Shown: positions 1-64,000 of the stretch, one piece after another
Position numbering within the stretch: position 1 is the first letter of the stretch
Layout of the letters: every line of letters starts with the position of its first letter
Assembly: GCF_035989265.1 (NCBI RefSeq)
Contig: NZ_JAYKZX010000003.1
Span: 2,666,001 to 2,730,000, forward strand
Length of the DNA stretch: 64,000 nt
DNA from: Sphingobium sp. HWE2-09
GTDB lineage: Bacteria > Pseudomonadota > Alphaproteobacteria > Sphingomonadales > Sphingomonadaceae
Reading direction: 5' to 3'
Notes under the pieces: generated by a model
Databases searched by the model: none
The model's input: only the letters and a program-made list of their open reading frames with translations
Told to the model about the DNA's origin: nothing
Made by a program: the position numbers and the translations under genes

Positions 1-762
1 GGCGAACAGCCGGTATCGTCCAGCGCCACCGCCACGGCGGGCGACGCGCACACCTATGAAGGCAAGGCGCCGTTCGAAACCGCACGGCCGCTTGGGCTGG
101 ACGAAATTCCCGGCCTCATCGACACCTATGTCCGCGCCGCCCATAATGCGATCGCCGCCGGGTTCGACGGAATTCAGATCCATGCCGCCAACGGCTATCT
201 GATCGACCAGTTTCTGCGCGACAACGCCAATTTCCGCACCGACCAATATGGCGGCAGCGTCGAAAATCGCGTCCGCCTGCTACGCGAAGTGACGCAGGCG
301 GTGGTCGACGCGATCGGCGCGGACAAGGTGTCGGTGCGCCTGTCCCCCAATGGCGATAGCCAGGGCGTGAACGACAGCGATCCCGCCAGCCTCTTTGCCC
401 ATGCTGCGGACGTCCTGAACGCGATCGGCATCGCCTCGCTCGAACTGCGCGAACCCGGCCCGGACGGCACTTTCGGCCGTACCGACGTGCCCCGCCAATC
501 GCCGCTCATCCGCCAGCATTTCAAGGGGCCGTTGATCCTCAACAGCGATTATGATGCCGACCGGGCGCAGGCCGATCTGGACAGCGGCCTTGCCGATGCG
601 ATCAGCTTCGGCCGCCCGCTGCTCGCCAATCCCGATCTGGTGGAGCGCCTGCGCGAAGGCGCGCCGCTCAACCCCATTCAGGATATGACGACCTGGTACG
701 GCCCGGGCGAAAAGGGCTATACCGACTATCCCACGCTGGAACAGGCCAAGGCAACCGCCTGA
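1..762 (+). CDS. NADH:flavin oxidoreductase, Old Yellow Enzyme family (5' truncated)
   Basis: This is the C-terminal 253 codons of an FMN-dependent ene-reductase; the frame is open from base 1, so the start lies outside the window. The HAANGYLIDQFLRD segment near codon 61 and the following YGGSVENR motif are the family hallmark. The late ISFGRPLLANPDLVERL segment is the usual FMN phosphate-binding and C-terminal region. Such enzymes use NAD(P)H to reduce activated C=C bonds, nitro groups or nitrate esters in the cytoplasm. The physiological substrate cannot be told from this part. It converges on ribH with a hairpin-type repeat in the 53-bp gap. Confidence 0.93.
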   Translation, partial: GEQPVSSSATATAGDAHTYEGKAPFETARPLGLDEIPGLIDTYVRAAHNAIAAGFDGIQIHAANGYLIDQFLRDNANFRTDQYGGSVENRVRLLREVTQAVVDAIGADKVSVRLSPNGDSQGVNDSDPASLFAHAADVLNAIGIASLELREPGPDGTFGRTDVPRQSPLIRQHFKGPLILNSDYDADRAQADLDSGLADAISFGRPLLANPDLVERLREGAPLNPIQDMTTWYGPGEKGYTDYPTLEQAKATA

Positions 763-778
763 ACCAGCCGAACCTGAA

Positions 779-810
779 CTGTTCCCCGGCGAAAGCCGGG
801 GTCCAGTCCC
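779..810. repeat. Solo palindromic repeat, GTTCCCCGGC family
   Basis: The core CCCCGGC-GAAA-GCCGGGG forms a 7-bp stem with a GAAA loop and is followed by TCCAGTCCC. The same unit recurs as a perfect head-to-head pair at 3301-3370 and as a single copy at 18485-18515. It lies between two convergent genes and may also work as a transcription-ending hairpin, although there is no T tract. Confidence 0.75.
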
Positions 811-815
811 ACGTT

Positions 816-1238
816 TTACATCCCGAACCGCTCGCGCAACGCCAGCATCGCGATCGCCGCCTTGGCCGCTTCGCCGCCCTTGTCCTTTTCGGTCCGCTTC
901 GCGCGGGTCAACGCCTGCGCTTCATTCTCGACGGTCAAAATGCCGTTGCCGATCGCGATCGCATCCATGCTCAGCGCCATCAGGCCGCGCGCGCTTTCGT
1001 TCGACACCACTTCGAAATGATAGGTTTCGCCGCGGATCACCACGCCGATCGCGATGAAGCCGTCATAGCGCCCGCTTTCCGCCGCCAGCGCGATCGCGCC
1101 GGGGATTTCCAGCGCGCCCGGCACGGTCACCACCTCATATTTATGACCCGCCTCGTCCAGCGCCGCCTTCGCGCCCTCGATCAGCAGGTCGTTCAGATGG
1201 TCGTAGAAACGCGCTTCGACGATCAGAAACTTGGCCAT
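816..1238 (-). CDS. ribH: 6,7-dimethyl-8-ribityllumazine synthase
   Basis: This enzyme condenses 5-amino-6-ribitylamino-uracil with 3,4-dihydroxybutanone phosphate to give lumazine, the penultimate step of riboflavin synthesis. At 140 aa it has normal length. The [13 protein letters not shown] segment (about residues 41-53), the [21 protein letters not shown] segment with the catalytic His (about 65-85) and GNGILTVE (about 97-104) are all present. AAAGGA sits six bases before the ATG. It is the last gene of the minus-strand order ribD, ribE, ribB, ribH, ten bases after the ribB stop, so the two are almost certainly co-transcribed. Confidence 0.96.
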
Positions 1239-1248
1239 GATATATCCT

Positions 1249-2535
1249 TTACAGTTCGACCGGGCGCTCGCCCACCACGGCCAGGTCGTAGCCGTCCAGC
1301 GCGATCAGGCTGTGGTGGCTGTTGGTCAGCAGCACCATGTCGTGGACGCCCAGGTCCGCCAATATCTGCGCGCCTACGCCATAGTCGCGCAATTCGTCCA
1401 TGCCCGGCTGCGGCTGCCCGGCATGATGCTGGATCAGGCGGCTGAGCAGATCATTATCCTCGGTCCGCTGGGCCAGGATGACGACGATGCCGCTGCCTTC
1501 GCGGCCGATGATTTCCATCGACCGGGCCAGCACGTCGCCGCGCGGCCCTTCCAGCCCGAACATGTCGTTCAATGGCGAAAGCTGATGCATCCGCACCAAA
1601 GTCGGCTGTTCCGGGTCGATATAGCCCTTTTGCAGCACGATCTGTTCGGTCTGGGTGCCCTTGTTGTAGAAGGTGATCGCCTTCCACTCGCCGCCCCATT
1701 TGCTGGTGAAGGTCGCTTCGGCCCGGCGTTCGACCATATGGTCGTGGCGACGGCGATAGGCGATCAGGTCGCGGATCGTGCCGATCTTCATCTTATGCTT
1801 CTGCGCGAAGGGGATGAGGTCGTCCAGGCGCGCCATCGTGCCGTCGTCCTTCATCACTTCGCAGATCACGCCCGACGGGTTCAGGCCCGCCAGCCGCGCC
1901 ACATCGACCGCCGCTTCGGTATGGCCGGTGCGCACCAGCACGCCGCCATCCTTGGCGACCAGCGGAAAGACATGGCCCGGCGTCACGATATCGGCCTTGC
2001 CCTTCGACCCGTCGATCGCGACCGAAACGGTGCGCGCGCGGTCGGCGGCGCTGATGCCGGTGGTCACGCCGACGCGCGCCTCGATCGACACGGTGAACGC
2101 AGTCTCGTGCCGCGTGCCGTTGTTGCGGCTCATCAGGTCCAGACCCAGTTCGTCCACCCGCGCCTTGGTCAGCGCCAGGCAGATGAGGCCGCGGCCATGC
2201 GTCGCCATGAAATTGATCGCATCGGGCGTCGCCATCTGCGCCGGGATCACCAAGTCGCCTTCATTCTCCCGGTCCTCGTCATCGACCAGGATGAACATGC
2301 GGCCGTTGCGGGCTTCGTTGATGATTTCCTCGGGACTGGCGAGCGCGGTGCCGCCTTCGCGCTTGAGCAGATAGGTTTCCAGCTTGCCCAGCGTGTCGGC
2401 CGTCGGATTCCAGTCGCTTTCGCCGAGCTTGCGCAGCGAATTGGCGTGCAGCCCGGCGGCGCGCGCCAGGCCGGAACGAGACATGCCGCCATCGGTGACG
2501 AGGCTGCGGACGGTATCGAGAAGCGCGGACGACAT
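1249..2535 (-). CDS. ribB: HTH-fused 3,4-dihydroxy-2-butanone 4-phosphate synthase with degenerate GTP cyclohydrolase II domain (RibBX type)
   Basis: The product is 428 aa in three parts. Residues about 1-55 look like an XRE/Cro-type helix-turn-helix ([19 protein letters not shown]). Residues about 65-270 are a complete DHBP synthase that makes the four-carbon unit of lumazine, with [22 protein letters not shown] and [10 protein letters not shown]. The rest is GTP cyclohydrolase II-like but lacks the three zinc Cys residues: the usual GDVFGSxRCDCG stretch reads [13 protein letters not shown] here. It probably does not open GTP, so a separate RibA should exist elsewhere. This matches the RibBX class known in Proteobacteria; the HTH is an extra. 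The start at 2535 was chosen over an ATG 42 bases upstream because AAGGAG lies nine bases before it. Confidence 0.9.
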
Positions 2536-2570
2536 GGGAAACGACTCCTTCCCCAGATGGGATAGCGCCG

Positions 2571-2619
2571 ATATCACATTGCAGTGTGATTATTTCAAGT
2601 GAGAAATCACAATGTGATT
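2571..2619 (-). promoter_or_regulatory. Candidate ribB promoter with two palindromic operators
   Basis: On the minus strand TTGAAA (2593-2598) and TGATAT (2571-2576) are 16 bases apart and would start transcription about 30 bases before ribB. Two palindromes with the same half-site overlap this promoter. One is ATCACA-TTGCAG-TGTGAT at 2573-2590, between and over the -35/-10. The other is AATCACA-A-TGTGATT at 2605-2619, a perfect 7-1-7 palindrome just upstream of the -35. No FMN riboswitch core is present in this gap. The layout suits a repressor or autoregulator, and the HTH on RibB itself is the obvious candidate. This is inferred from sequence only. Confidence 0.55.
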
Positions 2620-2666
2620 AGCTCTGGCAGTGATTTTCAAGTCGGGCAGAATGGTGCGCCTTCACA

Positions 2667-3275
2667 TCACTTGGCTCGCAAACTCTGCATCCGGTCGAGA
2701 TAGCGCGCCAGCACATCGATCTCCAGATTGAACGCGCGGCCATCGGGCAGCGCAGCCAACGTTGTCGCAGCGGCGGTGTGCGGGATGATGTTCAGCCCGA
2801 AATGCACGCTGCCATCGGCCTGATCATCGACGCTGTTGACCGTCAGCGAAATGCCGTCGAGCGTGATCGATCCCTTGGCCGCCAGCGCGGCGGCCAACTC
2901 CGCAGGCGCGCTGATCACCAACCGGGTCGAATTGCCTTCGGTCGTCGCCGACACCAGCAGGCCGATGCCATCGACATGGCCGGTGACGATATGGCCGCCC
3001 AGCTCGTCGCCGACCTTGAGCGCGCGCTCCAGGTTCAACCGCCCGCCCTGCGTCCACAGGCCCGGCGCGGTGCGCGTCACGGTTTCGGCCGACAGGTCGA
3101 CCGCGAACCAGTCCGCCCCCTTTTCCACCACCGTCAGGCAGGCACCCGAACAGGCGATCGACGCGCCGATCGCAACACCGTCCATGTCATAACCGCATCC
3201 GATGACGAGCCGCAGGTCGCCCCGCTGCTCCGCCGATCGCACGGTGCCGATGTCGGTGATGATGCCGGTGAACAT
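2667..3275 (-). CDS. ribE: Riboflavin synthase
   Basis: This enzyme dismutates two molecules of dimethyl-ribityllumazine to riboflavin and the pyrimidine product. The 202-aa protein has the expected two lumazine-binding repeats. The first starts MFTGIITDIG and contains ACSGACLTV; the second contains GHIVTGHVDG and KGSITLDGISLTVN. The protein starts directly with the catalytic N-terminal motif, which supports the ATG at 3275. It lies between ribD (104-bp gap holding a long hairpin) and ribB (131-bp gap holding a promoter), so the operon may have internal regulation at both junctions. Confidence 0.96.
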   Translation of the reverse strand: MFTGIITDIGTVRSAEQRGDLRLVIGCGYDMDGVAIGASIACSGACLTVVEKGADWFAVDLSAETVTRTAPGLWTQGGRLNLERALKVGDELGGHIVTGHVDGIGLLVSATTEGNSTRLVISAPAELAAALAAKGSITLDGISLTVNSVDDQADGSVHFGLNIIPHTAAATTLAALPDGRAFNLEIDVLARYLDRMQSLRAK

Positions 3276-3300
3276 GCGCTTTGATCCACTTGAATAGCTG

Positions 3301-3370
3301 ATGTTCCCCGGCGAAGGCCGGGGTCCAGTTTCACGGTCGGAACTGGACCCCGGCCTTCGCCGGGGAACAT
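3301..3370. repeat. Perfect 30-bp-arm inverted repeat between ribD and ribE
   Basis: Two exact 30-bp arms (3301-3330 and 3341-3370) face each other across a 10-base loop. Each arm contains the GTTCCCCGGCGAAGGCC unit seen singly at 779-810 and 18485-18515, so this is a head-to-head pair of a dispersed repeat. In the riboflavin transcript it would fold into a very stable hairpin between ribD and ribE, and could attenuate transcription or protect RNA ends. Confidence 0.88.
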
Positions 3371-3379
3371 GAAAACCCC

Positions 3380-4378
3380 CTAAGCGCTCCGCACCGCCTC
3401 GTAAACCTCCAGCCGGTCGACGCCCAGCACGCGGCTGTCGGTCATCCGCCAGCGACCATGCGCCTGCGCCAGATCAGCCAGCCCGATGTCGCCGACCCCG
3501 GCCAGCCCGGCACCGATGACGATCGGCGCACGATACAGCAGTAACCGGTCCACCAGCCCGGCGCGCAGGAAAGCGGCGGCCGTTTCCGCCCCGCCCTCCA
3601 CCAGCAGATGATCGACCCGCTCCAGCGTCGCGATGTCTTCGGGCGCACCGATCCGCTCCCAGCCGACAGGCGCATCGCCCCGGCTCAGCAAAATCCGCCG
3701 CGGCGATCGATCGGTCAGGCCCGCCAGCCGCACGTCCAGGCGCGGCGCATCGGCGCGCAGCGTCCCGCCACCCACCAATATCGCGTCATGCCGCGCCCGC
3801 TCCATATGCGCATGGGCGCGCGCATCCGGCCCGGTGATCCACCGGCTCGATCCATCCGCCAGCGCGATCCGTCCATCGAGCGACAGGCCCAGCTTCAACG
3901 TCACATGCGGGCGACCCAGCGTCTGGCGCAGCACGAATCCGGCCATGGCGCGCGCGGCGTCATCCGCCATCAGCCCCATGTCGACGCGCACGCCGCGATC
4001 GCGCAGCCAGGCCGCGCCCTGCCCATCGGTGCGCGGATCGGGATCGCGCAGCGCGATCACCACCCGCGCGACGCCCGCGCGCGCCATCAGGTCGGCGCAG
4101 CGCGGCCCGCGCGGCGACAGATGGAAACAGGGCTCCAGCGTCACATAGGCCGTCGCGCCCGCCGCCCGGTCCATCGCCTGGTCCAGCGCCTGCGCTTCGG
4201 CATGGGGGCGGCCGCCCTTCTGGGTCCAGCCTCGGCCCACGATCCGGCCATCGCGTACGATCAGGCAACCGACATTGGGATTGGGGGTGGAAAGGCCGCG
4301 CCCTCGCCCCGACAAAGCGATGGCGGCGGCCATATAGCGCCGATCCTGCGCCGACGATAACTGCACAGGCGACGGCAT
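3380..4378 (-). CDS. ribD: Bifunctional riboflavin deaminase/reductase RibD
   Basis: RibD deaminates the pyrimidine released from GTP and then reduces its ribosyl side chain. The 332-aa protein starts with the CMP/dCMP deaminase fold: HAEAQAL gives the zinc His and catalytic Glu, and LEPCFHLSPRGPRC gives the two zinc Cys. The C-terminal reductase (about residues 150-328) has TLKLGLSLDGRIA, SSRWITG, ILVGGGTLRADAP and the NADPH-loop LLVEGGAETAAAFL. The deaminase Cys-Cys loop is one residue longer than the usual PCSHHGRTPPC form. It begins five bases after a small membrane-protein gene, probably in the same operon. Confidence 0.95.
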   Translation of the reverse strand: MPSPVQLSSAQDRRYMAAAIALSGRGRGLSTPNPNVGCLIVRDGRIVGRGWTQKGGRPHAEAQALDQAMDRAAGATAYVTLEPCFHLSPRGPRCADLMARAGVARVVIALRDPDPRTDGQGAAWLRDRGVRVDMGLMADDAARAMAGFVLRQTLGRPHVTLKLGLSLDGRIALADGSSRWITGPDARAHAHMERARHDAILVGGGTLRADAPRLDVRLAGLTDRSPRRILLSRGDAPVGWERIGAPEDIATLERVDHLLVEGGAETAAAFLRAGLVDRLLLYRAPIVIGAGLAGVGDIGLADLAQAHGRWRMTDSRVLGVDRLEVYEAVRSA

Positions 4379-4383
4379 GTCGT

Positions 4384-4866
4384 TCAGGGCCGCGCGGTTC
4401 CCGTGGGCTGCGCGCCGGGCTTGGCGACGGCGGCGGCAGGGGCCGATTCTTCCGCCTTGGCCAGCCGCTCATCCAGCAGTGCGTCGATCTGCTTCACCGC
4501 TTCTTTGCGGCGCGCAGTGTTGCGCGCTTCCTCATCCCGCCATTCGATACCGAAGGCGTCGGCATAGCCCTGCATCCGCTTCTGCTGCTTTTCCAAAGCC
4601 GCCTCGCGCTTGGCGAAATCGATCTTCTGTTGCAGGATGATCGCCGCGTCGGACCGGTTCGCGTCCCAGCTTTGGACATAGATGATCTTGTTGCGGGTCG
4701 GCATCGTGTTGGTGTTCGCATCGACCACGAACGTCCAGATGATGACATATGTCAGCGCGATCGACACGCCCAGCAGCGGCCATTTATGCTGCCGCTGCTG
4801 CTTGAAATAGCCCCAGAAATCGCCGAGCGCATTTTTGGGGGAAACGGGACGGGGAAATATCGCCAT
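4384..4866 (-). CDS. Conserved single-pass membrane protein upstream of ribD
   Basis: I do not recognise a named family. The 160-aa product (from the ATG at 4866; another in-frame ATG lies 30 bases upstream) has one hydrophobic helix at about residues 30-48 (LLGVSIALTYVIIWTFVV). A charged, probably coiled stretch follows (about 80-140, rich in K, E, Q and R), then an Ala/Pro-rich tail. It ends five bases before ribD, which suggests translational linkage to the riboflavin operon. A cytoplasmic coiled tail on a membrane anchor is as much as the sequence supports. Confidence 0.75.
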   Translation of the reverse strand: MAIFPRPVSPKNALGDFWGYFKQQRQHKWPLLGVSIALTYVIIWTFVVDANTNTMPTRNKIIYVQSWDANRSDAAIILQQKIDFAKREAALEKQQKRMQGYADAFGIEWRDEEARNTARRKEAVKQIDALLDERLAKAEESAPAAAVAKPGAQPTGTARP

Positions 4867-4959
4867 GCCGCCCTTATAGGGCAGCGCGGGCGTCAATGCA
4901 AAATGGTCGATACCCGCCTCCCATTTTTCTCTCCGTCCCGTTATCTGCTGGCCCTATCC

Positions 4960-5676
4960 CTATCGTTCCGTCAAGGTGAAGCGCACCGTCAGCGTCTTGG
5001 TCGACCCCACCGCCACCCCGTCGCGCGTCGCGGGACGGAATCGCCATTTGCGCAACGCGTGCCGCTGGGTCGCCAACCAGAAACTCTCGTCGCTGGCCGA
5101 CAGCTTCTCGATATCCGTCACGCGCCCGTCCGGGCTGATGGTGACGCGCACCGTGACCACGCCTTCCGCGCCCTGGCGGATCATCGCGCCAGGATAGTCG
5201 GGCTGAAACGCGGACAGCGCGCGTGGATCGATCGCCGCTTCGGTCAGCACCGGCGCGCGCGGCGGATCGATCGGCGGCAGGATCACCGGGGGAAGCGGAT
5301 CGCCCCCCAGATCGCGGCCGCCCGTCACGACGGGATCGTCACTCGGCAGCACCACCTCCGGATCGGCGGCGGTGGGTTGCCGGGGTTGCGGCCGGGTCGG
5401 CAGCGTCGATTCGGTCCGGCTGTCCTTCGCGACCTCCGGCGGTGGTGGCGGCGAGTCTATCGGAATATTGTGGGCGGTCATCGGCGGCGTGGGCGTGAAG
5501 ACGTCGATCACCTCCTTGGGCAGCAGCAGGAAGGCGCCGATCAACAGCCCATGCACGGCGATAGTGCCACCCAACCCCAAAGGCGATTTGTGTCCCGCCC
5601 CATAATGCGATCGCCCGTCGCCGCTGCTTGTGGTCCCTGTTGCCTGCCCGCTAACCGATAGTGCTTTCAATCGCAT
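4960..5676 (-). CDS. TonB-family energy transducer protein
   Basis: The 238-aa protein has the TonB layout. A cytoplasmic N-terminus is followed by one membrane helix (LGLGGTIAVHGLLIGAFLLL, about residues 32-51) and a long proline-rich periplasmic spacer with PPPPPEV and PPVILPPIDPP. A C-terminal TonB domain of about 75 residues includes YPGAMIRQGAEGVVTVRV and RKWRFRPATRDGV. It should couple the inner-membrane proton gradient to outer-membrane receptors; no exbB or exbD is nearby. The ATG at 5676 was chosen because GAGGAG lies seven bases upstream and the longer frame upstream has no TonB-like sequence. Confidence 0.9.
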   Translation of the reverse strand: MRLKALSVSGQATGTTSSGDGRSHYGAGHKSPLGLGGTIAVHGLLIGAFLLLPKEVIDVFTPTPPMTAHNIPIDSPPPPPEVAKDSRTESTLPTRPQPRQPTAADPEVVLPSDDPVVTGGRDLGGDPLPPVILPPIDPPRAPVLTEAAIDPRALSAFQPDYPGAMIRQGAEGVVTVRVTISPDGRVTDIEKLSASDESFWLATQRHALRKWRFRPATRDGVAVGSTKTLTVRFTLTER

Positions 5677-5744
5677 TGTCCGGCTCCTCGTCTGTCGCAT
5701 CCTCTCGCCGGTCCGTGGCCCTTTTTCCCATGGCCTTCCACCGC

Positions 5745-5816
5745 CGATGAAATGATACAACATTATTTCATGATATGTTGCAACATTATTTTTGATCGTC
5801 TGCAACATAGCCGTCG
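5745..5816. promoter_or_regulatory. AT-rich divergent regulatory region with ATGATA and TGCAACAT repeats
   Basis: The 205-bp gap between the divergent tonB-like and EF-hand genes has an AT-rich core unlike its surroundings. CAACATTATTT occurs twice (about 5759 and 5782), ATGATA twice, TGCAACAT twice, and TGTTGCAACA at 5777-5786 is a perfect palindrome. This looks like promoter and operator DNA. The regulator is unknown; an iron-linked one is only a guess from the TonB neighbour. Confidence 0.45.
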
Positions 5817-5881
5817 CATCGGGACATATGGCGGCAAAGCAGCCATGCGACATAGGCCGTCTTCCGCCATTCGGAGCAGCC

Positions 5882-6415
5882 ATGCCGCGTCTTCGCCATT
5901 GCCTTTTTACTGTCGCACTCGCTGTCTCGGCCCCGCTCGTCGCGCAGCCTGCGATCGGCTTTGAGGTCAGCCCCTGGGCAGCGGACGCCGATGGCGACGG
6001 GCGCATCAGCCGGGACGAAATGACCGCCTATATGGACCGCCGCTTCGGCCTGATGGATCAGGATGGCGACGGGCTGGTGCCGGTCCCGGCGATGCAGCGC
6101 ATGTTGGGCCATGAACAACCGGCGCGCACCCCGCCGACCGGCGGCAAGCGACGCGGCCCCGGCGGGCCGGGCGCCGGCGCACCACCGCCGGGCGGCCGCC
6201 CAGCAACGGGCAAAGCTGCCGATACGGGTGCCCCACCCCCGCCGCCTGGCCGCGCCATGCCTTGGCCCGAAGACGGCAATGACGACGGCCAGATCGATCA
6301 AGCCGAATTTCTCGCTCCCGCGCTCGCACTATTCGCCGACCAGGACCGCAATGGCGACGATGTGCTGACCGCCGACGAACTGCCGCCGCCGCCCGATCGG
6401 CATCCTGACGACTAA
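5882..6415 (+). CDS. Exported EF-hand calcium-binding protein
   Basis: The start at 5882 gives a clean signal peptide (MPRLRHCLFTVALAVSAPL, cleavage probably after AQPA) and is preceded by GGAG. The mature protein has four calcium-loop-like segments: DADGDGRISRDE, DQDGDGLVPV, DGNDDGQIDQAE and DQDRNGDDVLTADE. A low-complexity Gly/Pro/Ala linker of about 50 residues separates the two pairs. The second and fourth loops are imperfect. It is probably periplasmic or secreted with a calcium sensor or buffer role. It is divergent from the TonB-family gene and shares its AT-rich promoter region. Confidence 0.85.
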   Translation: MPRLRHCLFTVALAVSAPLVAQPAIGFEVSPWAADADGDGRISRDEMTAYMDRRFGLMDQDGDGLVPVPAMQRMLGHEQPARTPPTGGKRRGPGGPGAGAPPPGGRPATGKAADTGAPPPPPGRAMPWPEDGNDDGQIDQAEFLAPALALFADQDRNGDDVLTADELPPPPDRHPDD

Positions 6416-6428
6416 GGTTTTACAGCTA

Positions 6429-6500
6429 GGAACCGGCCCCTCTTCCTCTCCTCTGCATGGCCGGTTCCGCCGGGGCGCATCGTTTGGCCCGATGCGTCCC
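6429..6500. terminator. Two stem-loops between convergent genes
   Basis: GGAACCGGCC (6429-6438) pairs with GGCCGGTTCC (6459-6468). GGGGCGCATCG (6472-6482) pairs with CGATGCGTCCC (6490-6500) with one G-T pair. They fill the gap between the EF-hand gene and the convergent DUF445 gene. No T tract is visible, so a terminator role is likely only by position. Confidence 0.45.
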
Positions 6501-6544
6501 GGCACATCCTTGTAAGAAGCGCGCGAACGGTTGACGCCACCCCG

Positions 6545-7810
6545 TCAGAACAGCGTATCGACCGTGTGAATCACCAAGCCCACCAGCCCGCCGACCAGCG
6601 TCCCGTTGATGCGGATATATTGCAGGTCGCGCCCGACCGCATTTTCCAGCCGACTGGTGACCGTCCCCGCGTCCCAGCCGCGCACGGTGTCACTGACCAG
6701 CCGCACGATCGCATCGCCATAGCTGGCAGTCGCACCCACCGCCGCGCGCCGCACGAAACGGTTGATCACCAGCCGCAGTCGCGCTTCCTGCTGCAAGGTC
6801 GCGCCCAGCTGCCGCAACGCCTCGCCCAGCCGCCCCGCCATCGCCTTGCCCGGATCACGCACCGCCCGCAGCAACCCGCCGCGCGCCTGTTCCCACATTC
6901 CCGCGATCCAGCGCTGCATCGCCGGGTTGTCGACGATCTCGTCGCGGATCTTGGCGACCTTGGCCTGCATCTCCAGATCAAACTGCAGGTCGAAGGCCAG
7001 CTTCTCCATCCCTTCCTCCGCCTTCAACCGCAGGCTGTGGCCCGGATCGGCGGCCATTTCCGCCAGCATCTTGCGCAGCCCCGACAGGATCGCGTTCGCC
7101 AGATTTTCGTCCAGCCCGGTCCAGCGCAGCACCTTGCCAGCGCGGTCCTGCACCATCTGTCGGATCAGATGCTCATTGGCCTCCAGCGTCTTGTCCGCCC
7201 AATGGATGATGCCGTCCATCACCGGGGCGTGGCGCCCGTCGCGCATCGCCGCCTCGATCGCCTGGCCGACCAGCGGGCCGATATTGATCGCGCGCAGTCG
7301 TTGGCCGATCGCCCCCTTCACCATGCCGCCCAGCCGCTCCTGGTCCAGCTCCTCCAATATATCGGCCACCAGCCGCGACGCGCCTTCGCGCAATCGCCCG
7401 TCGCCTTCCGATGGGCTGGCCAGAAACCGCCCGGCCGCCGCGGCGACATCCATGCCGCGCATCCGCCGCGCGACCACGGCGGGGGTCAGGAAATTGTCGC
7501 GCAGGAACAGGGCCAGCGTGTCGCCGATCCGGTCCTTGTTGCGCGGGATGATGGCGGTGTGGGGAATGGGCAGGCCCATCGGATGGCGGAACAGTGCGGT
7601 GACCGCGAACCAGTCGGCCAGGCCGCCGACCATCGCCGCCTCGGCAAAGGATTGGACGAAGCCGATGGCGGGATGAAGATGCACGGTGGCGCGCGCCGTG
7701 ATGAACAACAGCGCCATCGCGATCAGCATGCCGGTCGCGACCAGCCGCATCTGCCGGGCGGGATGCGGCGCGATATCTCCTCTGGACCGGGGCAGGCGAA
7801 GCAGCGTCAT
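6545..7810 (-). CDS. DUF445 domain membrane protein
   Basis: The 421-aa protein matches the DUF445 (YjiN-like) family. It has an N-terminal membrane helix (about residues 22-40, LVATGMLIAMALLFITARA) followed by the conserved GGLADWFAVTALFRHPMGLPIPHTAIIPRNKDRIG block. A long helical middle region comes next, and then a C-terminal hydrophobic helix (NGTLVGGLVGLVIHTVDTL). The family's molecular role is unknown; members are inner-membrane proteins. It lies 56 bases after the RND transporter stop on the same strand and could be read from that transcript. Confidence 0.88.
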   Translation of the reverse strand: MTLLRLPRSRGDIAPHPARQMRLVATGMLIAMALLFITARATVHLHPAIGFVQSFAEAAMVGGLADWFAVTALFRHPMGLPIPHTAIIPRNKDRIGDTLALFLRDNFLTPAVVARRMRGMDVAAAAGRFLASPSEGDGRLREGASRLVADILEELDQERLGGMVKGAIGQRLRAINIGPLVGQAIEAAMRDGRHAPVMDGIIHWADKTLEANEHLIRQMVQDRAGKVLRWTGLDENLANAILSGLRKMLAEMAADPGHSLRLKAEEGMEKLAFDLQFDLEMQAKVAKIRDEIVDNPAMQRWIAGMWEQARGGLLRAVRDPGKAMAGRLGEALRQLGATLQQEARLRLVINRFVRRAAVGATASYGDAIVRLVSDTVRGWDAGTVTSRLENAVGRDLQYIRINGTLVGGLVGLVIHTVDTLF

Positions 7811-7866
7811 GGCCGTTCAACGGTTACGCCACCGTTTCGTTCAGGCAAAGCCTGCTTTTACCCGCA

Positions 7867-10800
7867 TCATTCCGCCGGATGGGGATGCACCGGCCGATCC
7901 TTGTCATCGCCCGGCTTGTAGGTCAGCAGTCCCCGGCCCAATCGCGGTCCGACCCAGCTTTCGATCGCGATCGCCAGGCTGAAGGTTGCGGGCACGATCA
8001 CCAGCGTCAACACCGTCGACAGCATGAGGCCGCCGATCACGGTGATGCCCATCGGCTGACGCCACGCCCCGTCCCCCGACAGGGCGAGAGCCGTGGGCAC
8101 CATGCCCGCCACCATCGCCACCGTGGTCATCACGATCGGCTGGGCGCGCTTGTGCCCGGCATCGACGATCGCATCGAACTTGGGCACGCCCTTGTCCATC
8201 TCCTCCAACGCGAAGTCGATGACGAGGATCGAGTTTTTGGCGACGATGCCCAGCAGCATCAGCAGCCCGATGAACACCGGCAAGGACAAAGGCTGCCCCG
8301 CAATATGCAGGGCTATCGCCCCGCCCAGCGGCGCCAGCAGCAACGACCCCAGATTGACGAACGGCGGCATGATCCGCTTGTAGAGCAGGGTCAGCACCGC
8401 CAGCACCAGCAGGATGCCGGACGCGACGGCGATGGCGAAATTGGTCAGCATTTCCGCCTGGAACTTGCTGTCGCCCGCCTCGATCTTCTGCACGCCCTGC
8501 AGGGTGCCGCCGTTGATCGCCTTCATCAGCGGCAGGGCGTTGATCTTGGCGTTCGCCTGGCTGGTGACGATACCGGGCGCCAGGTCTGCGCCCACCACGA
8601 TGCGGCGGATCTGGTTATAGCGGCGGATCTGCGTCGGTCCCGCGCCGAAGCTGATATCGGCCACCACCTTGAGCGGCACCGATCCGCCCGAAACCGTGGG
8701 CACCGGCATATTTTCGATCGTGCCGATATCCTTGCGGCTCTCTTCGGCGATCGACACGCGGATCGGGATCTGGCGGTCGGACAGCGAGAATTTCGCGCTA
8801 TTCTGGTCGATATCGCCGATCGTCGCGATGCGGATCGACTGGCTGAGCGCCGCCGTCGTCACGCCCAGGCTGGCGGCCAGGTCGAGGCGCGGCTTGATGA
8901 TGATTTCGGGGCGCTGCATGTCGCCCTGCACGCGCGGCGCGCGCAATTCGGGGATGCGGGCCATTTCGGCGACCAGCTGGTTGGCCGTCTGCTCCAGCTT
9001 GATGGGATCGTCCGATCCGAACATCAGGATGATGTCGCGGCCAAAGCCGCCGCCGGACTGCGACTGGAAATTCACGCGGGCGTCGGCGATCGTCTGGAAT
9101 TTCGGCGCGACCTTGCGTTCCCAATCGACCGAACTGATCGGCCGGTCCTTCTTGAGCGTCAGGAAGATGTCAGCCGATGTCGGCTCGACGTCGGCGAAGG
9201 CGGCCTCCACCACATCGCTGTCGGCCGCCAACATGTCGGCGACCTTGCGCGTGATGGCGGTAGTCTGCGCCAATGTGCTGCCCGGTACGGTTTCGATCTT
9301 GACCTGGCTGAAATCGGTGTTGGTGGTCGGCTGGAACGTCATCGGCAAGGTGGTGAACGCGACGATCGTCGCGACGAACGCCAGGAAGCCGAAGCCCACC
9401 GTCCACATCCGGTGATCCAGGAAGATCGCTGTAAACCGCCGCCAGCCACCGCGCGCGCGATGAGCGATCGCCCGGCGCTCATCCAGCGACCAGCGCAGGA
9501 CCGCCATGTAGCGATCCATCATCCAGCCTTCGCCATGGCTCGCCTCGCCATGGGCTTTGAGGAAATAGGCCGCGACCATCGGCGTGATGAGGCGCGCGAC
9601 GGCCAGGCTCATCAATACGGACACGACGACCGTCATGCCGAACTGGATGAAGAACTGGCCCGATACGCCCGGCATCAACGCCACCGGCAGGAACACCGCG
9701 ACGATCGCCATGGTCGTCGCCAGCACCGCCAGGCCGATCTCGTCCGCCGCGTCGATCGACGCCTGATAGGCCGATTTGCCCATCCGCATATGCCGCACGA
9801 TATTCTCGATCTCGACGATGGCGTCATCGACCAGCACGCCTGCGACCAGACTGAGCGCCAGCAACGAGATGGTGTTGAGCGTGAAGCCCATCATATCCAT
9901 GAACCAGAAGGCGGGGATCGCCGACAACGGGATCGCCAGCGCGGAAATCATCGTCGCGCGCCAGTCGCGCAGGAACAGGAAGACGATGACGACCGCCAGC
10001 ACGGCGCCCTCGATCATCGCGGCCATCGCCGAATGATATTGTTCCTTGGTATATTCGACGCTGGTATAAAGCTGCTTGAACTTGACCTTGGGATTTTCGG
10101 CCTTCAGCTTGTCCAGCACCTTCATCGCATTGTCGTAAACGGTGACGTCGGACGCGCCCTTGGCCTTTTCCATGCTGAAGCTGGTAACCTGTCGCCCGTT
10201 CATCAGGCCCAGGCTGCGCTGTTCCGCATACATGTCGCGGACCTCAGCGATGTCCGACAGCTTGACCGTCCGCGCACCGCTGATCGCGATCTGCGTTGCG
10301 CCCAGGTCGCGGGCGTTGCGGGCGTTGCCCAGCACGCGGATCGACTGTTCGGCGCCTGCGATCTCGGTACGGCCGCCCGCCGCGTTCAAATTGACCTGCT
10401 GCAGCTGCGCATTGACCTGCGCCGCAGTAATGCCGAACGCCTGCAGCTTGGCCGGGTCCAGGATGACGCGGATTTCCCGGCTGACGCCGCCGCCGCGATT
10501 GACCGCCGCCATGCCGCTGACCGACAGCAGCCGCTTGGCGACCGTATTGTCGACATACCAGGACAGTTCCTCCAGCGTCATGTCGGTCGCTTCGGCGCTG
10601 AAATAGGCGATCGGGCCACCGTCGATGTCGATTCGGGTGACCTGCGGCTCCAATATGCCGTCGGGCAGGTCGCTGCGGATCTGGTCCACCGCGTTCTTGA
10701 CGTCGTTGACCGCGCGATCGACCGGCGTGCCGATCTGGAACTGAACATTGGTCAACGACTGGCCTTCGGACGCGAAGGATATGATGTCGTCGACGCCGCT

Positions 10801-11031
10801 GATGCCCCGCACCGCCGCCTCGATCCGCTGCGTGACCTGGGTTTCCAATTCGGTGGGCGCAGCGCCCGGCTGGCTGACGGTGACGCTGACGGCCGGGAAG
10901 CTGATGTCGGGATTGTTGTTGACGTCCATCCGCATGAAGCTGACCATGCCAGCCAGCATCAGCGCGGCGAACATCACCAGCGGCGTCACCGGGTTGCGGA
11001 TGGCCCATGCGGAAATATTGCGAAAATTCAT
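7867..11031 (-). CDS. RND multidrug efflux transporter, inner-membrane subunit (HAE1 family)
   Basis: At 1054 aa it is full length for an AcrB/MexB-type proton-driven efflux pump. The start [20 protein letters not shown] is the usual first helix. TM4 has [18 protein letters not shown] with the paired proton-relay Asp residues, and TM10 has [17 protein letters not shown] with the relay Lys. The large periplasmic loops between TM1-2 and TM7-8 are present. Its adaptor is encoded 141 bp upstream on the same strand. No outer-membrane channel gene is adjacent, so a TolC-like protein must come from elsewhere. Confidence 0.95.
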
Positions 11032-11048
11032 GACGGGCTTCCCTCACC

Positions 11049-11066
11049 GGACGCGCTGGCGCGTCC
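11049..11066. other. Stem-loop just upstream of the RND transporter ribosome-binding site
   Basis: GGACGCG-CTGG-CGCGTCC is a perfect 7-bp stem in the 141-bp gap between the adaptor and transporter genes. GAGGGAAG, the likely ribosome-binding site of the transporter, follows on the minus strand about 7 bases further. It may set the ratio of the two subunits. The rest of the gap shows nothing. Confidence 0.4.
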
Positions 11067-11172
11067 GTCCAACCTCTGCCGGACGCAGCCTATGCGCCCT
11101 ATTCAACCTGTTCGGCGCTTGGTGGCGCCTGTCCTGCCGTCCGGGGGAGCAGCCACGCGCTGCGCCGATCCC

Positions 11173-12345
11173 TTAGCGGCTCTTCAACAATTCCGGCTTC
11201 ACCTTCTGCCCCGGCGTCAGGAAGGCGCCGGCGGACGTGACGATGCTTTCCCCGCCGTCGATCCCGCTCGTCACCGCCACCCCGGCCTCCGACACCTGCC
11301 CCACCGTCACGGCGCGCCGTTCCACCTGGTTCTTGGCGTTGATGACATAGACATAGCTGCCCTTCGCGTCGCTCTGCACCGCCAATTCGGGCAGCAACGG
11401 GGCGCTGCCCGATCCGCTGGTGATGGTCGCTGCGGCAAAGCCGCCCGGCCGGATCGCCGGATTATAGGCGACGGCGATGCGCGCGATGCCCTGGCGCGTC
11501 TGGGGATCGACCACTGGCGACACCTGCCACACGCGCCCTGCAAACTGCTCGCGATGGCCGATCGGCGTCACCATCGCGCTATTGCCGGGCCGCAATGTCG
11601 CCAGATCGCCTTCGGCCACCTGCGCCTGCAATTCCATTTCGCCATCCTTGGCCAAGCGGAACAATATGCCGCTGCCCGCCTGGACGATCTGCCCCGGCTC
11701 GACCGTCCGGGTCAGCACCAGGCCGGATGCGGGTGCGCGGATATCGAGACGACCCGTGCGGGCGCGCTGTTCGGCCAGTTGCGCCGCGGCGACATCGACA
11801 CGCGCCTGCGCCGCATCGCGAGTCGCCGTGCGCTGGTCAATGTCAGCCGCGCTGATGAAACCACGCCCCACCAGCGCCTTGGCGCGATCGAGCTGCGCCT
11901 GCGCCAGCTTGGAGTCAGCGCGCGCCACGTCCACCTGCGCGGCGAGCGATCGCACCTGTTCGACCTGCACCGACCGTTCGATGATCGCGAGCGACTGCCC
12001 CGCGCGCACCCAGTCGCCCGGCTGCACCAGAACGCGCGAGACCATGCCGCCTTCGCCGACCACGCCCACCGGCATGTCGACACGCGCGGCGAGCGATCCC
12101 GTCGCAGTGACGGTGCGCGACACGACCGACTGGCCCGGCCGCGTTACGGTGACGACGGGCACCTGCGCCGCGGGCGCCGCCGCCGTATCGGCCGCCTTTT
12201 CACCCCGCATTGATATCCAGGCGGCAACCGCGACGAGCACCACCACGACGCCGCCGATCAGCAGCAGCCGTTTGCGCCGTCGACGCCGGTCTTCATCATC
12301 GATGACGACCATCGAGTCGCCCATCAGCTGGGTTTCGTAATTCAT
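11173..12345 (-). CDS. RND efflux periplasmic adaptor (membrane fusion protein)
   Basis: The 390-aa protein has a basic cytoplasmic N-terminus (DDEDRRRRRKRLLL), one membrane helix (about residues 28-45) and the HlyD/AcrA adaptor arrangement. A split lipoyl-like half precedes the hairpin (GMVSRVLVQPGDWVRAGQSL), then comes an alpha-helical hairpin rich in A, Q and R (about 115-195). The second half with LVLTRTVEPGQIVQAG and a beta-barrel follow. It bridges the inner-membrane transporter and an outer-membrane channel. It lacks a lipobox, so it is anchored by the helix. The near-palindrome at 12387-12402 upstream may be an operator. Confidence 0.93.
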   Translation of the reverse strand: MNYETQLMGDSMVVIDDEDRRRRRKRLLLIGGVVVVLVAVAAWISMRGEKAADTAAAPAAQVPVVTVTRPGQSVVSRTVTATGSLAARVDMPVGVVGEGGMVSRVLVQPGDWVRAGQSLAIIERSVQVEQVRSLAAQVDVARADSKLAQAQLDRAKALVGRGFISAADIDQRTATRDAAQARVDVAAAQLAEQRARTGRLDIRAPASGLVLTRTVEPGQIVQAGSGILFRLAKDGEMELQAQVAEGDLATLRPGNSAMVTPIGHREQFAGRVWQVSPVVDPQTRQGIARIAVAYNPAIRPGGFAAATITSGSGSAPLLPELAVQSDAKGSYVYVINAKNQVERRAVTVGQVSEAGVAVTSGIDGGESIVTSAGAFLTPGQKVKPELLKSR

Positions 12346-12386
12346 GCCGCTTCTCGTCTCCGGCGCTTTGCCCTATTGGCAACTGT

Positions 12387-12402
12387 GTTATATGAATATA
12401 GC
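12387..12402. promoter_or_regulatory. Near-palindrome upstream of the RND operon
   Basis: GTTATAT-GA-ATATAGC is a 7-2-7 near-palindrome with one mismatched pair, in AT-rich DNA 41 bases before the adaptor start. The spacing suits an operator or -10 region. No TetR- or MarR-type regulator gene is next to the operon, so the binding protein is unknown. The other sequence in the 223-bp gap to the next gene shows nothing clear. Confidence 0.35.
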
Positions 12403-12568
12403 ACCGCCCTCAACCCCCATTATCATGGTTCGACGGACCGCGGCAAAGCCATAATGCGCGGCGGAAAGGGGCAGAAAGACGGCATGATGATATGGAGCGC
12501 CCGTCGCACCGCATTGACTTGCCAAAAGACCCGGCTTGTGGCGCAATGAACCGGGGAGGGAAGATGTC

Positions 12569-12817
12569 ATGGATTTATTGGGATGGATCGTGGTCGGCCT
12601 GCTCGCCGGGGCGATCGCGCGGCTGATCATGCCCGGCCGCGATCCGGGCGGGTGCATCGTCACCATATTGATGGGCATGTCCGGCGCACTGCTGGCCGGA
12701 TTTGTGGGACGCCTCGCAGGCCTCTATGCGCCCGGCGAGCGGGCGGGCTTCATCGCCGCCATCATCGGCGCCGTTGCCATACTGGCGCTTTACCGGTTTT
12801 TCGCCGGGCGACGGTAA
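12569..12817 (+). CDS. GlsB/YeaQ/YmgE-family small membrane protein
   Basis: The 82-aa protein is almost entirely hydrophobic with three likely membrane helices. It carries the family pattern: an N-terminal WIVVGLLAGAIARLIMPG, then GGCIVTILMGMSGALLAGFVG, then GFIAAIIGAVAILALYRFF. Members are called transglycosylase-associated or stress-response proteins, but no biochemical function is established. GGAGGG precedes the chosen ATG by eight bases. A second family member faces it across a shared terminator. Confidence 0.88.
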   Translation: MDLLGWIVVGLLAGAIARLIMPGRDPGGCIVTILMGMSGALLAGFVGRLAGLYAPGERAGFIAAIIGAVAILALYRFFAGRR

Positions 12818-12825
12818 ACCGGCAT

Positions 12826-12859
12826 AAAAAAGGGCCGCGCCGAGGCGCAGCCCTTTTTG
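12826..12859. terminator. Bidirectional intrinsic terminator between two GlsB-type genes
   Basis: An A-tract, a 10-bp GC stem (GGGCCGCGCC with GGCGCAGCCC, one mismatch) and a T-tract are symmetrical, so it can end transcription from both convergent genes. Confidence 0.85.
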
Positions 12860-12880
12860 TGATGTGCGGGTGCGCTTTGG

Positions 12881-13138
12881 TTAGCGTACCGACCCGCGAC
12901 GGACCAAGTTGACGATCGCCAGCAGGATGATGGCGCCGACCAGCGACACCAGGAAGCTGTACAGAGTCAGGCCCGCATTGTTGATCGAGCCGCCACTGAA
13001 GATCAGGCCGCCGATGAACGCGCCAACGATGCCGACGACGATGTTGAGCAGGATGCCCTGCTGTGCGTCAGTCCGCATCACCATGCTGGCAAGCCAGCCA
13101 ATGACACCGCCGACGATAAGCCACAAGATAATGCCCAT
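12881..13138 (-). CDS. GlsB/YeaQ/YmgE-family small membrane protein (second copy)
   Basis: The 85-aa product has the same three-helix plan as the gene at 12569: WLIVGGVIGWLASMVMRTD, then GILLNIVVGIVGAFIGGLIF, then SFLVSLVGAIILLAIVNLV. The sequence is quite different from the convergent neighbour, so this is not a recent duplication. The ATG at 13138 is supported by AAGGAGAG five bases upstream; the frame extends further up without homology. The function is unknown beyond membrane or stress association in the family. Confidence 0.88.
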   Translation of the reverse strand: MGIILWLIVGGVIGWLASMVMRTDAQQGILLNIVVGIVGAFIGGLIFSGGSINNAGLTLYSFLVSLVGAIILLAIVNLVRRGSVR

Positions 13139-13300
13139 AAATACTCTCCTTGACCACGCCCCCAGCGGGTTGGGTGCTGCATTCAACGGAAGAGAAGGCG
13201 TCCCGTTCCATAGCGAAAAAATGATTCCGGACTGGAAACCATCTTGGCTTTGCGCCGTTTGAACGCCCCCTTGGGGCATCATTTCGGTGGCGTACCTGTC

Positions 13301-13336
13301 AAAAGGGCCGCCGGATCGGTATCCGGCGGCCCTTTG
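13301..13336. terminator. Intrinsic terminator downstream of sciP
   Basis: AAAAGGGCCGCCGGAT and ATCCGGCGGCCCTTT flank a CGGT loop, giving a strong stem with an A-run on one side and TTT on the other. It lies 46 bases past the sciP stop and can serve the minus strand. Confidence 0.7.
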
Positions 13337-13381
13337 GTGCTTATGCAGACGGCCTCAGAACCATCAATTATGTAAGGGCCA

Positions 13382-13681
13382 TCAATATTTCTGCTGTCGC
13401 TCATAGAGCGACTTATAATATTGGATACGGGTCACGCGCAGGCCGTGCATGCCCGACCGGTCGACCGCCCGCTGCCAGCCGGCAAATTCCTCCAGCGTCA
13501 GATTATAGCGCGCGCACGCTTCGTCCACGTTCAGCAGTCCGCCATTGACCGCGGCGACCACTTCCGCCTTGCGCCGCACCACCCAGCGGGTGGTGTCTGC
13601 CGGCGGCAGGCTATCCAGCGTCAGCGGCTCTCCGAGCGGCCCTACGACCTGGGCGGGCCTGATTTTCTGGTTCTCGATCAT
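13382..13681 (-). CDS. sciP: SciP-like DUF1153 cell-cycle transcription regulator
   Basis: The 99-aa protein matches the alphaproteobacterial DUF1153/SciP family, with VVGPLGEPLTLDSLPPADT followed by RWVVRRKAEVVAAV and DEACARYNLTLEEFAGW, a helix-turn-helix. In Caulobacter, SciP represses CtrA-activated genes early in the cell cycle. The same role here is inferred from family. The ATG at 13681 is preferred over an upstream TTG because it has GAGG in front and matches the usual N-terminus. It is a single-gene unit with its own terminator. Confidence 0.9.
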   Translation of the reverse strand: MIENQKIRPAQVVGPLGEPLTLDSLPPADTTRWVVRRKAEVVAAVNGGLLNVDEACARYNLTLEEFAGWQRAVDRSGMHGLRVTRIQYYKSLYERQQKY

Positions 13682-13788
13682 TCTTACCCTCAAAGTGCGG
13701 CACTGGCGTTACCGAATTCAGCAGTGAAACCCTTTATCTGCGTCAGCCCTGAAGAACGGCTAAAGCCCCACGGTAAACACCACCTTCA

Positions 13789-14085
13789 TCATTCCTGCCC
13801 CCTGGCTAAACGGCTCGCGATCAACGGGTGGAAACTTCCCGCGAGACGCACGGCTTCGATCTTGCCGCCGGAACGTGGCGCAAAAACGCACGCCAGTTCC
13901 TGGATCCAGTCGTCGCTTCCGCCCTGCCCCCGCAGGACGCCCGCCACCGCCTGCGCGGTCGGACTGGCCGCCTGCGCCGCCGCTGTCGCAGCCCGCAGGA
14001 ATGGCCAAGCCGGCACGCGCGGCCGGTTGAAGGGTCTGGGGGAGCCAGGCTTCAGCCCGCCACCCCGAAGGAAACTCAGATCCAT
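13789..14085 (-). CDS. Possible small hypothetical protein
   Basis: This open frame of 98 codons fills most of a 555-bp gap between sciP and mnmA. Its third positions are GC-rich, as in real genes here. The start is weakly supported (AGGGG only three bases before ATG). The product is Ala/Arg/Gly-rich with one ordered-looking stretch (DDWIQELACVFAPRSGGKIE). I recognise no family. Overlapping frames on both strands are similarly long, so it could be noncoding. The remaining parts of the gap (13682-13788, 14086-14248) hold a 9-bp inverted repeat and the mnmA promoter. Confidence 0.35.
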   Translation of the reverse strand: MDLSFLRGGGLKPGSPRPFNRPRVPAWPFLRAATAAAQAASPTAQAVAGVLRGQGGSDDWIQELACVFAPRSGGKIEAVRLAGSFHPLIASRLARGQE

Positions 14086-14092
14086 GACCCCT

Positions 14093-14124
14093 GTTTACGG
14101 ATCAATGGATAAGGGTCCGTAAAC
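14093..14124. promoter_or_regulatory. GTTTACGGA inverted repeat
   Basis: GTTTACGGA (14093-14101) and TCCGTAAAC (14116-14124) are exact 9-bp arms with a 14-base spacer. They sit upstream of both the possible small minus-strand gene and mnmA. The arms could be a dimeric operator or an RNA stem; nothing in the sequence decides between these. Confidence 0.4.
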
Positions 14125-14212
14125 TCGATGCCGCTTTCATGACTCGTCCGATCCCCCTTTCACGTCGATCCGTCCCGATTATGGGCAAAGCAGCGCTACC
14201 TTTCGTTAACTT

Positions 14213-14241
14213 TTGCACCACGCCCGCCGCTGCATTATAGG
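14213..14241 (+). promoter_or_regulatory. mnmA promoter, probably giving a leaderless transcript
   Basis: TTGCAC (14213-14218) and TATAGG (14236-14241) are 17 bases apart. The first in-frame ATG with MnmA homology is at 14249, seven bases after the -10. Transcription would therefore start at or next to the start codon. No Shine-Dalgarno sequence is visible. Confidence 0.45.
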
Positions 14242-14248
14242 CGCGTCC

Positions 14249-15355
14249 ATGCAGCCCCAGTTTCAGCTTCCCCAGCCGCTCGACGCGCGGCGCATCGTCG
14301 TCGCCATGTCCGGCGGCGTGGATAGCAGCGTCGTCGCCGCGCTCGCCGCCAGGACCGGCGCCGAAGTCATCGGCGTCACGCTCCAGCTTTACGATCATGG
14401 CGCGGCGGTCGGCCGCACCGGCAGCTGTTGCGCGGGGCAGGATATCCGCGACGCGCGCGCGGTCGCCGACCGCATCGGCATCGCCCATTATGTCTTCGAC
14501 TATGAAACCGCTTTCCGCGAATCGGTGATCGCCGACTTCGCTGATGAATATATGGCCGGTCGTACGCCCATCCCCTGCGTGAAGTGCAATATGGGCGTGA
14601 AGTTCACCGACCTGTTCCAGATCGCCCGCGACCTGGGCGCCGACTGCCTCGCCACCGGCCATTATGTGCAGCGGGTCGAAGGCATGGCTGACGCGGAACT
14701 GCATCGCGCCGCCGACCCCGCCCGCGACCAGAGCTATTTCCTCTTCGCCACCACCCAGGCGCAGCTCGATTATCTGCGCTTCCCGCTGGGCGGCCTGCCC
14801 AAGCCTATGGTACGTGAAATCGCAGCGGAACTGGGCCTGTCGGTCGCGCTCAAGCCCGACAGCCAGGACATCTGCTTCGTGCCGGACGGCGATTATGCCA
14901 AGATCGTGCGGAAACTGCGCCCCGATGCGGACGAAGGCGGCGACATCGTCCATATCGACGGCCGGGTGCTGGGGCGGCACAAGGGGATGATCCACTTCAC
15001 CGTCGGCCAGCGCAAGGGGCTGGACATCGGCGGCCAGCCCGACCCGCTCTATGTCGTGCGGCTGGACGCACCGGCCAAGCGGGTGATCGTGGGACCGAAG
15101 GCGGCGCTGGCCGTGTCGGGCGCGCTGCTGAGCGACATCAACTGGCTGGGCGGCGACTTCACCGGCCCGCTGACCGCCAAAGTGCGATCGATGGCCAAGC
15201 CCGTCCCCGCGCGCCTCGACGGCGACCGGCTGCTCTTCGATGCGCCCGAATATGGCGTCGCACCGGGACAGGCAGCCGTCCTCTACGCGGGCGAGCGCGT
15301 CCTGGGCGGCGGCTGGATCGCCAGCACGCAGGCGGCAATGGCGGAAGCGGCGTAA
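14249..15355 (+). CDS. mnmA: tRNA-specific 2-thiouridylase MnmA
   Basis: MnmA thiolates U34 of tRNA-Glu, -Gln and -Lys in the cytoplasm, using ATP and a sulfur relay. The 368-aa protein has the PP-loop [16 protein letters not shown] at residues about 18-33, the catalytic Cys in [11 protein letters not shown] and the second Cys in [13 protein letters not shown]. The tRNA-contact motif TPIPCVKCN and the late [13 protein letters not shown] are present. The start at 14249 was chosen because the promoter -10 lies directly upstream; a further 12 codons are open upstream but would precede any likely transcript start. Confidence 0.96.
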
Positions 15356-15367
15356 CCTCAATCACCC

Positions 15368-15450
15368 CGTCATGCCGGGCTTGACCCGGCATCCCGCTTT
15401 TCTTGGTGCACAACAGAAGAAGCGGGATCCCGGCTTTCGCCGGGATGACG
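15368..15450. repeat. Head-to-head palindromic repeat pair with CGTCAT ends (REPIN-like)
   Basis: The left unit (15368-15399) begins CGTCATGCCGGG and has its own stem GCCGGG-CTTGA-CCCGGC. The right unit (15420-15450) ends CCGGGATGACG. The two also pair with each other through ATCCCGCTT and AAGCGGGAT. The 83-bp pair has the same terminal hexamers as the pairs at 40233-40318 and 50623-50711 and as the GIY-YIG elements at 21612-22014 and 60855-61266. Confidence 0.85.
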
Positions 15451-15463
15451 AGATTGATGAAAC

Positions 15464-15709
15464 TTATGCTGCGATACCATTCGGGAAAAACAATATTCCC
15501 ATGCACAAAAGAATCCCGCAAAGCATCCAGAAGGCCAGCAGCAGCGCGAGCATCCAAAAACGGAACGGCTGATCCTTTCTGCGACCAGAAAAGGCAAATC
15601 CCCAATATGGGGCTTCCATTGTACCGCTTCGGAAACCGTCAAGCAGTTGCCACCCAGTAATTGTTGAAAGGGCTAATCCGACGACAGGCCCGATAATGGC
15701 CTCATCCAC
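15464..15709 (-). CDS. Small hypothetical membrane protein
   Basis: The 81-aa product has two likely membrane helices, one near residues 5-24 (IIGPVVGLALSTITGWQLL) and one near 50-76 (FWMLALLLAFWMLCGILLCM). A short cytoplasmic or periplasmic loop with GRRKDQPFRF lies between. GGAGAG lies nine bases before the ATG, supporting a real gene. Base composition is clearly more AT-rich than in mnmA and hisG on either side. The gene ends just beside a repeat pair. I recognise no family. Confidence 0.6.
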   Translation of the reverse strand: MDEAIIGPVVGLALSTITGWQLLDGFRSGTMEAPYWGFAFSGRRKDQPFRFWMLALLLAFWMLCGILLCMGILFFPNGIAA

Positions 15710-15841
15710 TTTTGCTCTCCGTTATGCGATCCAATGGCGAATATGCCAAGTTTCGCCACCTCGCAAACATTGGCTAAGCAACATGCGCAGTCCCCCCACA
15801 ACCTTGCCCTTTCGCGCCCCCGCGCGTAAGGCCCGCGCGTC

Positions 15842-16504
15842 ATGACTCGCCCGCTCACCTTCGCCATCCCCAAGGGCCGCATCCTCGATGAAGCGCTGCC
15901 CCTGCTCGCCAAAGCCGGTATCGAACCGGAGGCGGAATTTCACGACAAGAAAAGCCGGGCGCTGCGCTTCGCCACCAACCGCCCCGACGTGTCGATCATT
16001 CGCGTACGCGCCTTCGACGTCGCCACCTTCGTCGCCCATGGCGCGGCGCAGATCGGCATCGTCGGCTCCGACGTGGTGGAGGAGTTCAGCTATTCCGAAC
16101 TCTACGCGCCGGTGGACCTTAACATCGGCCATTGCCGCTTGTCGGTCGCCGAACCGGTCGATGCCGGGGACGAGGATCAGGCGGCGATGAGCCATGTCCG
16201 CGTCGCGACCAAATATCCGCACCTCACCCGCCGCTATTATGAAGCGCGCGGGTTGCAGGCCGAATGCGTAAAATTGAACGGCGCGATGGAACTGGCCCCC
16301 TCGCTTGGCCTGTCGCGCCGCATCGTCGATCTCGTGTCGTCGGGCGCGACGCTCAAAGCCAATGGCCTGGTTGAAACCGACATCATCATGGCTGTCAGCG
16401 CCCGCCTGATCGTCAACCGCGCCGCCTACAAGATGCGCTCGGCCGAATTGTCGCCGCTGGTGGAGGCGTTCCGCGCCGCCGTGGGGGTGAGAAATGCGGC
16501 GTAA
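15842..16504 (+). CDS. hisG: ATP phosphoribosyltransferase, short form
   Basis: HisG joins ATP and PRPP in the first step of histidine synthesis. The 220-aa protein is the short HisG(S) form: [17 protein letters not shown] at the N-terminus, [10 protein letters not shown], and the PRPP-binding late segment [16 protein letters not shown]. The C-terminal regulatory domain of the long form is missing. Short HisG needs the HisRS-like partner HisZ, which is not in this window. hisD follows after a 146-bp gap filled by palindromic repeats, so the two are probably one operon. Confidence 0.96.
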
Positions 16505-16515
16505 AAAAGAAATAG

Positions 16516-16638
16516 CCCCTCCCTTTCAAGGGAGGGGTTGGGGTGGGTCGCGACCGAAGGGAGCGTCTGTCCTATCGAGATGGCATTGGGCTCGCTTCGC
16601 TCGCCACCCACCCCCGGCCCCTCCCTGAAAGGGAGGGG
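16516..16638. repeat. Nested palindromic repeat cluster between hisG and hisD
   Basis: Two hairpins built on CCCCTCCC/GGGAGGGG (16516-16537 and 16618-16638) bracket a second inverted pair, GGGGTGGGTCGCGA near 16540 and CGCCACCCACCCC near 16602. The same plan, CCCTCCC hairpins around a GGGTGGGC/GCCCACCC pair, occurs at 50457-50583. This is a dispersed repeat in an operon leader. Confidence 0.75.
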
Positions 16639-16650
16639 GGATACCATATT

Positions 16651-17940
16651 ATGACCTTCCGCCTCTCCACCACCGACGCCGGTTTCGCGGCCGCCTTCAC
16701 GACGCTGGTCAACGATCGCCGTGAAGCCGACGAAGATGTCTCGCGCGATGTCACCGCCATCCTGAAAGCCGTGCGCGCCGGGGGCGACGCGGCGCTGGCC
16801 GACTATACCCAGCGTTTCGACCGCCACGACCTGAACGTCAGCGGCTGGGCGGTGACGCCTGCGGAAACGCGCGCAGCGCTGGACGGCCTCTCCACCGAAC
16901 TGCGCGACGCGCTCGAACTCGCCGCCGCGCGCATCACCAGCTATCACGAAAAGCAGCGCCCGCAGGATAGCGACGGCGTGGACAGCGCTGGCGTCCGCCT
17001 CGGCGCCCGTTGGAGCGCGGTGGACGCCGCCGGCCTTTATGTGCCCGGTGGCCGCGCCGCCTATCCCAGTTCGCTGCTGATGAACGTCATCCCCGCCAAG
17101 GTCGCAGGCGTCCGCCGCATCGCCATGGTGACGCCGACGCCGGGCGGCGAGATCAACCCGCTCGTCCTCGCCGCCGCGCAGATCGCAGGGATCGAGGAAA
17201 TCTGGCGCGTCGGCGGCGCGCAGGCCGTCGCCGCGCTCGCCTATGGCACGGACCGGATCAGACCGGTGGACGTCATCACCGGTCCGGGCAACGCCTGGGT
17301 CGCCGAAGCCAAGCGGCAACTTTATGGCGTGGTCGGCATCGACATGGTCGCGGGGCCATCGGAAATCGTCGTCGTCGCGGACGGCAGGAACGACCCGGAA
17401 TGGACCGCCGCCGACCTGCTCAGCCAGTCGGAACATGACCCGACCAGCCAGTCGATCCTCTTCACCGACGATGCGGCCTTCGCCGACGCGGTCGCGCAAG
17501 CTGTCGATCGCCAGATCCCGGCGCTCTCCACCAGCGCCGTCGCCCGCACCAGTTGGGACGCCAATGGCGCGATCATCCTGGTCCGCGACCTCGATGAAGC
17601 CATGCCGTTGGTCGATCGACTAGCGCCTGAGCATCTCGAACTCGCCGTGGACGATCCCGATCGCTATTTCGCGCAGGTCCGCCATGCCGGGTCGGTATTC
17701 CTGGGCCGCATGACGCCCGAAGCGGTGGGCGATTATGTCGCCGGGCCGAATCACGTCCTGCCCACCGGCCGCCGCGCGCGCTTTTCTTCGGGCCTTTCTG
17801 TGCTCGACTTCATGAAGCGCACCAGCTTCCTTAGCCTGGACGACGCCGCTCTTCGCGCGATCGGCCCCGCCGCCGTCGCGCTGGCGCGGGCGGAGGGCTT
17901 GCCTGCCCACGCTGCGTCCGTGGCGCTGCGATTATCTTGA
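16651..17940 (+). CDS. hisD: Histidinol dehydrogenase
   Basis: HisD oxidises histidinol to histidine in two NAD-dependent steps. The 429-aa protein has normal length and the expected motifs: GLYVPGGRAAYPSSLLMNV (about residues 127-145), VITGPGNAWVAEAKRQLYG, the SEHDPTSQSILFT segment, and APEHLELAVDDP with the catalytic Glu-His. The ATG at 16651 matches the usual N-terminus; the upstream extension only translates repeat DNA. Confidence 0.96.
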   Translation: MTFRLSTTDAGFAAAFTTLVNDRREADEDVSRDVTAILKAVRAGGDAALADYTQRFDRHDLNVSGWAVTPAETRAALDGLSTELRDALELAAARITSYHEKQRPQDSDGVDSAGVRLGARWSAVDAAGLYVPGGRAAYPSSLLMNVIPAKVAGVRRIAMVTPTPGGEINPLVLAAAQIAGIEEIWRVGGAQAVAALAYGTDRIRPVDVITGPGNAWVAEAKRQLYGVVGIDMVAGPSEIVVVADGRNDPEWTAADLLSQSEHDPTSQSILFTDDAAFADAVAQAVDRQIPALSTSAVARTSWDANGAIILVRDLDEAMPLVDRLAPEHLELAVDDPDRYFAQVRHAGSVFLGRMTPEAVGDYVAGPNHVLPTGRRARFSSGLSVLDFMKRTSFLSLDDAALRAIGPAAVALARAEGLPAHAASVALRLS

Positions 17941-17948
17941 CTCGACAT

Positions 17949-18010
17949 CCGTTCGGTTCGAGCGTGTCGAGAACATCGCGCATGGTTCTCGACAAGCTCG
18001 AACCGAACGG
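17949..18010. repeat. Hairpin repeat, CCGTTCGGTTCGAG family
   Basis: Two 26-bp arms (17949-17974 and 17985-18010) differ at one base and flank a 10-base loop. A related pair is at 60124-60196. It fills the hisD-nusB gap and ends 15 bases before nusB, so it lies in the nusB leader or acts as a hisD terminator. Confidence 0.8.
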
Positions 18011-18025
18011 AGTAGGGGGCACCCT

Positions 18026-18472
18026 ATGAACGACCGCTCCAAATCCCGCTCCGCCGCGCGCCTCGCCGCGGTCCAGGCGCTGTATCAGCTCGAAATGGAG
18101 GGCACGCCCATCCAAGTTCTGCTGCATGAATTTCACCAGCACCGCCTGGGTGCCACGATCGAGGACGTGACCTATGTCCCCGCCGAAGAAGCCTTTTTCG
18201 ACGATGTCGTCACCGGCGTGGACAAGCGCCGCGACGAGATCGACGCGCTAATCGCCGCGCGCCTGTCCAGCGGCTGGAGCCTCGACCGCCTCGACAAGCC
18301 GATGCGCCAGATTTTGCGCGCGGGCGCCTATGAACTACTCGCCCGCGCCGATGTCGGCACCGGCACCGTCATCAGCGAATATGTCGATGTCGCCCACGCC
18401 TTCTACGACAAGCGCGAGGCGGGCTTCGTCAACGGCCTGCTCGACGGCGTATCGAAGGACGTGCGGAAGTAA
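18026..18472 (+). CDS. nusB: Transcription antitermination factor NusB
   Basis: NusB binds boxA RNA with NusE (S10) to promote rRNA antitermination. The 148-aa protein has RSAARLAAVQALYQLEMEG at the N-terminus, the central DEIDALIAARLSSGWSLDRLDKPMRQILRAGAYELL and the ending YDKREAGFVNGLLDGVSKD. All are standard for the helical NusB fold. In many bacteria nusB follows ribH; here ribH is 17 kb away and nusB is followed by thiL. Confidence 0.95.
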   Translation: MNDRSKSRSAARLAAVQALYQLEMEGTPIQVLLHEFHQHRLGATIEDVTYVPAEEAFFDDVVTGVDKRRDEIDALIAARLSSGWSLDRLDKPMRQILRAGAYELLARADVGTGTVISEYVDVAHAFYDKREAGFVNGLLDGVSKDVRK

Positions 18473-18484
18473 TATCTCGCAGGG

Positions 18485-18515
18485 CTGTTCCCCGGCGAAG
18501 GCCGGGGTCCAGTCC
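18485..18515. repeat. Solo palindromic repeat, GTTCCCCGGC family
   Basis: CCCCGGC-GAAG-GCCGGGG followed by TCCAGTCCCGCC is a single copy of the unit paired at 3301-3370. It stands just after the nusB stop and may help end transcription. Confidence 0.7.
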
Positions 18516-18586
18516 CGCCGATGACCGGCTCACGATCCTTCGCTGGAAAGCAAGCCTTTTGGCATCACCCTGCATATGGAAAGCAG

Positions 18587-18654
18587 CGTGCTCCTGCGAA
18601 GGCAGGAGCCCAGGCCCATGGTTCGAACTGGGCTCCTGCCTTCGCAGGAGCACG
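18587..18654. repeat. Perfect 27-bp-arm inverted repeat upstream of thiL
   Basis: Exact 27-bp arms (18587-18613 and 18628-18654) carry the unit GTGCTCCTGCGAAGGCAGGA and flank a 14-base loop. It is a head-to-head pair of a repeat whose layout resembles the GTTCCCCGGC family, 21 bases before thiL. Confidence 0.85.
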
Positions 18655-18675
18655 TGGATGCGTTAGGCATCCTTC

Positions 18676-19590
18676 ATGTCCGCCGAATCCCGCTTTTTAA
18701 CCCTGCTGCGCCTGCTGGCGAACGATCCCGCTGCGCAGGGACTAAGCGACGATGTCGCCATCCTGCCCATCGGCGACACCCGCCTGATCCTTACCAGCGA
18801 CACGATGGTGGAGGGCGTCCATTATCTCCCTACCGATCCGCCGCAGGATGTCGGCTGGAAACTGGCGGCGGTGAACCTGTCGGACCTGGCGGCCAAGGGC
18901 GCGCGCCCGGTCGGCTGCCTGCTCAACTACGCCCTGTCGGGCGATGACGCATGGGACGAAGCCTTCGTCGCGGGGCTGGGCGACGCGCTCGACCGCCACG
19001 CCATGCCGCTGCTGGGCGGCGACACGGTGAAAATGCCCGCCGGATCGGCGCGCAGCTACAGCCTGACCGCGATCGGCGAAGCGACCGGCCCGGTGCCCAC
19101 CCGCGCCGGGGCACAACCGGGCGACCGCCTTTACCTTACCGGCCCGGTGGGCGATGCGGGCATCGGCCTCGACCTCGCCCGCGCAGATCCGCTGGCGACC
19201 GGCCCACTGGTCGAGGCCTATCGCCGCCCGCGCCCGCGCCTGGCCGAAGGCGCCCTGCTCGCGCCCCAGGCGACCGCAATGATGGACGTATCGGACGGCC
19301 TGCTGATCGACGCATCGCGCATGGGCCACGCCAGCGGCGTCGCCATCACCATCGACCATATTCCGCTCTCTCCCGCGCTGGAACAAGTGCGCGGCGCCAG
19401 TACCGCGATCCAGATTGCAGCCGCGCGTGCGGGCGACGATTATGAACTGCTCTTCACCCTGCCACGCGGCATCACCCCGCCCGTCCGCGCGATCCCCGTC
19501 GGCCATGTCGCACCGGGATCGGGCCTCACCCTGATGATCGACGGCGCTGTTCTCCCGCTGCCCGACCGGCTGGGCTGGGAACATGGCTGA
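18676..19590 (+). CDS. thiL: Thiamine-monophosphate kinase
   Basis: ThiL phosphorylates thiamine monophosphate to the active coenzyme thiamine diphosphate. The 304-aa protein matches the family: DDVAILPIGDTRLILTSDTMVEGVHY near residues 25-50, NLSDLAAKGARPVGCLL with the metal Asp, LLGGDTVKMP, and MMDVSDGLLIDASRM. GDDYELLFT is near the C-terminus. It follows nusB after about 200 bp that hold two repeats. Confidence 0.94.
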   Translation: MSAESRFLTLLRLLANDPAAQGLSDDVAILPIGDTRLILTSDTMVEGVHYLPTDPPQDVGWKLAAVNLSDLAAKGARPVGCLLNYALSGDDAWDEAFVAGLGDALDRHAMPLLGGDTVKMPAGSARSYSLTAIGEATGPVPTRAGAQPGDRLYLTGPVGDAGIGLDLARADPLATGPLVEAYRRPRPRLAEGALLAPQATAMMDVSDGLLIDASRMGHASGVAITIDHIPLSPALEQVRGASTAIQIAAARAGDDYELLFTLPRGITPPVRAIPVGHVAPGSGLTLMIDGAVLPLPDRLGWEHG

Positions 19591-19596
19591 CACGGC

Positions 19597-20238
19597 CTAA
19601 CCCCCGCCCAGCACGTTGATGGTGAAGGCCAATATGCCAAGGTTGAACAGAAACGCCGCCAAACATTGGAACAGCACCGTCCGGCGCATCTCCGTCGCCG
19701 TCACCGATACGTCCGACGTCTGGAACGTCATCCCCAGCGTAAAGGCGAAATAGAGGAAGTCCCAATAGCCCGGCTCGTCCTCTTCCGGGAAATCCAGTCC
19801 GCCCCGGTCCTTGCCCGTCTTGTCGCCCAGATAGAAGATATGGGCATAATGCATGGCATAGACGAGGTTGGAAAACAGCCAGGCGATGATCAGCGTGCCC
19901 AGCAGCAACGCGACGGTGGCAGCGTCCGGACCATTATGCTGCCCCACCGCCACGCCGACCGCGACCAGGATCACCAAACTCACGATCCCGGTCAGCAGCA
20001 ACATAAACCCGCGATTGGCGTCGTTCGCCGCCGCATTCCTGCGCATCGTCGCAGGCGCGGCATCGATCAGCGGCACGACCGACACCATGAAGGCCAGCGC
20101 CGCCACGTCGAACCCCGCCATCACCGCCTCATGCCAGGGCAATAGCAGCGCCAATGGCGCCGCCAGCCCCAACAGCAGCAGGAACATGCCATAACGCCAG
20201 GGGAATATGGGGGAGGACGAGGACCGCATCGCCTGCAT
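19597..20238 (-). CDS. DUF1345 membrane protein
   Basis: The 213-aa protein has five to six membrane helices and the DUF1345 signature near the C-terminus: the GYWDFLYFAFTLGMTFQTSD block followed by VSVTATEMRRTVLFQCL. The family is of unknown function but has the look of an ion-channel-like fold. The ATG at 20238 was used; the frame opens further up with a TTG, and another ATG lies nine bases inside. It converges on thiL with a 6-bp gap and lies 32 bp after the ClpP-like gene on the same strand. Confidence 0.85.
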   Translation of the reverse strand: MQAMRSSSSPIFPWRYGMFLLLLGLAAPLALLLPWHEAVMAGFDVAALAFMVSVVPLIDAAPATMRRNAAANDANRGFMLLLTGIVSLVILVAVGVAVGQHNGPDAATVALLLGTLIIAWLFSNLVYAMHYAHIFYLGDKTGKDRGGLDFPEEDEPGYWDFLYFAFTLGMTFQTSDVSVTATEMRRTVLFQCLAAFLFNLGILAFTINVLGGG

Positions 20239-20270
20239 CAAAGGCGCAAAGCCCGCGCCGCGCAAGCCTG

Positions 20271-20846
20271 TTACAGCACGGCCGCGATCAATCCGCGCGC
20301 CTGCGCCTCATTGGCTTCCAGATACCAGTTTTCCGGCGCCTTTTGCAGCAGTTCGTCCATCGTTACGTCCGACCCCAGGATCAAATTGGCAAACCCTTCA
20401 TTCTGGATCGCGATCGACGATTCGATCTCGTTGAGCGTCGCCTTCAACGTCGCGATGCAGGTGGACAGCGGCCCGGCCAAGTTGATCTTCTTGGTGATCA
20501 CCCGCTCGTGGATCATCAACCGCGTGCCGCGCGTCAGGTAACGATTCTCGGTCGCGAAGAAGCTCATGAAGGTCGCCCCCGCCGAATAGACCGCCGTGCG
20601 TCCCATGAACACCAGCCGCCGCTCGGGATAGAGGTCCGAATGAAAGCGGATGTCTTCGCCCATCAGCCGCGCAATCTCCGGGTCGCCGCCCAGCGTGGAC
20701 AATTCCACCACGACCAGCCCCTGTTGCGGCGCGGTGGACAGGCATTTCTTGAAATGCAGATACATGCCATGATCGACCACGCCCGACAGCATGATCGCGG
20801 GATATTCGAAATCCTTGGGGGAAAGCATCGGGGCGGTCATCAGCAT
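20271..20846 (-). CDS. ClpP-fold serine protease-like protein
   Basis: The 191-aa protein resembles the ClpP/signal-peptide-peptidase SDH fold. VVVELSTLGGDPEIARLMGEDI corresponds to the oxyanion-strand region. The Ser of GRTAVYSAGATFM (about residue 88) fits the nucleophile, and His of TRLMIHER (about 113) fits the second catalytic residue. It lacks the ClpP N-terminal axial loop and is not next to clpX. Such stand-alone members occur in alphaproteobacteria with unknown substrates. AAGGA eight bases before the ATG at 20846 supports this start. Confidence 0.78.
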   Translation of the reverse strand: MLMTAPMLSPKDFEYPAIMLSGVVDHGMYLHFKKCLSTAPQQGLVVVELSTLGGDPEIARLMGEDIRFHSDLYPERRLVFMGRTAVYSAGATFMSFFATENRYLTRGTRLMIHERVITKKINLAGPLSTCIATLKATLNEIESSIAIQNEGFANLILGSDVTMDELLQKAPENWYLEANEAQARGLIAAVL

Positions 20847-20988
20847 CAAGCACGTCCTTGAGAGGGGAAAGTCGCGCTGCACTACGCTTGGGACGGCAAA
20901 AGGTGCCGCGCTTTTGACTGGCGCGCCGCGCCCGACCCTGTAAAGAACAGATCATGACCAAAGGGCAGGACGCCAAAGGGCCGGACAG

Positions 20989-21597
20989 ATGATCGCGAAA
21001 CTCAAGGGCTTGCTGGACAGCACCGGCATCGATCACGCCATCATCGACGTGGGCGGCGTGGGCTATCTGGTCGGCGCGTCGTCCCGCACGCTCGCCGCAC
21101 TGGGGCCAGTGGGCGAAGCGGTGACGATCCATACCGAAATGCTGGTGGCGGCCGATTCGATCCGCCTGGTCGGCTTCGCCCGGGCCGAGGAGCGCGACTG
21201 GTATCGACTGCTCACCCATGTCCAGGGCGTGGGGTCACGCGTCGCGCTGGCGATCCTGTCGGCGCTGGAACCGCTCGAACTGCACCGCGCCGTCGCCATG
21301 GGCGACAAGGCGATGATCGCGCGCGCCAACGGTGTCGGCCCCAAACTGGCCCAGCGCATCGTCAATGAATTGAAGGACAAGATCGGCACGGCGCCTGCTG
21401 GCAGCCCGATCGGCGTGGGCGGCATGGCGGCGCTGCCGACCGGCAGTTTCGCCGCCGACGCCCTCTCCGCGCTCCAGAATCTGGGCTTCAAACCGCATGA
21501 GGCCAGCGTCGCCGTCGCCGCGGCCGAAGAAGAACTGGGCGACAATGCCAGCCTCGACGCACTGGTCCGCCTCGCGCTGCGAAAGGCGGCGAAGTGA
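20989..21597 (+). CDS. ruvA: Holliday junction DNA helicase subunit RuvA
   Basis: RuvA binds four-way DNA junctions and loads the RuvB motor for branch migration. The 202-aa protein starts [28 protein letters not shown] (OB fold). It has two helix-hairpin-helix motifs, [17 protein letters not shown] and [18 protein letters not shown], and the C-terminal domain III with [17 protein letters not shown] that contacts RuvB. ruvC is not adjacent. ruvB follows after a 427-bp gap that is almost entirely the GIY-YIG element. Confidence 0.96.
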
Positions 21598-21611
21598 TAT
21601 TTTCACCCATC

Positions 21612-22014
21612 CGTCATGCTGAACTCGTTTCAGCATCCATCATGCGACTTGCTCCAAAAGGTTGCCGAGATGAAGGAACCCTGCGTCTATATCCTAGCCA
21701 GTCAACCTTATGGCACACTCTATATCGGCGTGACGTCCAACCTCGTCGGCCGACTGATGCAGCATCGCAGCGATGCGATACCCGGCTTCACACGCCAATA
21801 TGGCGTCCATCGTCTCGTCCGCTACGAACCTTGCGACATGATGGAGCAGGCGATTGCGCGCGAGAAGCAACTCAAACGCTGGCGTCGCCAATGGAAAATC
21901 AACCTGATCGAATCCGACAACCCGCATTGGGCCGATCTGGCAGCCAATCTTGGCTTGCCGCCGCTCACTCTAACCCAGCCGCCCAATGGATGCTGAAACA
22001 AGTTCAGCATGACG
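21612..22014. mobile_element. 403-bp hairpin-bounded element carrying a GIY-YIG nuclease gene, inserted between ruvA and ruvB
   Basis: The element begins with a 27-bp unit starting CGTCATGCTGAA (21612-21638) and ends with its inverted copy finishing TTCAGCATGACG (21988-22014); the arms differ at one base. Each unit is itself a hairpin (TGCTGAA with TTCAGCA). Only 14 bp separate it from the ruvA stop and 10 bp from the ruvB start. The enclosed gene is 108 codons, and its stop codon is the TGA inside the right repeat. The second element at 60855-61266 has the same plan and the same terminal hexamers. Mobility is inferred from structure, not shown. Confidence 0.7.
21670..21996 (+). CDS. Small GIY-YIG nuclease-domain protein
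   Basis: The 108-aa product is a stand-alone GIY-YIG domain of the UPF0213/UvrC N-terminal-like type. Motifs are VYILAS (the GIY part), GTLYIGVTSN (the YIG part), the Arg of GRLMQHR, and E of RYEP with the later REKQLKRWRRQWK. The start at 21670 is used because the upstream codons translate repeat DNA. It is clearly homologous to the gene at 60897. Such proteins are predicted endonucleases. Between the inverted hairpins it may act on the repeats, much as RAYT transposases act on REPs; this is inference. Confidence 0.88.
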   Translation: MKEPCVYILASQPYGTLYIGVTSNLVGRLMQHRSDAIPGFTRQYGVHRLVRYEPCDMMEQAIAREKQLKRWRRQWKINLIESDNPHWADLAANLGLPPLTLTQPPNGC

Positions 22015-22024
22015 GGGTTTCTCA

Positions 22025-23047
<1,023 letters not shown>

Positions 23048-23147
23048 AGAAACCCGACAAACCCCATGGCCGTTACGGCATTGCGACGTTATAGCCGCAG
23101 GACCATCAGGCGCGCGGCAGATGCGTCGAAGCAGCAGGAGCCGAGCC

Positions 23148-24926
23148 TTGAGGGCCATCGAGAAATTCCCCAACCTCGTCACCATGTTCTTCGCCCGCGC
23201 GGCCGAGAAGGGCGATGCGCCTTTCCTCTGGCACAAGAGCGACGGCGCATGGCATAGCCAGAGCTGGACGCAGATCGCCCGCCAGGTCGCGTCCCTCGCC
23301 GCCGCGTTGAAGGCGGAAGGGTTGAAGCCCGGCGACCCGGTCATGCTGGTCAGCGAAAATCGCCCCGAATTTTGCGTCGCCGATCTCGCCATCATGGCGG
23401 CGGGCGGCATCACCGTGCCGACCTACACTACCAACACCACGCGCGATCACCAGCATATCCTGACCGACAGCGGCGCCCGCGCGGTCATCGTGTCGACCGC
23501 CAAGCTGGCCCAGGCGTTGATGCCCGCCGTGGTCCGCTCGCAGGTCGGCTTCGTCATCGGCATGGAACCGCTGCGTGGCGCGCAGGGCACGTCCACCTGC
23601 CGCCTGTGGAGCGACCTGATCGCCGCCCATCCGGCCGATGTGGACAGTCTCGCCGCCGCGCAGACCGCGACCCGCAACGACCAGGCCTGCATCATCTACA
23701 CCAGCGGCACCGGCGGCAGCCCGCGCGGCGTGATGCAGCATCATGGCGCGATCCTCGCCAATGCGGAGGGCGCGGGCAAGGTAGTGGCGGAGGATTTCGG
23801 CTGGGACGACGAGGTCTTCCTGTCCTTCCTGCCGCTCTCCCATGCTTATGAACATAGCGGCGGCCAGTTCCTGCCCATGCTGCTGGGCGGGCAGATCTAT
23901 TATGCCGAAGGACTGGAAAAGCTCGCCAGCAATATCGAAGAAGCCCGCCCGACGATCATGGTCGTCGTCCCCCGCCTGTTCGAAGTGCTGCGCACCCGCA
24001 TCATCAAGTCGATCGAAAAACAGGGCAAATTCCCGACCTATCTGCTGAACCAGGCGCTGCGCATTGCGGCCAAGGAGCAGGCGGGCAAGGCATCGGTTCT
24101 CGACCTGCCGATGAAGCTGCTCCTCTCGCGCACCCTCATCCCCAAGATTCGCGCGCGTTTCGGCGGTCGGATGAAGGCGCTCGTATCGGGCGGCGCGCCG
24201 CTCAACCCCGATGTCGGTCTCTTTTTCCATGCCATGGGGCTGACCCTGCTGCAGGGTTACGGCCAGACCGAAGCCGGGCCGGTCGTCAGTTGCAACCGCC
24301 CCGCCGCGGGCATCGCCATGGACACGGTCGGCCCGCCGCTCGACGGGGTGGAGGTGCGCATTGCCGAGGATGGCGAAATCCTCGTGCGCGGCGAACTGGT
24401 CATGCACGGCTATTGGCGCAACCCGGCGGAAACCGAAAAGGCGCTCAAGGACGGCTGGCTCCACACCGGCGACATCGGTGAAATCGACGACAGGGGCCGC
24501 ATCCGCATCACCGACCGCAAAAAGGATCTGATCGTCAACGACAAAGGCGACAATGTCTCCCCGCAAAAGGTCGAAGGGATGCTGACGCTGCAAAGCGAGA
24601 TCGGCCAGGCGATGGTCCATGGCGACCGCCGCCCCTATCTGGTCGGCCTGATCGTGCCAGACGCCGAATGGACCCGCGAATGGGCGACGGCGCAAAGTGT
24701 AGCGGTGGACGGCATCGCGGCAAACCCCGCCTATATGGCGGCGCTACGCGCGGCGGTGGACCGCGTGAACGCCGACCTGTCGGTACTGGAACGCGTCCGC
24801 CGCTTCATCTTGGCCGACGAACCCTTCGCGATCGAGAATGAGGAAATGACCCCCTCGATGAAGATCAGGCGACATGTGATCCGCAAGCGGTACGCGGATC
24901 GGCTGGACGCGCTGTACAAGGGATAA
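23148..24926 (+). CDS. Long-chain fatty-acid--CoA ligase (AMP-forming)
   Basis: This ANL-superfamily enzyme activates fatty acids to acyl-CoA through an acyl-adenylate. Motifs are the P-loop IIYTSGTGGSPRGVM, the LSFLPLSHAYEH segment, GYGQTEAGPVVS, and HTGDIGEIDDRGRIRITDRK with the hinge residues. The protein is 592 aa from a TTG at 23148, which has AGGAG seven bases upstream. An ATG at 23121 in frame would add nine residues but has no ribosome-binding site. The DKGDNVSPQKVE late motif is typical of long-chain members (FadD15-like). It stands alone between ruvB and the higBA pair. Confidence 0.92.
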   Translation: MRAIEKFPNLVTMFFARAAEKGDAPFLWHKSDGAWHSQSWTQIARQVASLAAALKAEGLKPGDPVMLVSENRPEFCVADLAIMAAGGITVPTYTTNTTRDHQHILTDSGARAVIVSTAKLAQALMPAVVRSQVGFVIGMEPLRGAQGTSTCRLWSDLIAAHPADVDSLAAAQTATRNDQACIIYTSGTGGSPRGVMQHHGAILANAEGAGKVVAEDFGWDDEVFLSFLPLSHAYEHSGGQFLPMLLGGQIYYAEGLEKLASNIEEARPTIMVVVPRLFEVLRTRIIKSIEKQGKFPTYLLNQALRIAAKEQAGKASVLDLPMKLLLSRTLIPKIRARFGGRMKALVSGGAPLNPDVGLFFHAMGLTLLQGYGQTEAGPVVSCNRPAAGIAMDTVGPPLDGVEVRIAEDGEILVRGELVMHGYWRNPAETEKALKDGWLHTGDIGEIDDRGRIRITDRKKDLIVNDKGDNVSPQKVEGMLTLQSEIGQAMVHGDRRPYLVGLIVPDAEWTREWATAQSVAVDGIAANPAYMAALRAAVDRVNADLSVLERVRRFILADEPFAIENEEMTPSMKIRRHVIRKRYADRLDALYKG

Positions 24927-24930
24927 GCGG

Positions 24931-25251
24931 TCAGGCGGCGCGACGCGCGATGCGGTCCAGGTCATCGCCATGGGTGCGCCGCTCTTCCTCCAGGTCATAG
25001 TCGATCTGAAGGCCAAGAAAAAAACCCTCGCTCACACCGAAATAGCGAGCCATCCGAAGGTCGATATTGGCGTCGATCGGGGCAGTTTCCGCCAGAATGG
25101 CTTCCAGCCGATCACGCGCGATACCCGCGCCCTGGACGACGTCTTCGGTGGGAATATCGCTGCCGATCAGGAAATCCTCGCGCAGGATCGAGCCGGGATG
25201 GACATTGTCCAACCGGTCGTCATCCTCTGTGATAGTCCTCGATCCGGACAT
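24931..25251 (-). CDS. higA: HigA-type antitoxin, XRE family
   Basis: The 106-aa protein matches HigA antitoxins: NVHPGSILREDFLIGSDI at the N-terminus, a helix-turn-helix (TEDVVQGAGIARDRLEAILAE), and RMARYFGVSEGFFLGLQIDYDLE at the end. It neutralises the HigB nuclease and probably represses the pair's promoter. It overlaps the toxin gene by 32 bp, with the toxin upstream, which is the usual higBA order. It ends four bases after the convergent acyl-CoA synthetase. Confidence 0.9.
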   Translation of the reverse strand: MSGSRTITEDDDRLDNVHPGSILREDFLIGSDIPTEDVVQGAGIARDRLEAILAETAPIDANIDLRMARYFGVSEGFFLGLQIDYDLEEERRTHGDDLDRIARRAA

Positions 25252-25507
25252 TCTCCGCGCCTCCGTCTGACCAGCCGAACGTAATGCGCCACTGGTCGTT
25301 GATCCGCAGACTATATCGTGAAGGCGTAAAGCCTTTCAACTGCTCAAAACGATTCCCGCTCGGAATGCGCAGATCATGGAGCTTAAGCGTCCGATGGACC
25401 TGCCGCAACTTCCGCCGCGCCGTCTGCTGAATGTCCGGCGGCAGCTTGCGACTCCGCTGGCCAAGCCAGACTCTCTCGGTTTCGGAATCGGCGAAAGAGC
25501 GGATCAT
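25220..25507 (-). CDS. higB: HigB-type toxin, RelE-fold mRNA interferase
   Basis: The 95-aa protein matches the HigB/RelE toxin family: MIRSFADSETERVWLGQRSRKLP at the N-terminus, ARRKLRQVHRTLKLHDLRIPSGNRFEQL in the middle, and YSLRINDQWRITFGWSDG. Its basic residues are those expected of ribosome-dependent mRNA cleavage. ATG 25507 is used because the frame upstream has no homology. The pair sits between two core genes and looks like a small acquired module. Confidence 0.9.
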   Translation of the reverse strand: MIRSFADSETERVWLGQRSRKLPPDIQQTARRKLRQVHRTLKLHDLRIPSGNRFEQLKGFTPSRYSLRINDQWRITFGWSDGGAENVRIEDYHRG

Positions 25508-25603
25508 GAGGATATTCCTATACGACGACAATCTAATCTGCCGCATCATCGGCGAGATTTGAATCGACGTTTATACCCCTCAGTTACACCGTTCTACGGA
25601 CGC

Positions 25604-25629
25604 CATTTGGACAGTCGCCTGTCCAAATG
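25604..25629. terminator. Stem-loop at the uvrB 3' end
   Basis: CATTTGGACAG and CTGTCCAAATG form an exact 11-bp stem with a TCGC loop, beginning five bases past the uvrB stop. There is no T tract. The rest of the 126-bp gap to higB shows only the likely higB promoter. Confidence 0.5.
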
Positions 25630-25633
25630 AACC

Positions 25634-27817
<2,184 letters not shown>

Positions 27818-27857
27818 TGAAGGAATATGGGATCTTTGCGCGCAGGCGCAATCGGGA

Positions 27858-28286
27858 TCAGGGCTTCAGTTCGAACGCGGTCTTGGGCGGCGGCGGATAG
27901 ACTACCGGCTTGTCACCGAAACGCGCGCGCAGGGCGGTCTGGCGGCGTTCGTCATCGATCGCTTCGACATCCACCTCGTCGGGATAACGGAAGCTGACGT
28001 CGAACTTCCCGTCCTTGATCTCATATTCCATGATCGACCAACGCTTGATGCCGCCTTCCTCCAATTCGGCATACCAGGCCTCCCAGAGAAGATCGGAAAG
28101 CAATCTGCTACCATCGAGATTTCTGACTTGGTGGCCTTCCTCCTTAAAGACGTTGGGGCTAATCCATCTGTCGCCGATCTCCACATAAAGAAAAATTCCA
28201 TTGGGATCGCCGCCAACGATATCAACCAGTTCTACGCCGATCTCGTTGAAGAGCGGCCCCAGAATGTCGAGCTTATCTTTTGCCAT
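27858..28286 (-). CDS. DUF600/YezG-like protein, probable orphan immunity protein
   Basis: The 142-aa protein resembles the DUF600 family, whose members are immunity proteins of polymorphic toxins: [34 protein letters not shown], then [24 protein letters not shown] and [14 protein letters not shown]. The ATG at 28286 begins with [10 protein letters not shown]; the longer upstream frame has no homology. Base composition is AT-richer than the neighbours. Its start overlaps by 14 bp a short reading frame that looks like a toxin C-terminal end. No full toxin gene is here, so it may be a left-over defence gene. Confidence 0.68.
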
Positions 28287-28440
28287 TTTGGACGCCTTTC
28301 GCTTCGTTCGGGAATTCTTTGAAGAATTTTCTACCATCGACATACCATGTGACGATGATTTGGTAGGGCCGCTTAGACGTTCCATGGTAAAGCGGTTCGA
28401 TATCCACGAACAGCTTATGTCCGCTGATTGCGCGCCATGA
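28273..28440 (-). pseudogene. Possible C-terminal toxin remnant beside the DUF600 gene
   Basis: A minus-strand frame ending TAA at 28273 reads GHKLFVDIEPLYHGTSKRP then YQIIVTWYVDGRKFFKEFPN, protein-like sequence unlike the repeats and shadows elsewhere. It has no ATG; a GTG at 28407 would give 44 residues. The DNA is about half GC while the surroundings are about 65%. Position, overlap and composition suggest the last part of a polymorphic-toxin gene kept next to its immunity gene. It could also be a small intact gene. Confidence 0.4.
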
Positions 28441-28554
28441 CGTCCGATGACTCCCCCCTCCCCCATCATTTCTGCTTGCGCTTTGCCGATCGCAGGTAGA
28501 GCCTTGGCCTGTTCCGCTCAGAGAACAGAACCCGACACAATTGGGGATGAGGAT

Positions 28555-29058
28555 ATGCGAAAGACATGGCTGGCGGCGGTGCCGCTGGGGCTGACCCTGG
28601 GCCTTGGCGCTTGCGGCGGCGATCCGACCCCCGCACCACAGGCGGAAGAGGCTCCGGTGGTGATGCAGGCCGGGCAATGGACGATCATCCGCAAGACCAC
28701 CGGCTACAACACGCCCACCGTGACCCCGGCCGAATATCAGGCCGCGCTCAAGCAGATCGGCGAGGAGAGGCTGTGCATCGCCGTCGATCCGCTGGGCGTC
28801 CCCTCCGCCGACGCGCTGGCGGGCAAGGAAGGCACGGCCTGCACCTACAAGGACAAGATGGTGCGCAAGGGTCGGTTGATCGCCACCCTGTCCTGCACCG
28901 CGGGCGCGGGCACGTCGGAGATCGTGGTGGAAGGCAATTATACCGCCGACACGATGACGCTGGGCACGACCATGACGAAAACCGAAGGCGGCAAGGTGGT
29001 CCTGCGCACGACCCATGACGTCACCGGCAAGCGAACCGGCGATTGTCCCAAGCCATAA
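28555..29058 (+). CDS. DUF3617-like lipoprotein
   Basis: The 167-aa product starts with a lipoprotein signal peptide (MRKTWLAAVPLGLTLGLGAC, lipobox LGAC at residues 17-20). The mature part has the DUF3617-like pattern: MQAGQWTIIRKTTGYNTP, a Cys pair in RLCIAVDPLGV and TACTYKD, and LSCTAGAGTSEIVVEGNY with TADTMTLGTTM. Such proteins are periplasmic, of unknown role. ATG 28555 is chosen for the signal peptide. Confidence 0.8.
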   Translation: MRKTWLAAVPLGLTLGLGACGGDPTPAPQAEEAPVVMQAGQWTIIRKTTGYNTPTVTPAEYQAALKQIGEERLCIAVDPLGVPSADALAGKEGTACTYKDKMVRKGRLIATLSCTAGAGTSEIVVEGNYTADTMTLGTTMTKTEGGKVVLRTTHDVTGKRTGDCPKP

Positions 29059-29103
29059 CTGTGTTTCCGCGGCGGCCGGGAACCCAGTCCCGCCACAAAA
29101 CCC

Positions 29104-30321
29104 CTATTCCAGCGCCCGGATCGCCCGCTCATCGCATTGCTTGGTGCCCACCGGCACCGGACTGACCGTCGGCACCTGCATCGACTGGCCGATCCGCAGC
29201 GGCGCAAAGCGTTTGCGCTCTATCCCCTCGCACCGCAGATAGAGGTCCAGCATCTTGGGCGGCGTGTCCCATTGTTCGTAGGACAGGCGGAACGTGCCCC
29301 AATGGATCGGGATCGCGGTCGATGCGCCCAGCCGCTTGAATATCTCCACCGCCTGACCCGGGCCGATATGCGCGTCCGACGCCATCTGCCCCTTCCAGAA
29401 ACGGAACGCGCCGATCGGGATCAGCGCCAGCCGGATCGGGCCGAAGCGCGCCGCTTCATAGGGCCATCCCATGTCACCCGCCCCGGTATCCCCGGCGAAA
29501 AACACATTGCCCGCCCGCGTCTCGATCAGGAAGCTCGACCAGAGCGCCCGGTTGCGGTCCGTGCCCCATCGGCTGCCCCAATGATGGTTGCGCGTCACAT
29601 GGACGCGATAGTCGGGGCAATGTTCGTAATTGCCGCACTGGATCACCGCATTGGGCGCCAGCCCGCTCAGCGCCGCGCCGCTGACCGACTGGCCCCAATC
29701 CAGCGCCGTCGCCGGAATGCCGTTCGCCTTCAGGATCGCGTCATTGCCCAGGCTCGTGACGATCCGTGGCCGGTCCCGATCCCACAGCCGCTTCAACGTC
29801 GGCAGGTCCATATGATCATAATGATTGTGGCTCAGCACGATCAGGTCGATCTTGGGCAAATCGTCGAACGCGATGCCCGGCTGCGCGACCCGCTTGGGGC
29901 CAAGCGGCGGCAGAGGACTGGCATAGTCCGACCAGATCGGATCGGTCAGGATGTTCAGCCCCGCCGCCTGCACCAGCACCGTCGCATGGCCGACCCAGGT
30001 CGCCACCATGCCGCGCGGCGCGGCGAAGGGCGCGGGGCGCGCAGGCTTGACCGCGATCGCCAGCGGCCAGGGCGGCCGGTCGTCATTGCCGAGCAGCCAG
30101 CGGGCAATGAACCCGGTGCGGCTGGCGCCCGGCGGCGCGGGCGTATCGATCGCGCCATCGGGATTAAAGAAATGCGCGCCGTCATAATGACGGCTGACCG
30201 GTCCCTGATAATAGATACGGTCCAGAAAGGGCGGAGCGATCGTGATCGCCAGGCACAGCGCGACGACCAGAAACAGCAGCGCGACCCCCGCGCCCCGGAC
30301 GATGCTGACAAGGCGACCCAT
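29104..30321 (-). CDS. MBL-fold metallo-hydrolase, NAPE-PLD/UlaG-like
   Basis: The 405-aa protein has an N-terminal membrane helix (about residues 8-28) and then a metallo-beta-lactamase domain. Motifs are TWVGHATVLVQAAGLNILTD, the metal motif LSHNHYDHMD (HxHxDH), NHHWGSRWG, and FFAGDTGAGDM with the bridging Asp and IPIHWGTF with the last His. The pattern fits the N-acyl-phosphatidylethanolamine phospholipase D-like group. It is membrane anchored with the domain probably facing the periplasm; the substrate is unknown. It is divergent from purH across a 175-bp gap. Confidence 0.88.
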   Translation of the reverse strand: MGRLVSIVRGAGVALLFLVVALCLAITIAPPFLDRIYYQGPVSRHYDGAHFFNPDGAIDTPAPPGASRTGFIARWLLGNDDRPPWPLAIAVKPARPAPFAAPRGMVATWVGHATVLVQAAGLNILTDPIWSDYASPLPPLGPKRVAQPGIAFDDLPKIDLIVLSHNHYDHMDLPTLKRLWDRDRPRIVTSLGNDAILKANGIPATALDWGQSVSGAALSGLAPNAVIQCGNYEHCPDYRVHVTRNHHWGSRWGTDRNRALWSSFLIETRAGNVFFAGDTGAGDMGWPYEAARFGPIRLALIPIGAFRFWKGQMASDAHIGPGQAVEIFKRLGASTAIPIHWGTFRLSYEQWDTPPKMLDLYLRCEGIERKRFAPLRIGQSMQVPTVSPVPVGTKQCDERAIRALE

Positions 30322-30496
30322 GGCTGCTCCCGATACCGACGTTCAGCGCCATAGCGCAAGGCGACGGTGGAGCAAGGGTCCAGACCAAAGCCCCCTCCCC
30401 ACCCCATCGCGGCCGGGGCTGTATTTTTCCGTCATCTACCCTTAAGGGACCGGCGCAAAGCCGTCCCGCCCTTTGCCAGAGAAAGCCCTGCGCCTC

Positions 30497-32086
30497 ATGA
30501 CCGACTATCCCATCAAACGCGCCCTCCTGTCCGTGTCCGACAAGTCCGGGCTCATCGAACTGAGCCAGGCGCTGGGCAAGCATGGCGTCGAACTGGTGTC
30601 GACCGGCGGCACGGCCAAGGCGCTGCGGGACGCGGGCCTGGCGGTCAAGGATATTTCCGACCTCACCGGCTTCCCCGAAATGATGGACGGCCGCGTCAAG
30701 ACGCTGCACCCCAAGGTTCATGGCGGGCTGCTCGCCGTGCGGGGCAACCCGGAGCATGTCGCATCGATGGACGAACATGCGATCGGCGCGATCGACCTGG
30801 TGGTGGTGAACCTCTATCCCTTCGCCGCCACCGTCGCCAAAGGCGCCGAGCGCGAGGAGATCATCGAGAATATCGATATCGGCGGCCCGTCCATGGTCCG
30901 CTCCGCCGCCAAGAATCATGAAAGCGTCGCGATCGTTACCGATCCGGCCGACTATGCGCGCCTGATCGAGGAAATGGAGCAGAAGGATGGCGCGACCAGC
31001 TACGACTTCCGCCGGATGCTCGCAGCCAAAGCCTATGCCGCCACCGCTGCCTATGATTCGATGATCGCCAGCTGGTTCGCCTTCGCCGACCAGGGCGTCG
31101 CCTTCCCCGAAACGCTGGCGGTGGCGAGCCGCCTGTCCACTACGCTGCGCTACGGCGAAAACCCGCACCAGTCGGCCGCGCTCTATCTGCCCACCGGCCC
31201 GTCGGCCAACGGCATCGCCCAGGCGCGCCAGATCCAGGGCAAGGAACTCAGCTACAATAATTATAACGACGCCGACGCCGCGCTGGAACTGGTCAGCGAA
31301 TTTCGCGACGGCCCGCCGACCGTCGTCATCGTCAAGCATGCCAATCCCTGCGGCGTGGCGACCGGCGCGACGCTGATCGAAGCCTATGAAGCCGCGCTCG
31401 CCTGCGACAGCGTATCGGCCTTCGGCGGCATCATCGCGGTCAACCGCCCGCTCGACGGCCCGACCGCCGAAGCCATCAGCGGCATCTTCACCGAAGTCGT
31501 CGCCGCGCCCGACGCCGATGACGACGCCAAGGCTATCTTCGCCAAGAAGAAGAATCTGCGCCTGCTGCTGACCGGCGACCTGCCCGATCCCACGCGATCC
31601 GGCTTGCAGATCAAGAGCATAGCGGGCGGCCTGCTGGTCCAGAGCCGCGACAATGGCCAGGTGACGCGCGATGCGCTCAGGCAAGTGACCAAGCGCGCAC
31701 CGACCGAACAGGAACTCAAGGACTGCCTGTTCGCCTGGACAGTCGCCAAACATGTGAAGTCCAACGCTATCGTCTATGCCAAGGACGGCAGCACCGCCGG
31801 CGTCGGCGCAGGCCAGATGAACCGCCTGGAATCCGCGCGCATCGCCGCGTGGAAGGCGAAGGACGCCGCCGAAAAGGCCGGTTGGTCCACGCCCCGCACC
31901 ATCGGCTCGGCGGTCGCTTCGGACGCCTTTTTCCCCTTCGCCGACGGGCTGCTGGCGGCGGTGGAAGCGGGCGCCACGGCGGTGATCCAGCCGGGCGGAT
32001 CGATCCGCGACGACGAAGTCATCGCGGCGGCGGACGAAGCGGGCCTCGCCATGGTCTTCACCGGTATGCGCCACTTCCGGCACTGA
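30497..32086 (+). CDS. purH: Bifunctional AICAR transformylase/IMP cyclohydrolase
   Basis: PurH performs the last two steps of de novo IMP synthesis. The 529-aa protein has the MGS-like cyclohydrolase domain ([52 protein letters not shown]). It is followed by the transformylase domain with [17 protein letters not shown], the catalytic [11 protein letters not shown], and [19 protein letters not shown] 30497 fits the usual N-terminus; the TTG eight codons upstream does not. Confidence 0.97.
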
Positions 32087-32094
32087 TATTTGAT

Positions 32095-32125
32095 GCGGGT
32101 GCGAACGCCATCTGTTCGCACCCGC
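32095..32125. terminator. Stem-loop downstream of purH
   Basis: GCGGGTGCGAAC and GTTCGCACCCGC form a perfect 12-bp stem with a 7-base loop nine bases after the purH stop. It is followed by A-rich rather than T-rich DNA, so a plain intrinsic terminator is only possible. Confidence 0.5.
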
Positions 32126-32142
32126 AAAATCGCAGAAAACCG

Positions 32143-32224
32143 CCAATTTTTATCAATTGGCCTCTTTTCAACCGCACCAGCAAGGCCTATTTGATACGCG
32201 ACCCTACATCCACGTCAGACGTGG
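32143..32224 (+). promoter_or_regulatory. Upstream region of the urcA-type gene with two palindromes
   Basis: CCAATT-TTTATC-AATTGG (32143-32160) and CCACGTC-A-GACGTGG (32210-32224) are exact palindromes in the 175-bp gap between purH and the UrcA-family gene. The second lies 37 bases before the start codon. They may be operators or RNA structures; no regulator is next door. Confidence 0.4.
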
Positions 32225-32261
32225 GGCAGAAAATAGAAGAATGTTCGACAGGAGATACAGG

Positions 32262-32594
32262 ATGCCCAAAAATATGCTGGTGGCGCTTGCCGCTACGATG
32301 GCCCTTGCGCTGCCCGGCGTGGCAAGCGCGGGCAGCAATGACATGGATGTGGTCGTGGACGGCCATTCGGGCACCGAGACGCGCAGCGTCGCGGTGTCGC
32401 TCGCAGATCTCAACCTTGCCAGCAATACCGGCCTGCGCCGCGCCGATTCTCGGCTCGTGCGCGCGTCCAAGCAGGTGTGCGGCTGGGTCAACGGATCGGT
32501 CCTGCCCGTCACCGACGATTATCGCAGCTGCTTTGGCAGCGCGATCGACGGCGCGCGGTCCGACCTCGGCACGCTGGCCCAACGCCAGAGCTGA
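32262..32594 (+). CDS. UrcA family exported protein
   Basis: The 110-aa protein has a signal peptide (PKNMLVALAATMALALPGVASA) and the UrcA pattern: SVAVSLADLNLASNTGLRRADSR, then VRASKQVCG, and a second Cys in YRSCFG that probably forms a disulfide. UrcA proteins occur in sphingomonads and related bacteria and have no known function. AGGAG stands seven bases before the ATG at 32262. It ends before a terminator hairpin, so it is a single-gene unit. Confidence 0.85.
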   Translation: MPKNMLVALAATMALALPGVASAGSNDMDVVVDGHSGTETRSVAVSLADLNLASNTGLRRADSRLVRASKQVCGWVNGSVLPVTDDYRSCFGSAIDGARSDLGTLAQRQS

Positions 32595-32645
32595 TCCCGC
32601 TCGCCGACATGATCGCGTCGTCCCCGCATGAAGGGGAATTGCAGG

Positions 32646-32678
32646 GGGTCGTTCCACCTTGGTGGAACGGCCCTTTGT
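32646..32678. terminator. Intrinsic terminator after the UrcA-family gene
   Basis: GGTCGTTCCACC-TT-GGTGGAACGGCC forms a strong stem with a tight TT turn and is followed by CTTTGTT. It lies about 50 bases after the stop. Confidence 0.75.
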
Positions 32679-32775
32679 TATGCTACCTACTCATCCTTAC
32701 CGGCCGTTAACCAGTCCTTAGAGGATTTCCTTCACTCCGAAAGCCACGAACGATCTTTCGGGGGAATAGCCTGCC

Positions 32776-34299
32776 ATGCCGCGTACCGACACACATGTGG
32801 ACGTCGCCATCATAGGCGCGGGGCCAGCCGGCCTTACCGCCGCCTATCTGCTGACCAAGCAGGGCTATAGCGTCACCGTGATCGAAAAAGACCCGGTCTA
32901 TGTCGGCGGCATCAGCCGCACGGTGGAACTGGACGGCTTTCAATTCGACATTGGCGGGCATCGCTTCTTTTCCAAGTCGCAGCAGGTCGTGGACCTGTGG
33001 AATGAAATCCTGCCCGACGACTTCATCCAGCGCCCCCGGATGAGCCGCATCTATTATGAGGGCAAATATTACAGCTACCCGCTGCGCGCCTTCGAAGCGC
33101 TGTGGAACCTCGGCATCTGGCGTTCGACGCTTTGCATGGCGAGTTTCGCCAAGGCCAAGCTGTTCCCGAACCGCAACATCCGCTCCTTCCAGGACTGGAC
33201 CGTCAACGCCTTCGGCCACAAACTCTTCTCGATCTTCTTCAAGACCTATACCGAAAAAGTCTGGGGCATGCCCTGCAACGAAATGTCGGCCGACTGGGCG
33301 GCACAACGAATCAAAGGCCTGTCGCTCTGGGGCGCGGTGACTGATGGCCTCAAACGCTCGCTCGGCCTCAACAAGAAACCCAATGACGGCATGGCGACCA
33401 AGACGCTGCTCGAAACCTTCCGTTACCCCCGTCTCGGCCCCGGCATGATGTGGGAGGCCGCCCGCGACAAGGTGGTGGCCGGTGGCAACGAAGTGCTGAT
33501 GGCGCACAGTTTCAAGCGGCTGGAGGAAGACCAGGCGGCAGGCACATGGCGCCTGATCGCGACGGGACCGGATGGCGACACCGTCATCAACGCCGCCCAT
33601 GTGATCAGTTCCGCGCCGATGCGCGAACTGGCGGGCCGCATCCACCCTCTGCCTGATACGCTGCCGCAAGCGATGGACCTGAAATATCGCGATTTCCTGA
33701 CCGTGGCGCTGATGGTGAAGGGGGAGGATATCTTCCCCGACAACTGGATATACATCCACGACAGCAAGGTGCAGGTCGGCCGCATCCAGAATTTCCGCAG
33801 CTGGTCGCCCGAAATGGTGCCCGATCCCGCGCTCGCCTGCGTGGGCCTGGAATATTTCTGTTTCGAAGGCGACGGCCTGTGGTCCGCGCCCGATGCCGAT
33901 CTGATCGCGCTCGCCACCCGCGAAATGGCGCAGTTGGGTCTGTGCAGCCCCGACGATGTCGTGGGCGGCGCGGTCGTGCGGCAGGAAAAGGCCTATCCGG
34001 TCTATGACGATGACTATGCCGCCAATGTGCTGGCGATGCGCAGCGAACTGGAAGCGCGCTACCCTACGCTGCACATGGTCGGCCGCAACGGCATGCACCG
34101 CTATAATAATCAGGACCATGCGATGATGACGGCAATGCTGACCGTGCGCAACATCGTCGCGGGTGCGCGCGTCCATGACGTGTGGCAGGTCAATGAAGAC
34201 GCCGAATATCATGAAGCGGGCGACGAGGGCCAGGATGCGGATGCGCAGGCGGCGCTTGCCAGCGTCCGCGCCGTCCCTTCGCGGCTGAAGGCCGCCTGA
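32776..34299 (+). CDS. FAD-dependent oxidoreductase, UDP-galactopyranose mutase/amine oxidase-like
   Basis: The 507-aa protein starts with the dinucleotide fold VDVAIIGAGPAGLTAAYLL and VTVIEKDPVYVGGISRT. GFQFDIGGHRFFSKSQ and the late RNGMHRYNNQDHAMMTAML segment complete an FAD-binding oxidoreductase of the UDP-galactopyranose-mutase-like type. Proteins of this type are often found with GtrA and glycosyltransferase genes, as here: the next gene starts five bases downstream. A role in modifying a lipid- or nucleotide-linked sugar is inferred; the exact substrate is unknown. Confidence 0.82.
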   Translation: MPRTDTHVDVAIIGAGPAGLTAAYLLTKQGYSVTVIEKDPVYVGGISRTVELDGFQFDIGGHRFFSKSQQVVDLWNEILPDDFIQRPRMSRIYYEGKYYSYPLRAFEALWNLGIWRSTLCMASFAKAKLFPNRNIRSFQDWTVNAFGHKLFSIFFKTYTEKVWGMPCNEMSADWAAQRIKGLSLWGAVTDGLKRSLGLNKKPNDGMATKTLLETFRYPRLGPGMMWEAARDKVVAGGNEVLMAHSFKRLEEDQAAGTWRLIATGPDGDTVINAAHVISSAPMRELAGRIHPLPDTLPQAMDLKYRDFLTVALMVKGEDIFPDNWIYIHDSKVQVGRIQNFRSWSPEMVPDPALACVGLEYFCFEGDGLWSAPDADLIALATREMAQLGLCSPDDVVGGAVVRQEKAYPVYDDDYAANVLAMRSELEARYPTLHMVGRNGMHRYNNQDHAMMTAMLTVRNIVAGARVHDVWQVNEDAEYHEAGDEGQDADAQAALASVRAVPSRLKAA

Positions 34300-34304
34300 T
34301 CGCC

Positions 34305-34703
34305 ATGACGGCGCGGATCGCGGCGCTCTTGGCGCGGCTGATGTTCGCCCGCTATCTGCTGGCCAGCATCTGCGCGCTGACCAGCGATTTCGCCATCTTC
34401 CTGGCGCTCGACCATGGCGGCGCGCCTCCTATGATCGCGGCGCTGGGCGGCTATGCCAGTGGCCTCATCGTCCATTGGGTGATCAGCATCCGATTCGTCT
34501 TCGATCTGGCGGGCGGCCCCACCCATGCGCAGCGGATCGGCTTCGTCGTCAGCGCGCTTATCGGCATGAGCATCACCCTGGCGCTGGTCGGCGCGCTCAG
34601 CGCCATCGGCATGGCGCCTGCGATCGCCAAATTGCTGTCGGTGCCGGTCAGCTTCCTGTCCGTCTATGCGATCCGCAAATATGGTATCTTTGCGCGCGCC
34701 TGA
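34305..34703 (+). CDS. GtrA family membrane protein
   Basis: The 132-aa protein has four membrane helices and the GtrA layout: RYLLASICALTSDFAIFLAL, GGYASGLIVHWVISIRFVF, GMSITLALVGALSAIGMAP and the ending LSVPVSFLSVYAIRKYGIF. GtrA-type proteins are thought to flip undecaprenyl-linked glucose across the inner membrane for O-antigen or teichoic modification. It follows the FAD enzyme by five bases, and the next gene starts inside its last 23 bases, so the three are one operon. Confidence 0.88.
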   Translation: MTARIAALLARLMFARYLLASICALTSDFAIFLALDHGGAPPMIAALGGYASGLIVHWVISIRFVFDLAGGPTHAQRIGFVVSALIGMSITLALVGALSAIGMAPAIAKLLSVPVSFLSVYAIRKYGIFARA

Positions 34704-36438
34704 CGCGCCGCGCGCAGCCCTGTGGGCGTTGCTGCTGTGGCTCGTCTGCAGCGCGGCGATGCTCTGGCTGTTCCGCACCGATTTCTCCACCCTCGGCTTT
34801 CGCGATCCGGACGACGCCATGCGGCTGGCGCAGGTGCGCGACTGGATCGCCGGCCAGCCCTTCTGGGACGTCAGCCAGCATCGGGTGAACCCGCCCGTCG
34901 GCGGCCCGATGCACTGGTCGCGCATCGTCGATATGCCGATCGCGGCGCTGATCCTGTTGCTCACCCCAATGATCGGCACCGCCAGCGCCGAACTGATCGC
35001 CTGCATCACCGTGCCGCTGCTGTTGCTGGGCGGCCTGACCGCAACATTGTTCGTCGCGGCCCGGCGCGTCGCGGGCCACGGCATCGCGCTGCTCAGCGTC
35101 GCGCTGCTCCTGACCAGCCCCAGCATTTTGGTCCAGTTCACCCCGTTGCGGATCGACCATCATGGCTGGCAAATCGCCATGGCCGCGCTGGCGCTATGCG
35201 GCGCGCTTGATGCGCGCCAGATGCGCGGCGGCATCGTCGCGGGGCTGGCGCTCGCCATCTGGCTCCAGATTTCGAGCGAAGCGCTGCCCTATGTCGCGCT
35301 CTTCGCCGCCGTCTTCGCCCTGCGCCACTGGATCGCGCGCGACCAGGCACCGCGCTTCATCGCCTTCGCCGTCACCCTGGGCAGCGCGGCGCTGGTGCTG
35401 CTTGCCCTGTTGCGCGGCCCGCACGCCTTGATCGACCGCCATTGCGACGCTCTGTCCTTCGTCTATCTCTGGCCGCTGGTCGCACTGGCGCTGGCGGCGG
35501 GCGTCGCGGGTCGCATGATCGGCACGGCCACCGCAGGTCGCCGCCTCACCATCGCCGCGATCGGCGGCGGCGCGGCTTTGGCGACCTTTTTGCTCACCAG
35601 CGGCCCCTGCCTCTCGGGCGATCCCTTCGCCGCGCTCGGACCGCTCGCCTACAAACTCTGGTATTTGCAGGTGAAAGAGGGGCGGCCGATCTGGGAACAG
35701 AGCCTGACCCTGCAAGGCGTGATCCTGCTGCCCGCGCTGCTCGGCCTCGGCGCCAGCCTTCTCGCCGCCCGCCAGACTATAGGCGAAGCGCGGATGCGCT
35801 GGCTGGTGCTGACGCTGCTGCTCGCCGGATCAACACTGGTCGCGATACTGGTCATGCGGGCGCTGTCGGTCGCCCATGTCTTCGCGCTGCCGGGGATCGC
35901 CTGGCTGCTGACGCGCCTGTTCGCTCGCGTGCAGGCCGCACGGTCAGCGCTGCTACGCGTACCCGGATCGGTCGCGCTGGTATTGCTGACCCCCGCAGGC
36001 CTCAGCGCCCTCTGGGTCGCAGCCGCGGCAAAGCCGGAACCGGCAAAAGCCGCCAGCGCCAATTGCCGCGCCGCCAGCGTCCTCGTGCCCTTGAAGGCGC
36101 TACCGCCCGCCACATTGTTCGCGCCGCTCGACCTTGGCCCCGACATCCTCGTCCAGACCCGTCATAGCGTCATCGGCACCGCCCATCATCGCAATGCGGC
36201 CGGGATCACCGCCGTCATCGCTGGCTTCGTGGATGCCCCGGATCAGGCCCGCCCGGTCATCGGCCGCACCCGCGCGACCTATGTCGTCACCTGCGAAGGC
36301 CTCACCGAATATCGGCTCTATGGAAAGGAAAACCAACAGGGACTGGCCGCCCTGCTGGCGAAAGGCGCAGTCCCGACCTGGCTGGAAACGATCCCCACCA
36401 AAGGCCCGCTCCACATCTACCGGATCAAGCGGGACTGA
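34681..36438 (+). CDS. GT-C fold membrane protein, STT3/AglB-like
   Basis: The 585-aa protein has 11-13 membrane helices followed by a C-terminal periplasmic domain of about 130 residues. The first loop reads FRDPDDAMRLAQVRDWIAG, then FWDVSQHRVNPPVGGPMHWS. This resembles the acidic-motif loop of STT3/PglB/AglB oligosaccharyltransferases and related GT-C enzymes, which take lipid-linked sugars. The C-terminal domain has no WWDYG motif that I can see, so it is probably a monosaccharide transferase rather than an N-glycosylation enzyme. It overlaps gtrA by 23 bp and converges on msrB with a 14-bp overlap. Confidence 0.7.
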   Translation: MVSLRAPDAPRAALWALLLWLVCSAAMLWLFRTDFSTLGFRDPDDAMRLAQVRDWIAGQPFWDVSQHRVNPPVGGPMHWSRIVDMPIAALILLLTPMIGTASAELIACITVPLLLLGGLTATLFVAARRVAGHGIALLSVALLLTSPSILVQFTPLRIDHHGWQIAMAALALCGALDARQMRGGIVAGLALAIWLQISSEALPYVALFAAVFALRHWIARDQAPRFIAFAVTLGSAALVLLALLRGPHALIDRHCDALSFVYLWPLVALALAAGVAGRMIGTATAGRRLTIAAIGGGAALATFLLTSGPCLSGDPFAALGPLAYKLWYLQVKEGRPIWEQSLTLQGVILLPALLGLGASLLAARQTIGEARMRWLVLTLLLAGSTLVAILVMRALSVAHVFALPGIAWLLTRLFARVQAARSALLRVPGSVALVLLTPAGLSALWVAAAAKPEPAKAASANCRAASVLVPLKALPPATLFAPLDLGPDILVQTRHSVIGTAHHRNAAGITAVIAGFVDAPDQARPVIGRTRATYVVTCEGLTEYRLYGKENQQGLAALLAKGAVPTWLETIPTKGPLHIYRIKRD

Positions 36439-36901
36439 ATTTCATCGCCACGCCATTCATGCAATAGCGTTTGCCGGTCGGCTTCGGCCCGTCATCGAAC
36501 ACATGGCCCAAATGCCCGCCGCACCGGGCGCAATGCACTTCGGTGCGGGTATAGCCCAACATGCTGTCGCTGCTGGTGCCCACCGCCTTGGGCAGCGGCG
36601 CCCAGAAACTGGGCCAACCGGTGCCGCTGTCGAACTTGGTCTTGGAACTGAACAATTTCTGGTCGCATCCGGCGCAACCGAAAATGCCCGCGCGATGCTC
36701 CGCGTTAAGAGGACTGCTGCCGGGCTGTTCGGTCGCCTGCTGGCGCAGCACCTTATAGGCCCAGGGGCTGAGCCGCTTCTTCCATTCCGCATCGCTGAGC
36801 GCGAAGGGATAGGCCGCCTGCGCGGTTTCGGGCATCAACTGCCACAGGGCCAAAGCCACGGCGCCGGTCGTGACGCCACCTAAGAAATGCCGTCTATCCA
36901 T
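36425..36901 (-). CDS. msrB: Peptide-methionine (R)-S-oxide reductase MsrB, Tat-exported
   Basis: The 158-aa protein starts with a twin-arginine signal (MDRRHFLGGVTTGAVALALW). The MsrB fold follows: FDSGTGWPSFWAPL, two zinc CxxC pairs (CAGC, CARC), HLGHVFDDGPKPTGKRYC with the catalytic Cys. The motif after it is MNGVAMKF where many family members have xNSxxLxF. It reduces methionine-R-sulfoxide in exported proteins. Tat export of a folded, zinc-containing form fits the CxxC sites. Confidence 0.93.
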   Translation of the reverse strand: MDRRHFLGGVTTGAVALALWQLMPETAQAAYPFALSDAEWKKRLSPWAYKVLRQQATEQPGSSPLNAEHRAGIFGCAGCDQKLFSSKTKFDSGTGWPSFWAPLPKAVGTSSDSMLGYTRTEVHCARCGGHLGHVFDDGPKPTGKRYCMNGVAMKFSPA

Positions 36902-36919
36902 GGTGCCGTGCTATCCCCT

Positions 36920-38110
36920 TCATCCTGTCGCAGGCCTGAACAGTTTCTTCCACCAACGGCCGCCCGACTGCATGACATGCCGCCGGAACAGCAGCACGCC
37001 CACCCGGATGATCAGCGCCACGAACGCCCCCTGCCAGACGAGCGCGACGATATGCGGCCAGATCGCCGCATCCTGCGCCGCGCGGGCGATCATTGCGAAG
37101 GGCGAACTGAACGGAAAGATGCACGCCGCAACCTCCGCGGGCGATCCCATATGATCGACCGCATAGCTGGCGAAGAAGAAGATCATCATCTGCCCCATGG
37201 TGACCGGCATGTTGAGCGTCTGCACCTCCCGCACCGTCGCGGCCTGCGCGCCAATCCCCAGGAACAGCGATCCCAGCAGCGTATAGGCCATCGCGAAATA
37301 CAGCACCGCCAGCAACAGGAACAGCGGCCACCCAACAGCCGGCGCAGGCAGCGCCCCGCCGCCATCATGCAACGCCAGGAATATGGCGAAGGCCGTCCCG
37401 CCCCAGAAGGCGATGCCGACAAAGCTCATCGCCAGCATCGCCATCAGCTTGCCCAGGAAAATCGCGTCGATCGGCACGGCGGCGGCCAATATCTCGATGA
37501 TCTTGTTGGTCTTTTCCTCGACCAGATTGGACAGGATCATGCCCGCCAGCAAGATGGTGAGGAAGAACATCACCACCTGCGCCACCCGGCCGATCAGCAG
37601 CCGCGCCTGCGCCTGCGCGCCCAAGCTCGTCGTGACCTCCCGCCGCTCGATCGTGACGAAGCGCAGCGTGCGTTCGGCCAGCGACGCGGTGGACAACAGG
37701 CTGATATCGCCCTGCAACTTGTCCAGATCCTCGCTCTTGCCCGTCAGCACCGGATGGGCGATCGATCCCGACAGGATCGCCACGACCTCCGAATCCCGGC
37801 GAGCCAGCTGCGCGCGCGGGCTGGGGCTGGACGGCACGCGCCGCAACCGTGGCAGCTTCTGGTCGCCCATCCGCTCGGCCAGGCGATCATGCGCCCGCTC
37901 CAGCGCGGCGCTGTCGGCCTTCGACATCGCCACACCCACCACCGGGCGCAGGTCGGTGCTGGAAATCTTGTCCCCCAGCCCGCCAAACGCCATGCCGATC
38001 AGGATCGGCAACAACGGTCCCAGCAGGAACAGGATGAAGGTGCGCGACAGCACCACGGCGGTAAAGTCCCGCCGGGCGATGACGAAAGCGGCCCGCAACA
38101 ATTGTCTCAT
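36920..38110 (-). CDS. ABC transporter permease, ABC-2/NatB type
   Basis: The 396-aa protein starts VIARRDFTAVVLSRTFILFLL, the usual ABC-2 exporter opening. A large extracytoplasmic loop of about 150 residues follows, then five helices (VMFFLTILLAGMILSNLVEEKTNKIIEIL is typical of the NatB/YhaP group). Its ATG overlaps the stop of the ATPase gene by four bases. The pair may export sodium, peptides or lipids; the sequence does not say which. Confidence 0.88.
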   Translation of the reverse strand: MRQLLRAAFVIARRDFTAVVLSRTFILFLLGPLLPILIGMAFGGLGDKISSTDLRPVVGVAMSKADSAALERAHDRLAERMGDQKLPRLRRVPSSPSPRAQLARRDSEVVAILSGSIAHPVLTGKSEDLDKLQGDISLLSTASLAERTLRFVTIERREVTTSLGAQAQARLLIGRVAQVVMFFLTILLAGMILSNLVEEKTNKIIEILAAAVPIDAIFLGKLMAMLAMSFVGIAFWGGTAFAIFLALHDGGGALPAPAVGWPLFLLLAVLYFAMAYTLLGSLFLGIGAQAATVREVQTLNMPVTMGQMMIFFFASYAVDHMGSPAEVAACIFPFSSPFAMIARAAQDAAIWPHIVALVWQGAFVALIIRVGVLLFRRHVMQSGGRWWKKLFRPATG

Positions 38111-39108
38111 GCCGCGTCCTCCGCCACTGGTTCGCCCTGCATCTGCCGGGCCGCCGCCTCCCCCGCGATCGCGACGAAGGCGTCGTGCAAGCCAGGCCGT
38201 TCGATCGACAGGCTTTCGATCCCCGCCTGCCCGTCCAGCAGTGCGCGCAGCAACGGCTCTATCCCTTCGTCCGGCAGGTCGAAATGCCACGCCCCGTCCT
38301 GCGCCACCGTATCGGCGGGCAACGCGCGCCGCCACGCCCCGTCGCTCACCCGCGTGCGCAACCGCACCTGCGGCCGCAACCGGTCGCGCGCCTCCCCCGG
38401 CGTGCCTTCGAAGCGGATGCGCCCGCCCGCCACGATGGCGATGCGCTCGCACAATCGGTCGGCATGGGCGATGACATGGGTGGAAAAGAGGATGGTGACG
38501 CCCTGCCGCGCCTGTTCGCGGATCAATGCCTCCAGCTTCTCCTGGTTGATCGCGTCCAGCCCGGAAAACGGCTCGTCCAGTACGATCAATCGGGGTTCGT
38601 GGATGATGGTGCCGAACAGTTGCACCGTCTGCGCCATGCCCTTAGACAGCTGGCGGATCGGCTTGTCCGCCGCCGCGCCCATGCCATGCCCCTCCAGCAA
38701 CGCCCGCGCCCGCGCCCGCCCGACCTTCAGCGGCAGGCCGCGCAGCGCGCCCATGAACGCGATCGCCTCGAACGCCTTCATCGACGGATAGAGGCCGCGC
38801 TCTTCGGGCAGATAGCCGACCTGCGCCGCCATGCGCAGCGGCTGCGCCTCGCCCAGCAGCGTACGATGCCCTTCATCCGGGTCGATAATGCCCAGCAGCG
38901 TGCGCAGCAGCGTCGTCTTCCCCGCGCCATTGGGACCAAGCACGCCATAGATGGCGCCCGCAGGCACGGCGATGTCGATTCCGTCGACGGCGCGAAAGCT
39001 GCCGAATGTCTTGACAAGCCCCTGCCCCTCGACGGCATAGGACGCCGCCGGGACGGGCGCAGGCGCCGCTGTGGCAAGGAAGGATGGAGCCGGGGTGTCG
39101 CCGATCAT
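38107..39108 (-). CDS. ABC transporter ATP-binding protein
   Basis: The 333-aa protein has Walker A VLGPNGAGKTTLLRTLLG, signature RQLSKGMAQTVQL, Walker B RLIVLDEPFSGLDAI and the H-loop LFSTHVIAHADR. A C-terminal domain of about 100 residues follows, as in DrrA/NatA-type exporters. A short N-terminal Ala/Pro-rich lead of about 25 residues precedes the domain. ATG 39108 with AGGA upstream was used; another ATG 24 bases upstream is possible but would overlap the divergent queG start. Confidence 0.9.
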   Translation of the reverse strand: MIGDTPAPSFLATAAPAPVPAASYAVEGQGLVKTFGSFRAVDGIDIAVPAGAIYGVLGPNGAGKTTLLRTLLGIIDPDEGHRTLLGEAQPLRMAAQVGYLPEERGLYPSMKAFEAIAFMGALRGLPLKVGRARARALLEGHGMGAAADKPIRQLSKGMAQTVQLFGTIIHEPRLIVLDEPFSGLDAINQEKLEALIREQARQGVTILFSTHVIAHADRLCERIAIVAGGRIRFEGTPGEARDRLRPQVRLRTRVSDGAWRRALPADTVAQDGAWHFDLPDEGIEPLLRALLDGQAGIESLSIERPGLHDAFVAIAGEAAARQMQGEPVAEDAA

Positions 39109-39130
39109 CCCATCCTGATAGTCTGGACCC

Positions 39131-40189
39131 ATGCCCATGCCTATAGAAACCTTGGCCGAAACCTTGGAACAGCGCCTAAAGGCGGAGGCCGTGCGGCTGG
39201 GCTTCGCCGCCTGCCGCATCGCGCCTGCCGATGTCGCGCCCAAAACCAGCGAGCGCCTGCGTCAGTGGCTGGACGCGGGCCATCATGGCGACATGCTGTG
39301 GATGGAGGATCGGGCCGAACAGCGTGGATCGCCCAAAGGCCTGTGGCCCGACGTGCGCAGCGTCATCATGCTGGGGATGAGCTACGCGCCGGGGCGTGAT
39401 CCGCTGGCGCTGGCGGACGTGGGCGACCGGGCGCGCTTTTCGGTCTATGCGCAGGGCAAGGATTATCACGACGTCGTCAAAAAGGCATTGAAAGCCTTGG
39501 CCCGCTGGCTGGTCGAACAGCAGCCCGGCAGCCTCAAAGTGTTCGTGGATACAGCGCCGGTGATGGAAAAGCCGCTGGCGCAGGGCGCAGGCCTTGGGTG
39601 GCAGGGCAAGCACAGCAACCTTGTCAGCCGCAGCCATGGCAGCTGGCTGTTCCTGGGCGCCATCTATACCGAAATGCCGCTGGCGGCCGACGAGGGCGAA
39701 ACGGACCATTGCGGCCGCTGTACCGCCTGCCTCAACGCCTGCCCTACCGACGCTTTCCCCTCGCCCTATGTGGTCGATGCGCGCCGCTGCATCTCCTACC
39801 TCACCATCGAACATAAAGGCCCGATCCCGAACGATCTGCGCCCCGGCATCGGCAACCGCGTCTATGGCTGCGACGATTGCCTGGCGGTCTGCCCCTGGAA
39901 CAAATTCGCCGACGCCGCCGCCGCGAACCGCGCCTTCGTCGGCCGCGCGGAACTGGCCGCACCCGAAATCGCCGACCTGCTGGCGCTGGACGACGCGGGT
40001 TTCCGCGAAATCTTTTCCGGCTCTCCGATCAAGCGCATCGGCCGCAACCGCCTGGTCCGCAACGCCGCCATCGCCGCGGGCAATAGCGGCGACCCGCGCC
40101 TGCTGGGTCGGCTACAGGCGCTGGTCGGCGATGACGACCCGGTCGTGGCGGAAGCAGCGACATGGGCGATCGGGCAGATTGCAGGCTGA
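39131..40189 (+). CDS. queG: Epoxyqueuosine reductase QueG
   Basis: QueG reduces epoxyqueuosine to queuosine in the wobble base of Asp, Asn, His and Tyr tRNAs, using cobalamin and two 4Fe-4S clusters. The 352-aa protein has GMSYAPG near residue 82, the cluster motifs [18 protein letters not shown] and [14 protein letters not shown], and a C-terminal HEAT-like segment ([16 protein letters not shown]). It is divergent from the ABC operon with only 22 bp between start codons. Confidence 0.95.
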
Positions 40190-40232
40190 GGACGGTTTCG
40201 TCGGCTGACGACCAAGCACAGCCATCCACGTC

Positions 40233-40318
40233 CGTCATCCCAGCGAAAGCTGGGATCTCACTTCTTCTAGTGAAGCGCTTAAAAGAAAAGAGAGATGCCG
40301 GCCTACGCTGGCATGACG
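40233..40318. repeat. Head-to-head palindromic repeat pair with CGTCAT ends (REPIN-like)
   Basis: Left unit CGTCATCCCAGC-GAAA-GCTGGGATCTC, right unit GAGATGCCGGC-CTAC-GCTGGCATGACG, with 32 bp between. The 86-bp pair has the same terminal hexamers as the empty pairs at 15368 and 50623 and as both GIY-YIG elements. Confidence 0.8.
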
Positions 40319-40398
40319 GTCGGGAAACCCGCTGGTCCGCTTCCCGCCCCATGCAGGCCATTCCTGCAACCGGTAGTCAGACCGCCACCACGCCCCCT

Positions 40399-40649
40399 CC
40401 TATTCCCTTCCAATGTAGGATTTCCTCTGATCTACCCTGTCGGATGCATCAGCATGCCCGCCCTCGCCTGCCGATCGTCGCCCCCCGACGCGCGACGATG
40501 ACCGACCCGTCACCTTGGCGGCGCGTAAGGGGTGCGTAACGATGACCTTACAGACGCGTCAGAGGCGCTTCAGTGACGCGTTGGAACCGGAAATCCGCAG
40601 AAATGCGTCGCCACACCCCGACAACGGTGTGAACTTCGGCCCCGCGACC
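40399..40649 (+). repeat. Conserved intergenic element, copy A
   Basis: This 251-bp stretch matches, in opposite orientation, the stretch at 50018-50294. It begins CCTATTCCCTTCCAATGTAG and keeps GGATTTC, TCTGATCTA and CCTG at the same spacing as copy B. It then shares GCGTAAG, TGCGT, TGACCTTACAG and, at the end, GGTGTGAACTTCGG. It fills most of the 470-bp gap between queG and the lipoprotein gene; the rest is the repeat pair at 40233. One frame reads RKGCVTMTLQ then NGVNFGP, similar to copy B, but with no normal start and apparent frame changes. A conserved RNA or a decayed gene is possible. Confidence 0.6.
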
Positions 40650-40659
40650 TTGCGGCGCG

Positions 40660-41025
40660 CTACTTCGCCTGCAAAGCGCTCGCGCAACTCGCCGGATCGA
40701 CATCCGCGCCCGTGGGACCGCGCGCATCGACATGGGTGACGACCGGCTCTTTCCCGCGCGCAGGCGCATAGAGATAGGCGTCGAGGACGCAGCGCCCATT
40801 GGCGAACTGCAATTTGCGCACCGTCGTTTCGCGAATATCCAGCCGGGGCTGGCCGAACATCTGGGTCAAGGCCCGCGCGTCCGACCCCATCAGCGGCCCG
40901 TGCTTCATGAAGGCGCTGGCCGGAGGACCGGCGGGCGGCGGAGCATAGCTGCCCTTGGGCACCACGCCACCGCCACAGGCGGCCAGCGGCGCGAACAGCG
41001 CCAACGTCACGACAGGGAATTTCAT
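40660..41025 (-). CDS. Small lipoprotein, hypothetical
   Basis: The 121-aa product starts MKFPVVTLALFAPLAAC, a lipoprotein signal with lipobox LAAC. The mature part has a Pro-rich lead, then LMGSDARALTQMFGQPRLDIRE and GRCVLDAYLYAP with a second Cys near the end (PASCASAL). This pattern is like small outer-membrane lipoproteins of the SmpA/BamE type, but I would not assign that. Its ATG overlaps the stop of the EI24 gene by four bases, so the two are translated together. Confidence 0.78.
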   Translation of the reverse strand: MKFPVVTLALFAPLAACGGGVVPKGSYAPPPAGPPASAFMKHGPLMGSDARALTQMFGQPRLDIRETTVRKLQFANGRCVLDAYLYAPARGKEPVVTHVDARGPTGADVDPASCASALQAK

Positions 41026-41687
41026 GCGGATATCTTTCGCCCAAGCAGCATGTGCACGGCCATAGCCGCGCTCCAGATCGGCGCAAGCAGGTTGACCAGC
41101 GGGATGAGGAACATAACCGCCGAAACGAGGCCCAAAAGCCACCGGCTGCTGCGCGACAGCGGCGGGAGGGCGGGATGACGCGGCTCCACCATATCGGCCA
41201 TGTCACGGCCCAGCAGATAGGCGTTCACCAGCAGGAACAGCCCGATCGTCCCCACCCCCGTCACCAGCAACAGGATATAGGCGGGCAACGCCAGCAGGTT
41301 CCAGCCCAGCGTGCGCGTGATCGACGCAAGGGCGAAGCGCAGGCTGCGCGCCCAGCCCACCGGCCGGGCCGACAGCGCCGCCTGCGGATAATTCTCCCGC
41401 TCCACCACTTCGATGATGTCGTCGGCGAACAGGCCCATCACCGCCATCGCCACGGCGCGGAACAACAGCCATCCCGCACCGATCATCAACAGGGTCGTGG
41501 CGGTCGCTTGCGCCACGCCGCCCCCGCCCCAGCCGAAATGCAGCCACACCGCATGAAACGCCCACCAGAATGCCGCGCCCAGCCCTACGAAAAACAGCAG
41601 AGTCAACACCAGCGTCTTGCCCAGCAGGCGCAGCGCCGCGCCGTGGAAGATGGAGGGAAAGGCGCGCAGGACAGCGGTCAGAACCAT
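41022..41687 (-). CDS. EI24/CysZ-like membrane protein
   Basis: The 221-aa protein has four to six membrane helices and the EI24 pattern: LGKTLVLTLLFFVGLGAAFWWAF near residues 23-45, FADDIIEVVERENYPQA, then ILLLVTGVGTIGLFLLVNAYLLGRDMADMVEPRH, and GLVSAVMFLIPLVNLLAPIWS. CysZ members import sulfate, but family membership alone does not fix the substrate. It is the first gene of a two-gene unit with the lipoprotein. Confidence 0.85.
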   Translation of the reverse strand: MVLTAVLRAFPSIFHGAALRLLGKTLVLTLLFFVGLGAAFWWAFHAVWLHFGWGGGGVAQATATTLLMIGAGWLLFRAVAMAVMGLFADDIIEVVERENYPQAALSARPVGWARSLRFALASITRTLGWNLLALPAYILLLVTGVGTIGLFLLVNAYLLGRDMADMVEPRHPALPPLSRSSRWLLGLVSAVMFLIPLVNLLAPIWSAAMAVHMLLGRKISA

Positions 41688-41800
41688 GGCCCTGCTATCC
41701 TACCGCCTGCCCGCCGCGTCAATCAGCGCCGTTGCATGGGCGCGCCCGGCCCGGTAAAGGCGACGAAATTTTCTGGCATCCCTCAATTCAAGGATATTGC

Positions 41801-42811
41801 GTGACCGCTTCCGCACATCAGGCTCCGACGCTGGACGTCGTCGCGATCGGCAACGCCATCGTCGACGTCCTTGCCCGCAGCGACGACGCCTTCCTCGCCG
41901 AACATGCGCTGACCAAGGGCGGGATGCAACTGATCGACGCCGCCATGGCCGAGGCGCTCTATGCCGACATGCCCCAGGCCAAGGAAATCAGCGGCGGATC
42001 GGCCGCCAACACGCTGGCGGGCCTCGCCGCGCTGGGCAAGGCGTGCGGCTTCATCGGCCAGGTCAATGACGATCAGCTCGGCGAAGTCTTCGCCCATGAC
42101 GTCCACGCCTTGGGCATCCGCTTCGATACCCCCGCCATGACCGGCGACGTGCCGACCGCCCGCTGCCTGATCCTCGTCACGCCCGACGCGCAGCGCACGA
42201 TGAACACGTTCCTGGGCGCATCGCAGTTCCTGCCCGAAGCCGCGGTCGATTTCGACCTGATCCGCTCGGCCAAGATCCTCTATCTGGAAGGCTATCTGTG
42301 GGATCCCGAGCAGCCGCGCGCGGCGATGCGGGCGGCGATCGACGCGGCGCGGGGGGCGGGGCGAAAAGTGGCCTTCACCCTCTCCGACAATTTCGTGATC
42401 GACCGCCATCGCGCCGACTTCATCGACCTCATCGACAATGGCCAGATCGACATTCTCTTCTCGAACGAGGGCGAAATCCAGTTTCTGGCGCAGGTCGATG
42501 ATTTCGACAGCGCGCTCGCCCGCTTCGCCGACAAGGTGCCGGTGCTGGTATCGACCCGCGGCGAACAGGGTGCCGTCGCCGTCGTCGATGGCGTCCGCTA
42601 TGAAGCACCCGCCGCACCGGTGGCGCAGATCGTGGACACGACCGGCGCTGGCGACCTGTTCGCGTCGGGCTTCCTCGCTGCGCATATCGATGGCCGCAGC
42701 GTCGAAGACGCGCTGGCGCTGGGCGCCGCAGCGGCGGCCGAAGTGATCTCTCACTGGGGCGCGCGCCCCGAAGAGGATTTGGCCGTGATCCGCGACACAT
42801 TGTTCGCGTAA
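41801..42811 (+). CDS. PfkB-family sugar/nucleoside kinase, adenosine kinase-like
   Basis: The 336-aa protein matches the PfkB fold: VVAIGNAIVDVLARSD at the N-terminus, GGSAANTLAGLAALG (substrate glycines), STRGEQGAVAVVDGVRYEAP and the late motif VDTTGAGDLFASGFLAAH with the catalytic Asp. The pattern GKACGFIGQVNDDQLGEVF resembles the adenosine/ribokinase subgroup found in alphaproteobacteria. The start is GTG at 41801, with AAGGA six bases upstream. A strong terminator follows at 42818. Confidence 0.88.
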   Translation: MTASAHQAPTLDVVAIGNAIVDVLARSDDAFLAEHALTKGGMQLIDAAMAEALYADMPQAKEISGGSAANTLAGLAALGKACGFIGQVNDDQLGEVFAHDVHALGIRFDTPAMTGDVPTARCLILVTPDAQRTMNTFLGASQFLPEAAVDFDLIRSAKILYLEGYLWDPEQPRAAMRAAIDAARGAGRKVAFTLSDNFVIDRHRADFIDLIDNGQIDILFSNEGEIQFLAQVDDFDSALARFADKVPVLVSTRGEQGAVAVVDGVRYEAPAAPVAQIVDTTGAGDLFASGFLAAHIDGRSVEDALALGAAAAAEVISHWGARPEEDLAVIRDTLFA

Positions 42812-42817
42812 GACCCT

Positions 42818-42855
42818 AAAAGGCTCGCCTCTGCGATAAGGGGCGAGCCTTTTTC
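42818..42855. terminator. Intrinsic terminator after the PfkB kinase gene
   Basis: AAAAGGCTCGCC and GGCGAGCCTTTTT form a 12-bp stem with a 13-base loop and a T-run. It also stands before the convergent flippase gene and may work in both directions. Confidence 0.85.
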
Positions 42856-42903
42856 CTATTGCGCTGTCCTACACGCCGCCAAATCGGCGATGATGCGCGA
42901 ATG

Positions 42904-44427
42904 TCAGGCCGTCTTCTGCTTGCGGAACAAGGTGCGGTCTTCGGACCCGAAGCCCCAGCGCCAGATGACGACGCCATAGACCCCCAGGATCGTCCAGACC
43001 CCGAACACCAGTTCCACCCATTCGAAGCGCGGCGGCAGAGCCACGAAACCCGCGCCGACGATACAGGCGATACCAGCCGCACTCAGCAACGGCCAGCGCC
43101 ACGCATTGATCGGCGCACCCAGCAGGCGCGACAGCAACCGCGCCTTGATGAACGCGCCGACGCCCAACGCCAGGCACAGGGCAAGCGCGGGCGCGGCGGC
43201 GATCCACATCACCGGCATCCCCAGCCGTCGCGCCGTCAGAATGAGGACGAAGCTGAAACCGGCCTGCAACCCGATCATCACCAGCGAGATCATCAGGTTG
43301 CGATGCCGGGCGATATAGACCAGCGCCGCTTCGCTGACGACGGCGGTCGCCGCCACCACTTCGGCCAGCAGCAGAAAGGCCAGCGCGCCGGTGCCGCCGA
43401 CGAAATGCGGCCCCACCAAGCCCATCACCGCTTCGCCCGGAATGCCGAGCGCCAGCGCGATGCCCGCCTGCGCAGCGATGATCCAGAAACCGACCTGGCT
43501 GACCTGCTTGGCGATGGCGGCCAGATTGTTTTCAGCGAGGTTCCGGGTGATGACCGGACCCAGGATCGGATCGAAGCTGGTCTTCAATTTCTGCGGCAGC
43601 GACGCGACCTGCTGCGCGACATAATAGATGCCGATCACTGCCGGGCTGACGAACAGCCCCAATATCGCCATGTCGAGTCGGCGCGACCCCCATTCGACGC
43701 CATCGGCCGCCGCCAGCGGCAGGTTGCGCCGCGCCAGTCGCCACAGCCGTCCGACATCGGGCGTCCAGCCGCTGGGGCGACCATAATGACGGACCATCGG
43801 GATGATGGAGGCGGTGAACGCCGCGATCATCGATACGGCATAGGACAGGATCAGGCCGTCGCGGGTCGAATAAAAGGCGAAGGCGAAGGCGCCGATGCTG
43901 ATCGCCCAGGGTTCGATGATCGATCGCGCCCGCACGGTCGCCCCGACATCGAAACGATAGGCGCAGGCCGCCAGCGCCACGTCCGACCCCGCCACCGCAA
44001 TCACGACCAGCGCCAGCAGCCGGTCAAGCCCATTGATGCCGCTATTGGGAAACATCGCCTGGGGAAAGGCGATCAACAGACCCGCCCCCACCAGCGCCGC
44101 GAACAGGGTCACAAACATCGCGTCGGCGACGACATGGGCATGGGGCCGCTCGGTCTGGCTGAGCGCCCCTGCAAGGCCACGCTTCAGGCCCAACGTCGCA
44201 AGCTGGGCGACGAATTCGACCACCAGCACGGCATAGGCGAAACGGCCCAGTGCGTCCGCGCCATACCAGCGCCCGGCGATGAACAGGAACGGCAGGCGCG
44301 CGGCCAGGCGCAGCAGGAAACCGAATATATTGGTCCGCCCACCCTTTGCCAGGGCGGCGATATCTTCCTGATCCTTGGATGGCGGCGCCTGTGTCGCCAA
44401 CGAAGCCTGATCCCCCTGCGTCATCAT
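42904..44427 (-). CDS. Polysaccharide biosynthesis flippase, Wzx/MATE-like
   Basis: The 507-aa protein has about 12 to 14 membrane helices and the polysaccharide-flippase layout: LAKGGRTNIFGFLLRLAAR near residue 30, FAYAVLVVEFVAQLATLGLKRGL, and the helix pair with GIYYVAQQVASLPQKLKTSFDPIL. Such proteins move lipid-linked sugars across the inner membrane. The ATG at 44427 fits the start of homology; the frame extends into gpsA sequence and was not used. It lies 46 bp after gpsA on the same strand. Confidence 0.88.
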   Translation of the reverse strand: MMTQGDQASLATQAPPSKDQEDIAALAKGGRTNIFGFLLRLAARLPFLFIAGRWYGADALGRFAYAVLVVEFVAQLATLGLKRGLAGALSQTERPHAHVVADAMFVTLFAALVGAGLLIAFPQAMFPNSGINGLDRLLALVVIAVAGSDVALAACAYRFDVGATVRARSIIEPWAISIGAFAFAFYSTRDGLILSYAVSMIAAFTASIIPMVRHYGRPSGWTPDVGRLWRLARRNLPLAAADGVEWGSRRLDMAILGLFVSPAVIGIYYVAQQVASLPQKLKTSFDPILGPVITRNLAENNLAAIAKQVSQVGFWIIAAQAGIALALGIPGEAVMGLVGPHFVGGTGALAFLLLAEVVAATAVVSEAALVYIARHRNLMISLVMIGLQAGFSFVLILTARRLGMPVMWIAAAPALALCLALGVGAFIKARLLSRLLGAPINAWRWPLLSAAGIACIVGAGFVALPPRFEWVELVFGVWTILGVYGVVIWRWGFGSEDRTLFRKQKTA

Positions 44428-44473
44428 GTCTCTGATTTCGTCTGTAGGCGCAATGCGGCGACGGCGCGATGAA

Positions 44474-45445
44474 TTATTCGGGCCGCAACGGGCGGGCGAG
44501 CAGCGCGTCGATGACCTGCCCCAGCGGCGCGGCGTCGGCCAGCAGCGCGCATACCGCATCGACCACCGGCATTTCCACGCCAGCCGCGATCGCCGCGTCG
44601 CGCAGCACCGGTGCGGTAAAGGCGCCTTCCGCCACGGTGCGGCGATTGCTGAGCAGATCGGCGGCGGTGCGCCCTTCGCCCAATCCCTTGCCGAGCGAGA
44701 AATTGCGCGAATTGGTGGACGAGCAGGTCAGGACAAGGTCGCCCAGGCCCGACAGGCCACCCAGCGTTTCCGCCCGCGCGCCCCGCGCCATGCCGAAACG
44801 CGTCATTTCGGCAAAGCCGCGCGAAATCAGGGCCGCGCGGGCATTGAGGCCAAGGCCAGCCCCTTCGGCCACACCACAAGCAATGGCGAGCACATTCTTG
44901 ACCGCCCCGCCAATTTCCGCACCGATGACGTCATCGGACAGATAGGGGCGAAAAGCCGGACGGGCGATGCGGGCGGCCAGACGCTGGCCCAGCGCCCGGT
45001 CTTCGCAGGCCAGGGTGATAGCGGTGGGCAACCCCTTGGCCACTTCATGAGCGAAGGTCGGGCCGGACAGGACGGCGATAGGAGAGTTTGGCTGAGCAGC
45101 CTTTGCAACTTCCGACATCAGCAGGCTGCTGCCCGCCTCGATCCCCTTGGAACACAGGACCAGCGGCACGCCGGCCGGTGCCTGCGCTACCACGCTGCGC
45201 AGATGCTGGGCAGGACTGACCACCAGCAACAGGTCGCATCCGGCAAGGTCGGCCATCTCGCCGGTCGCCCGAATCGAGGAGGAGAGCGCAATGCCCGGCA
45301 GGTACAGAGGATTTTCAGAAGTAGCATTGATGCCCGACACGACATCGGGTTCCAACGCCCACAACGCCACGTCCTGCCCATCGCTGGCCAGCAATTGCGC
45401 CAGCGCCGTGCCCCATGCGCCTGCCCCGATAACGCCCGCTTTCAT
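44474..45445 (-). CDS. gpsA: Glycerol-3-phosphate dehydrogenase (NAD(P)+)
   Basis: GpsA makes glycerol 3-phosphate for phospholipid synthesis. The 323-aa protein has the dinucleotide motif [17 protein letters not shown] at the start, [32 protein letters not shown] and the catalytic-Lys region [20 protein letters not shown], with [14 protein letters not shown] further on. Its start overlaps the tsaD stop by four bases, so the two are a translationally coupled pair on the minus strand. Confidence 0.96.
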
Positions 45446-46476
45446 GCCTTCACTCCTGCGCCGCGCGCTTTTTCCGCCGCCGGGTCGAGCGGCCAGCGCG
45501 GCCGGGCGGGAACCGTGAGATCGTCGATCAGGCCGACCGCAAAACGCTCAGCCCCGGCCCAGGCGATCATCGCAGCATTGTCGGTGCACAGCCACAACGG
45601 CGGCGCAACGAAGGGCAGGGCATGATCGGCGGCCAGCCGTTCGAGCGCGGTGCGGATCGCTTGGTTGGCGGCGACCCCGCCCGCCACGACCAGGGCGGTC
45701 ACGCCCTCGCTCTGCCCCAGCGCCTTGCGCGTGCGATCGACCAGACAGTCGATCACCGCCTGCTGAAAGGAAGCGGCGATATCGTCCATGCCATATTGGC
45801 CCGACTGTACGGCGCGCATCACCGCGCTCTTGAGGCCCGCGAAGGAGAAATGCGGCTCCGCAGTACCGACCAGCGGGCGTGGCAGCGGGACCGCTTTGGC
45901 ATTGCCCCGCGCCGCCGCCTGTTCCACCTGCGGCCCGCCGGGATAGCCCAGCCCCAGCAATTTGGCGGTCTTGTCGAACGCTTCGCCCGCCGCATCGTCG
46001 ATGGTGGTGGCAAGACGGGCATAATCGCCTGGCCCCTTCACATGCAGCAGCTGGCAATGGCCGCCAGACACCAGCAGCAGCAGATAGGGAAATTGCAGCG
46101 TCGGATCGGCCAGACGCGGCGAAAGCGCATGGCCCTCCAGATGATTCACCGCAATCAGCGGCTTGCCTGCTGCGTGGGCGAGCGCCTTGCCGGTGACCAG
46201 GCCCACCATGACGCCACCGATCAGCCCCGGCCCGGCGGTCGCGGCGATGACATCGACGTCGGCGAGCGTCATCTTCGCATCGGCCAGCGCCGCTTCGATC
46301 AAGGGGCTGAGCGCTTCGACATGGGCGCGCGCCGCGATTTCGGGGACGACGCCGCCATAGGGACGATGCGCGTCCTCCTGCGTGGCGAGGCGATGCGCGA
46401 GAATCCGGCCGTCTGCGCTCACCAGCGCGGCTGCGGTTTCATCGCAGCTCGATTCCAGGCCAAGGATGATTGTCAT
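45442..46476 (-). CDS. tsaD: tRNA threonylcarbamoyladenosine synthase subunit TsaD
   Basis: TsaD transfers the threonylcarbamoyl group to A37 of ANN-decoding tRNAs. The 344-aa protein has [17 protein letters not shown], the metal motif [11 protein letters not shown] with two His, the phosphate loop [11 protein letters not shown], and late [10 protein letters not shown] and [12 protein letters not shown]. The ATG at 46476 has GGAAG five bases upstream and fits the usual start; one more ATG lies 12 bases upstream. It is divergent from hemC across a 44-bp gap with an exact central inverted repeat. Confidence 0.96.
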
Positions 46477-46488
46477 TGCCGCTTCCAT

Positions 46489-46508
46489 CTAATGCCCGTG
46501 GTCATTAG
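46489..46508. promoter_or_regulatory. Symmetric inverted repeat between divergent tsaD and hemC
   Basis: CTAATG-CCCGTGGT-CATTAG lies at the exact midpoint of the 44-bp gap. CATTAG on each strand is 12 bases from the start codon it faces, so the two arms may be the two -10 elements of divergent, very short-leader promoters, or one shared operator. Neither hemC nor tsaD has room for a longer leader without overlap. Confidence 0.45.
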
Positions 46509-46520
46509 AGCAAGCCGCAT

Positions 46521-47447
46521 ATGCTTTTGCCCAACCGACCGTTGCGCCTCGGCACCAGAGGATCGCCCCTGGCGCTGGCCCAGGCCCACATGACCGCCCG
46601 CGCCCTATGCGCCGTCCATGGCTGGACGCCGGATGCCGTGACGATCGTCACCGTCCAGACCAGCGGCGACCGGATACAGGACCGGGCGCTGGCCGATATC
46701 GGCGGCAAGGCGCTGTGGACCAAGGAACTGGACCGCGCGCTGGTGCAGGGCGACATCGATTTTGCGGTCCACAGCATGAAGGACGTGGAGACGCTGCGGC
46801 CAGAGGCGATCCGGATCGTTGCGATGCTGCCCCGCGCCGATGTGCGCGACAAGCTGGTGGGCGCATCCGATTTTGCCGCCCTGCCCGCCAATCCGATCGT
46901 CGGCACCAGTTCGCCGCGCCGCGCCGCGCAGGTCAAGCGGTTGCGCCCCGACGCGAAGATCACTCTGTTTCGCGGCAATGTCGCCACCCGCCTTGCCAAG
47001 CTGGACGCGGGCGAAGTCCATGCCACCTTGCTGGCGGCGGCGGGCCTGGACCGGCTGGACCAGGGCGATGTCGGCGCAACGATCGCGGTGGACATGATGC
47101 TGCCCGCGCCGTCGCAGGGCGCCGTGGGCATAGAGACGCTGGGCGACAATGCGGCGGTGGTTTCCGCGCTGGCGGCGATCAACGACTGCGACACATATGA
47201 CGCGGTGATGGCCGAACGCGCGGTGCTCAAGGCGCTGGGCGGCAGTTGCCATTCGCCGATCGCCGCGCTGGCGCGGGTGGAGGGCGACGGGCTGTACCTG
47301 ATCGCGGAGATCATCAGCCCGGACGGACAGGAAACGGTGCGCGAGGAAACGCGGCTGGCGCGCGGCGACGATGCGGCAGCGCAAGCGGTGGGTCGCGCTT
47401 TGCTGGAGCGGGCCAGCTCGGCATTGCGTGGGCTGTTCGAGGGGTGA
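46521..47447 (+). CDS. hemC: Porphobilinogen deaminase
   Basis: HemC joins four porphobilinogen units to hydroxymethylbilane in heme synthesis. The 308-aa protein has LRLGTRGSPLALAQAHM at the N-terminus, FAVHSMKDVETLRPEAI and GTSSPRRAAQVKRLRPDA. The dipyrromethane-binding Cys is in LGGSCHSPIAALA. It is the first gene of hemC, hemD, Mic60-like; the hemD start codon overlaps its stop. Confidence 0.96.
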   Translation: MLLPNRPLRLGTRGSPLALAQAHMTARALCAVHGWTPDAVTIVTVQTSGDRIQDRALADIGGKALWTKELDRALVQGDIDFAVHSMKDVETLRPEAIRIVAMLPRADVRDKLVGASDFAALPANPIVGTSSPRRAAQVKRLRPDAKITLFRGNVATRLAKLDAGEVHATLLAAAGLDRLDQGDVGATIAVDMMLPAPSQGAVGIETLGDNAAVVSALAAINDCDTYDAVMAERAVLKALGGSCHSPIAALARVEGDGLYLIAEIISPDGQETVREETRLARGDDAAAQAVGRALLERASSALRGLFEG

Positions 47448-48115
47448 GTCCCGTCCTGATCCTGCGGCCCGAACCGGCAGCGGGTAGGACGGCAGCCAAG
47501 GCGTCCGCGCTGGGGCTGAGGGCGGCGGTCCATCCGCTGTTCGCGCCGCAGCCGATCGACTGGACGCCGCCTGCCCCGGACAAGTTCGACGCCCTGCTGC
47601 TGACCAGCGCGAACGCCGCCAGGCTGGCGGGGCCGATGCTGGCGATCTATCACGGACTGCCCGCTTATGCTGTGGGCGAAGCGACCGCGATGGCCCTGCG
47701 CGACGCAGGCTTTGCCGATGTCCAGGCGGGCGATGGCGACGGCAGCGCGATCGCGGCCCGGATCGCCGCCGATGGACAAAAGCGGTTGCTGCATCTGGCC
47801 GGCACGACCGTCGCGCCGATGACGGCCGATGCCATCGATGTGACGCGGATCGCGGTCTATAGCATGGCATCGTTGCCCCCCGACCCGGCGCTGGCCGCCG
47901 CCGCGACGCCCGGATCGGTGCTGCTGATCCATTCGCCGCGGGCGGGAGAAAGGCTGGCCGCGCATATTCATCAACAGGCGCGCGCATCGCTGCATATCGT
48001 TGCGATCAGCCCGGCCGCGCTCGCTGCATGCGGGGCAGGCTGGGCAAGCGGGCAAGCGCCTGCCCAGCCGGTCGACGACGACATGCTGGCCCTTGCCGCG
48101 CGATTGTGCGAATGA
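47444..48115 (+). CDS. hemD: Uroporphyrinogen-III synthase
   Basis: HemD closes hydroxymethylbilane to uroporphyrinogen III. The 223-aa product starts with GTG, whose last two bases overlap the TGA of hemC. It has VLILRPEPAAGRTAAKASALG at the start, DALLLTSANAARL, then YAVGEATAMALRDAGF and GSVLLIHSPRAGERL. This low-similarity family is best recognised by this layout and by the position after hemC. Confidence 0.92.
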   Translation: MSPVLILRPEPAAGRTAAKASALGLRAAVHPLFAPQPIDWTPPAPDKFDALLLTSANAARLAGPMLAIYHGLPAYAVGEATAMALRDAGFADVQAGDGDGSAIAARIAADGQKRLLHLAGTTVAPMTADAIDVTRIAVYSMASLPPDPALAAAATPGSVLLIHSPRAGERLAAHIHQQARASLHIVAISPAALAACGAGWASGQAPAQPVDDDMLALAARLCE

Positions 48116-49026
48116 CAGCCATCATGACAGACGAAAGGGCCAACATGCGCGACGAGGATGGGGTTGGCGACGCGACTATGATAGCTGCGCCGCCGCGCCG
48201 TCGTCCGTTTTTGCCGCTCCTGATCCTGACCCTGCTCGCCTTCGTGCTGGGCGTTGCCCTCACCGTCTGGGCCTGGCCCCAGATCCAGCAGCGCTGGGGC
48301 GATACCCAGCCGCAGCGCGCCGTCGTTGCGCCGACACCGGGACTGATTACCGGCAATGGCGCGACCGCCACCGTCCGGCCGCTGACCACCGATGCCGCGC
48401 AGATGCTGGACGGCCGCGTCCTCCAACTGGAAGAGCGGCTCAACCGCATCACCGTCGAGGCGCAGGCCGCGTCGGGCAATGCCGCCCGTGCCGAAGGGCT
48501 GCTGGTCGCCTTCGCCGCGCGCCGCGCACTCGATAGCGGGACGCCGCTCGGCTATGTCGAGGGACAGTTGCGGTTGCGTTTCGGCCAGGCCCAGCCCCGC
48601 GCCGTCGCCGCGATCATCAATGCGGCGCGCGAACCCATCACCCTGGCCGACCTACGCGGCGGATTGATGGATGTCGCCAGCAAGGTGACGACCCCGCCGA
48701 CCGACGGCGGCTGGTGGAGCGCGCTGGAGCATGAGGCGCGCGAACTGGTGACCATTCGCAAGATATCGACGCCATCGCCGCGCCCCCAGGCGACGATGGA
48801 CCGCGCGGTGCGCTATATCGACGGCGGGCGCGTCAATGCCGCGCTGGCCGAGGTGGAGCGGTTGCCCGGTCGGGCGGCGGCGGACCGGTGGATGCAATAT
48901 GCCCGCCGCTATCTGGAAGCGCGCCGTGCGCTCGACCTGATCGAGACGGCCGCGATCCTGGAACCACGCCAATTGCACGGTGTTGAAGGCGTCAGCGTCA
49001 ATCAGACCTCTCCTCTAGCGCCGTAA
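48112..49026 (+). CDS. Mic60/mitofilin-like membrane protein (COG4223)
   Basis: The 304-aa protein has one N-terminal membrane helix (about residues 33-54, LPLLILTLLAFVLGVALTVW), a region with coiled-coil character (LQLEERLNRITVEAQAASG), and a C-terminal mitofilin-like domain. That domain holds the aromatic-rich GGWWSALEHEARELVTIRK and ARRYLEARRALDLIETAAI. Alphaproteobacterial Mic60 relatives, which shape membrane folds, are known to be encoded beside heme genes; the operon position, with a four-base overlap to hemD, fits. At 304 aa it is short for the family. Confidence 0.72.
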   Translation: MTAIMTDERANMRDEDGVGDATMIAAPPRRRPFLPLLILTLLAFVLGVALTVWAWPQIQQRWGDTQPQRAVVAPTPGLITGNGATATVRPLTTDAAQMLDGRVLQLEERLNRITVEAQAASGNAARAEGLLVAFAARRALDSGTPLGYVEGQLRLRFGQAQPRAVAAIINAAREPITLADLRGGLMDVASKVTTPPTDGGWWSALEHEARELVTIRKISTPSPRPQATMDRAVRYIDGGRVNAALAEVERLPGRAAADRWMQYARRYLEARRALDLIETAAILEPRQLHGVEGVSVNQTSPLAP

Positions 49027-49155
49027 AAATCGTTGTAACAAACGACGAACCGTTCGTCGTGCGAGCCGAAACCGATAGACGCGCGGCGCGTTTGTCACGA
49101 CAATGTCATCTTTCCCGCTCGGCAGATCAGCGCGCGGCCCAAGGATATCATCGTC

Positions 49156-49917
49156 GTGCCGTCTTACGCCCAACCCTATGCCCAAGCTGTCAGCAGTTTC
49201 TGGAAAGATCGCCTCGCGTCCGGACCGCGCGCGGCGCAGCTTCCGCCGTTGCAGCAGCTGCTGGGCAATCTGAGCGTGCCGTTTGACCTGGCGCGGACCA
49301 AGGCGCAGGCATCCTTGCTGGCGGATCAGATGCAGGGCGACGGTCGGTCGATCCTGTTGATCCCGGGCCTGATGGCGTCGGAACAGCGTATGGGGTGGCT
49401 GCGCGATATATTGAACGCGGCGGGCTATGCCGCGCATGACTGGGGCATGGGTCGCAATTTCGGTCCGCGTCCCGACAGCCTGGACCGGATCGATGCGCGC
49501 GTGGACGCCATTCGCAAGGATAGCGGTGCGCCGGTGACACTGGTCGGATGGAGCCTGGGCGGGCTGTATGCACGCGAATATGCGAAATTTGCCGGGCATA
49601 AGGTCGGCGGCGTCGTGACGATGGGGACGCCCTTTTCCGGCGATCCGCGCGCTAATCATGCATGGCGGCTCTATCAGCTGGTGTCGGGCTTTCCGGTCGA
49701 CCGGCCGCCCTTCCCCTGCACGCGCGAAGCCAAGCCGCCGGTGCCGACCGTGGCTCTGTGGTCGCAGCGCGATGGCGTGATCCTGCCCGCATGCGCCAAG
49801 GGCCGTTCGGGCGAGCGCGACAAGGCGATCGAGGTCGATTGCACGCATATGGGCTTTGCCGCCTCGCCGGAAGGCATTGCCGCGGTAGGCCAAGCGTTGG
49901 CGGCGATGCGCGGCTGA
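49156..49917 (+). CDS. Alpha/beta-hydrolase, lipase-like
   Basis: The 253-aa protein has an alpha/beta-hydrolase core: ILLIPGLMASEQRMGWLRDIL (oxyanion-hole strand), the nucleophile elbow TLVGWSLGGLYAREYA (GxSxG), and then LWSQRDGVILP with the likely acid and CTHMGFAASPEGI with the likely His. This resembles small triacylglycerol-lipase-like enzymes acting on esters. It starts with GTG at 49156; there is no signal peptide, so it is probably cytoplasmic. It stands alone after the hem operon. Confidence 0.85.
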   Translation: MPSYAQPYAQAVSSFWKDRLASGPRAAQLPPLQQLLGNLSVPFDLARTKAQASLLADQMQGDGRSILLIPGLMASEQRMGWLRDILNAAGYAAHDWGMGRNFGPRPDSLDRIDARVDAIRKDSGAPVTLVGWSLGGLYAREYAKFAGHKVGGVVTMGTPFSGDPRANHAWRLYQLVSGFPVDRPPFPCTREAKPPVPTVALWSQRDGVILPACAKGRSGERDKAIEVDCTHMGFAASPEGIAAVGQALAAMRG

Positions 49918-50017
49918 GATGGGCGTTATAGGTGGCGACGCCGAGTCGCCGACGAGCGCACATGGCAATCCTGCGATCCTTAGCGCGGCGTTTTTGGCGA
50001 CCTGAGCCGACCGACTG

Positions 50018-50294
50018 GGTCACGGGTCCGAAGTTCACACCATTGCAGGGATCGCATTTCCACGCTTTTTCGTGGGGATTGGAGCACGGAAGCGTTACCG
50101 AAGCGCTCGCGACGCGCCGCCCACGCACCTGTAAGGTCACAGTCACGCATCGCTTACGCGACAGGGACGCGACGGTCGGGTCATGCGTGCGCGCCAGTGC
50201 GGCGGCGATTGGCAAAGGAGAGCGGGCGCGAAAAGCGTAGTGATCCATCGATCAGGATAGATCAGAAGAAATCCTACATTGGAAGGGTAATAGG
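50018..50294 (-). repeat. Conserved intergenic element, copy B
   Basis: This 277-bp stretch on the minus strand matches copy A at 40399-40649. It keeps the CCTATT, CCTTCCAATGTAGGATTTC and TCTGATCTA lead, TGACCTTACAG near the middle, and GGTGTGAACTTCGG at the end. A minus-strand ATG at about 50242 reads MDHYAFRARSPL, later RKRCVTVTLQ and NGVNFGP, partly conserved in copy A. Conserved lead DNA plus a partly conserved frame could mean a small decayed gene family or a structured RNA. Confidence 0.6.
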
Positions 50295-50456
50295 AAGGCG
50301 GCGATGCCCTTGGTGCGAAGGGGGGCGACAGCGGGTCGCTTTGTCGATGTCGTCGCGATATTATTTTTGCGCTGGGGCGTGGAGAGTCTGGATTGGGGAA
50401 CGGCGGGTTTTAGGGGGGACGGTAGCGATGGGTGGGGAGCGGACGGTCTGACTTTG

Positions 50457-50583
50457 CTGCCCCTCCCGCTTGCGGGAGGGGCAGCGAGACTTAATGAGCG
50501 GAGCGAATTTAGTCGCAGCGGGGTGGGCCAATGTAACCTTGCGCTTGCCCACCCCCTAACCCCCTCCCGCCAGCGGGAGGGGG
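50457..50583. repeat. Nested palindromic repeat cluster, CCCTCCC family
   Basis: TGCCCCTCCCGC-TTGC-GGGAGGGGCA at one end and CCCCCTCCCGC-CA-GCGGGAGGGGG at the other bracket GGGGTGGGC and GCCCACCCC. The same nested plan is seen between hisG and hisD at 16516-16638. Confidence 0.75.
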
Positions 50584-50622
50584 AATAACGTCCCCGATTG
50601 GTCGCCTCCAGTCACCCCTCGT

Positions 50623-50711
50623 CGTCATGTCAGGCCTGACCCGGCATCCCGCTTTCCCTTTTACGCAGCCGACGACGAACAGCGGGATCCCGGGTCAAGC
50701 CCGGGATGACG
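50623..50711. repeat. Head-to-head palindromic repeat pair with CGTCAT ends (REPIN-like)
   Basis: The left unit starts CGTCATGTCAGG and contains GGCATCCCGCTTT; the right unit contains AGCGGGATCCCGGG and ends CCCGGGATGACG. At 89 bp it is close in length to the pairs at 15368 and 40233 and shares terminal hexamers with them and with the GIY-YIG elements. It lies just past the gltX stop. Confidence 0.82.
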
Positions 50712-50743
50712 TTGGAAGGTTTGGTTTTAGTCGAAGCCTGCTT

Positions 50744-52072
50744 TTAGGATTGGAGGCGGCGTAGCGCTTCTTCCCGGCTGATCAGGGGTAGCAGTTGGCC
50801 CATGTCCGGGCCGTGATCCAGCCCGGTCAGCGCGCGGCGGAGGGGAAGGAAGAGGGTCTTGCCCTTGCGGCCGGTTTCCGCCTTCAACGCGTTGGTCAGG
50901 GCGCGCCAAATGTCGGCGTCGAAGGACACGTCCGAGAGGATGCGGTAGGCGGTGGTGAGGAAATCGCGGTCTTCTTCCGCGGGCGTAGGGGCATCGATCG
51001 GGCCGGTGACGATGCGCCACCAGTTGGCGGCGCCGGAAACCGTTTCCAGATTGGGGCGGATGGCGGTCCAGGCGGCTTCGTCCATGCCATGCGGCAGGCG
51101 ATCGGCGACTGTTCCATAGGGAAGAAGATGGACGATCTTCTGGTTGAGGGTCGCCAGTTCGGTTTCATCGAAGCGCGCGGGCGCGCGGCCGAAATGGGCG
51201 AAGTCGAAGCTGTCGATCAGGGGCGTCATGTCGGTAAAGGGTTCGATGGGCTGCGAACTGCCAAGGCGGGCGAGCAGCGAGGCGACGCTCATGGCTTCCA
51301 GGCCGATCTCCCGAAAATGGGCGACGCCGAGCGAACCCAGGCGCTTGGACAGCTTGCCTTCGCTGCCGGTCAGCAGCGCTTCATGGGCGAAGGCGGGGAG
51401 CGGCGCGTTCAGCGCGGTGAACATCTGGATCTGGGTCGCGGTGTTGGAGACATGATCCTCACCGCGCAGGACGTGGGTGACGCCCATGGCGATATCATCG
51501 ATCACCGAAGGAAGCATGTAGAGCCAGCTGCCGTCGGCGCGGCGGATCACCGGGTCGGACAGGAGTTTGGGATCGAAGCGCTGGTCGCCGCGGATGAGGT
51601 CGGTCCAGACGATCGGCTGTTCATGATCCAGCTTGAAGCGCCAGTGAGGGGTGCGGCCTTCGGCTTCGAATGCGGCGATCTGGTCCGGGGTCAGCGACAG
51701 GGCGGCGCGATCATAGACGGGCGGGAGACCGCGGCCGAGCAAGACCTTCCGGCGCAGGTCGAGTTCCTGGGCGGTTTCATAGGCGGGATAGACATGGCCC
51801 GATGCCTTGAGAGCGGCAAACTTGTCTTCATAGAGGGCGAAGCGGTCGGACTGCTTTTCCTCGCCATCCCAATGCAGGCCGAGCCATTGCAGGTCGGCCT
51901 TGATCAACTCCGCATATTCGGCGCGCGAGCGTTCCAGGTCGGTATCGTCCAGGCGCAACAGGAACTTGCCCGCAGATTTGCGCGTCCAGAGCCAGTTGTG
52001 GAGCGCGGCGCGGATATTGCCGACATGGAGGTTGCCGGTGGGCGATGGAGCGAAGCGGGTGATGACGGTCAT
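50744..52072 (-). CDS. gltX: Glutamate--tRNA ligase
   Basis: The 442-aa class I synthetase has the HIGH-type motif SPTGNLHVGNIRAAL near residue 10 and the KMSKS-type motif EGKLSKRLGSLG near 243. LRLDDTDLERSR is the usual GluRS opening. Alphaproteobacteria often carry two gltX genes, one charging tRNA-Glu and one also or mainly tRNA-Gln; the 442-residue length and LYMLPSVIDDIAMGVTHVLRGEDH fit the second type, so the true substrate is open. nadE ends 45 bp upstream on the same strand. Confidence 0.93.
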   Translation of the reverse strand: MTVITRFAPSPTGNLHVGNIRAALHNWLWTRKSAGKFLLRLDDTDLERSRAEYAELIKADLQWLGLHWDGEEKQSDRFALYEDKFAALKASGHVYPAYETAQELDLRRKVLLGRGLPPVYDRAALSLTPDQIAAFEAEGRTPHWRFKLDHEQPIVWTDLIRGDQRFDPKLLSDPVIRRADGSWLYMLPSVIDDIAMGVTHVLRGEDHVSNTATQIQMFTALNAPLPAFAHEALLTGSEGKLSKRLGSLGVAHFREIGLEAMSVASLLARLGSSQPIEPFTDMTPLIDSFDFAHFGRAPARFDETELATLNQKIVHLLPYGTVADRLPHGMDEAAWTAIRPNLETVSGAANWWRIVTGPIDAPTPAEEDRDFLTTAYRILSDVSFDADIWRALTNALKAETGRKGKTLFLPLRRALTGLDHGPDMGQLLPLISREEALRRLQS

Positions 52073-52117
52073 AAATATCCCTGGGCCGTTCGCCCTGAGC
52101 CCGAACGGTCTTTAGAG

Positions 52118-53779
52118 TCAGATCGTGCGGAAGGCGTTGGTGATCGGGTAGCGGCGGTCGCGGCCGAAATTGCGGGTGCCCAGCTTCACGCCGGGGGGCG
52201 ATTGGCGGCGTTTATATTCGGCGACATAGAGCAGCCGTTCGATCCGGGCGACGGTGTCGCGGTCGAAACCGCGGGCGACCAGTTGCTCGACCGACAGTTC
52301 CTCCTCGACCAGGCCGTAGAGGATCGGGTCCAGCACTTCATAGGGCGGCAGGCTGTCGTCGTCGCGCTGGTTATCGCGCAGTTCGGCGCTGGGCGGCTTG
52401 GTGATGACGCGATCGGGCATCACCGGGCCGGTGGGGCCGAAGCCTTCGCCGAGCGAGGGGACATTCTCGTTGCGCCAACGGCACAGGTCGAAGACGGTGG
52501 TCTTGTACGCGTCCTTGAGTACCGAATAGCCGCCCGCCATGTCGCCATAGATGGTGGCGTAGCCGACCGACATCTCGCTCTTGTTGCCGGTGGTCAGCAA
52601 CATGTGGCCGAACTTGTTGGATAGCGCCATCAGGGTGAGGCCGCGGATGCGCGACTGGATATTTTCTTCGGCCAGGTCGCGCTGACGGCCTTCGAAAGCG
52701 GGGGCAAGCATCGTGTCGAAGGCGGCGACGGCGGGTTCGATCGGGATGGTGTCGTAGCGAACGCCGAGCAGACGCGCGCACTCCACCGCGTCGTCCAGAC
52801 TGTCCTGGCTGGTGAAGCGCGAGGGCATCATGACGCACCAGACGCGGTCGGCGCCCAGCGCATCGACGGCGACGGCGGCGGAGAGCGCGGAATCGATGCC
52901 GCCCGACAGGCCCAGCACGACGCCGGGGAAGCGGTTGCGGTTCACATAGTCGCGCAGGCCCAGCACCATGGCGTTGTAGATGTCGGCCGGGCGGGGATCG
53001 AGGTCGTGCCGTTCGCCGGGCAGGCAGGCCCATTGGCCGTCCTGCTTTTCCCAATGAGTCAGCACCAGTGCTTCCTCCCAATCGGGCATCTGGTGGGCGA
53101 CGCTGCGGTCGGCATTCATGACGAAGGAGGCGCCGTCGAACACCAGCTCATCCTGGCCGCCGACGCGGTTGAGATAGACGAGCGGCAGGCCGGTTTCGCG
53201 CACGCGGGTGCCCGCGACCGCATTGATGCGGCGATCGTCCTTGTCGATTTCATAGGGGCTGCCATTGGGGCTGATGAGGATTTCCGCCCCCTCGCCCTTC
53301 AGATGGGCGGTGACGAAGGGGAACCAGATATCCTCGCAGATCGGCACGCCGATCTTCACGCCCTTGAAATCGATCGGCGCGGGCAGCGGTCCGGGCGCGA
53401 AGAGACGCTTTTCATCGAAGGTGCCGTAATTGGGCAGTTCGCGCTTTTGCCGGATCGCGGTGACCGCGCCATCCTCCAGCAAGGCGACGACGTTGAAGAG
53501 GACGCCCTGGGCCGCGACCACGGTGCCGACCAGCATGGCGGGGCCGCCGTCGGCGGTCGCCTGCGCCAGGCGGTCCAGTTGCTGGTTCGCGCGATCGACC
53601 AAGGCGGGCTTCAGCACCAAGTCCTCGGGCGGATAGCCGATCAGCTGCAATTCGGGATAGACGATGAGGTCCGCGCCCTGCGCCCGGTCACGCCAGGCCA
53701 GCATGGCGTCGGCATTGGCGACGAGGTCGCCCACGGACTGGGTCATCTGCGCGAGCGCGATCACGAGTTTGTCGGTCAT
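52118..53779 (-). CDS. nadE: Glutamine-dependent NAD+ synthetase
   Basis: NadE amidates nicotinic acid adenine dinucleotide to NAD+. The 553-aa protein has an N-terminal glutaminase of the nitrilase fold: Glu in YPELQLIGYPPEDL, Lys in KRELPNYGTFDEKRLF, and Cys in GVPICEDIWFP. A C-terminal synthetase with the PP-loop LGLSGGIDSALSAAVAVDALG (about residue 280) follows. Ammonia made by the first domain is used by the second. The end LYVAEYKRRQSPPGVKLGTRNFGRDRRYPI is typical. Confidence 0.95.
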   Translation of the reverse strand: MTDKLVIALAQMTQSVGDLVANADAMLAWRDRAQGADLIVYPELQLIGYPPEDLVLKPALVDRANQQLDRLAQATADGGPAMLVGTVVAAQGVLFNVVALLEDGAVTAIRQKRELPNYGTFDEKRLFAPGPLPAPIDFKGVKIGVPICEDIWFPFVTAHLKGEGAEILISPNGSPYEIDKDDRRINAVAGTRVRETGLPLVYLNRVGGQDELVFDGASFVMNADRSVAHQMPDWEEALVLTHWEKQDGQWACLPGERHDLDPRPADIYNAMVLGLRDYVNRNRFPGVVLGLSGGIDSALSAAVAVDALGADRVWCVMMPSRFTSQDSLDDAVECARLLGVRYDTIPIEPAVAAFDTMLAPAFEGRQRDLAEENIQSRIRGLTLMALSNKFGHMLLTTGNKSEMSVGYATIYGDMAGGYSVLKDAYKTTVFDLCRWRNENVPSLGEGFGPTGPVMPDRVITKPPSAELRDNQRDDDSLPPYEVLDPILYGLVEEELSVEQLVARGFDRDTVARIERLLYVAEYKRRQSPPGVKLGTRNFGRDRRYPITNAFRTI

Positions 53780-53795
53780 GCCCGCGCCCTAGAAC

Positions 53796-53816
53796 ATTTT
53801 CGCCATAATCGAAAAT
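53796..53816. promoter_or_regulatory. Inverted repeat between divergent nadE and prs
   Basis: ATTTTCG-CCATAAT-CGAAAAT is a perfect 7-7-7 inverted repeat, 17 bp upstream of the nadE start. The 221-bp gap holds the promoters of nadE and prs, both linked to PRPP and NAD metabolism. The repeat could be an operator; the protein is unknown. Confidence 0.4.
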
Positions 53817-54000
53817 CCTCTATGTCCCGACCGCCAATTTCGCGCCGAACGCCCGCTTCGCGGCCATTCTGGAAATGGTCGGGCGAATTTGCCGTGGCGC
53901 GCAAAAGCGCCTTTCCACATGCGCCATGCGCCGCTAAAGGGGCCGCGTCTCGCGCATCGTCATCAATTCGTCACGCCATTTCGTTTGGGGGGTTTTCGCC

Positions 54001-54936
54001 ATGAAACTCATGACCGGCAATTCGAACAAGCCGCTTGCGGCCGCCATCGCCGACTATATTGAAATCCCCCTGACCGACGCCAGCGTCCGCCGTTTCGCGG
54101 ATGAGGAAGTCTTCGTGGAAATCCACGAGAATGTCCGTGGCGAAGACGTGTTTGTCATCCAGTCGACGGCCTATCCGACCAACGACAATCTGATGGAATT
54201 GCTGATCATGATCGATGCGCTCAAGCGCGCGTCGGCCAAGCGAATCACTGCCGTCATCCCCTATTTCGGCTATGCCCGGCAGGACCGGAAGCCCGGCCCG
54301 CGCACGCCGATCAGCGCCAAGCTGGTCGCCAACCTCATCACCACGGCGGGCGCCGACCGCGTATTGTCGGTCGATCTGCACGCCGGGCAGATCCAGGGCT
54401 TCTTCGACATTCCGACCGACAATCTGTTCGGTGCGCCGGTGATGTCGGCGGATATCCAGGCCCGGTTCGGCGACAAGAATATCATGGTCGTGTCGCCCGA
54501 CGTCGGCGGCGTGGTGCGCGCCCGTGCGCTGGCCAAGCGGCTGGACAACGCGCCGCTCGCCATCGTCGACAAGCGCCGCGAGCGCGCGGGCGAATCGGAA
54601 GTGATGAACATCATCGGCGACGTGAAGGGCCGTTTCTGCATCCTGATCGACGATATCGTCGATTCGGCCGGCACGCTGTGCAACGCCGCCGCCGCGCTGA
54701 AGGCGCAGGGGGCCGAAGAGGTCATCGCCTATGTCAGCCATGGCGTGCTGTCGGGCGGCGCGGTCGCCCGCGTCGATGCGTCGGAACTGCTGGAACTGGT
54801 GATCACCGATACGATCCAGGGCACCGAGGCGGTGAACACGTCCAAGCGCGTGCGCCATCTGCCGATCGCGCCGCTGCTGGGCGAAGCGATCAAGCGCATC
54901 GCGGATGAGAGTTCGGTATCCAGCCTGTTCGACTGA
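54001..54936 (+). CDS. prs: Ribose-phosphate pyrophosphokinase
   Basis: Prs makes PRPP, the donor used by HisG, PurH precursors and NAD synthesis elsewhere in the window. The 311-aa protein has [59 protein letters not shown] and [20 protein letters not shown]. The PRPP loop is [19 protein letters not shown] 10-bp perfect stem, CGAACGATCC-GGG-GGATCGTTCG, lies at 54952-54974 just after the stop. Confidence 0.97.
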
Positions 54937-54951
54937 AAGGAGAAAGGCTGG

Positions 54952-54974
54952 CGAACGATCCGGGGGATCGTTCG
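54952..54974. terminator. Stem-loop downstream of prs
   Basis: CGAACGATCC and GGATCGTTCG pair perfectly around GGG. A few bases on, AGCCTGTTCGACTGA repeats the last codons of prs exactly, which looks like a short local duplication. No T tract follows the stem. Confidence 0.5.
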
Positions 54975-55015
54975 ACCGAACTCTGTCGGTGTCGAGCCTG
55001 TTCGACTGAGGCGTG

Positions 55016-55258
55016 TCAGGCCGCTGGCAGCAAGACCAACGGCACGCTCAGCAGCATGACTAGTGCCACGACGATGCGCTGGCCGCGCGATATGCCGAGC
55101 GGCTTTCCGCGCCAGAGCATCGGGCAGGCGAGCAGCGCGAAGAGCAGCAGCATGTTGGACAAAAGCGCCGATCCGCCGATCGGCATGTCCTGCCGCATCG
55201 CCAAGCCGGCGAACAGTGCGATGAAGCTCAAAATCCAGCCGATGACCGCCATGCCCAT
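55016..55258 (-). CDS. Small membrane protein, hypothetical
   Basis: The 80-aa product is mainly hydrophobic with three likely helices (VIGWILSFIALFAGLAM, GSALLSNMLLLFALLACP, RIVVALVMLLSVPLVLL) separated by short charged turns. I recognise no family. GAAGGGGGC lies directly before the ATG; another ATG two codons in is an equally good start. It stands between prs and a VOC-family gene and converges on prs. Confidence 0.7.
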   Translation of the reverse strand: MGMAVIGWILSFIALFAGLAMRQDMPIGGSALLSNMLLLFALLACPMLWRGKPLGISRGQRIVVALVMLLSVPLVLLPAA

Positions 55259-55301
55259 GCCCCCTTCGTTCGCAGGCTAGAACGGCCGGGTTGCGGAAGG
55301 C

Positions 55302-55724
55302 TTAACCTGCGAATGGATCGTAGCTGCCGAAGCTCCAGACATTGCCTTCCGGGTCGAGCGCGGTGTAGCCCCGACCGGGATAGCCGTCATTATCCTGCGG
55401 TTCCTGCACCACCACCGCCCCTTCGTTGCGGGCGTGGAGGCAATGGGCGTCGGGATCTGCGACAAGGACATAGACACTTGCGGTGACGGCGCCGATGTCG
55501 CGGGCGGTGGACCAAGTATAGAGTGATTCGCCCTCCATATCCCGGACGCTGCCCAGCATGATCATGCCATCGCCCAGCACCAGCTGGGCATGATGAATGA
55601 TCGTGGGATCGGTGTCGTCGGGGTGGACGGCGTGTCGCGTAAAGCCGAAGGCGTCGCACAGAAAATCGATTGCGGCGGGGGCGTTGGTGTAGCGCAGGCA
55701 CGGGATGACGGGCGAACCGGGCAT
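55302..55724 (-). CDS. VOC-family (glyoxalase/bleomycin-resistance-like) protein
   Basis: The 140-aa protein has the vicinal-oxygen-chelate fold with CLRYTNAPAAIDFLCDAFGF, HHAQLVLGDGMIMLGS and the C-terminal GYTALDPEGNVWSFGSYDP. Members bind metal and act on small molecules, or serve as antibiotic-binding or degrading proteins; the substrate here is unknown. ATG 55724 has AAGGAGAGGAAG directly upstream and was chosen over one six codons further up. Confidence 0.85.
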   Translation of the reverse strand: MPGSPVIPCLRYTNAPAAIDFLCDAFGFTRHAVHPDDTDPTIIHHAQLVLGDGMIMLGSVRDMEGESLYTWSTARDIGAVTASVYVLVADPDAHCLHARNEGAVVVQEPQDNDGYPGRGYTALDPEGNVWSFGSYDPFAG

Positions 55725-55791
55725 CTTCCTCTCCTTCTTCACATCTGCGTTCAGTCTAGCGCATCATCGTCCAAGTCGCTAGGCGAAGCAG

Positions 55792-56607
55792 ATGACCACC
55801 CGCGATGACCTGGCCCTTGCCAACCGCCTTGCCGATGCCGCCGGCACGGCCATCCGCCCCTTTTTCCGCGCCCGGTACGACATGGAGTTGAAGGCGGACA
55901 AGTCGCCGGTGACGGAGGCCGACCGCGCCGCCGAAGCCGCGATCCGCGCAATATTGGAAAAGGAGCGGCCGGACGACGGCATCATCGGCGAGGAATATGG
56001 ATCGGTGCGCGAGGATGCGGAGCGGGTGTGGATTCTCGATCCGATCGACGGGACGCGCAGCTTCATTGCCGGGCGGCCGATCTTCGGCACGCTGATCGCG
56101 CTGACGCAGGCGGGGTGGCCGACCATCGGCATCATCGACCAGCCGATCGCGCGGGAACGCTGGGCCGGGATGAGCGGGCAGCCGACGACCTTCAACGGCC
56201 AGCCGGTGCGGACGCGGGCGTGCAAGGCGCTGGAAGGCGCGGGCATCGCCACCACCAGCCCGCATCTGTTCGGTGAGGGCGACGTGCCCCATTATATGGC
56301 GCTGGTCGCGGCCGTGTCCGGCGGGTCGCCGCGCCAGGGGCCGGTCTATGGCGGGGATTGCTATAATTATGGGCTGTTGGCGTCCGGTTTCCTGGACATC
56401 GTCATCGAATTGGGCCTGCAAAGCTATGATTTCGCCGCGCTGGTGCCGGTGGTCGAGGGTGCGGGCGGGCTGATGTGCGACTGGAACGGCGAGCCGCTGA
56501 CCGCCGACAGTGAAGGCCATGTGCTGGCGCTGGGCGATCCGGCGCGGCTGGAAGATGTGCTGGAGGCGTTGCAGGCGGTCGGACATGATCATGGGCATGA
56601 TCACTGA
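55792..56607 (+). CDS. hisN: Histidinol-phosphatase, inositol-monophosphatase fold
   Basis: The 271-aa protein has the IMPase-type metal motifs: [11 protein letters not shown] (Glu), [14 protein letters not shown] (Asp-Pro-x-Asp-Gly-Thr) and [36 protein letters not shown] with the late Asp. The [15 protein letters not shown] opening and [14 protein letters not shown] are typical of the HisN branch, which removes phosphate from histidinol phosphate; inositol phosphatase activity cannot be excluded. The C-terminus ends in a His-rich tail (GHDHGHDH). The macro-domain gene overlaps its end by 7 bp. Confidence 0.88.
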
Positions 56608-57145
56608 CCCGTTGATGCGACATCCCTGACGGCCCTATCGAACAACGTAGTCGTGGCTTCATCGAAGCAAACGAAACATATCCAATCAAAGGCTTGCGGA
56701 TCGCGCAACAGCGCCGATGCGACCGCAGCGGCGGCGACCTGCGCCGCCTGTTTTTTGGGAAGCCATATATGCCGGTCGAGATCGCCGGGAAGGCGATGCT
56801 GCGCAATCCATGTTGCCGAGCCAGGTTGAGCGAATGGACATAACAGCTGGTCAGCAAATCCTGCTCGCCATGGTCGCCGCCATGCCAGACCGGTCCCACC
56901 GTATGAATGACATGGCGAGCGGGCAGATCGTAACCGCGGGTCATCCGGGCTTCACCAGTCGGGCATCCGCCAATGGTTCGACATTCCGCCAATAAGCCCG
57001 GTCCCGCTGCGCGATGGATCGCACCGTCGACGCCACCGCCGCCCAACAGATGGTTGTTGGCGGCGTTCACGATGACGTCCATGGCGCACCGGGTAATATC
57101 GCCGGTTGCCACGTCCCATTTGGTGGTTCCCACCCTCACAGCCAC
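56601..57145 (-). pseudogene. Macro-domain (ADP-ribose binding/hydrolase) gene with a frameshift at A AAA AAC
   Basis: The first 131 codons read a macro domain: [44 protein letters not shown], and GIYGFP with the catalytic loop. Immediately after GFPK, at a run of six A's, the frame runs into unrelated sequence. Reading -1 at A AAA AAC instead gives [21 protein letters not shown], then [15 protein letters not shown] and ends [10 protein letters not shown], the expected end of the domain. The full product would be 181 aa. It is 21 bp downstream of the AsmA gene. A sequencing error, a mutation or programmed slippage are all possible. Confidence 0.8.
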
Positions 57146-57166
57146 GCGCCTTTCCGCCGTCTCAGG

Positions 57167-59308
57167 TCAGAAGATACCGAGGAATTTCTTTTCCTGACGC
57201 TTCTGCTCCCCGGCATTGCCCCTGCCCTTCTCATCCTTCGCGGTAGTGCCGCGACCGACATCGTCGCGCGGCTGGCCGCCCTTGGTGCGCTGACCCTGCG
57301 CACTGGCCCCGGCCAGCACCGGACCGCAGGCCGCGCCCTTGGCGTCGCCCGGATCGACGAAGGCGAGCAGCGATGCGATGGGTGTGCCGACGATGCCCAG
57401 TGCCAGGGCCGCGCCGCCCCGCGTCATCAATTCGGGGCTGACGACGGCCATGGATGGCCGCGCGAAATAGCCGTTGATGCCGACGGGCGACTGGCCCGAC
57501 AACAGGCTGATCTTCTTGCCATCCGCGCGGAAGACCAGGTCCAGGCTTTCATTCTTGAACGAAAAGCCGCCCCGGCCGATCATCACATTCTTCTTGGTAT
57601 CGATCAGGATCGGGTCGGCCGCCGCCACGCCGTTGCGCACAGTGAAGGCGACGAGGCCGCAATTGATCTCCACCGGTTGCTTGAGTTTGCCCGAGAACAT
57701 CTTGGTGGCGAAAGTGCCGACGTCCAGTTCGGCCAGTTGGACGTTGCGCGCCCACATCGACCCGGCGGGCAAGGTGAAGGCGATGCGCCCGTTCGCGGTG
57801 CCCAGCGAATCATGGAGCGTGTCGCCCAGCCCGGCCATCTGCACGCGCCCCTTGATCACGCCATTGGTGCCCGATTCGGCGACGCCCCAGCGCGCCAGCA
57901 GCGTGCCCATCGGCGTGGGCGCCAGGCGGATGTCGTAGCGGGTGCGGACCGGCCGGTTGCGCGCGTTGATCTCTATGTCCGACGCGACATGGCCGCCCGC
58001 CATGTCGAAGGTGAGCGGCGACAGGGTGAGCAGGCTGTGGTCGAGCTTCACCGTCACCGCCCCGTTGGACACCGGCAGGTTCGGCGCGCGAATGGTGCGC
58101 ACGGTGTAGCGGACATTGGCGTCGAAATTGCGGATCGCCTCCACCCTCAGCGGCGTATCGGGCAGGACGCGGGGCGTGCCGCCGACGGTTTCGATCGCGC
58201 CGGCCGCGCCTTTGGCCGCCAACAGTTCGGGATCATAGCCGATGAAGGGGCCGACATCGATGATGTCGAGCTTCTGCGTGGCAAGGTCGGCGTCGATCAG
58301 CAGGCGCCCCTTGGGCAGGGAGACGGTCATCTTGCCCGCCAGATCACTGTCGCCGAAACGCCCCTTCAAACGGGTGAAGCGCCATTCCTTGCCGCTGCGG
58401 GTCAGGTTGGAGGTGAAGCGATAGGCGCGGGTGTCGGGGATCGCCGCGCCCAGGAAATCGAACAAATGGCTAAGGTTAGGACCGCGCGTGACCAGATGCA
58501 GGTCGCTGCCCTCCAACTGGGTCGCGCCGGGCAACGTACCAGTGACGTCGACCACCGTCGCACCGGCGACGGCGCGGGCGACCAGGCTGTTCTTGCCGCC
58601 CGATATGGTGGCGTTGGGCGATAGCAATTGCCCCTTGAGCGTGAAGGGCAGGTTGCGCATCGTGCCGTTGCCCGACAGGCTGATCGCCTGGTCGAAGCGG
58701 GTATCGCGCGCCTTGGTCGTGTCGAACAGGATGTCGGTGGCGAGTTGCAGTTGCGGATCGCGATAGCGCAGGGTCGTACCGGTGAGCAGCGCGCGGCTGA
58801 TCAGCGGCAGGTTGAGCGGCTCGCCCTTCTTATCCGGATTGCCGAGCGTCCAGGTGTTGCGCTGATGATCGGCCGTCCATTCCATATCCGCGGCGGCGTT
58901 GCGCAATTCCAGCCATTGCAGCCGGTATTTGTCGCCAAAGATCAGGCTGAGCGGGGCGATGCGGCTGTCGATCAGGTCGGCGCGCAACAGGTCGGGCTTG
59001 CTGGCCCAGCCAGGGTTGGCGATGCGCAGCCCTTCGGCGCGGAATTTGATCGCGATGGGGGCAAAATAGAGCTGGAAGTCGCCGCCGACCGTGACCGGGC
59101 GTTCCAGCCGGTTGGTCAGGATGCGTTCGAAGCTGCCCTTGAGGAAGCGACCCTTGGTGATGAAGAGGATCAGCCAGAGCGCGAAGAGGATACCGACGAT
59201 CCACAGGATGATCCGCACCGGCAGCGGCAGGCGACGCCAGCGGTCGCGCGCGCGACGGACGAGCGAGCCTGAGCCCTCGGCGGGTGGGGAGGGTGTGGGA
59301 TCGACCAT
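57167..59308 (-). CDS. AsmA family protein
   Basis: The 713-aa protein has one N-terminal membrane helix (about residues 30-50, ILWIVGILFALWLILFIT) and a large periplasmic part with the AsmA pattern: KGSFERILTNRLERPVTVGG, AEGLRIANPGWASKPDLLRAD, and the C-terminal AsmA_2-type MAGLGDTLHDSLGTANGRIAF. AsmA-like proteins are now seen as bridge-like carriers of phospholipid between membranes. A C-terminal tail rich in K, E, Q and G (about 670-713) is a sphingomonad-type extension. It is followed in 21 bp by the macro-domain gene. Confidence 0.88.
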   Translation of the reverse strand: MVDPTPSPPAEGSGSLVRRARDRWRRLPLPVRIILWIVGILFALWLILFITKGRFLKGSFERILTNRLERPVTVGGDFQLYFAPIAIKFRAEGLRIANPGWASKPDLLRADLIDSRIAPLSLIFGDKYRLQWLELRNAAADMEWTADHQRNTWTLGNPDKKGEPLNLPLISRALLTGTTLRYRDPQLQLATDILFDTTKARDTRFDQAISLSGNGTMRNLPFTLKGQLLSPNATISGGKNSLVARAVAGATVVDVTGTLPGATQLEGSDLHLVTRGPNLSHLFDFLGAAIPDTRAYRFTSNLTRSGKEWRFTRLKGRFGDSDLAGKMTVSLPKGRLLIDADLATQKLDIIDVGPFIGYDPELLAAKGAAGAIETVGGTPRVLPDTPLRVEAIRNFDANVRYTVRTIRAPNLPVSNGAVTVKLDHSLLTLSPLTFDMAGGHVASDIEINARNRPVRTRYDIRLAPTPMGTLLARWGVAESGTNGVIKGRVQMAGLGDTLHDSLGTANGRIAFTLPAGSMWARNVQLAELDVGTFATKMFSGKLKQPVEINCGLVAFTVRNGVAAADPILIDTKKNVMIGRGGFSFKNESLDLVFRADGKKISLLSGQSPVGINGYFARPSMAVVSPELMTRGGAALALGIVGTPIASLLAFVDPGDAKGAACGPVLAGASAQGQRTKGGQPRDDVGRGTTAKDEKGRGNAGEQKRQEKKFLGIF

Positions 59309-59466
59309 GGCGAGCGTAACGCGGCGTGATGGCGTTTGGCTCCGAATCGCTTGCTTTATCGGGATCAGCCGCCTATGCGCGCCGTTCGCGATATTCAGTG
59401 AGACCGCCCGGCTAACTAGGGCTGCCGGGGCTGTCTGTAATCGTCGCGCTGAACAAGGAGACGAAA

Positions 59467-59670
59467 ATGCCCAAGATGAAGACCAAGAGCGGTGTGAAGA
59501 AGCGCTTCAAGTTCACCGCCACCGGCAAGGTGAAGCATGGCGTCGCTGGCAAGCGTCACCGGCTGATCAGCCATAACGCCAAGTATATCCGTCAGAACCG
59601 CGGCACGTCCGTCCTGTCGGATGCCGATGTTGCCCATGTGCGCCTGTGGGCGCCCTACGGCCTGAAGTAA
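59467..59670 (+). CDS. rpmI: 50S ribosomal protein L35
   Basis: The 67-aa basic protein has [20 protein letters not shown], then [17 protein letters not shown] and [35 protein letters not shown] precedes the ATG. rplT follows after 13 bp. infC, which usually precedes rpmI, is not next to it here. Confidence 0.97.
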
Positions 59671-59683
59671 GGAGTAGAGGCAC

Positions 59684-60046
59684 ATGGCACGCGTAAAACG
59701 TGGTGTAACCACCAAGGCGAAGCATAAGCGGTTATTGGTTCAGGCGAAGGGCTATTATGGCCGTCGCAAGAACACGATCCGTGTCGCTCGCCAGGCCGTC
59801 GAAAAGGCCGGCCAATACGCCTATCGCGACCGTAAGGTTAAGAAGCGGTCCTTCCGTGGTCTGTGGATCCAGCGCATCAACGCTGGCGTTCGCGCCGAAG
59901 GCCTGACCTATTCGCAGTTCATGCACGGCCTGAAGCTGGCCGGCGTGCAACTGGACCGCAAGGTTCTGGCCGATATTGCGATGCATGAAGGCGCCGCATT
60001 CAGCGCCATCATCGCCCAGGCGAAGGCTGCGCTGCCCGCAGCTTAA
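59684..60046 (+). CDS. rplT: 50S ribosomal protein L20
   Basis: The 120-aa protein has [21 protein letters not shown], then [36 protein letters not shown] and [21 protein letters not shown], all highly typical. L20 binds 23S rRNA early in large-subunit assembly and in several bacteria represses its own operon. A strong terminator follows. Confidence 0.97.
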
Positions 60047-60071
60047 GCGAACCGATCGCAAGATCGTCAAA

Positions 60072-60115
60072 GGGGCGCCGGGGCAGATGCCTTCGGCGCC
60101 CTTTTTGTTTTTTCG
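60072..60115 (+). terminator. Intrinsic terminator after rplT
   Basis: GGGGCGCCG and CGGCGCCC form a stem around a 13-base loop and are followed by TTTTTGTTTTTT. This is a classic rho-independent terminator ending the rpmI-rplT unit, so pheS-pheT must have their own promoter. Confidence 0.9.
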
Positions 60116-60123
60116 CTCAACGC

Positions 60124-60196
60124 CCGTTCGTTTCGAGCGTGTCGAGAAATGCCTGCACTGCGCTATGGGCTTCTCGACTTCGCTCGAAGCGAACGG
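60124..60196. repeat. Hairpin repeat, CCGTTCG-TTTCGAG family
   Basis: CCGTTCGTTTCGAGCGTGTC (60124-60143, then GAGAA) pairs with TTCTCGACTTCGCTCGAAGC (60171-60190, then GAACGG). It is related to the pair at 17949-18010. It lies between the rplT terminator and the LysE gene; the other sequence in this gap shows nothing clear. Confidence 0.75.
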
Positions 60197-60227
60197 AGTG
60201 TGGAAGCCTTATCGAAAGGCCATTCCC

Positions 60228-60848
60228 ATGTCGCTGCATCTATGGTGGTTGTACGTCACTGCCGTCTTCCTGATCTCCGCCACGCCGGGGCCGAACATGC
60301 TGCATGTGATGACGCAGAGCATCGCCCATGGCCCGCGCAAGGCGACAGCGACGAAGGCAGGGCTGATGAGTGCGGTGCTGCTGTGCCTGGTTGCGTCGGC
60401 GCTGGGGCTTGGCGCACTGCTCAAGGCGTCGCCGGGGCTGTTCGACGTGCTGCGCTATGCGGGCGTCGCCTATCTGGTCTGGCTGGGGATCAAGGCGTGG
60501 CGCGCACCGGTGGGTGATGTCGGCGCGGTGGGCGCGACACGGGCGCGGTCGTTGCGCGCCTTATATGGCACCGGGTTGCTGACGGGGCTTTCCAATCCCA
60601 AGCTGATCATCTTTGCCGCGGCGCTGTTCCCGCAGTTCATCGATCTGCACCGCCCCTTCTGGGTGCAGCTGGTGATCCTGATCACCAGTTTCGTGGTGAT
60701 CGAATTTGGCTGGCAGTGCCTCTATGCTCTGGGCGGGGTGAAGCTGGCCCGCTGGCTGCAACCCGCCAATCGGCAGAGATTGTTCAACCGTGGTACGGGA
60801 TTGCTGTTCATCGGATTTGGCGGGGCGTTGCTGGGGGCGCGGGCGTAA
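60228..60848 (+). CDS. LysE/RhtB-family amino-acid exporter
   Basis: The 206-aa protein has six membrane helices and the LysE pattern: FLISATPGPNMLHVMTQSI near residue 12, GLMSAVLLCLVASALGLGALL, YAGVAYLVWLGIKAWR, and GLLTGLSNPKLIIFAAALFPQFI. Such proteins export amino acids or homoserine lactone-like compounds; the substrate is not set by sequence. ATG 60228 is the first in-frame start before the helix. Confidence 0.9.
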   Translation: MSLHLWWLYVTAVFLISATPGPNMLHVMTQSIAHGPRKATATKAGLMSAVLLCLVASALGLGALLKASPGLFDVLRYAGVAYLVWLGIKAWRAPVGDVGAVGATRARSLRALYGTGLLTGLSNPKLIIFAAALFPQFIDLHRPFWVQLVILITSFVVIEFGWQCLYALGGVKLARWLQPANRQRLFNRGTGLLFIGFGGALLGARA

Positions 60849-60854
60849 GAGCAA

Positions 60855-61266
60855 CGTCATTCCCGCGCAGGCGGGAACCCATTTCCGGAGGCTGCCATGA
60901 TGCATGAGATCAGTCCATCCGTTTACATCCTTGCCAGCCGACGGAACGGTACGCTTTATACCGGTGTCACAGCCGCCCTGATAAAGCGGTTGTATGAGCA
61001 TCGAAACGGCTTGATCCAAGGCTTCACGAACGACTACGGCGTCAAGCGCCTGGTTTGGTTCGAGCCGCATGACAGCATGGAGAACGCCATCCTGCGCGAA
61101 AAGCGGATCAAGAAATGGAATAGGCAGTGGAAGATAGAGCTGATCGAAGCCGAAAATCCCGACTGGGATGATCTGGCGCTGGGCTTGGGCTTTGAGCCTT
61201 TGCCCTCTCTACGCAGCGACTGACCGAAAAGTCGGGAGATGGGTTCCCGCTTTCGCGGGAATGACG
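60855..61266. mobile_element. 412-bp hairpin-bounded element carrying a second GIY-YIG nuclease gene
   Basis: The left unit CGTCATTCCCGC-GCAG-GCGGGA with ACCCAT (60855-60882) and the right unit ATGGGTTCCCGC-TTT-CGCGGGA with ATGACG (61239-61266) are inverted copies differing only in the loop (2 of 28 bases). Each is a hairpin in itself. The enclosed gene is a 108-codon GIY-YIG protein homologous to that in the element at 21612. The element lies 6 bp after the LysE stop and 16 bp before pheS, again a tight intergenic insertion. Mobility is inferred from structure. Confidence 0.7.
60897..61223 (+). CDS. Small GIY-YIG nuclease-domain protein (second copy)
   Basis: The 108-aa product is homologous along its whole length to the gene at 21670. 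It has VYILAS, GTLYTGVTAALIKRLYEHR (YTG in place of YIG), GFTNDYGVKRLVWFEPHDS and REKRIKKWNRQWKIELIEAE. The catalytic Arg and Glu positions are kept, but YIG to YTG is a small departure. GGAGGCTGCC lies before the double ATG. It is predicted to cut DNA, with the flanking hairpins the natural candidate target. Confidence 0.88.
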   Translation: MMHEISPSVYILASRRNGTLYTGVTAALIKRLYEHRNGLIQGFTNDYGVKRLVWFEPHDSMENAILREKRIKKWNRQWKIELIEAENPDWDDLALGLGFEPLPSLRSD

Positions 61267-61282
61267 AGATGGTGGAAGATTT

Positions 61283-62377
61283 ATGACTGAAATTAGCGCA
61301 TTGAAAGCCGGCCTGATCGCCGACATCGCCGCTGCCGACACGCTGGATGCTGTGGAGGCGCTGCGCGTGGGGGCGTTGGGCAAGAGCGGGGTCGTCACTG
61401 GCCTGCTCAAGACGCTGGGGCCGATGTCGCCGGACGAGCGGATGGCAAAAGGGCCGCCGATCCAGGATTTGCGCGAAAGCGTCACCGCGGCGCTGGCGGA
61501 CAAGAAGGCGGCGCTGGAGCAGGCGGCGCTTGACGCCCGGCTCGCGTCCGAACGTATCGACATGACCCTGCCCGCTGACCTGGGTGCGCAGGGGTCCGTC
61601 CATCCGGTCAGCCAGGTGATGGACGAGTTGGCGGAAATCTTCGCCGACCTGGGTTTCTCGGTCGCCACCGGGCCGGAGATCGAGGACGACTGGCATAATT
61701 TTACCGCGCTCAACATTCCCGAGACGCATCCGGCGCGCGCGATGCATGACACCTTCTACTTCCCGGACGAGGACGGCGCGAAGAAGATGCTGCTGCGCAC
61801 CCATACGTCGCCGGTGCAGATCCGCACGATGATGAATGGCACCCCGCCGCCGATCCGCATCATCGCGCCGGGCCGCGTTTATCGCAGCGACAGCGATGCG
61901 ACCCATACGCCCATGTTCCACCAGATCGAAGGGCTGGTGATCGACAAGGGGATCACGCTGGGCCATTTGAAATGGACGCTGGAGACGTTCCTCAAGGCGT
62001 TCTTCGAGCGCGAGGACATCGTCCTGCGGCTGCGCCCCAGCTATTTCCCCTTCACCGAACCGTCGGTCGAGGTCGATGTCGGCTATACGCTGACCAATGG
62101 CCAGCGCGTCATCGGCGGCGACGGCGAAGGGCCAAGCGGCGGCTGGCTGGAAGTGCTGGGCAGCGGCATGGTCAACCGGCGGGTGATCGAGGCGTGCGGG
62201 CTGGACCCTGACGAGTGGCAGGGCTTTGCCTTCGGCACCGGGGTCGATCGGCTGGCGATGCTGAAATATGGGATGAACGACTTGCGCGCCTTCTTCGACG
62301 GCGATCTGCGCTGGCTGAAACATTATGGTTTTTCGGCGCTGGACGTGCCCACGCTGAGCGGAGGAGTCGGCGCATGA
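61283..62377 (+). CDS. pheS: Phenylalanine--tRNA ligase alpha subunit
   Basis: PheS carries the catalytic class II core of the heterotetrameric enzyme. The 364-aa protein has an N-terminal coiled-coil arm, [21 protein letters not shown] near residue 105, motif 2 with [20 protein letters not shown], and motif 3 [20 protein letters not shown]. Its stop overlaps the pheT start by four bases (ATGA). It begins 16 bp after the right hairpin of the GIY-YIG element. Confidence 0.97.
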
Positions 62378-64000
62378 AGTTCACCCTGAGCTGGCTCAAG
62401 ACGCATCTGGCGACCGATGCGGAACTGCCCACCATCCTCAAAAAGCTGAACGCCATCGGGCTGGAGGTCGAGGGCGTCGAGAATCCGGCCGAGAAGCTGG
62501 GCGGGTTCAAGATCGCCAAGGTGCTGACCGCCGAACGCCATCCGCAGGCCGACAAGTTGCAGGTGCTGACCGTCGATCATGGTGACGGCAATCCATTGCA
62601 GGTCGTGTGCGGCGCGCCCAATGCGCGGGCTGGCCTGGTCGGCGTGTTCGGCCTTGAAGGCGCGGTGGTGCCGGTCAATGGCATGGTGCTGAAGAAGACC
62701 GCGATCCGGGGCGTCGAATCCAACGGCATGATGTGTTCGACGCGCGAGCTGGAACTGGGCGACGATCATGACGGGATCATCGAACTGGATGAAGCCGCGC
62801 CGGTGGGGCAGGTCTATGCTGACTGGGCAGGGCTGAACGATCCGGTCATCGACGTCAGCGTCACGCCCAACCGGCAGGATTGCATGGGCGTGCGCGGCAT
62901 CGCGCGCGATCTGGCGGCGGCAGGCCTGGGCACGCTCAATGCCATCATCGTGCCGGAGATCGAAGGCGTGGGTCCGGGACCGGACGTGCGGACGGACGAT
63001 GTCGATGGCTGCCCGGCCTTCTTCGCTCGGACGGTGCGCGGCGTCACCAATGGCACGTCGCCCGAATGGATGAGCAAGCGGTTGAAGGCGATCGGGCAGA
63101 AGCCGATCAGCGCTTTGGTCGACATTACCAACTATATCATGATCGACCTGGGTCGGCCGCTGCATGTCTATGACATGGCGAGCCTCAAGGGCGGGCTGGT
63201 CGCGCGCAAGGGTCGGCCGGGCGAGCAAGTGCTGGCGCTCAACGGCAAGAGCTACACCGTCGACGAGACGATGACCGTGATCGCCGACGACGAAGCCGTG
63301 CATGATATTGGCGGCATCATGGGCGGCGAACATTCGGGCGCGCAGGCCGGGACGACCGACGTGCTGATCGAATGCGCCTATTTCACGCCTGAGCGGATCG
63401 CGATGACGGGGCAGAAGCTGACCCTGACATCCGACGCACGCGGGCGGTTCGAGCGCGGCGTCGATCCTGCTTTCCTGGACGATGGCCTGTCGATCGCGAC
63501 GTTTCTGGTCACGCATCTGTGCGGCGGGACGCCCAGCGAGGCAACCCGCGCTGGGACGCCGCCTGCTACGCCAAAGACGGTGCAATATACGCCCGACCAG
63601 TGCCTGGCGCTGGCTGGCGTGGATGTGCCTGCCGATGAGCAGAAGCGCATCCTGGAAAGCCTGGGCTTTCTCGTCAGCGGCGAGCCCGGTGGCGTCGAGT
63701 ATCAGGACGGGATGCCGGTCAGCGTGCCCGCCAGCTGGACCATCACCGTGCCGACCTGGCGCCGCGATGTCGATGGCTGGCCCGACATCGTGGAAGAGGT
63801 GGTGCGCATCGTCGGACTGGAGCATGTCCCGTCCACGCCGCTGCCGCGCGTGCCGGGCGTCGCCCGCCCGACCGCCACGCCCGAACAGCTGGTGGAGCGC
63901 CGCGTGCGCCGCACCGCCGCCGCGCGGAGCTTGGCCGAAGCGATCAACTGGTCCTTCATTTCGGAGAAGGAAGCCGCCGCCGTGGGCGGGGGCGACTGGA
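62374..64000 (+). CDS. pheT: Phenylalanine--tRNA ligase beta subunit (3' truncated)
   Basis: The start [19 protein letters not shown] and the frame to the window end give 542 codons of about 800 expected. An OB-fold/EMAP-type tRNA-binding domain at residues about 38-150 includes [15 protein letters not shown], followed by B3/B4 with the editing region and the B5 part. It forms the PheS2PheT2 enzyme that charges tRNA-Phe and edits tyrosine. The overlap with pheS shows co-translation. Confidence 0.97.

Follow-up and report, generated by a model that had tools for sequence, protein, structure and literature searches.

A small stand-alone GIY-YIG protein is probably the cognate nuclease of CGTC REPs and the counterpart of RAYT in GTAG REP systems, and we refer to such gene-hairpin units as 'GIY-YIG REPtrons'. 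The example that led to this reading lies between ruvA and ruvB in the window, a 64,000-nucleotide stretch of the genome of Sphingobium sp. HWE2-09. In the scheme we propose, the unit would comprise a small Slx1-like GIY-YIG gene between two inverted CGTC REP hairpins with tags outwards, and the nuclease would be the partner both of its own hairpin class and of the gene-free, REPIN-like pairs of that class elsewhere in the genome. That hairpin class and nuclease form a matched system is well supported, since three samples with controls and a tree test point the same way. The original prediction had placed a GIY-YIG protein in the position of RAYT in a REP-like system, and this survives: the gene is bordered by its own REP class, with the tag CGTC.

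A direct check of the letters bore out the 403-bp unit in the ruvA-ruvB gap to the base (21612-22014), together with the predicted distances of 14 bp from the ruvA stop (21597) and 10 bp to the ruvB start (22025). Both neighbours lie on the forward strand: ruvA at 20989-21597, an ORF whose protein search matches 40 of 41 same-genus genomes, and ruvB at 22025-23047, an ORF supported by tblastn against the fetched loci. The left hairpin (21612-21638, forward strand; CGTCATGCTGAACTCGTTTCAGCATCC), a class A CGTC REP, consists of the tag CGTC, an 8-bp stem, a 5-nt loop and the tail CC, followed by AT. The right hairpin (21988-22014, reverse strand; CGTCATGCTGAACTTGTTTCAGCATCC as reverse complement) is its inverted copy, tag outwards, and the 27-bp ends differ, as predicted, at a single base, which lies in the loop. 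Folded alone, each gives the 8-bp stem and 5-nt loop (-6.7 kcal/mol, z -4.5 and -4.8), and the unit has an inverted-repeat score of 27, compared with shifted control windows that score 13 in 7 of 344 cases and never above 16. The gene between them (21670-21996, forward strand, 108 aa plus stop) encodes a stand-alone GIY-YIG nuclease, as identified by Pfam PF01541, an AlphaFold2 model and the aligned ruvAB copies, and its stop codon TGA lies within the right hairpin, both as originally described; the stop is inside the right hairpin in 8 of the 12 ruvAB copies read. A long ORF from 21616 begins within the left hairpin, and ATG 21670 is the start common to the ruvAB copies (MKEPC/MKQPC...), so judged by alignment this ATG, rather than one inside the hairpin, is most likely the gene start.

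CGTC REPs are described in the consulted passages of Di Nocera, De Gregorio and Rocco (2013, PMC3733652) as having a CGTC or TGTC (or CCTC) tag, an 8-9 bp stem starting with AT pairs, a 4-5 nt loop and a CCA-like tail, as forming tags-outside dimers, and as occurring mainly in Alphaproteobacteria, in all orders of that class examined and in other phyla; Neisseria dRS3 and Rickettsia RPE-4/RPE-6 are counted among them, and S. chlorophenolicum and S. wittichii are named as carriers. In our data, 100 of 194 strong repeats were anchored on GTC beside the stem, with the preceding base C in 70, T in 27 and G in 3, giving a consensus tag (C/T)GTCA and tail CC(A/C), and a perfect stem of at least 6 bp lies in the aligned stretch of 118 of the 194 strong repeats versus 41 of 970 random control windows. 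The ruvAB-unit hairpins fit the CGTC REP description in tag, stem, loop, tail, repetition and tags-outside dimers, as matched to the text description rather than to consensus figures, and both named carriers, S. chlorophenolicum and S. wittichii, are sphingomonads. A word search finds no occurrence of GIY-YIG in the text of PMC3733652, and no GIY-YIG-REP link in the searched parts of the 2025 RepRanger paper and the 2018 HuH survey. The relevant passages of PMC10688885 report the Caulobacter crescentus GIY-YIG genes CCNA_00744 and CCNA_01405 as strongly controlled by XRE regulators and a phage regulator, and do not link GIY-YIG to REPs. Literature searched by title and abstract start, with few subscription papers and no bioRxiv preprints, yielded no link of GIY-YIG to REP, REPIN, RAYT, dRS3 or REPtron.

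The class A protein matches PF01541 (Pfam, E 4.4e-14), the only domain to pass, with no NUMOD or other DNA-binding domain above cut-off in its 108 aa. GIY-YIG residues Y7, Y18, G20, R28, H32, E65 and N84 are invariant in 53 sequences, and the Tyr, Arg and Glu among them are presumably the catalytic residues. An AlphaFold2 model from 53 sequences (mean pLDDT 87) finds its best structural matches in UPF0213 BH0048, Slx1-Slx4 and UvrC, with probabilities mostly 0.8-1.0 and E-values above 0.001. A hairpin substrate would suit a modelled fold near that of Slx1, which cuts branched DNA. A role in defence was discarded, as PADLOC gave only weak matches (best E 0.0044).

Bracketing by inverted hairpins is shared by most of the small GIY-YIG genes sampled in the genus. 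The genus sample covers 41 genomes and most of the matches listed, fetched roughly in E-value order with weaker matches under-sampled; its 135 rows, minus 4 with short flanks and 3 duplicates, leave 128 distinct genes. Among the matches listed, an inverted repeat across the gene scores at least 13 in 122 of these 128, a count that includes one likely chance match (L127); L203, also counted as bracketed, likewise looks like a chance or AT-rich match. Control windows shifted by 1.1-1.5 kb, drawn from a slightly smaller gene set, gave the 7 of 344 quoted above, and neighbour genes reach 13 in 4 of 155 cases and never 16. In a class-wide sample of one gene per genome (69 loci, 67 usable after 2 short ones were dropped), 30 of 67 genes score at least 14 versus 2 of 179 controls. 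By protein type, defined after seeing the data, 22 of 38 GTLYxG, 5 of 5 DGSYYxG and 3 of 24 remaining genes are bracketed; L204 and L215, two of the last three bracketed genes, resemble the GTLYxG type, and many proteins outside the two hairpin-linked types look UPF0213-like by eye. At some class-wide loci CTCATCCTGAG..GTCGAAGGATGAG surround a third GIY-YIG protein type, and a second tag family may exist. Conserved peptides located 80 named loci in many phyla, of which 77 were usable (L313 and L339 were short, and L284, with an N-run, was removed by hand); 55 of 77 score at least 15 versus 4 of 408 controls, which retain one window scoring 47 that may be an N-run artefact like L284. These loci include Bacteroidota, Planctomycetota, Uhrbacteria, Omnitrophota and a Rickettsia symbiont. 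Overall, 1-3% of control windows are bracketed, and strong bracketing is missing from 37 of the 67 class-wide genes and from 22 of the 77 named ones. In plasmid-collection loci a clear hairpin pair is wanting in 2 of 12 read (Rhizobium tumorigenes and Planktothrix). A Neisseria gonorrhoeae record holds a gene 71.8% identical to the composite query amid clustered CGTCATTCCCGCG repeats, which we take to be the CGTC-1/dRS3 type named by Di Nocera et al. for Neisseriae. The original prediction had tied its mobile reading to homologous genes elsewhere also being flanked by hairpins, and a large part of them are, in the genus, class-wide and named samples.

The same pattern holds within this genome. 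A PF01541 search returned seven matches, six small genes and one 658-aa frame that we take for uvrC; an inverted hairpin pair surrounds all six small genes, with six different repeats, and none surrounds uvrC. The repeats include TCCGTTCGCCCTGAGCGAAGTCGAAGGGC, GTTCCCCGGCGAAGGCCGGGGTCCAGT, CGTCATTCCCGCGCAGGCGGGAACCCAT and CGTCACCCCGGGCTTGACCCGGGG, and the six fall into five classes by our labels because those of L004 and L005 share a stem type. One of these genes forms a second unit in the window, absent from the original prediction, at 60855-61266 (forward strand), in which class B hairpins CGTCATTCCCGCG..GCGGGAACCCAT, differing from each other at two bases, enclose a 108-aa GIY-YIG gene at 60897-61223. 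Gene-free hairpins also occur in the window. Class E hairpins (GTTCCCCGGCGAAGGCCGGGGTCCAG) form a tight inverted pair without a gene at 3297-3372, with copies at 777-810 and 18483-18512, and L002, a locus in another part of the genome, seems to hold their cognate gene. At about 18586-18640 inspection by eye showed an inverted pair of class F (CTCCTGCG type), again without a gene, and no class F GIY-YIG gene was found in this genome. The class A 13-mer occurs at six sites in the genome, where a search for exact class A mini-pairs found none.

Hairpin class follows the protein tree, the comparison that the original prediction had proposed. On a quick tree of 122 GIY-YIG proteins, built from few columns and with many unresolved forks, ten hairpin labels require 10 changes (the minimum is nine) compared with 62-75 in 200 shuffles, and the one change above the minimum comes from the L004 and L005 genes of this genome, both labelled B and placed in different protein clades. 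The labels are regular expressions written after seeing the sequences, and similar groups emerged from unsupervised clustering. Within an element, the left and right repeats are more alike than repeats of different elements, clearly so in two of six classes tested, a likeness inflated because the pair was picked as the best match. Class H (L001, L025 and L048, for example) pairs a repeat without a CGTC tag, CCGTTCG...CCTGAGC..GTCGAAGG, with a separate GIY-YIG clade, which likewise raises the possibility of a second tag family.

These results make it very improbable that the genes are passengers, that is, small genes caught in repeat-rich intergenic DNA whose hairpins are terminators or are moved by another enzyme such as RAYT. 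Intergenic repeats are indeed frequent in this DNA, the gene takes its stop codon from the right hairpin, and class A repeats are found without a class A gene in several genomes, in number in G032 (20 13-mers), G037 (18) and G034 (12); set against this are the 4 of 155 neighbour genes bracketed, the agreement of hairpin class with protein clade, and the distribution of Y1 transposases. No Y1_Tnp match was found in 29 of 41 genus genomes, this one included, and the 10 Y1 loci that were read, out of 13 matches, contain no class A 13-mer. RAYT as mobiliser of class A repeats is not supported, with Y1 presence no predictor of repeat number (p 0.49); the gene carriers richest in class A repeats (G027, G009 and G020) do have a Y1 transposase match. 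Repeat number is instead higher with the class A gene, with a median of 12 13-mers in 15 genomes with the gene versus 3.5 in 26 without (p 1e-4), an excess that persists after dropping the gene's own two repeats (p 1.5e-3) and within both Y1 strata (p 0.010 and 0.004). A control count with class C tends in this direction too (p 0.055), and the correlation loses its support when kinship is taken into account: independent pairs give a median p of 1, with too few pairs differing in count.

At the ruvA-ruvB site itself, 39 of the 41 genus genomes could be read (one has no ruvA match and one no ruvB in reach). The unit is present in 13; in 17 the two genes are 0-37 bp apart, and nine hold other sequence. 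The empty sites for which the original prediction had suggested a search are therefore found in 17 of 39 genomes, and the GIY-YIG gene, in 13 of 39, is not a fixed partner of ruvAB. No scar was seen at the empty sites. The other sequences (L144, L145, L164 and others) span 258-643 bp, and the gap thus seems tolerant of insertions. The 13 ruvAB copies of the protein form one clade (SH-aLRT 93), the distances among 12 of them show a moderate correlation with the ruvA distances (Mantel rho 0.42, a value reached in 39 of 2,000 permutations), and the median dN/dS is 0.083 (11 copies, 55 pairs, two saturated): this copy of the gene is under purifying selection. Unit presence requires at least 10 changes on the weakly resolved ruvAB tree. 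Of the predicted 'mobile or domesticated' REP-like system, the REP-like association with a GIY-YIG gene stands, and movement of the ruvAB unit is not supported, given the single clade, the ruvA-like distances and the purifying selection; nor did the search for target duplications at the boundaries find a hairpin-to-hairpin insertion bearing one. Both readings, mobile and domesticated, stand for the ruvAB unit. Domestication would make the protein an Slx1-like housekeeping nuclease that trims cruciforms of host repeats, with the adjacent hairpins as self-regulating targets. The strong purifying selection, the vertical signal at ruvAB and the closeness of the fold to Slx1, solved as a branched-DNA nuclease, speak for this, but patchy presence at ruvAB and the occurrence of several paralogues in a genome, most of them with a repeat of their own, suit selfish elements better, and we regard it as unlikely.

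Occupied and empty sites were also compared elsewhere. In the gap between fnrL and a response-regulator gene in Sphingobium, a class D unit is present in seven records (four read); its gene is one base short and unannotated in TomTYG73, and its right tag is shortened in TomTYG46. In its place TomTYG64 carries one hairpin, tagged at both ends, and TomTYG74 a degenerate hairpin; no class D hairpin occurs at this site in TomTYG72, TomTYG65 or S. herbicidovorans. The full unit is limited to one supported clade, outside which TomTYG64 and TomTYG74 branch (100/100). Between sufB and sufC, Azospirillum lipoferum 4B has the gene with a hairpin pair on each side; three relatives (95-97% identity) and A. 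thermophilum have no gene and, to judge by eye, no CGTC hairpin, and gain in A. lipoferum would be the simplest reading of these alignments, in which the junctions are not clean. At an rpoN2 intergenic site (L390 and L396-L400) the REP class, judged by eye, varies from one Sphingobium strain to another, which suggests turnover at a hotspot and makes the site no clean occupied/empty case. In G036, 438 bp common to four contig ends resembled hairpin-bounded transposition; identity extends 16 and 46 bp past the hairpins, and the repeat is therefore no proof of transposition.

Single hairpins with two tags bear on the possibility that the unit is a homing element, in which a GIY-YIG homing endonuclease seated in a palindrome would cleave the gene-free members of its hairpin class, and its gene would enter them through repair of the break, the hairpin arms and neighbouring DNA serving as homology. 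We hold this to be possible but sooner doubt it than accept it. The double-tagged hairpin of TomTYG64 (degenerate in TomTYG74), where others carry the class D unit, is of the kind expected, as are double-tagged class A hairpins of 29 bp (CGTC-stem-loop-stem-GACG), found once each in 4 of 41 genomes (L386-L389), and the patchy presence of one protein clade at ruvAB (10 changes on a weakly resolved tree) suits loss and re-entry. A single hairpin would, however, also be the product of a deletion between the 8-bp direct repeats that the two hairpins contain; such a hairpin is missing from empty ruvAB sites and, by eye, from empty sufB-sufC sites; and the protein has no NUMOD or other DNA-binding domain above cut-off. 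The double-tagged hairpins (L386-L389 in class A; L367, from TomTYG64, in class D) may be scars, targets or precursors.

Gene-free pairs are most numerous in G027, which has 55 class A 13-mers, many in inverted pairs. The 12 pairs read there are 88-92 bp long, lie in unrelated flanks and have a target duplication of at least 2 bp in no case; a gene-free pair on its own folds into a long hairpin (-39.7 kcal/mol, z -11.5). An exact-pair search of the 41 genomes found 17 in G027 and 1-2 in each of four others, and three of these five genomes (G008, G034 and G037) have no class A gene. Together with the occupied and empty sites described above, the multiplication of these pairs in G027 suggests mobility of the hairpin system. 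Single-strand transposition is expected to leave no target duplication, and one could suppose that the GIY-YIG protein is a transposase for hairpin pairs (REPINs) and itself mostly static, as RAYTs are. Tags outside, as in the published HH dimers, the 17 exact pairs in unrelated flanks, 12 of 12 mini-elements without a target duplication of at least 2 bp, and purifying selection on the gene would all agree with this. The chemistry would not, as we know of no strand-joining step in GIY-YIG catalysis. Nor do the mini-element spacers derive clearly from the unit: as internal deletions of it they were rejected, with one spacer scoring 15 (shuffles up to 10) and the others at most 11 (shuffle maxima 8-14). 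At three G027 sites compared with relatives no clean REPIN insertion was seen, the element being missing or replaced by other sequence, with junctions that align poorly. We judge transposition of this kind rather unlikely.

Several observations weigh against the cognate-nuclease reading: class A repeats, and in three genomes exact mini-pairs, where the class A gene is missing; the unbracketed genes of the class-wide, named and plasmid-collection samples; strong repeats without a perfect stem; the G036 segment that runs past its hairpins; the scarless empty ruvAB sites; and the loss of the repeat-number correlation under kinship. On this reading, the enzyme is likely to act on the hairpins. It would recognise its own hairpin folded in single-stranded or extruded DNA and nick at the tag or loop; less securely, host repair of the cut might then transfer copies of the pair, or of the complete unit, to new sites. 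GIY-YIG enzymes hydrolyse DNA, whereas HUH transposases rejoin it via a covalent intermediate, and because hydrolysis proceeds without such an intermediate, homing-like gene conversion would be our first choice for the copying step. The repeats may spread by homing-like repair or by transposition, or may be kept up by a domesticated nuclease. Tentatively, and with more doubt than conviction, we extend the scheme to CGTC REPs across bacteria, including Neisseria dRS3 and the Rickettsia RPEs, which might all be the hairpins of a selfish 'hairpin homing' system in which the enzymes of a given GIY-YIG clade cleave the palindrome of that clade in folded DNA, with repair then copying pairs or the whole unit; if true, this would be unlike RAYT systems in both enzyme and chemistry. 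The matching of a hairpin class to each protein clade makes what moves or maintains CGTC REPs testable. If the reading is right, it assigns a function to proteins whose annotation in several public records is no more than 'GIY-YIG nuclease family protein', and there are REP systems built on a nuclease unrelated to RAYT.

Several known systems share features with these units. UPF0213 and bacterial Slx1-like proteins (PDB 1zg2 and 1ywl) are likewise a single minimal GIY-YIG domain and are the closest solved folds. GIY-YIG homing endonucleases of the I-TevI type belong to the same nuclease family and spread by break repair may be common to both, but here no NUMOD domain and no intron was found, and the gene is free-standing between hairpins. 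DDE insertion sequences and MITEs make target-site duplications, in contrast to the class A mini-elements (0 of 12 with at least 2 bp). CGTC REPs, in the passages seen of PMC3733652, 'apparently lack a dedicated transposase' and are recorded without an associated one, whereas our data tie a nuclease gene to these repeats and so offer a candidate partner enzyme. The closest parallel is with REPtrons (RAYT/TnpA_REP with GTAG REPs), in which, according to the sections consulted of PMC8266576 and PMC3733652, a mostly single-copy gene is bordered by cognate REPs, several systems share a genome and gene-free REP pairs lie elsewhere, all as seen here; the difference is in the parts, an HUH tyrosine (Y1) transposase with GTAG repeats there and a GIY-YIG protein (PF01541) with CGTC repeats here.
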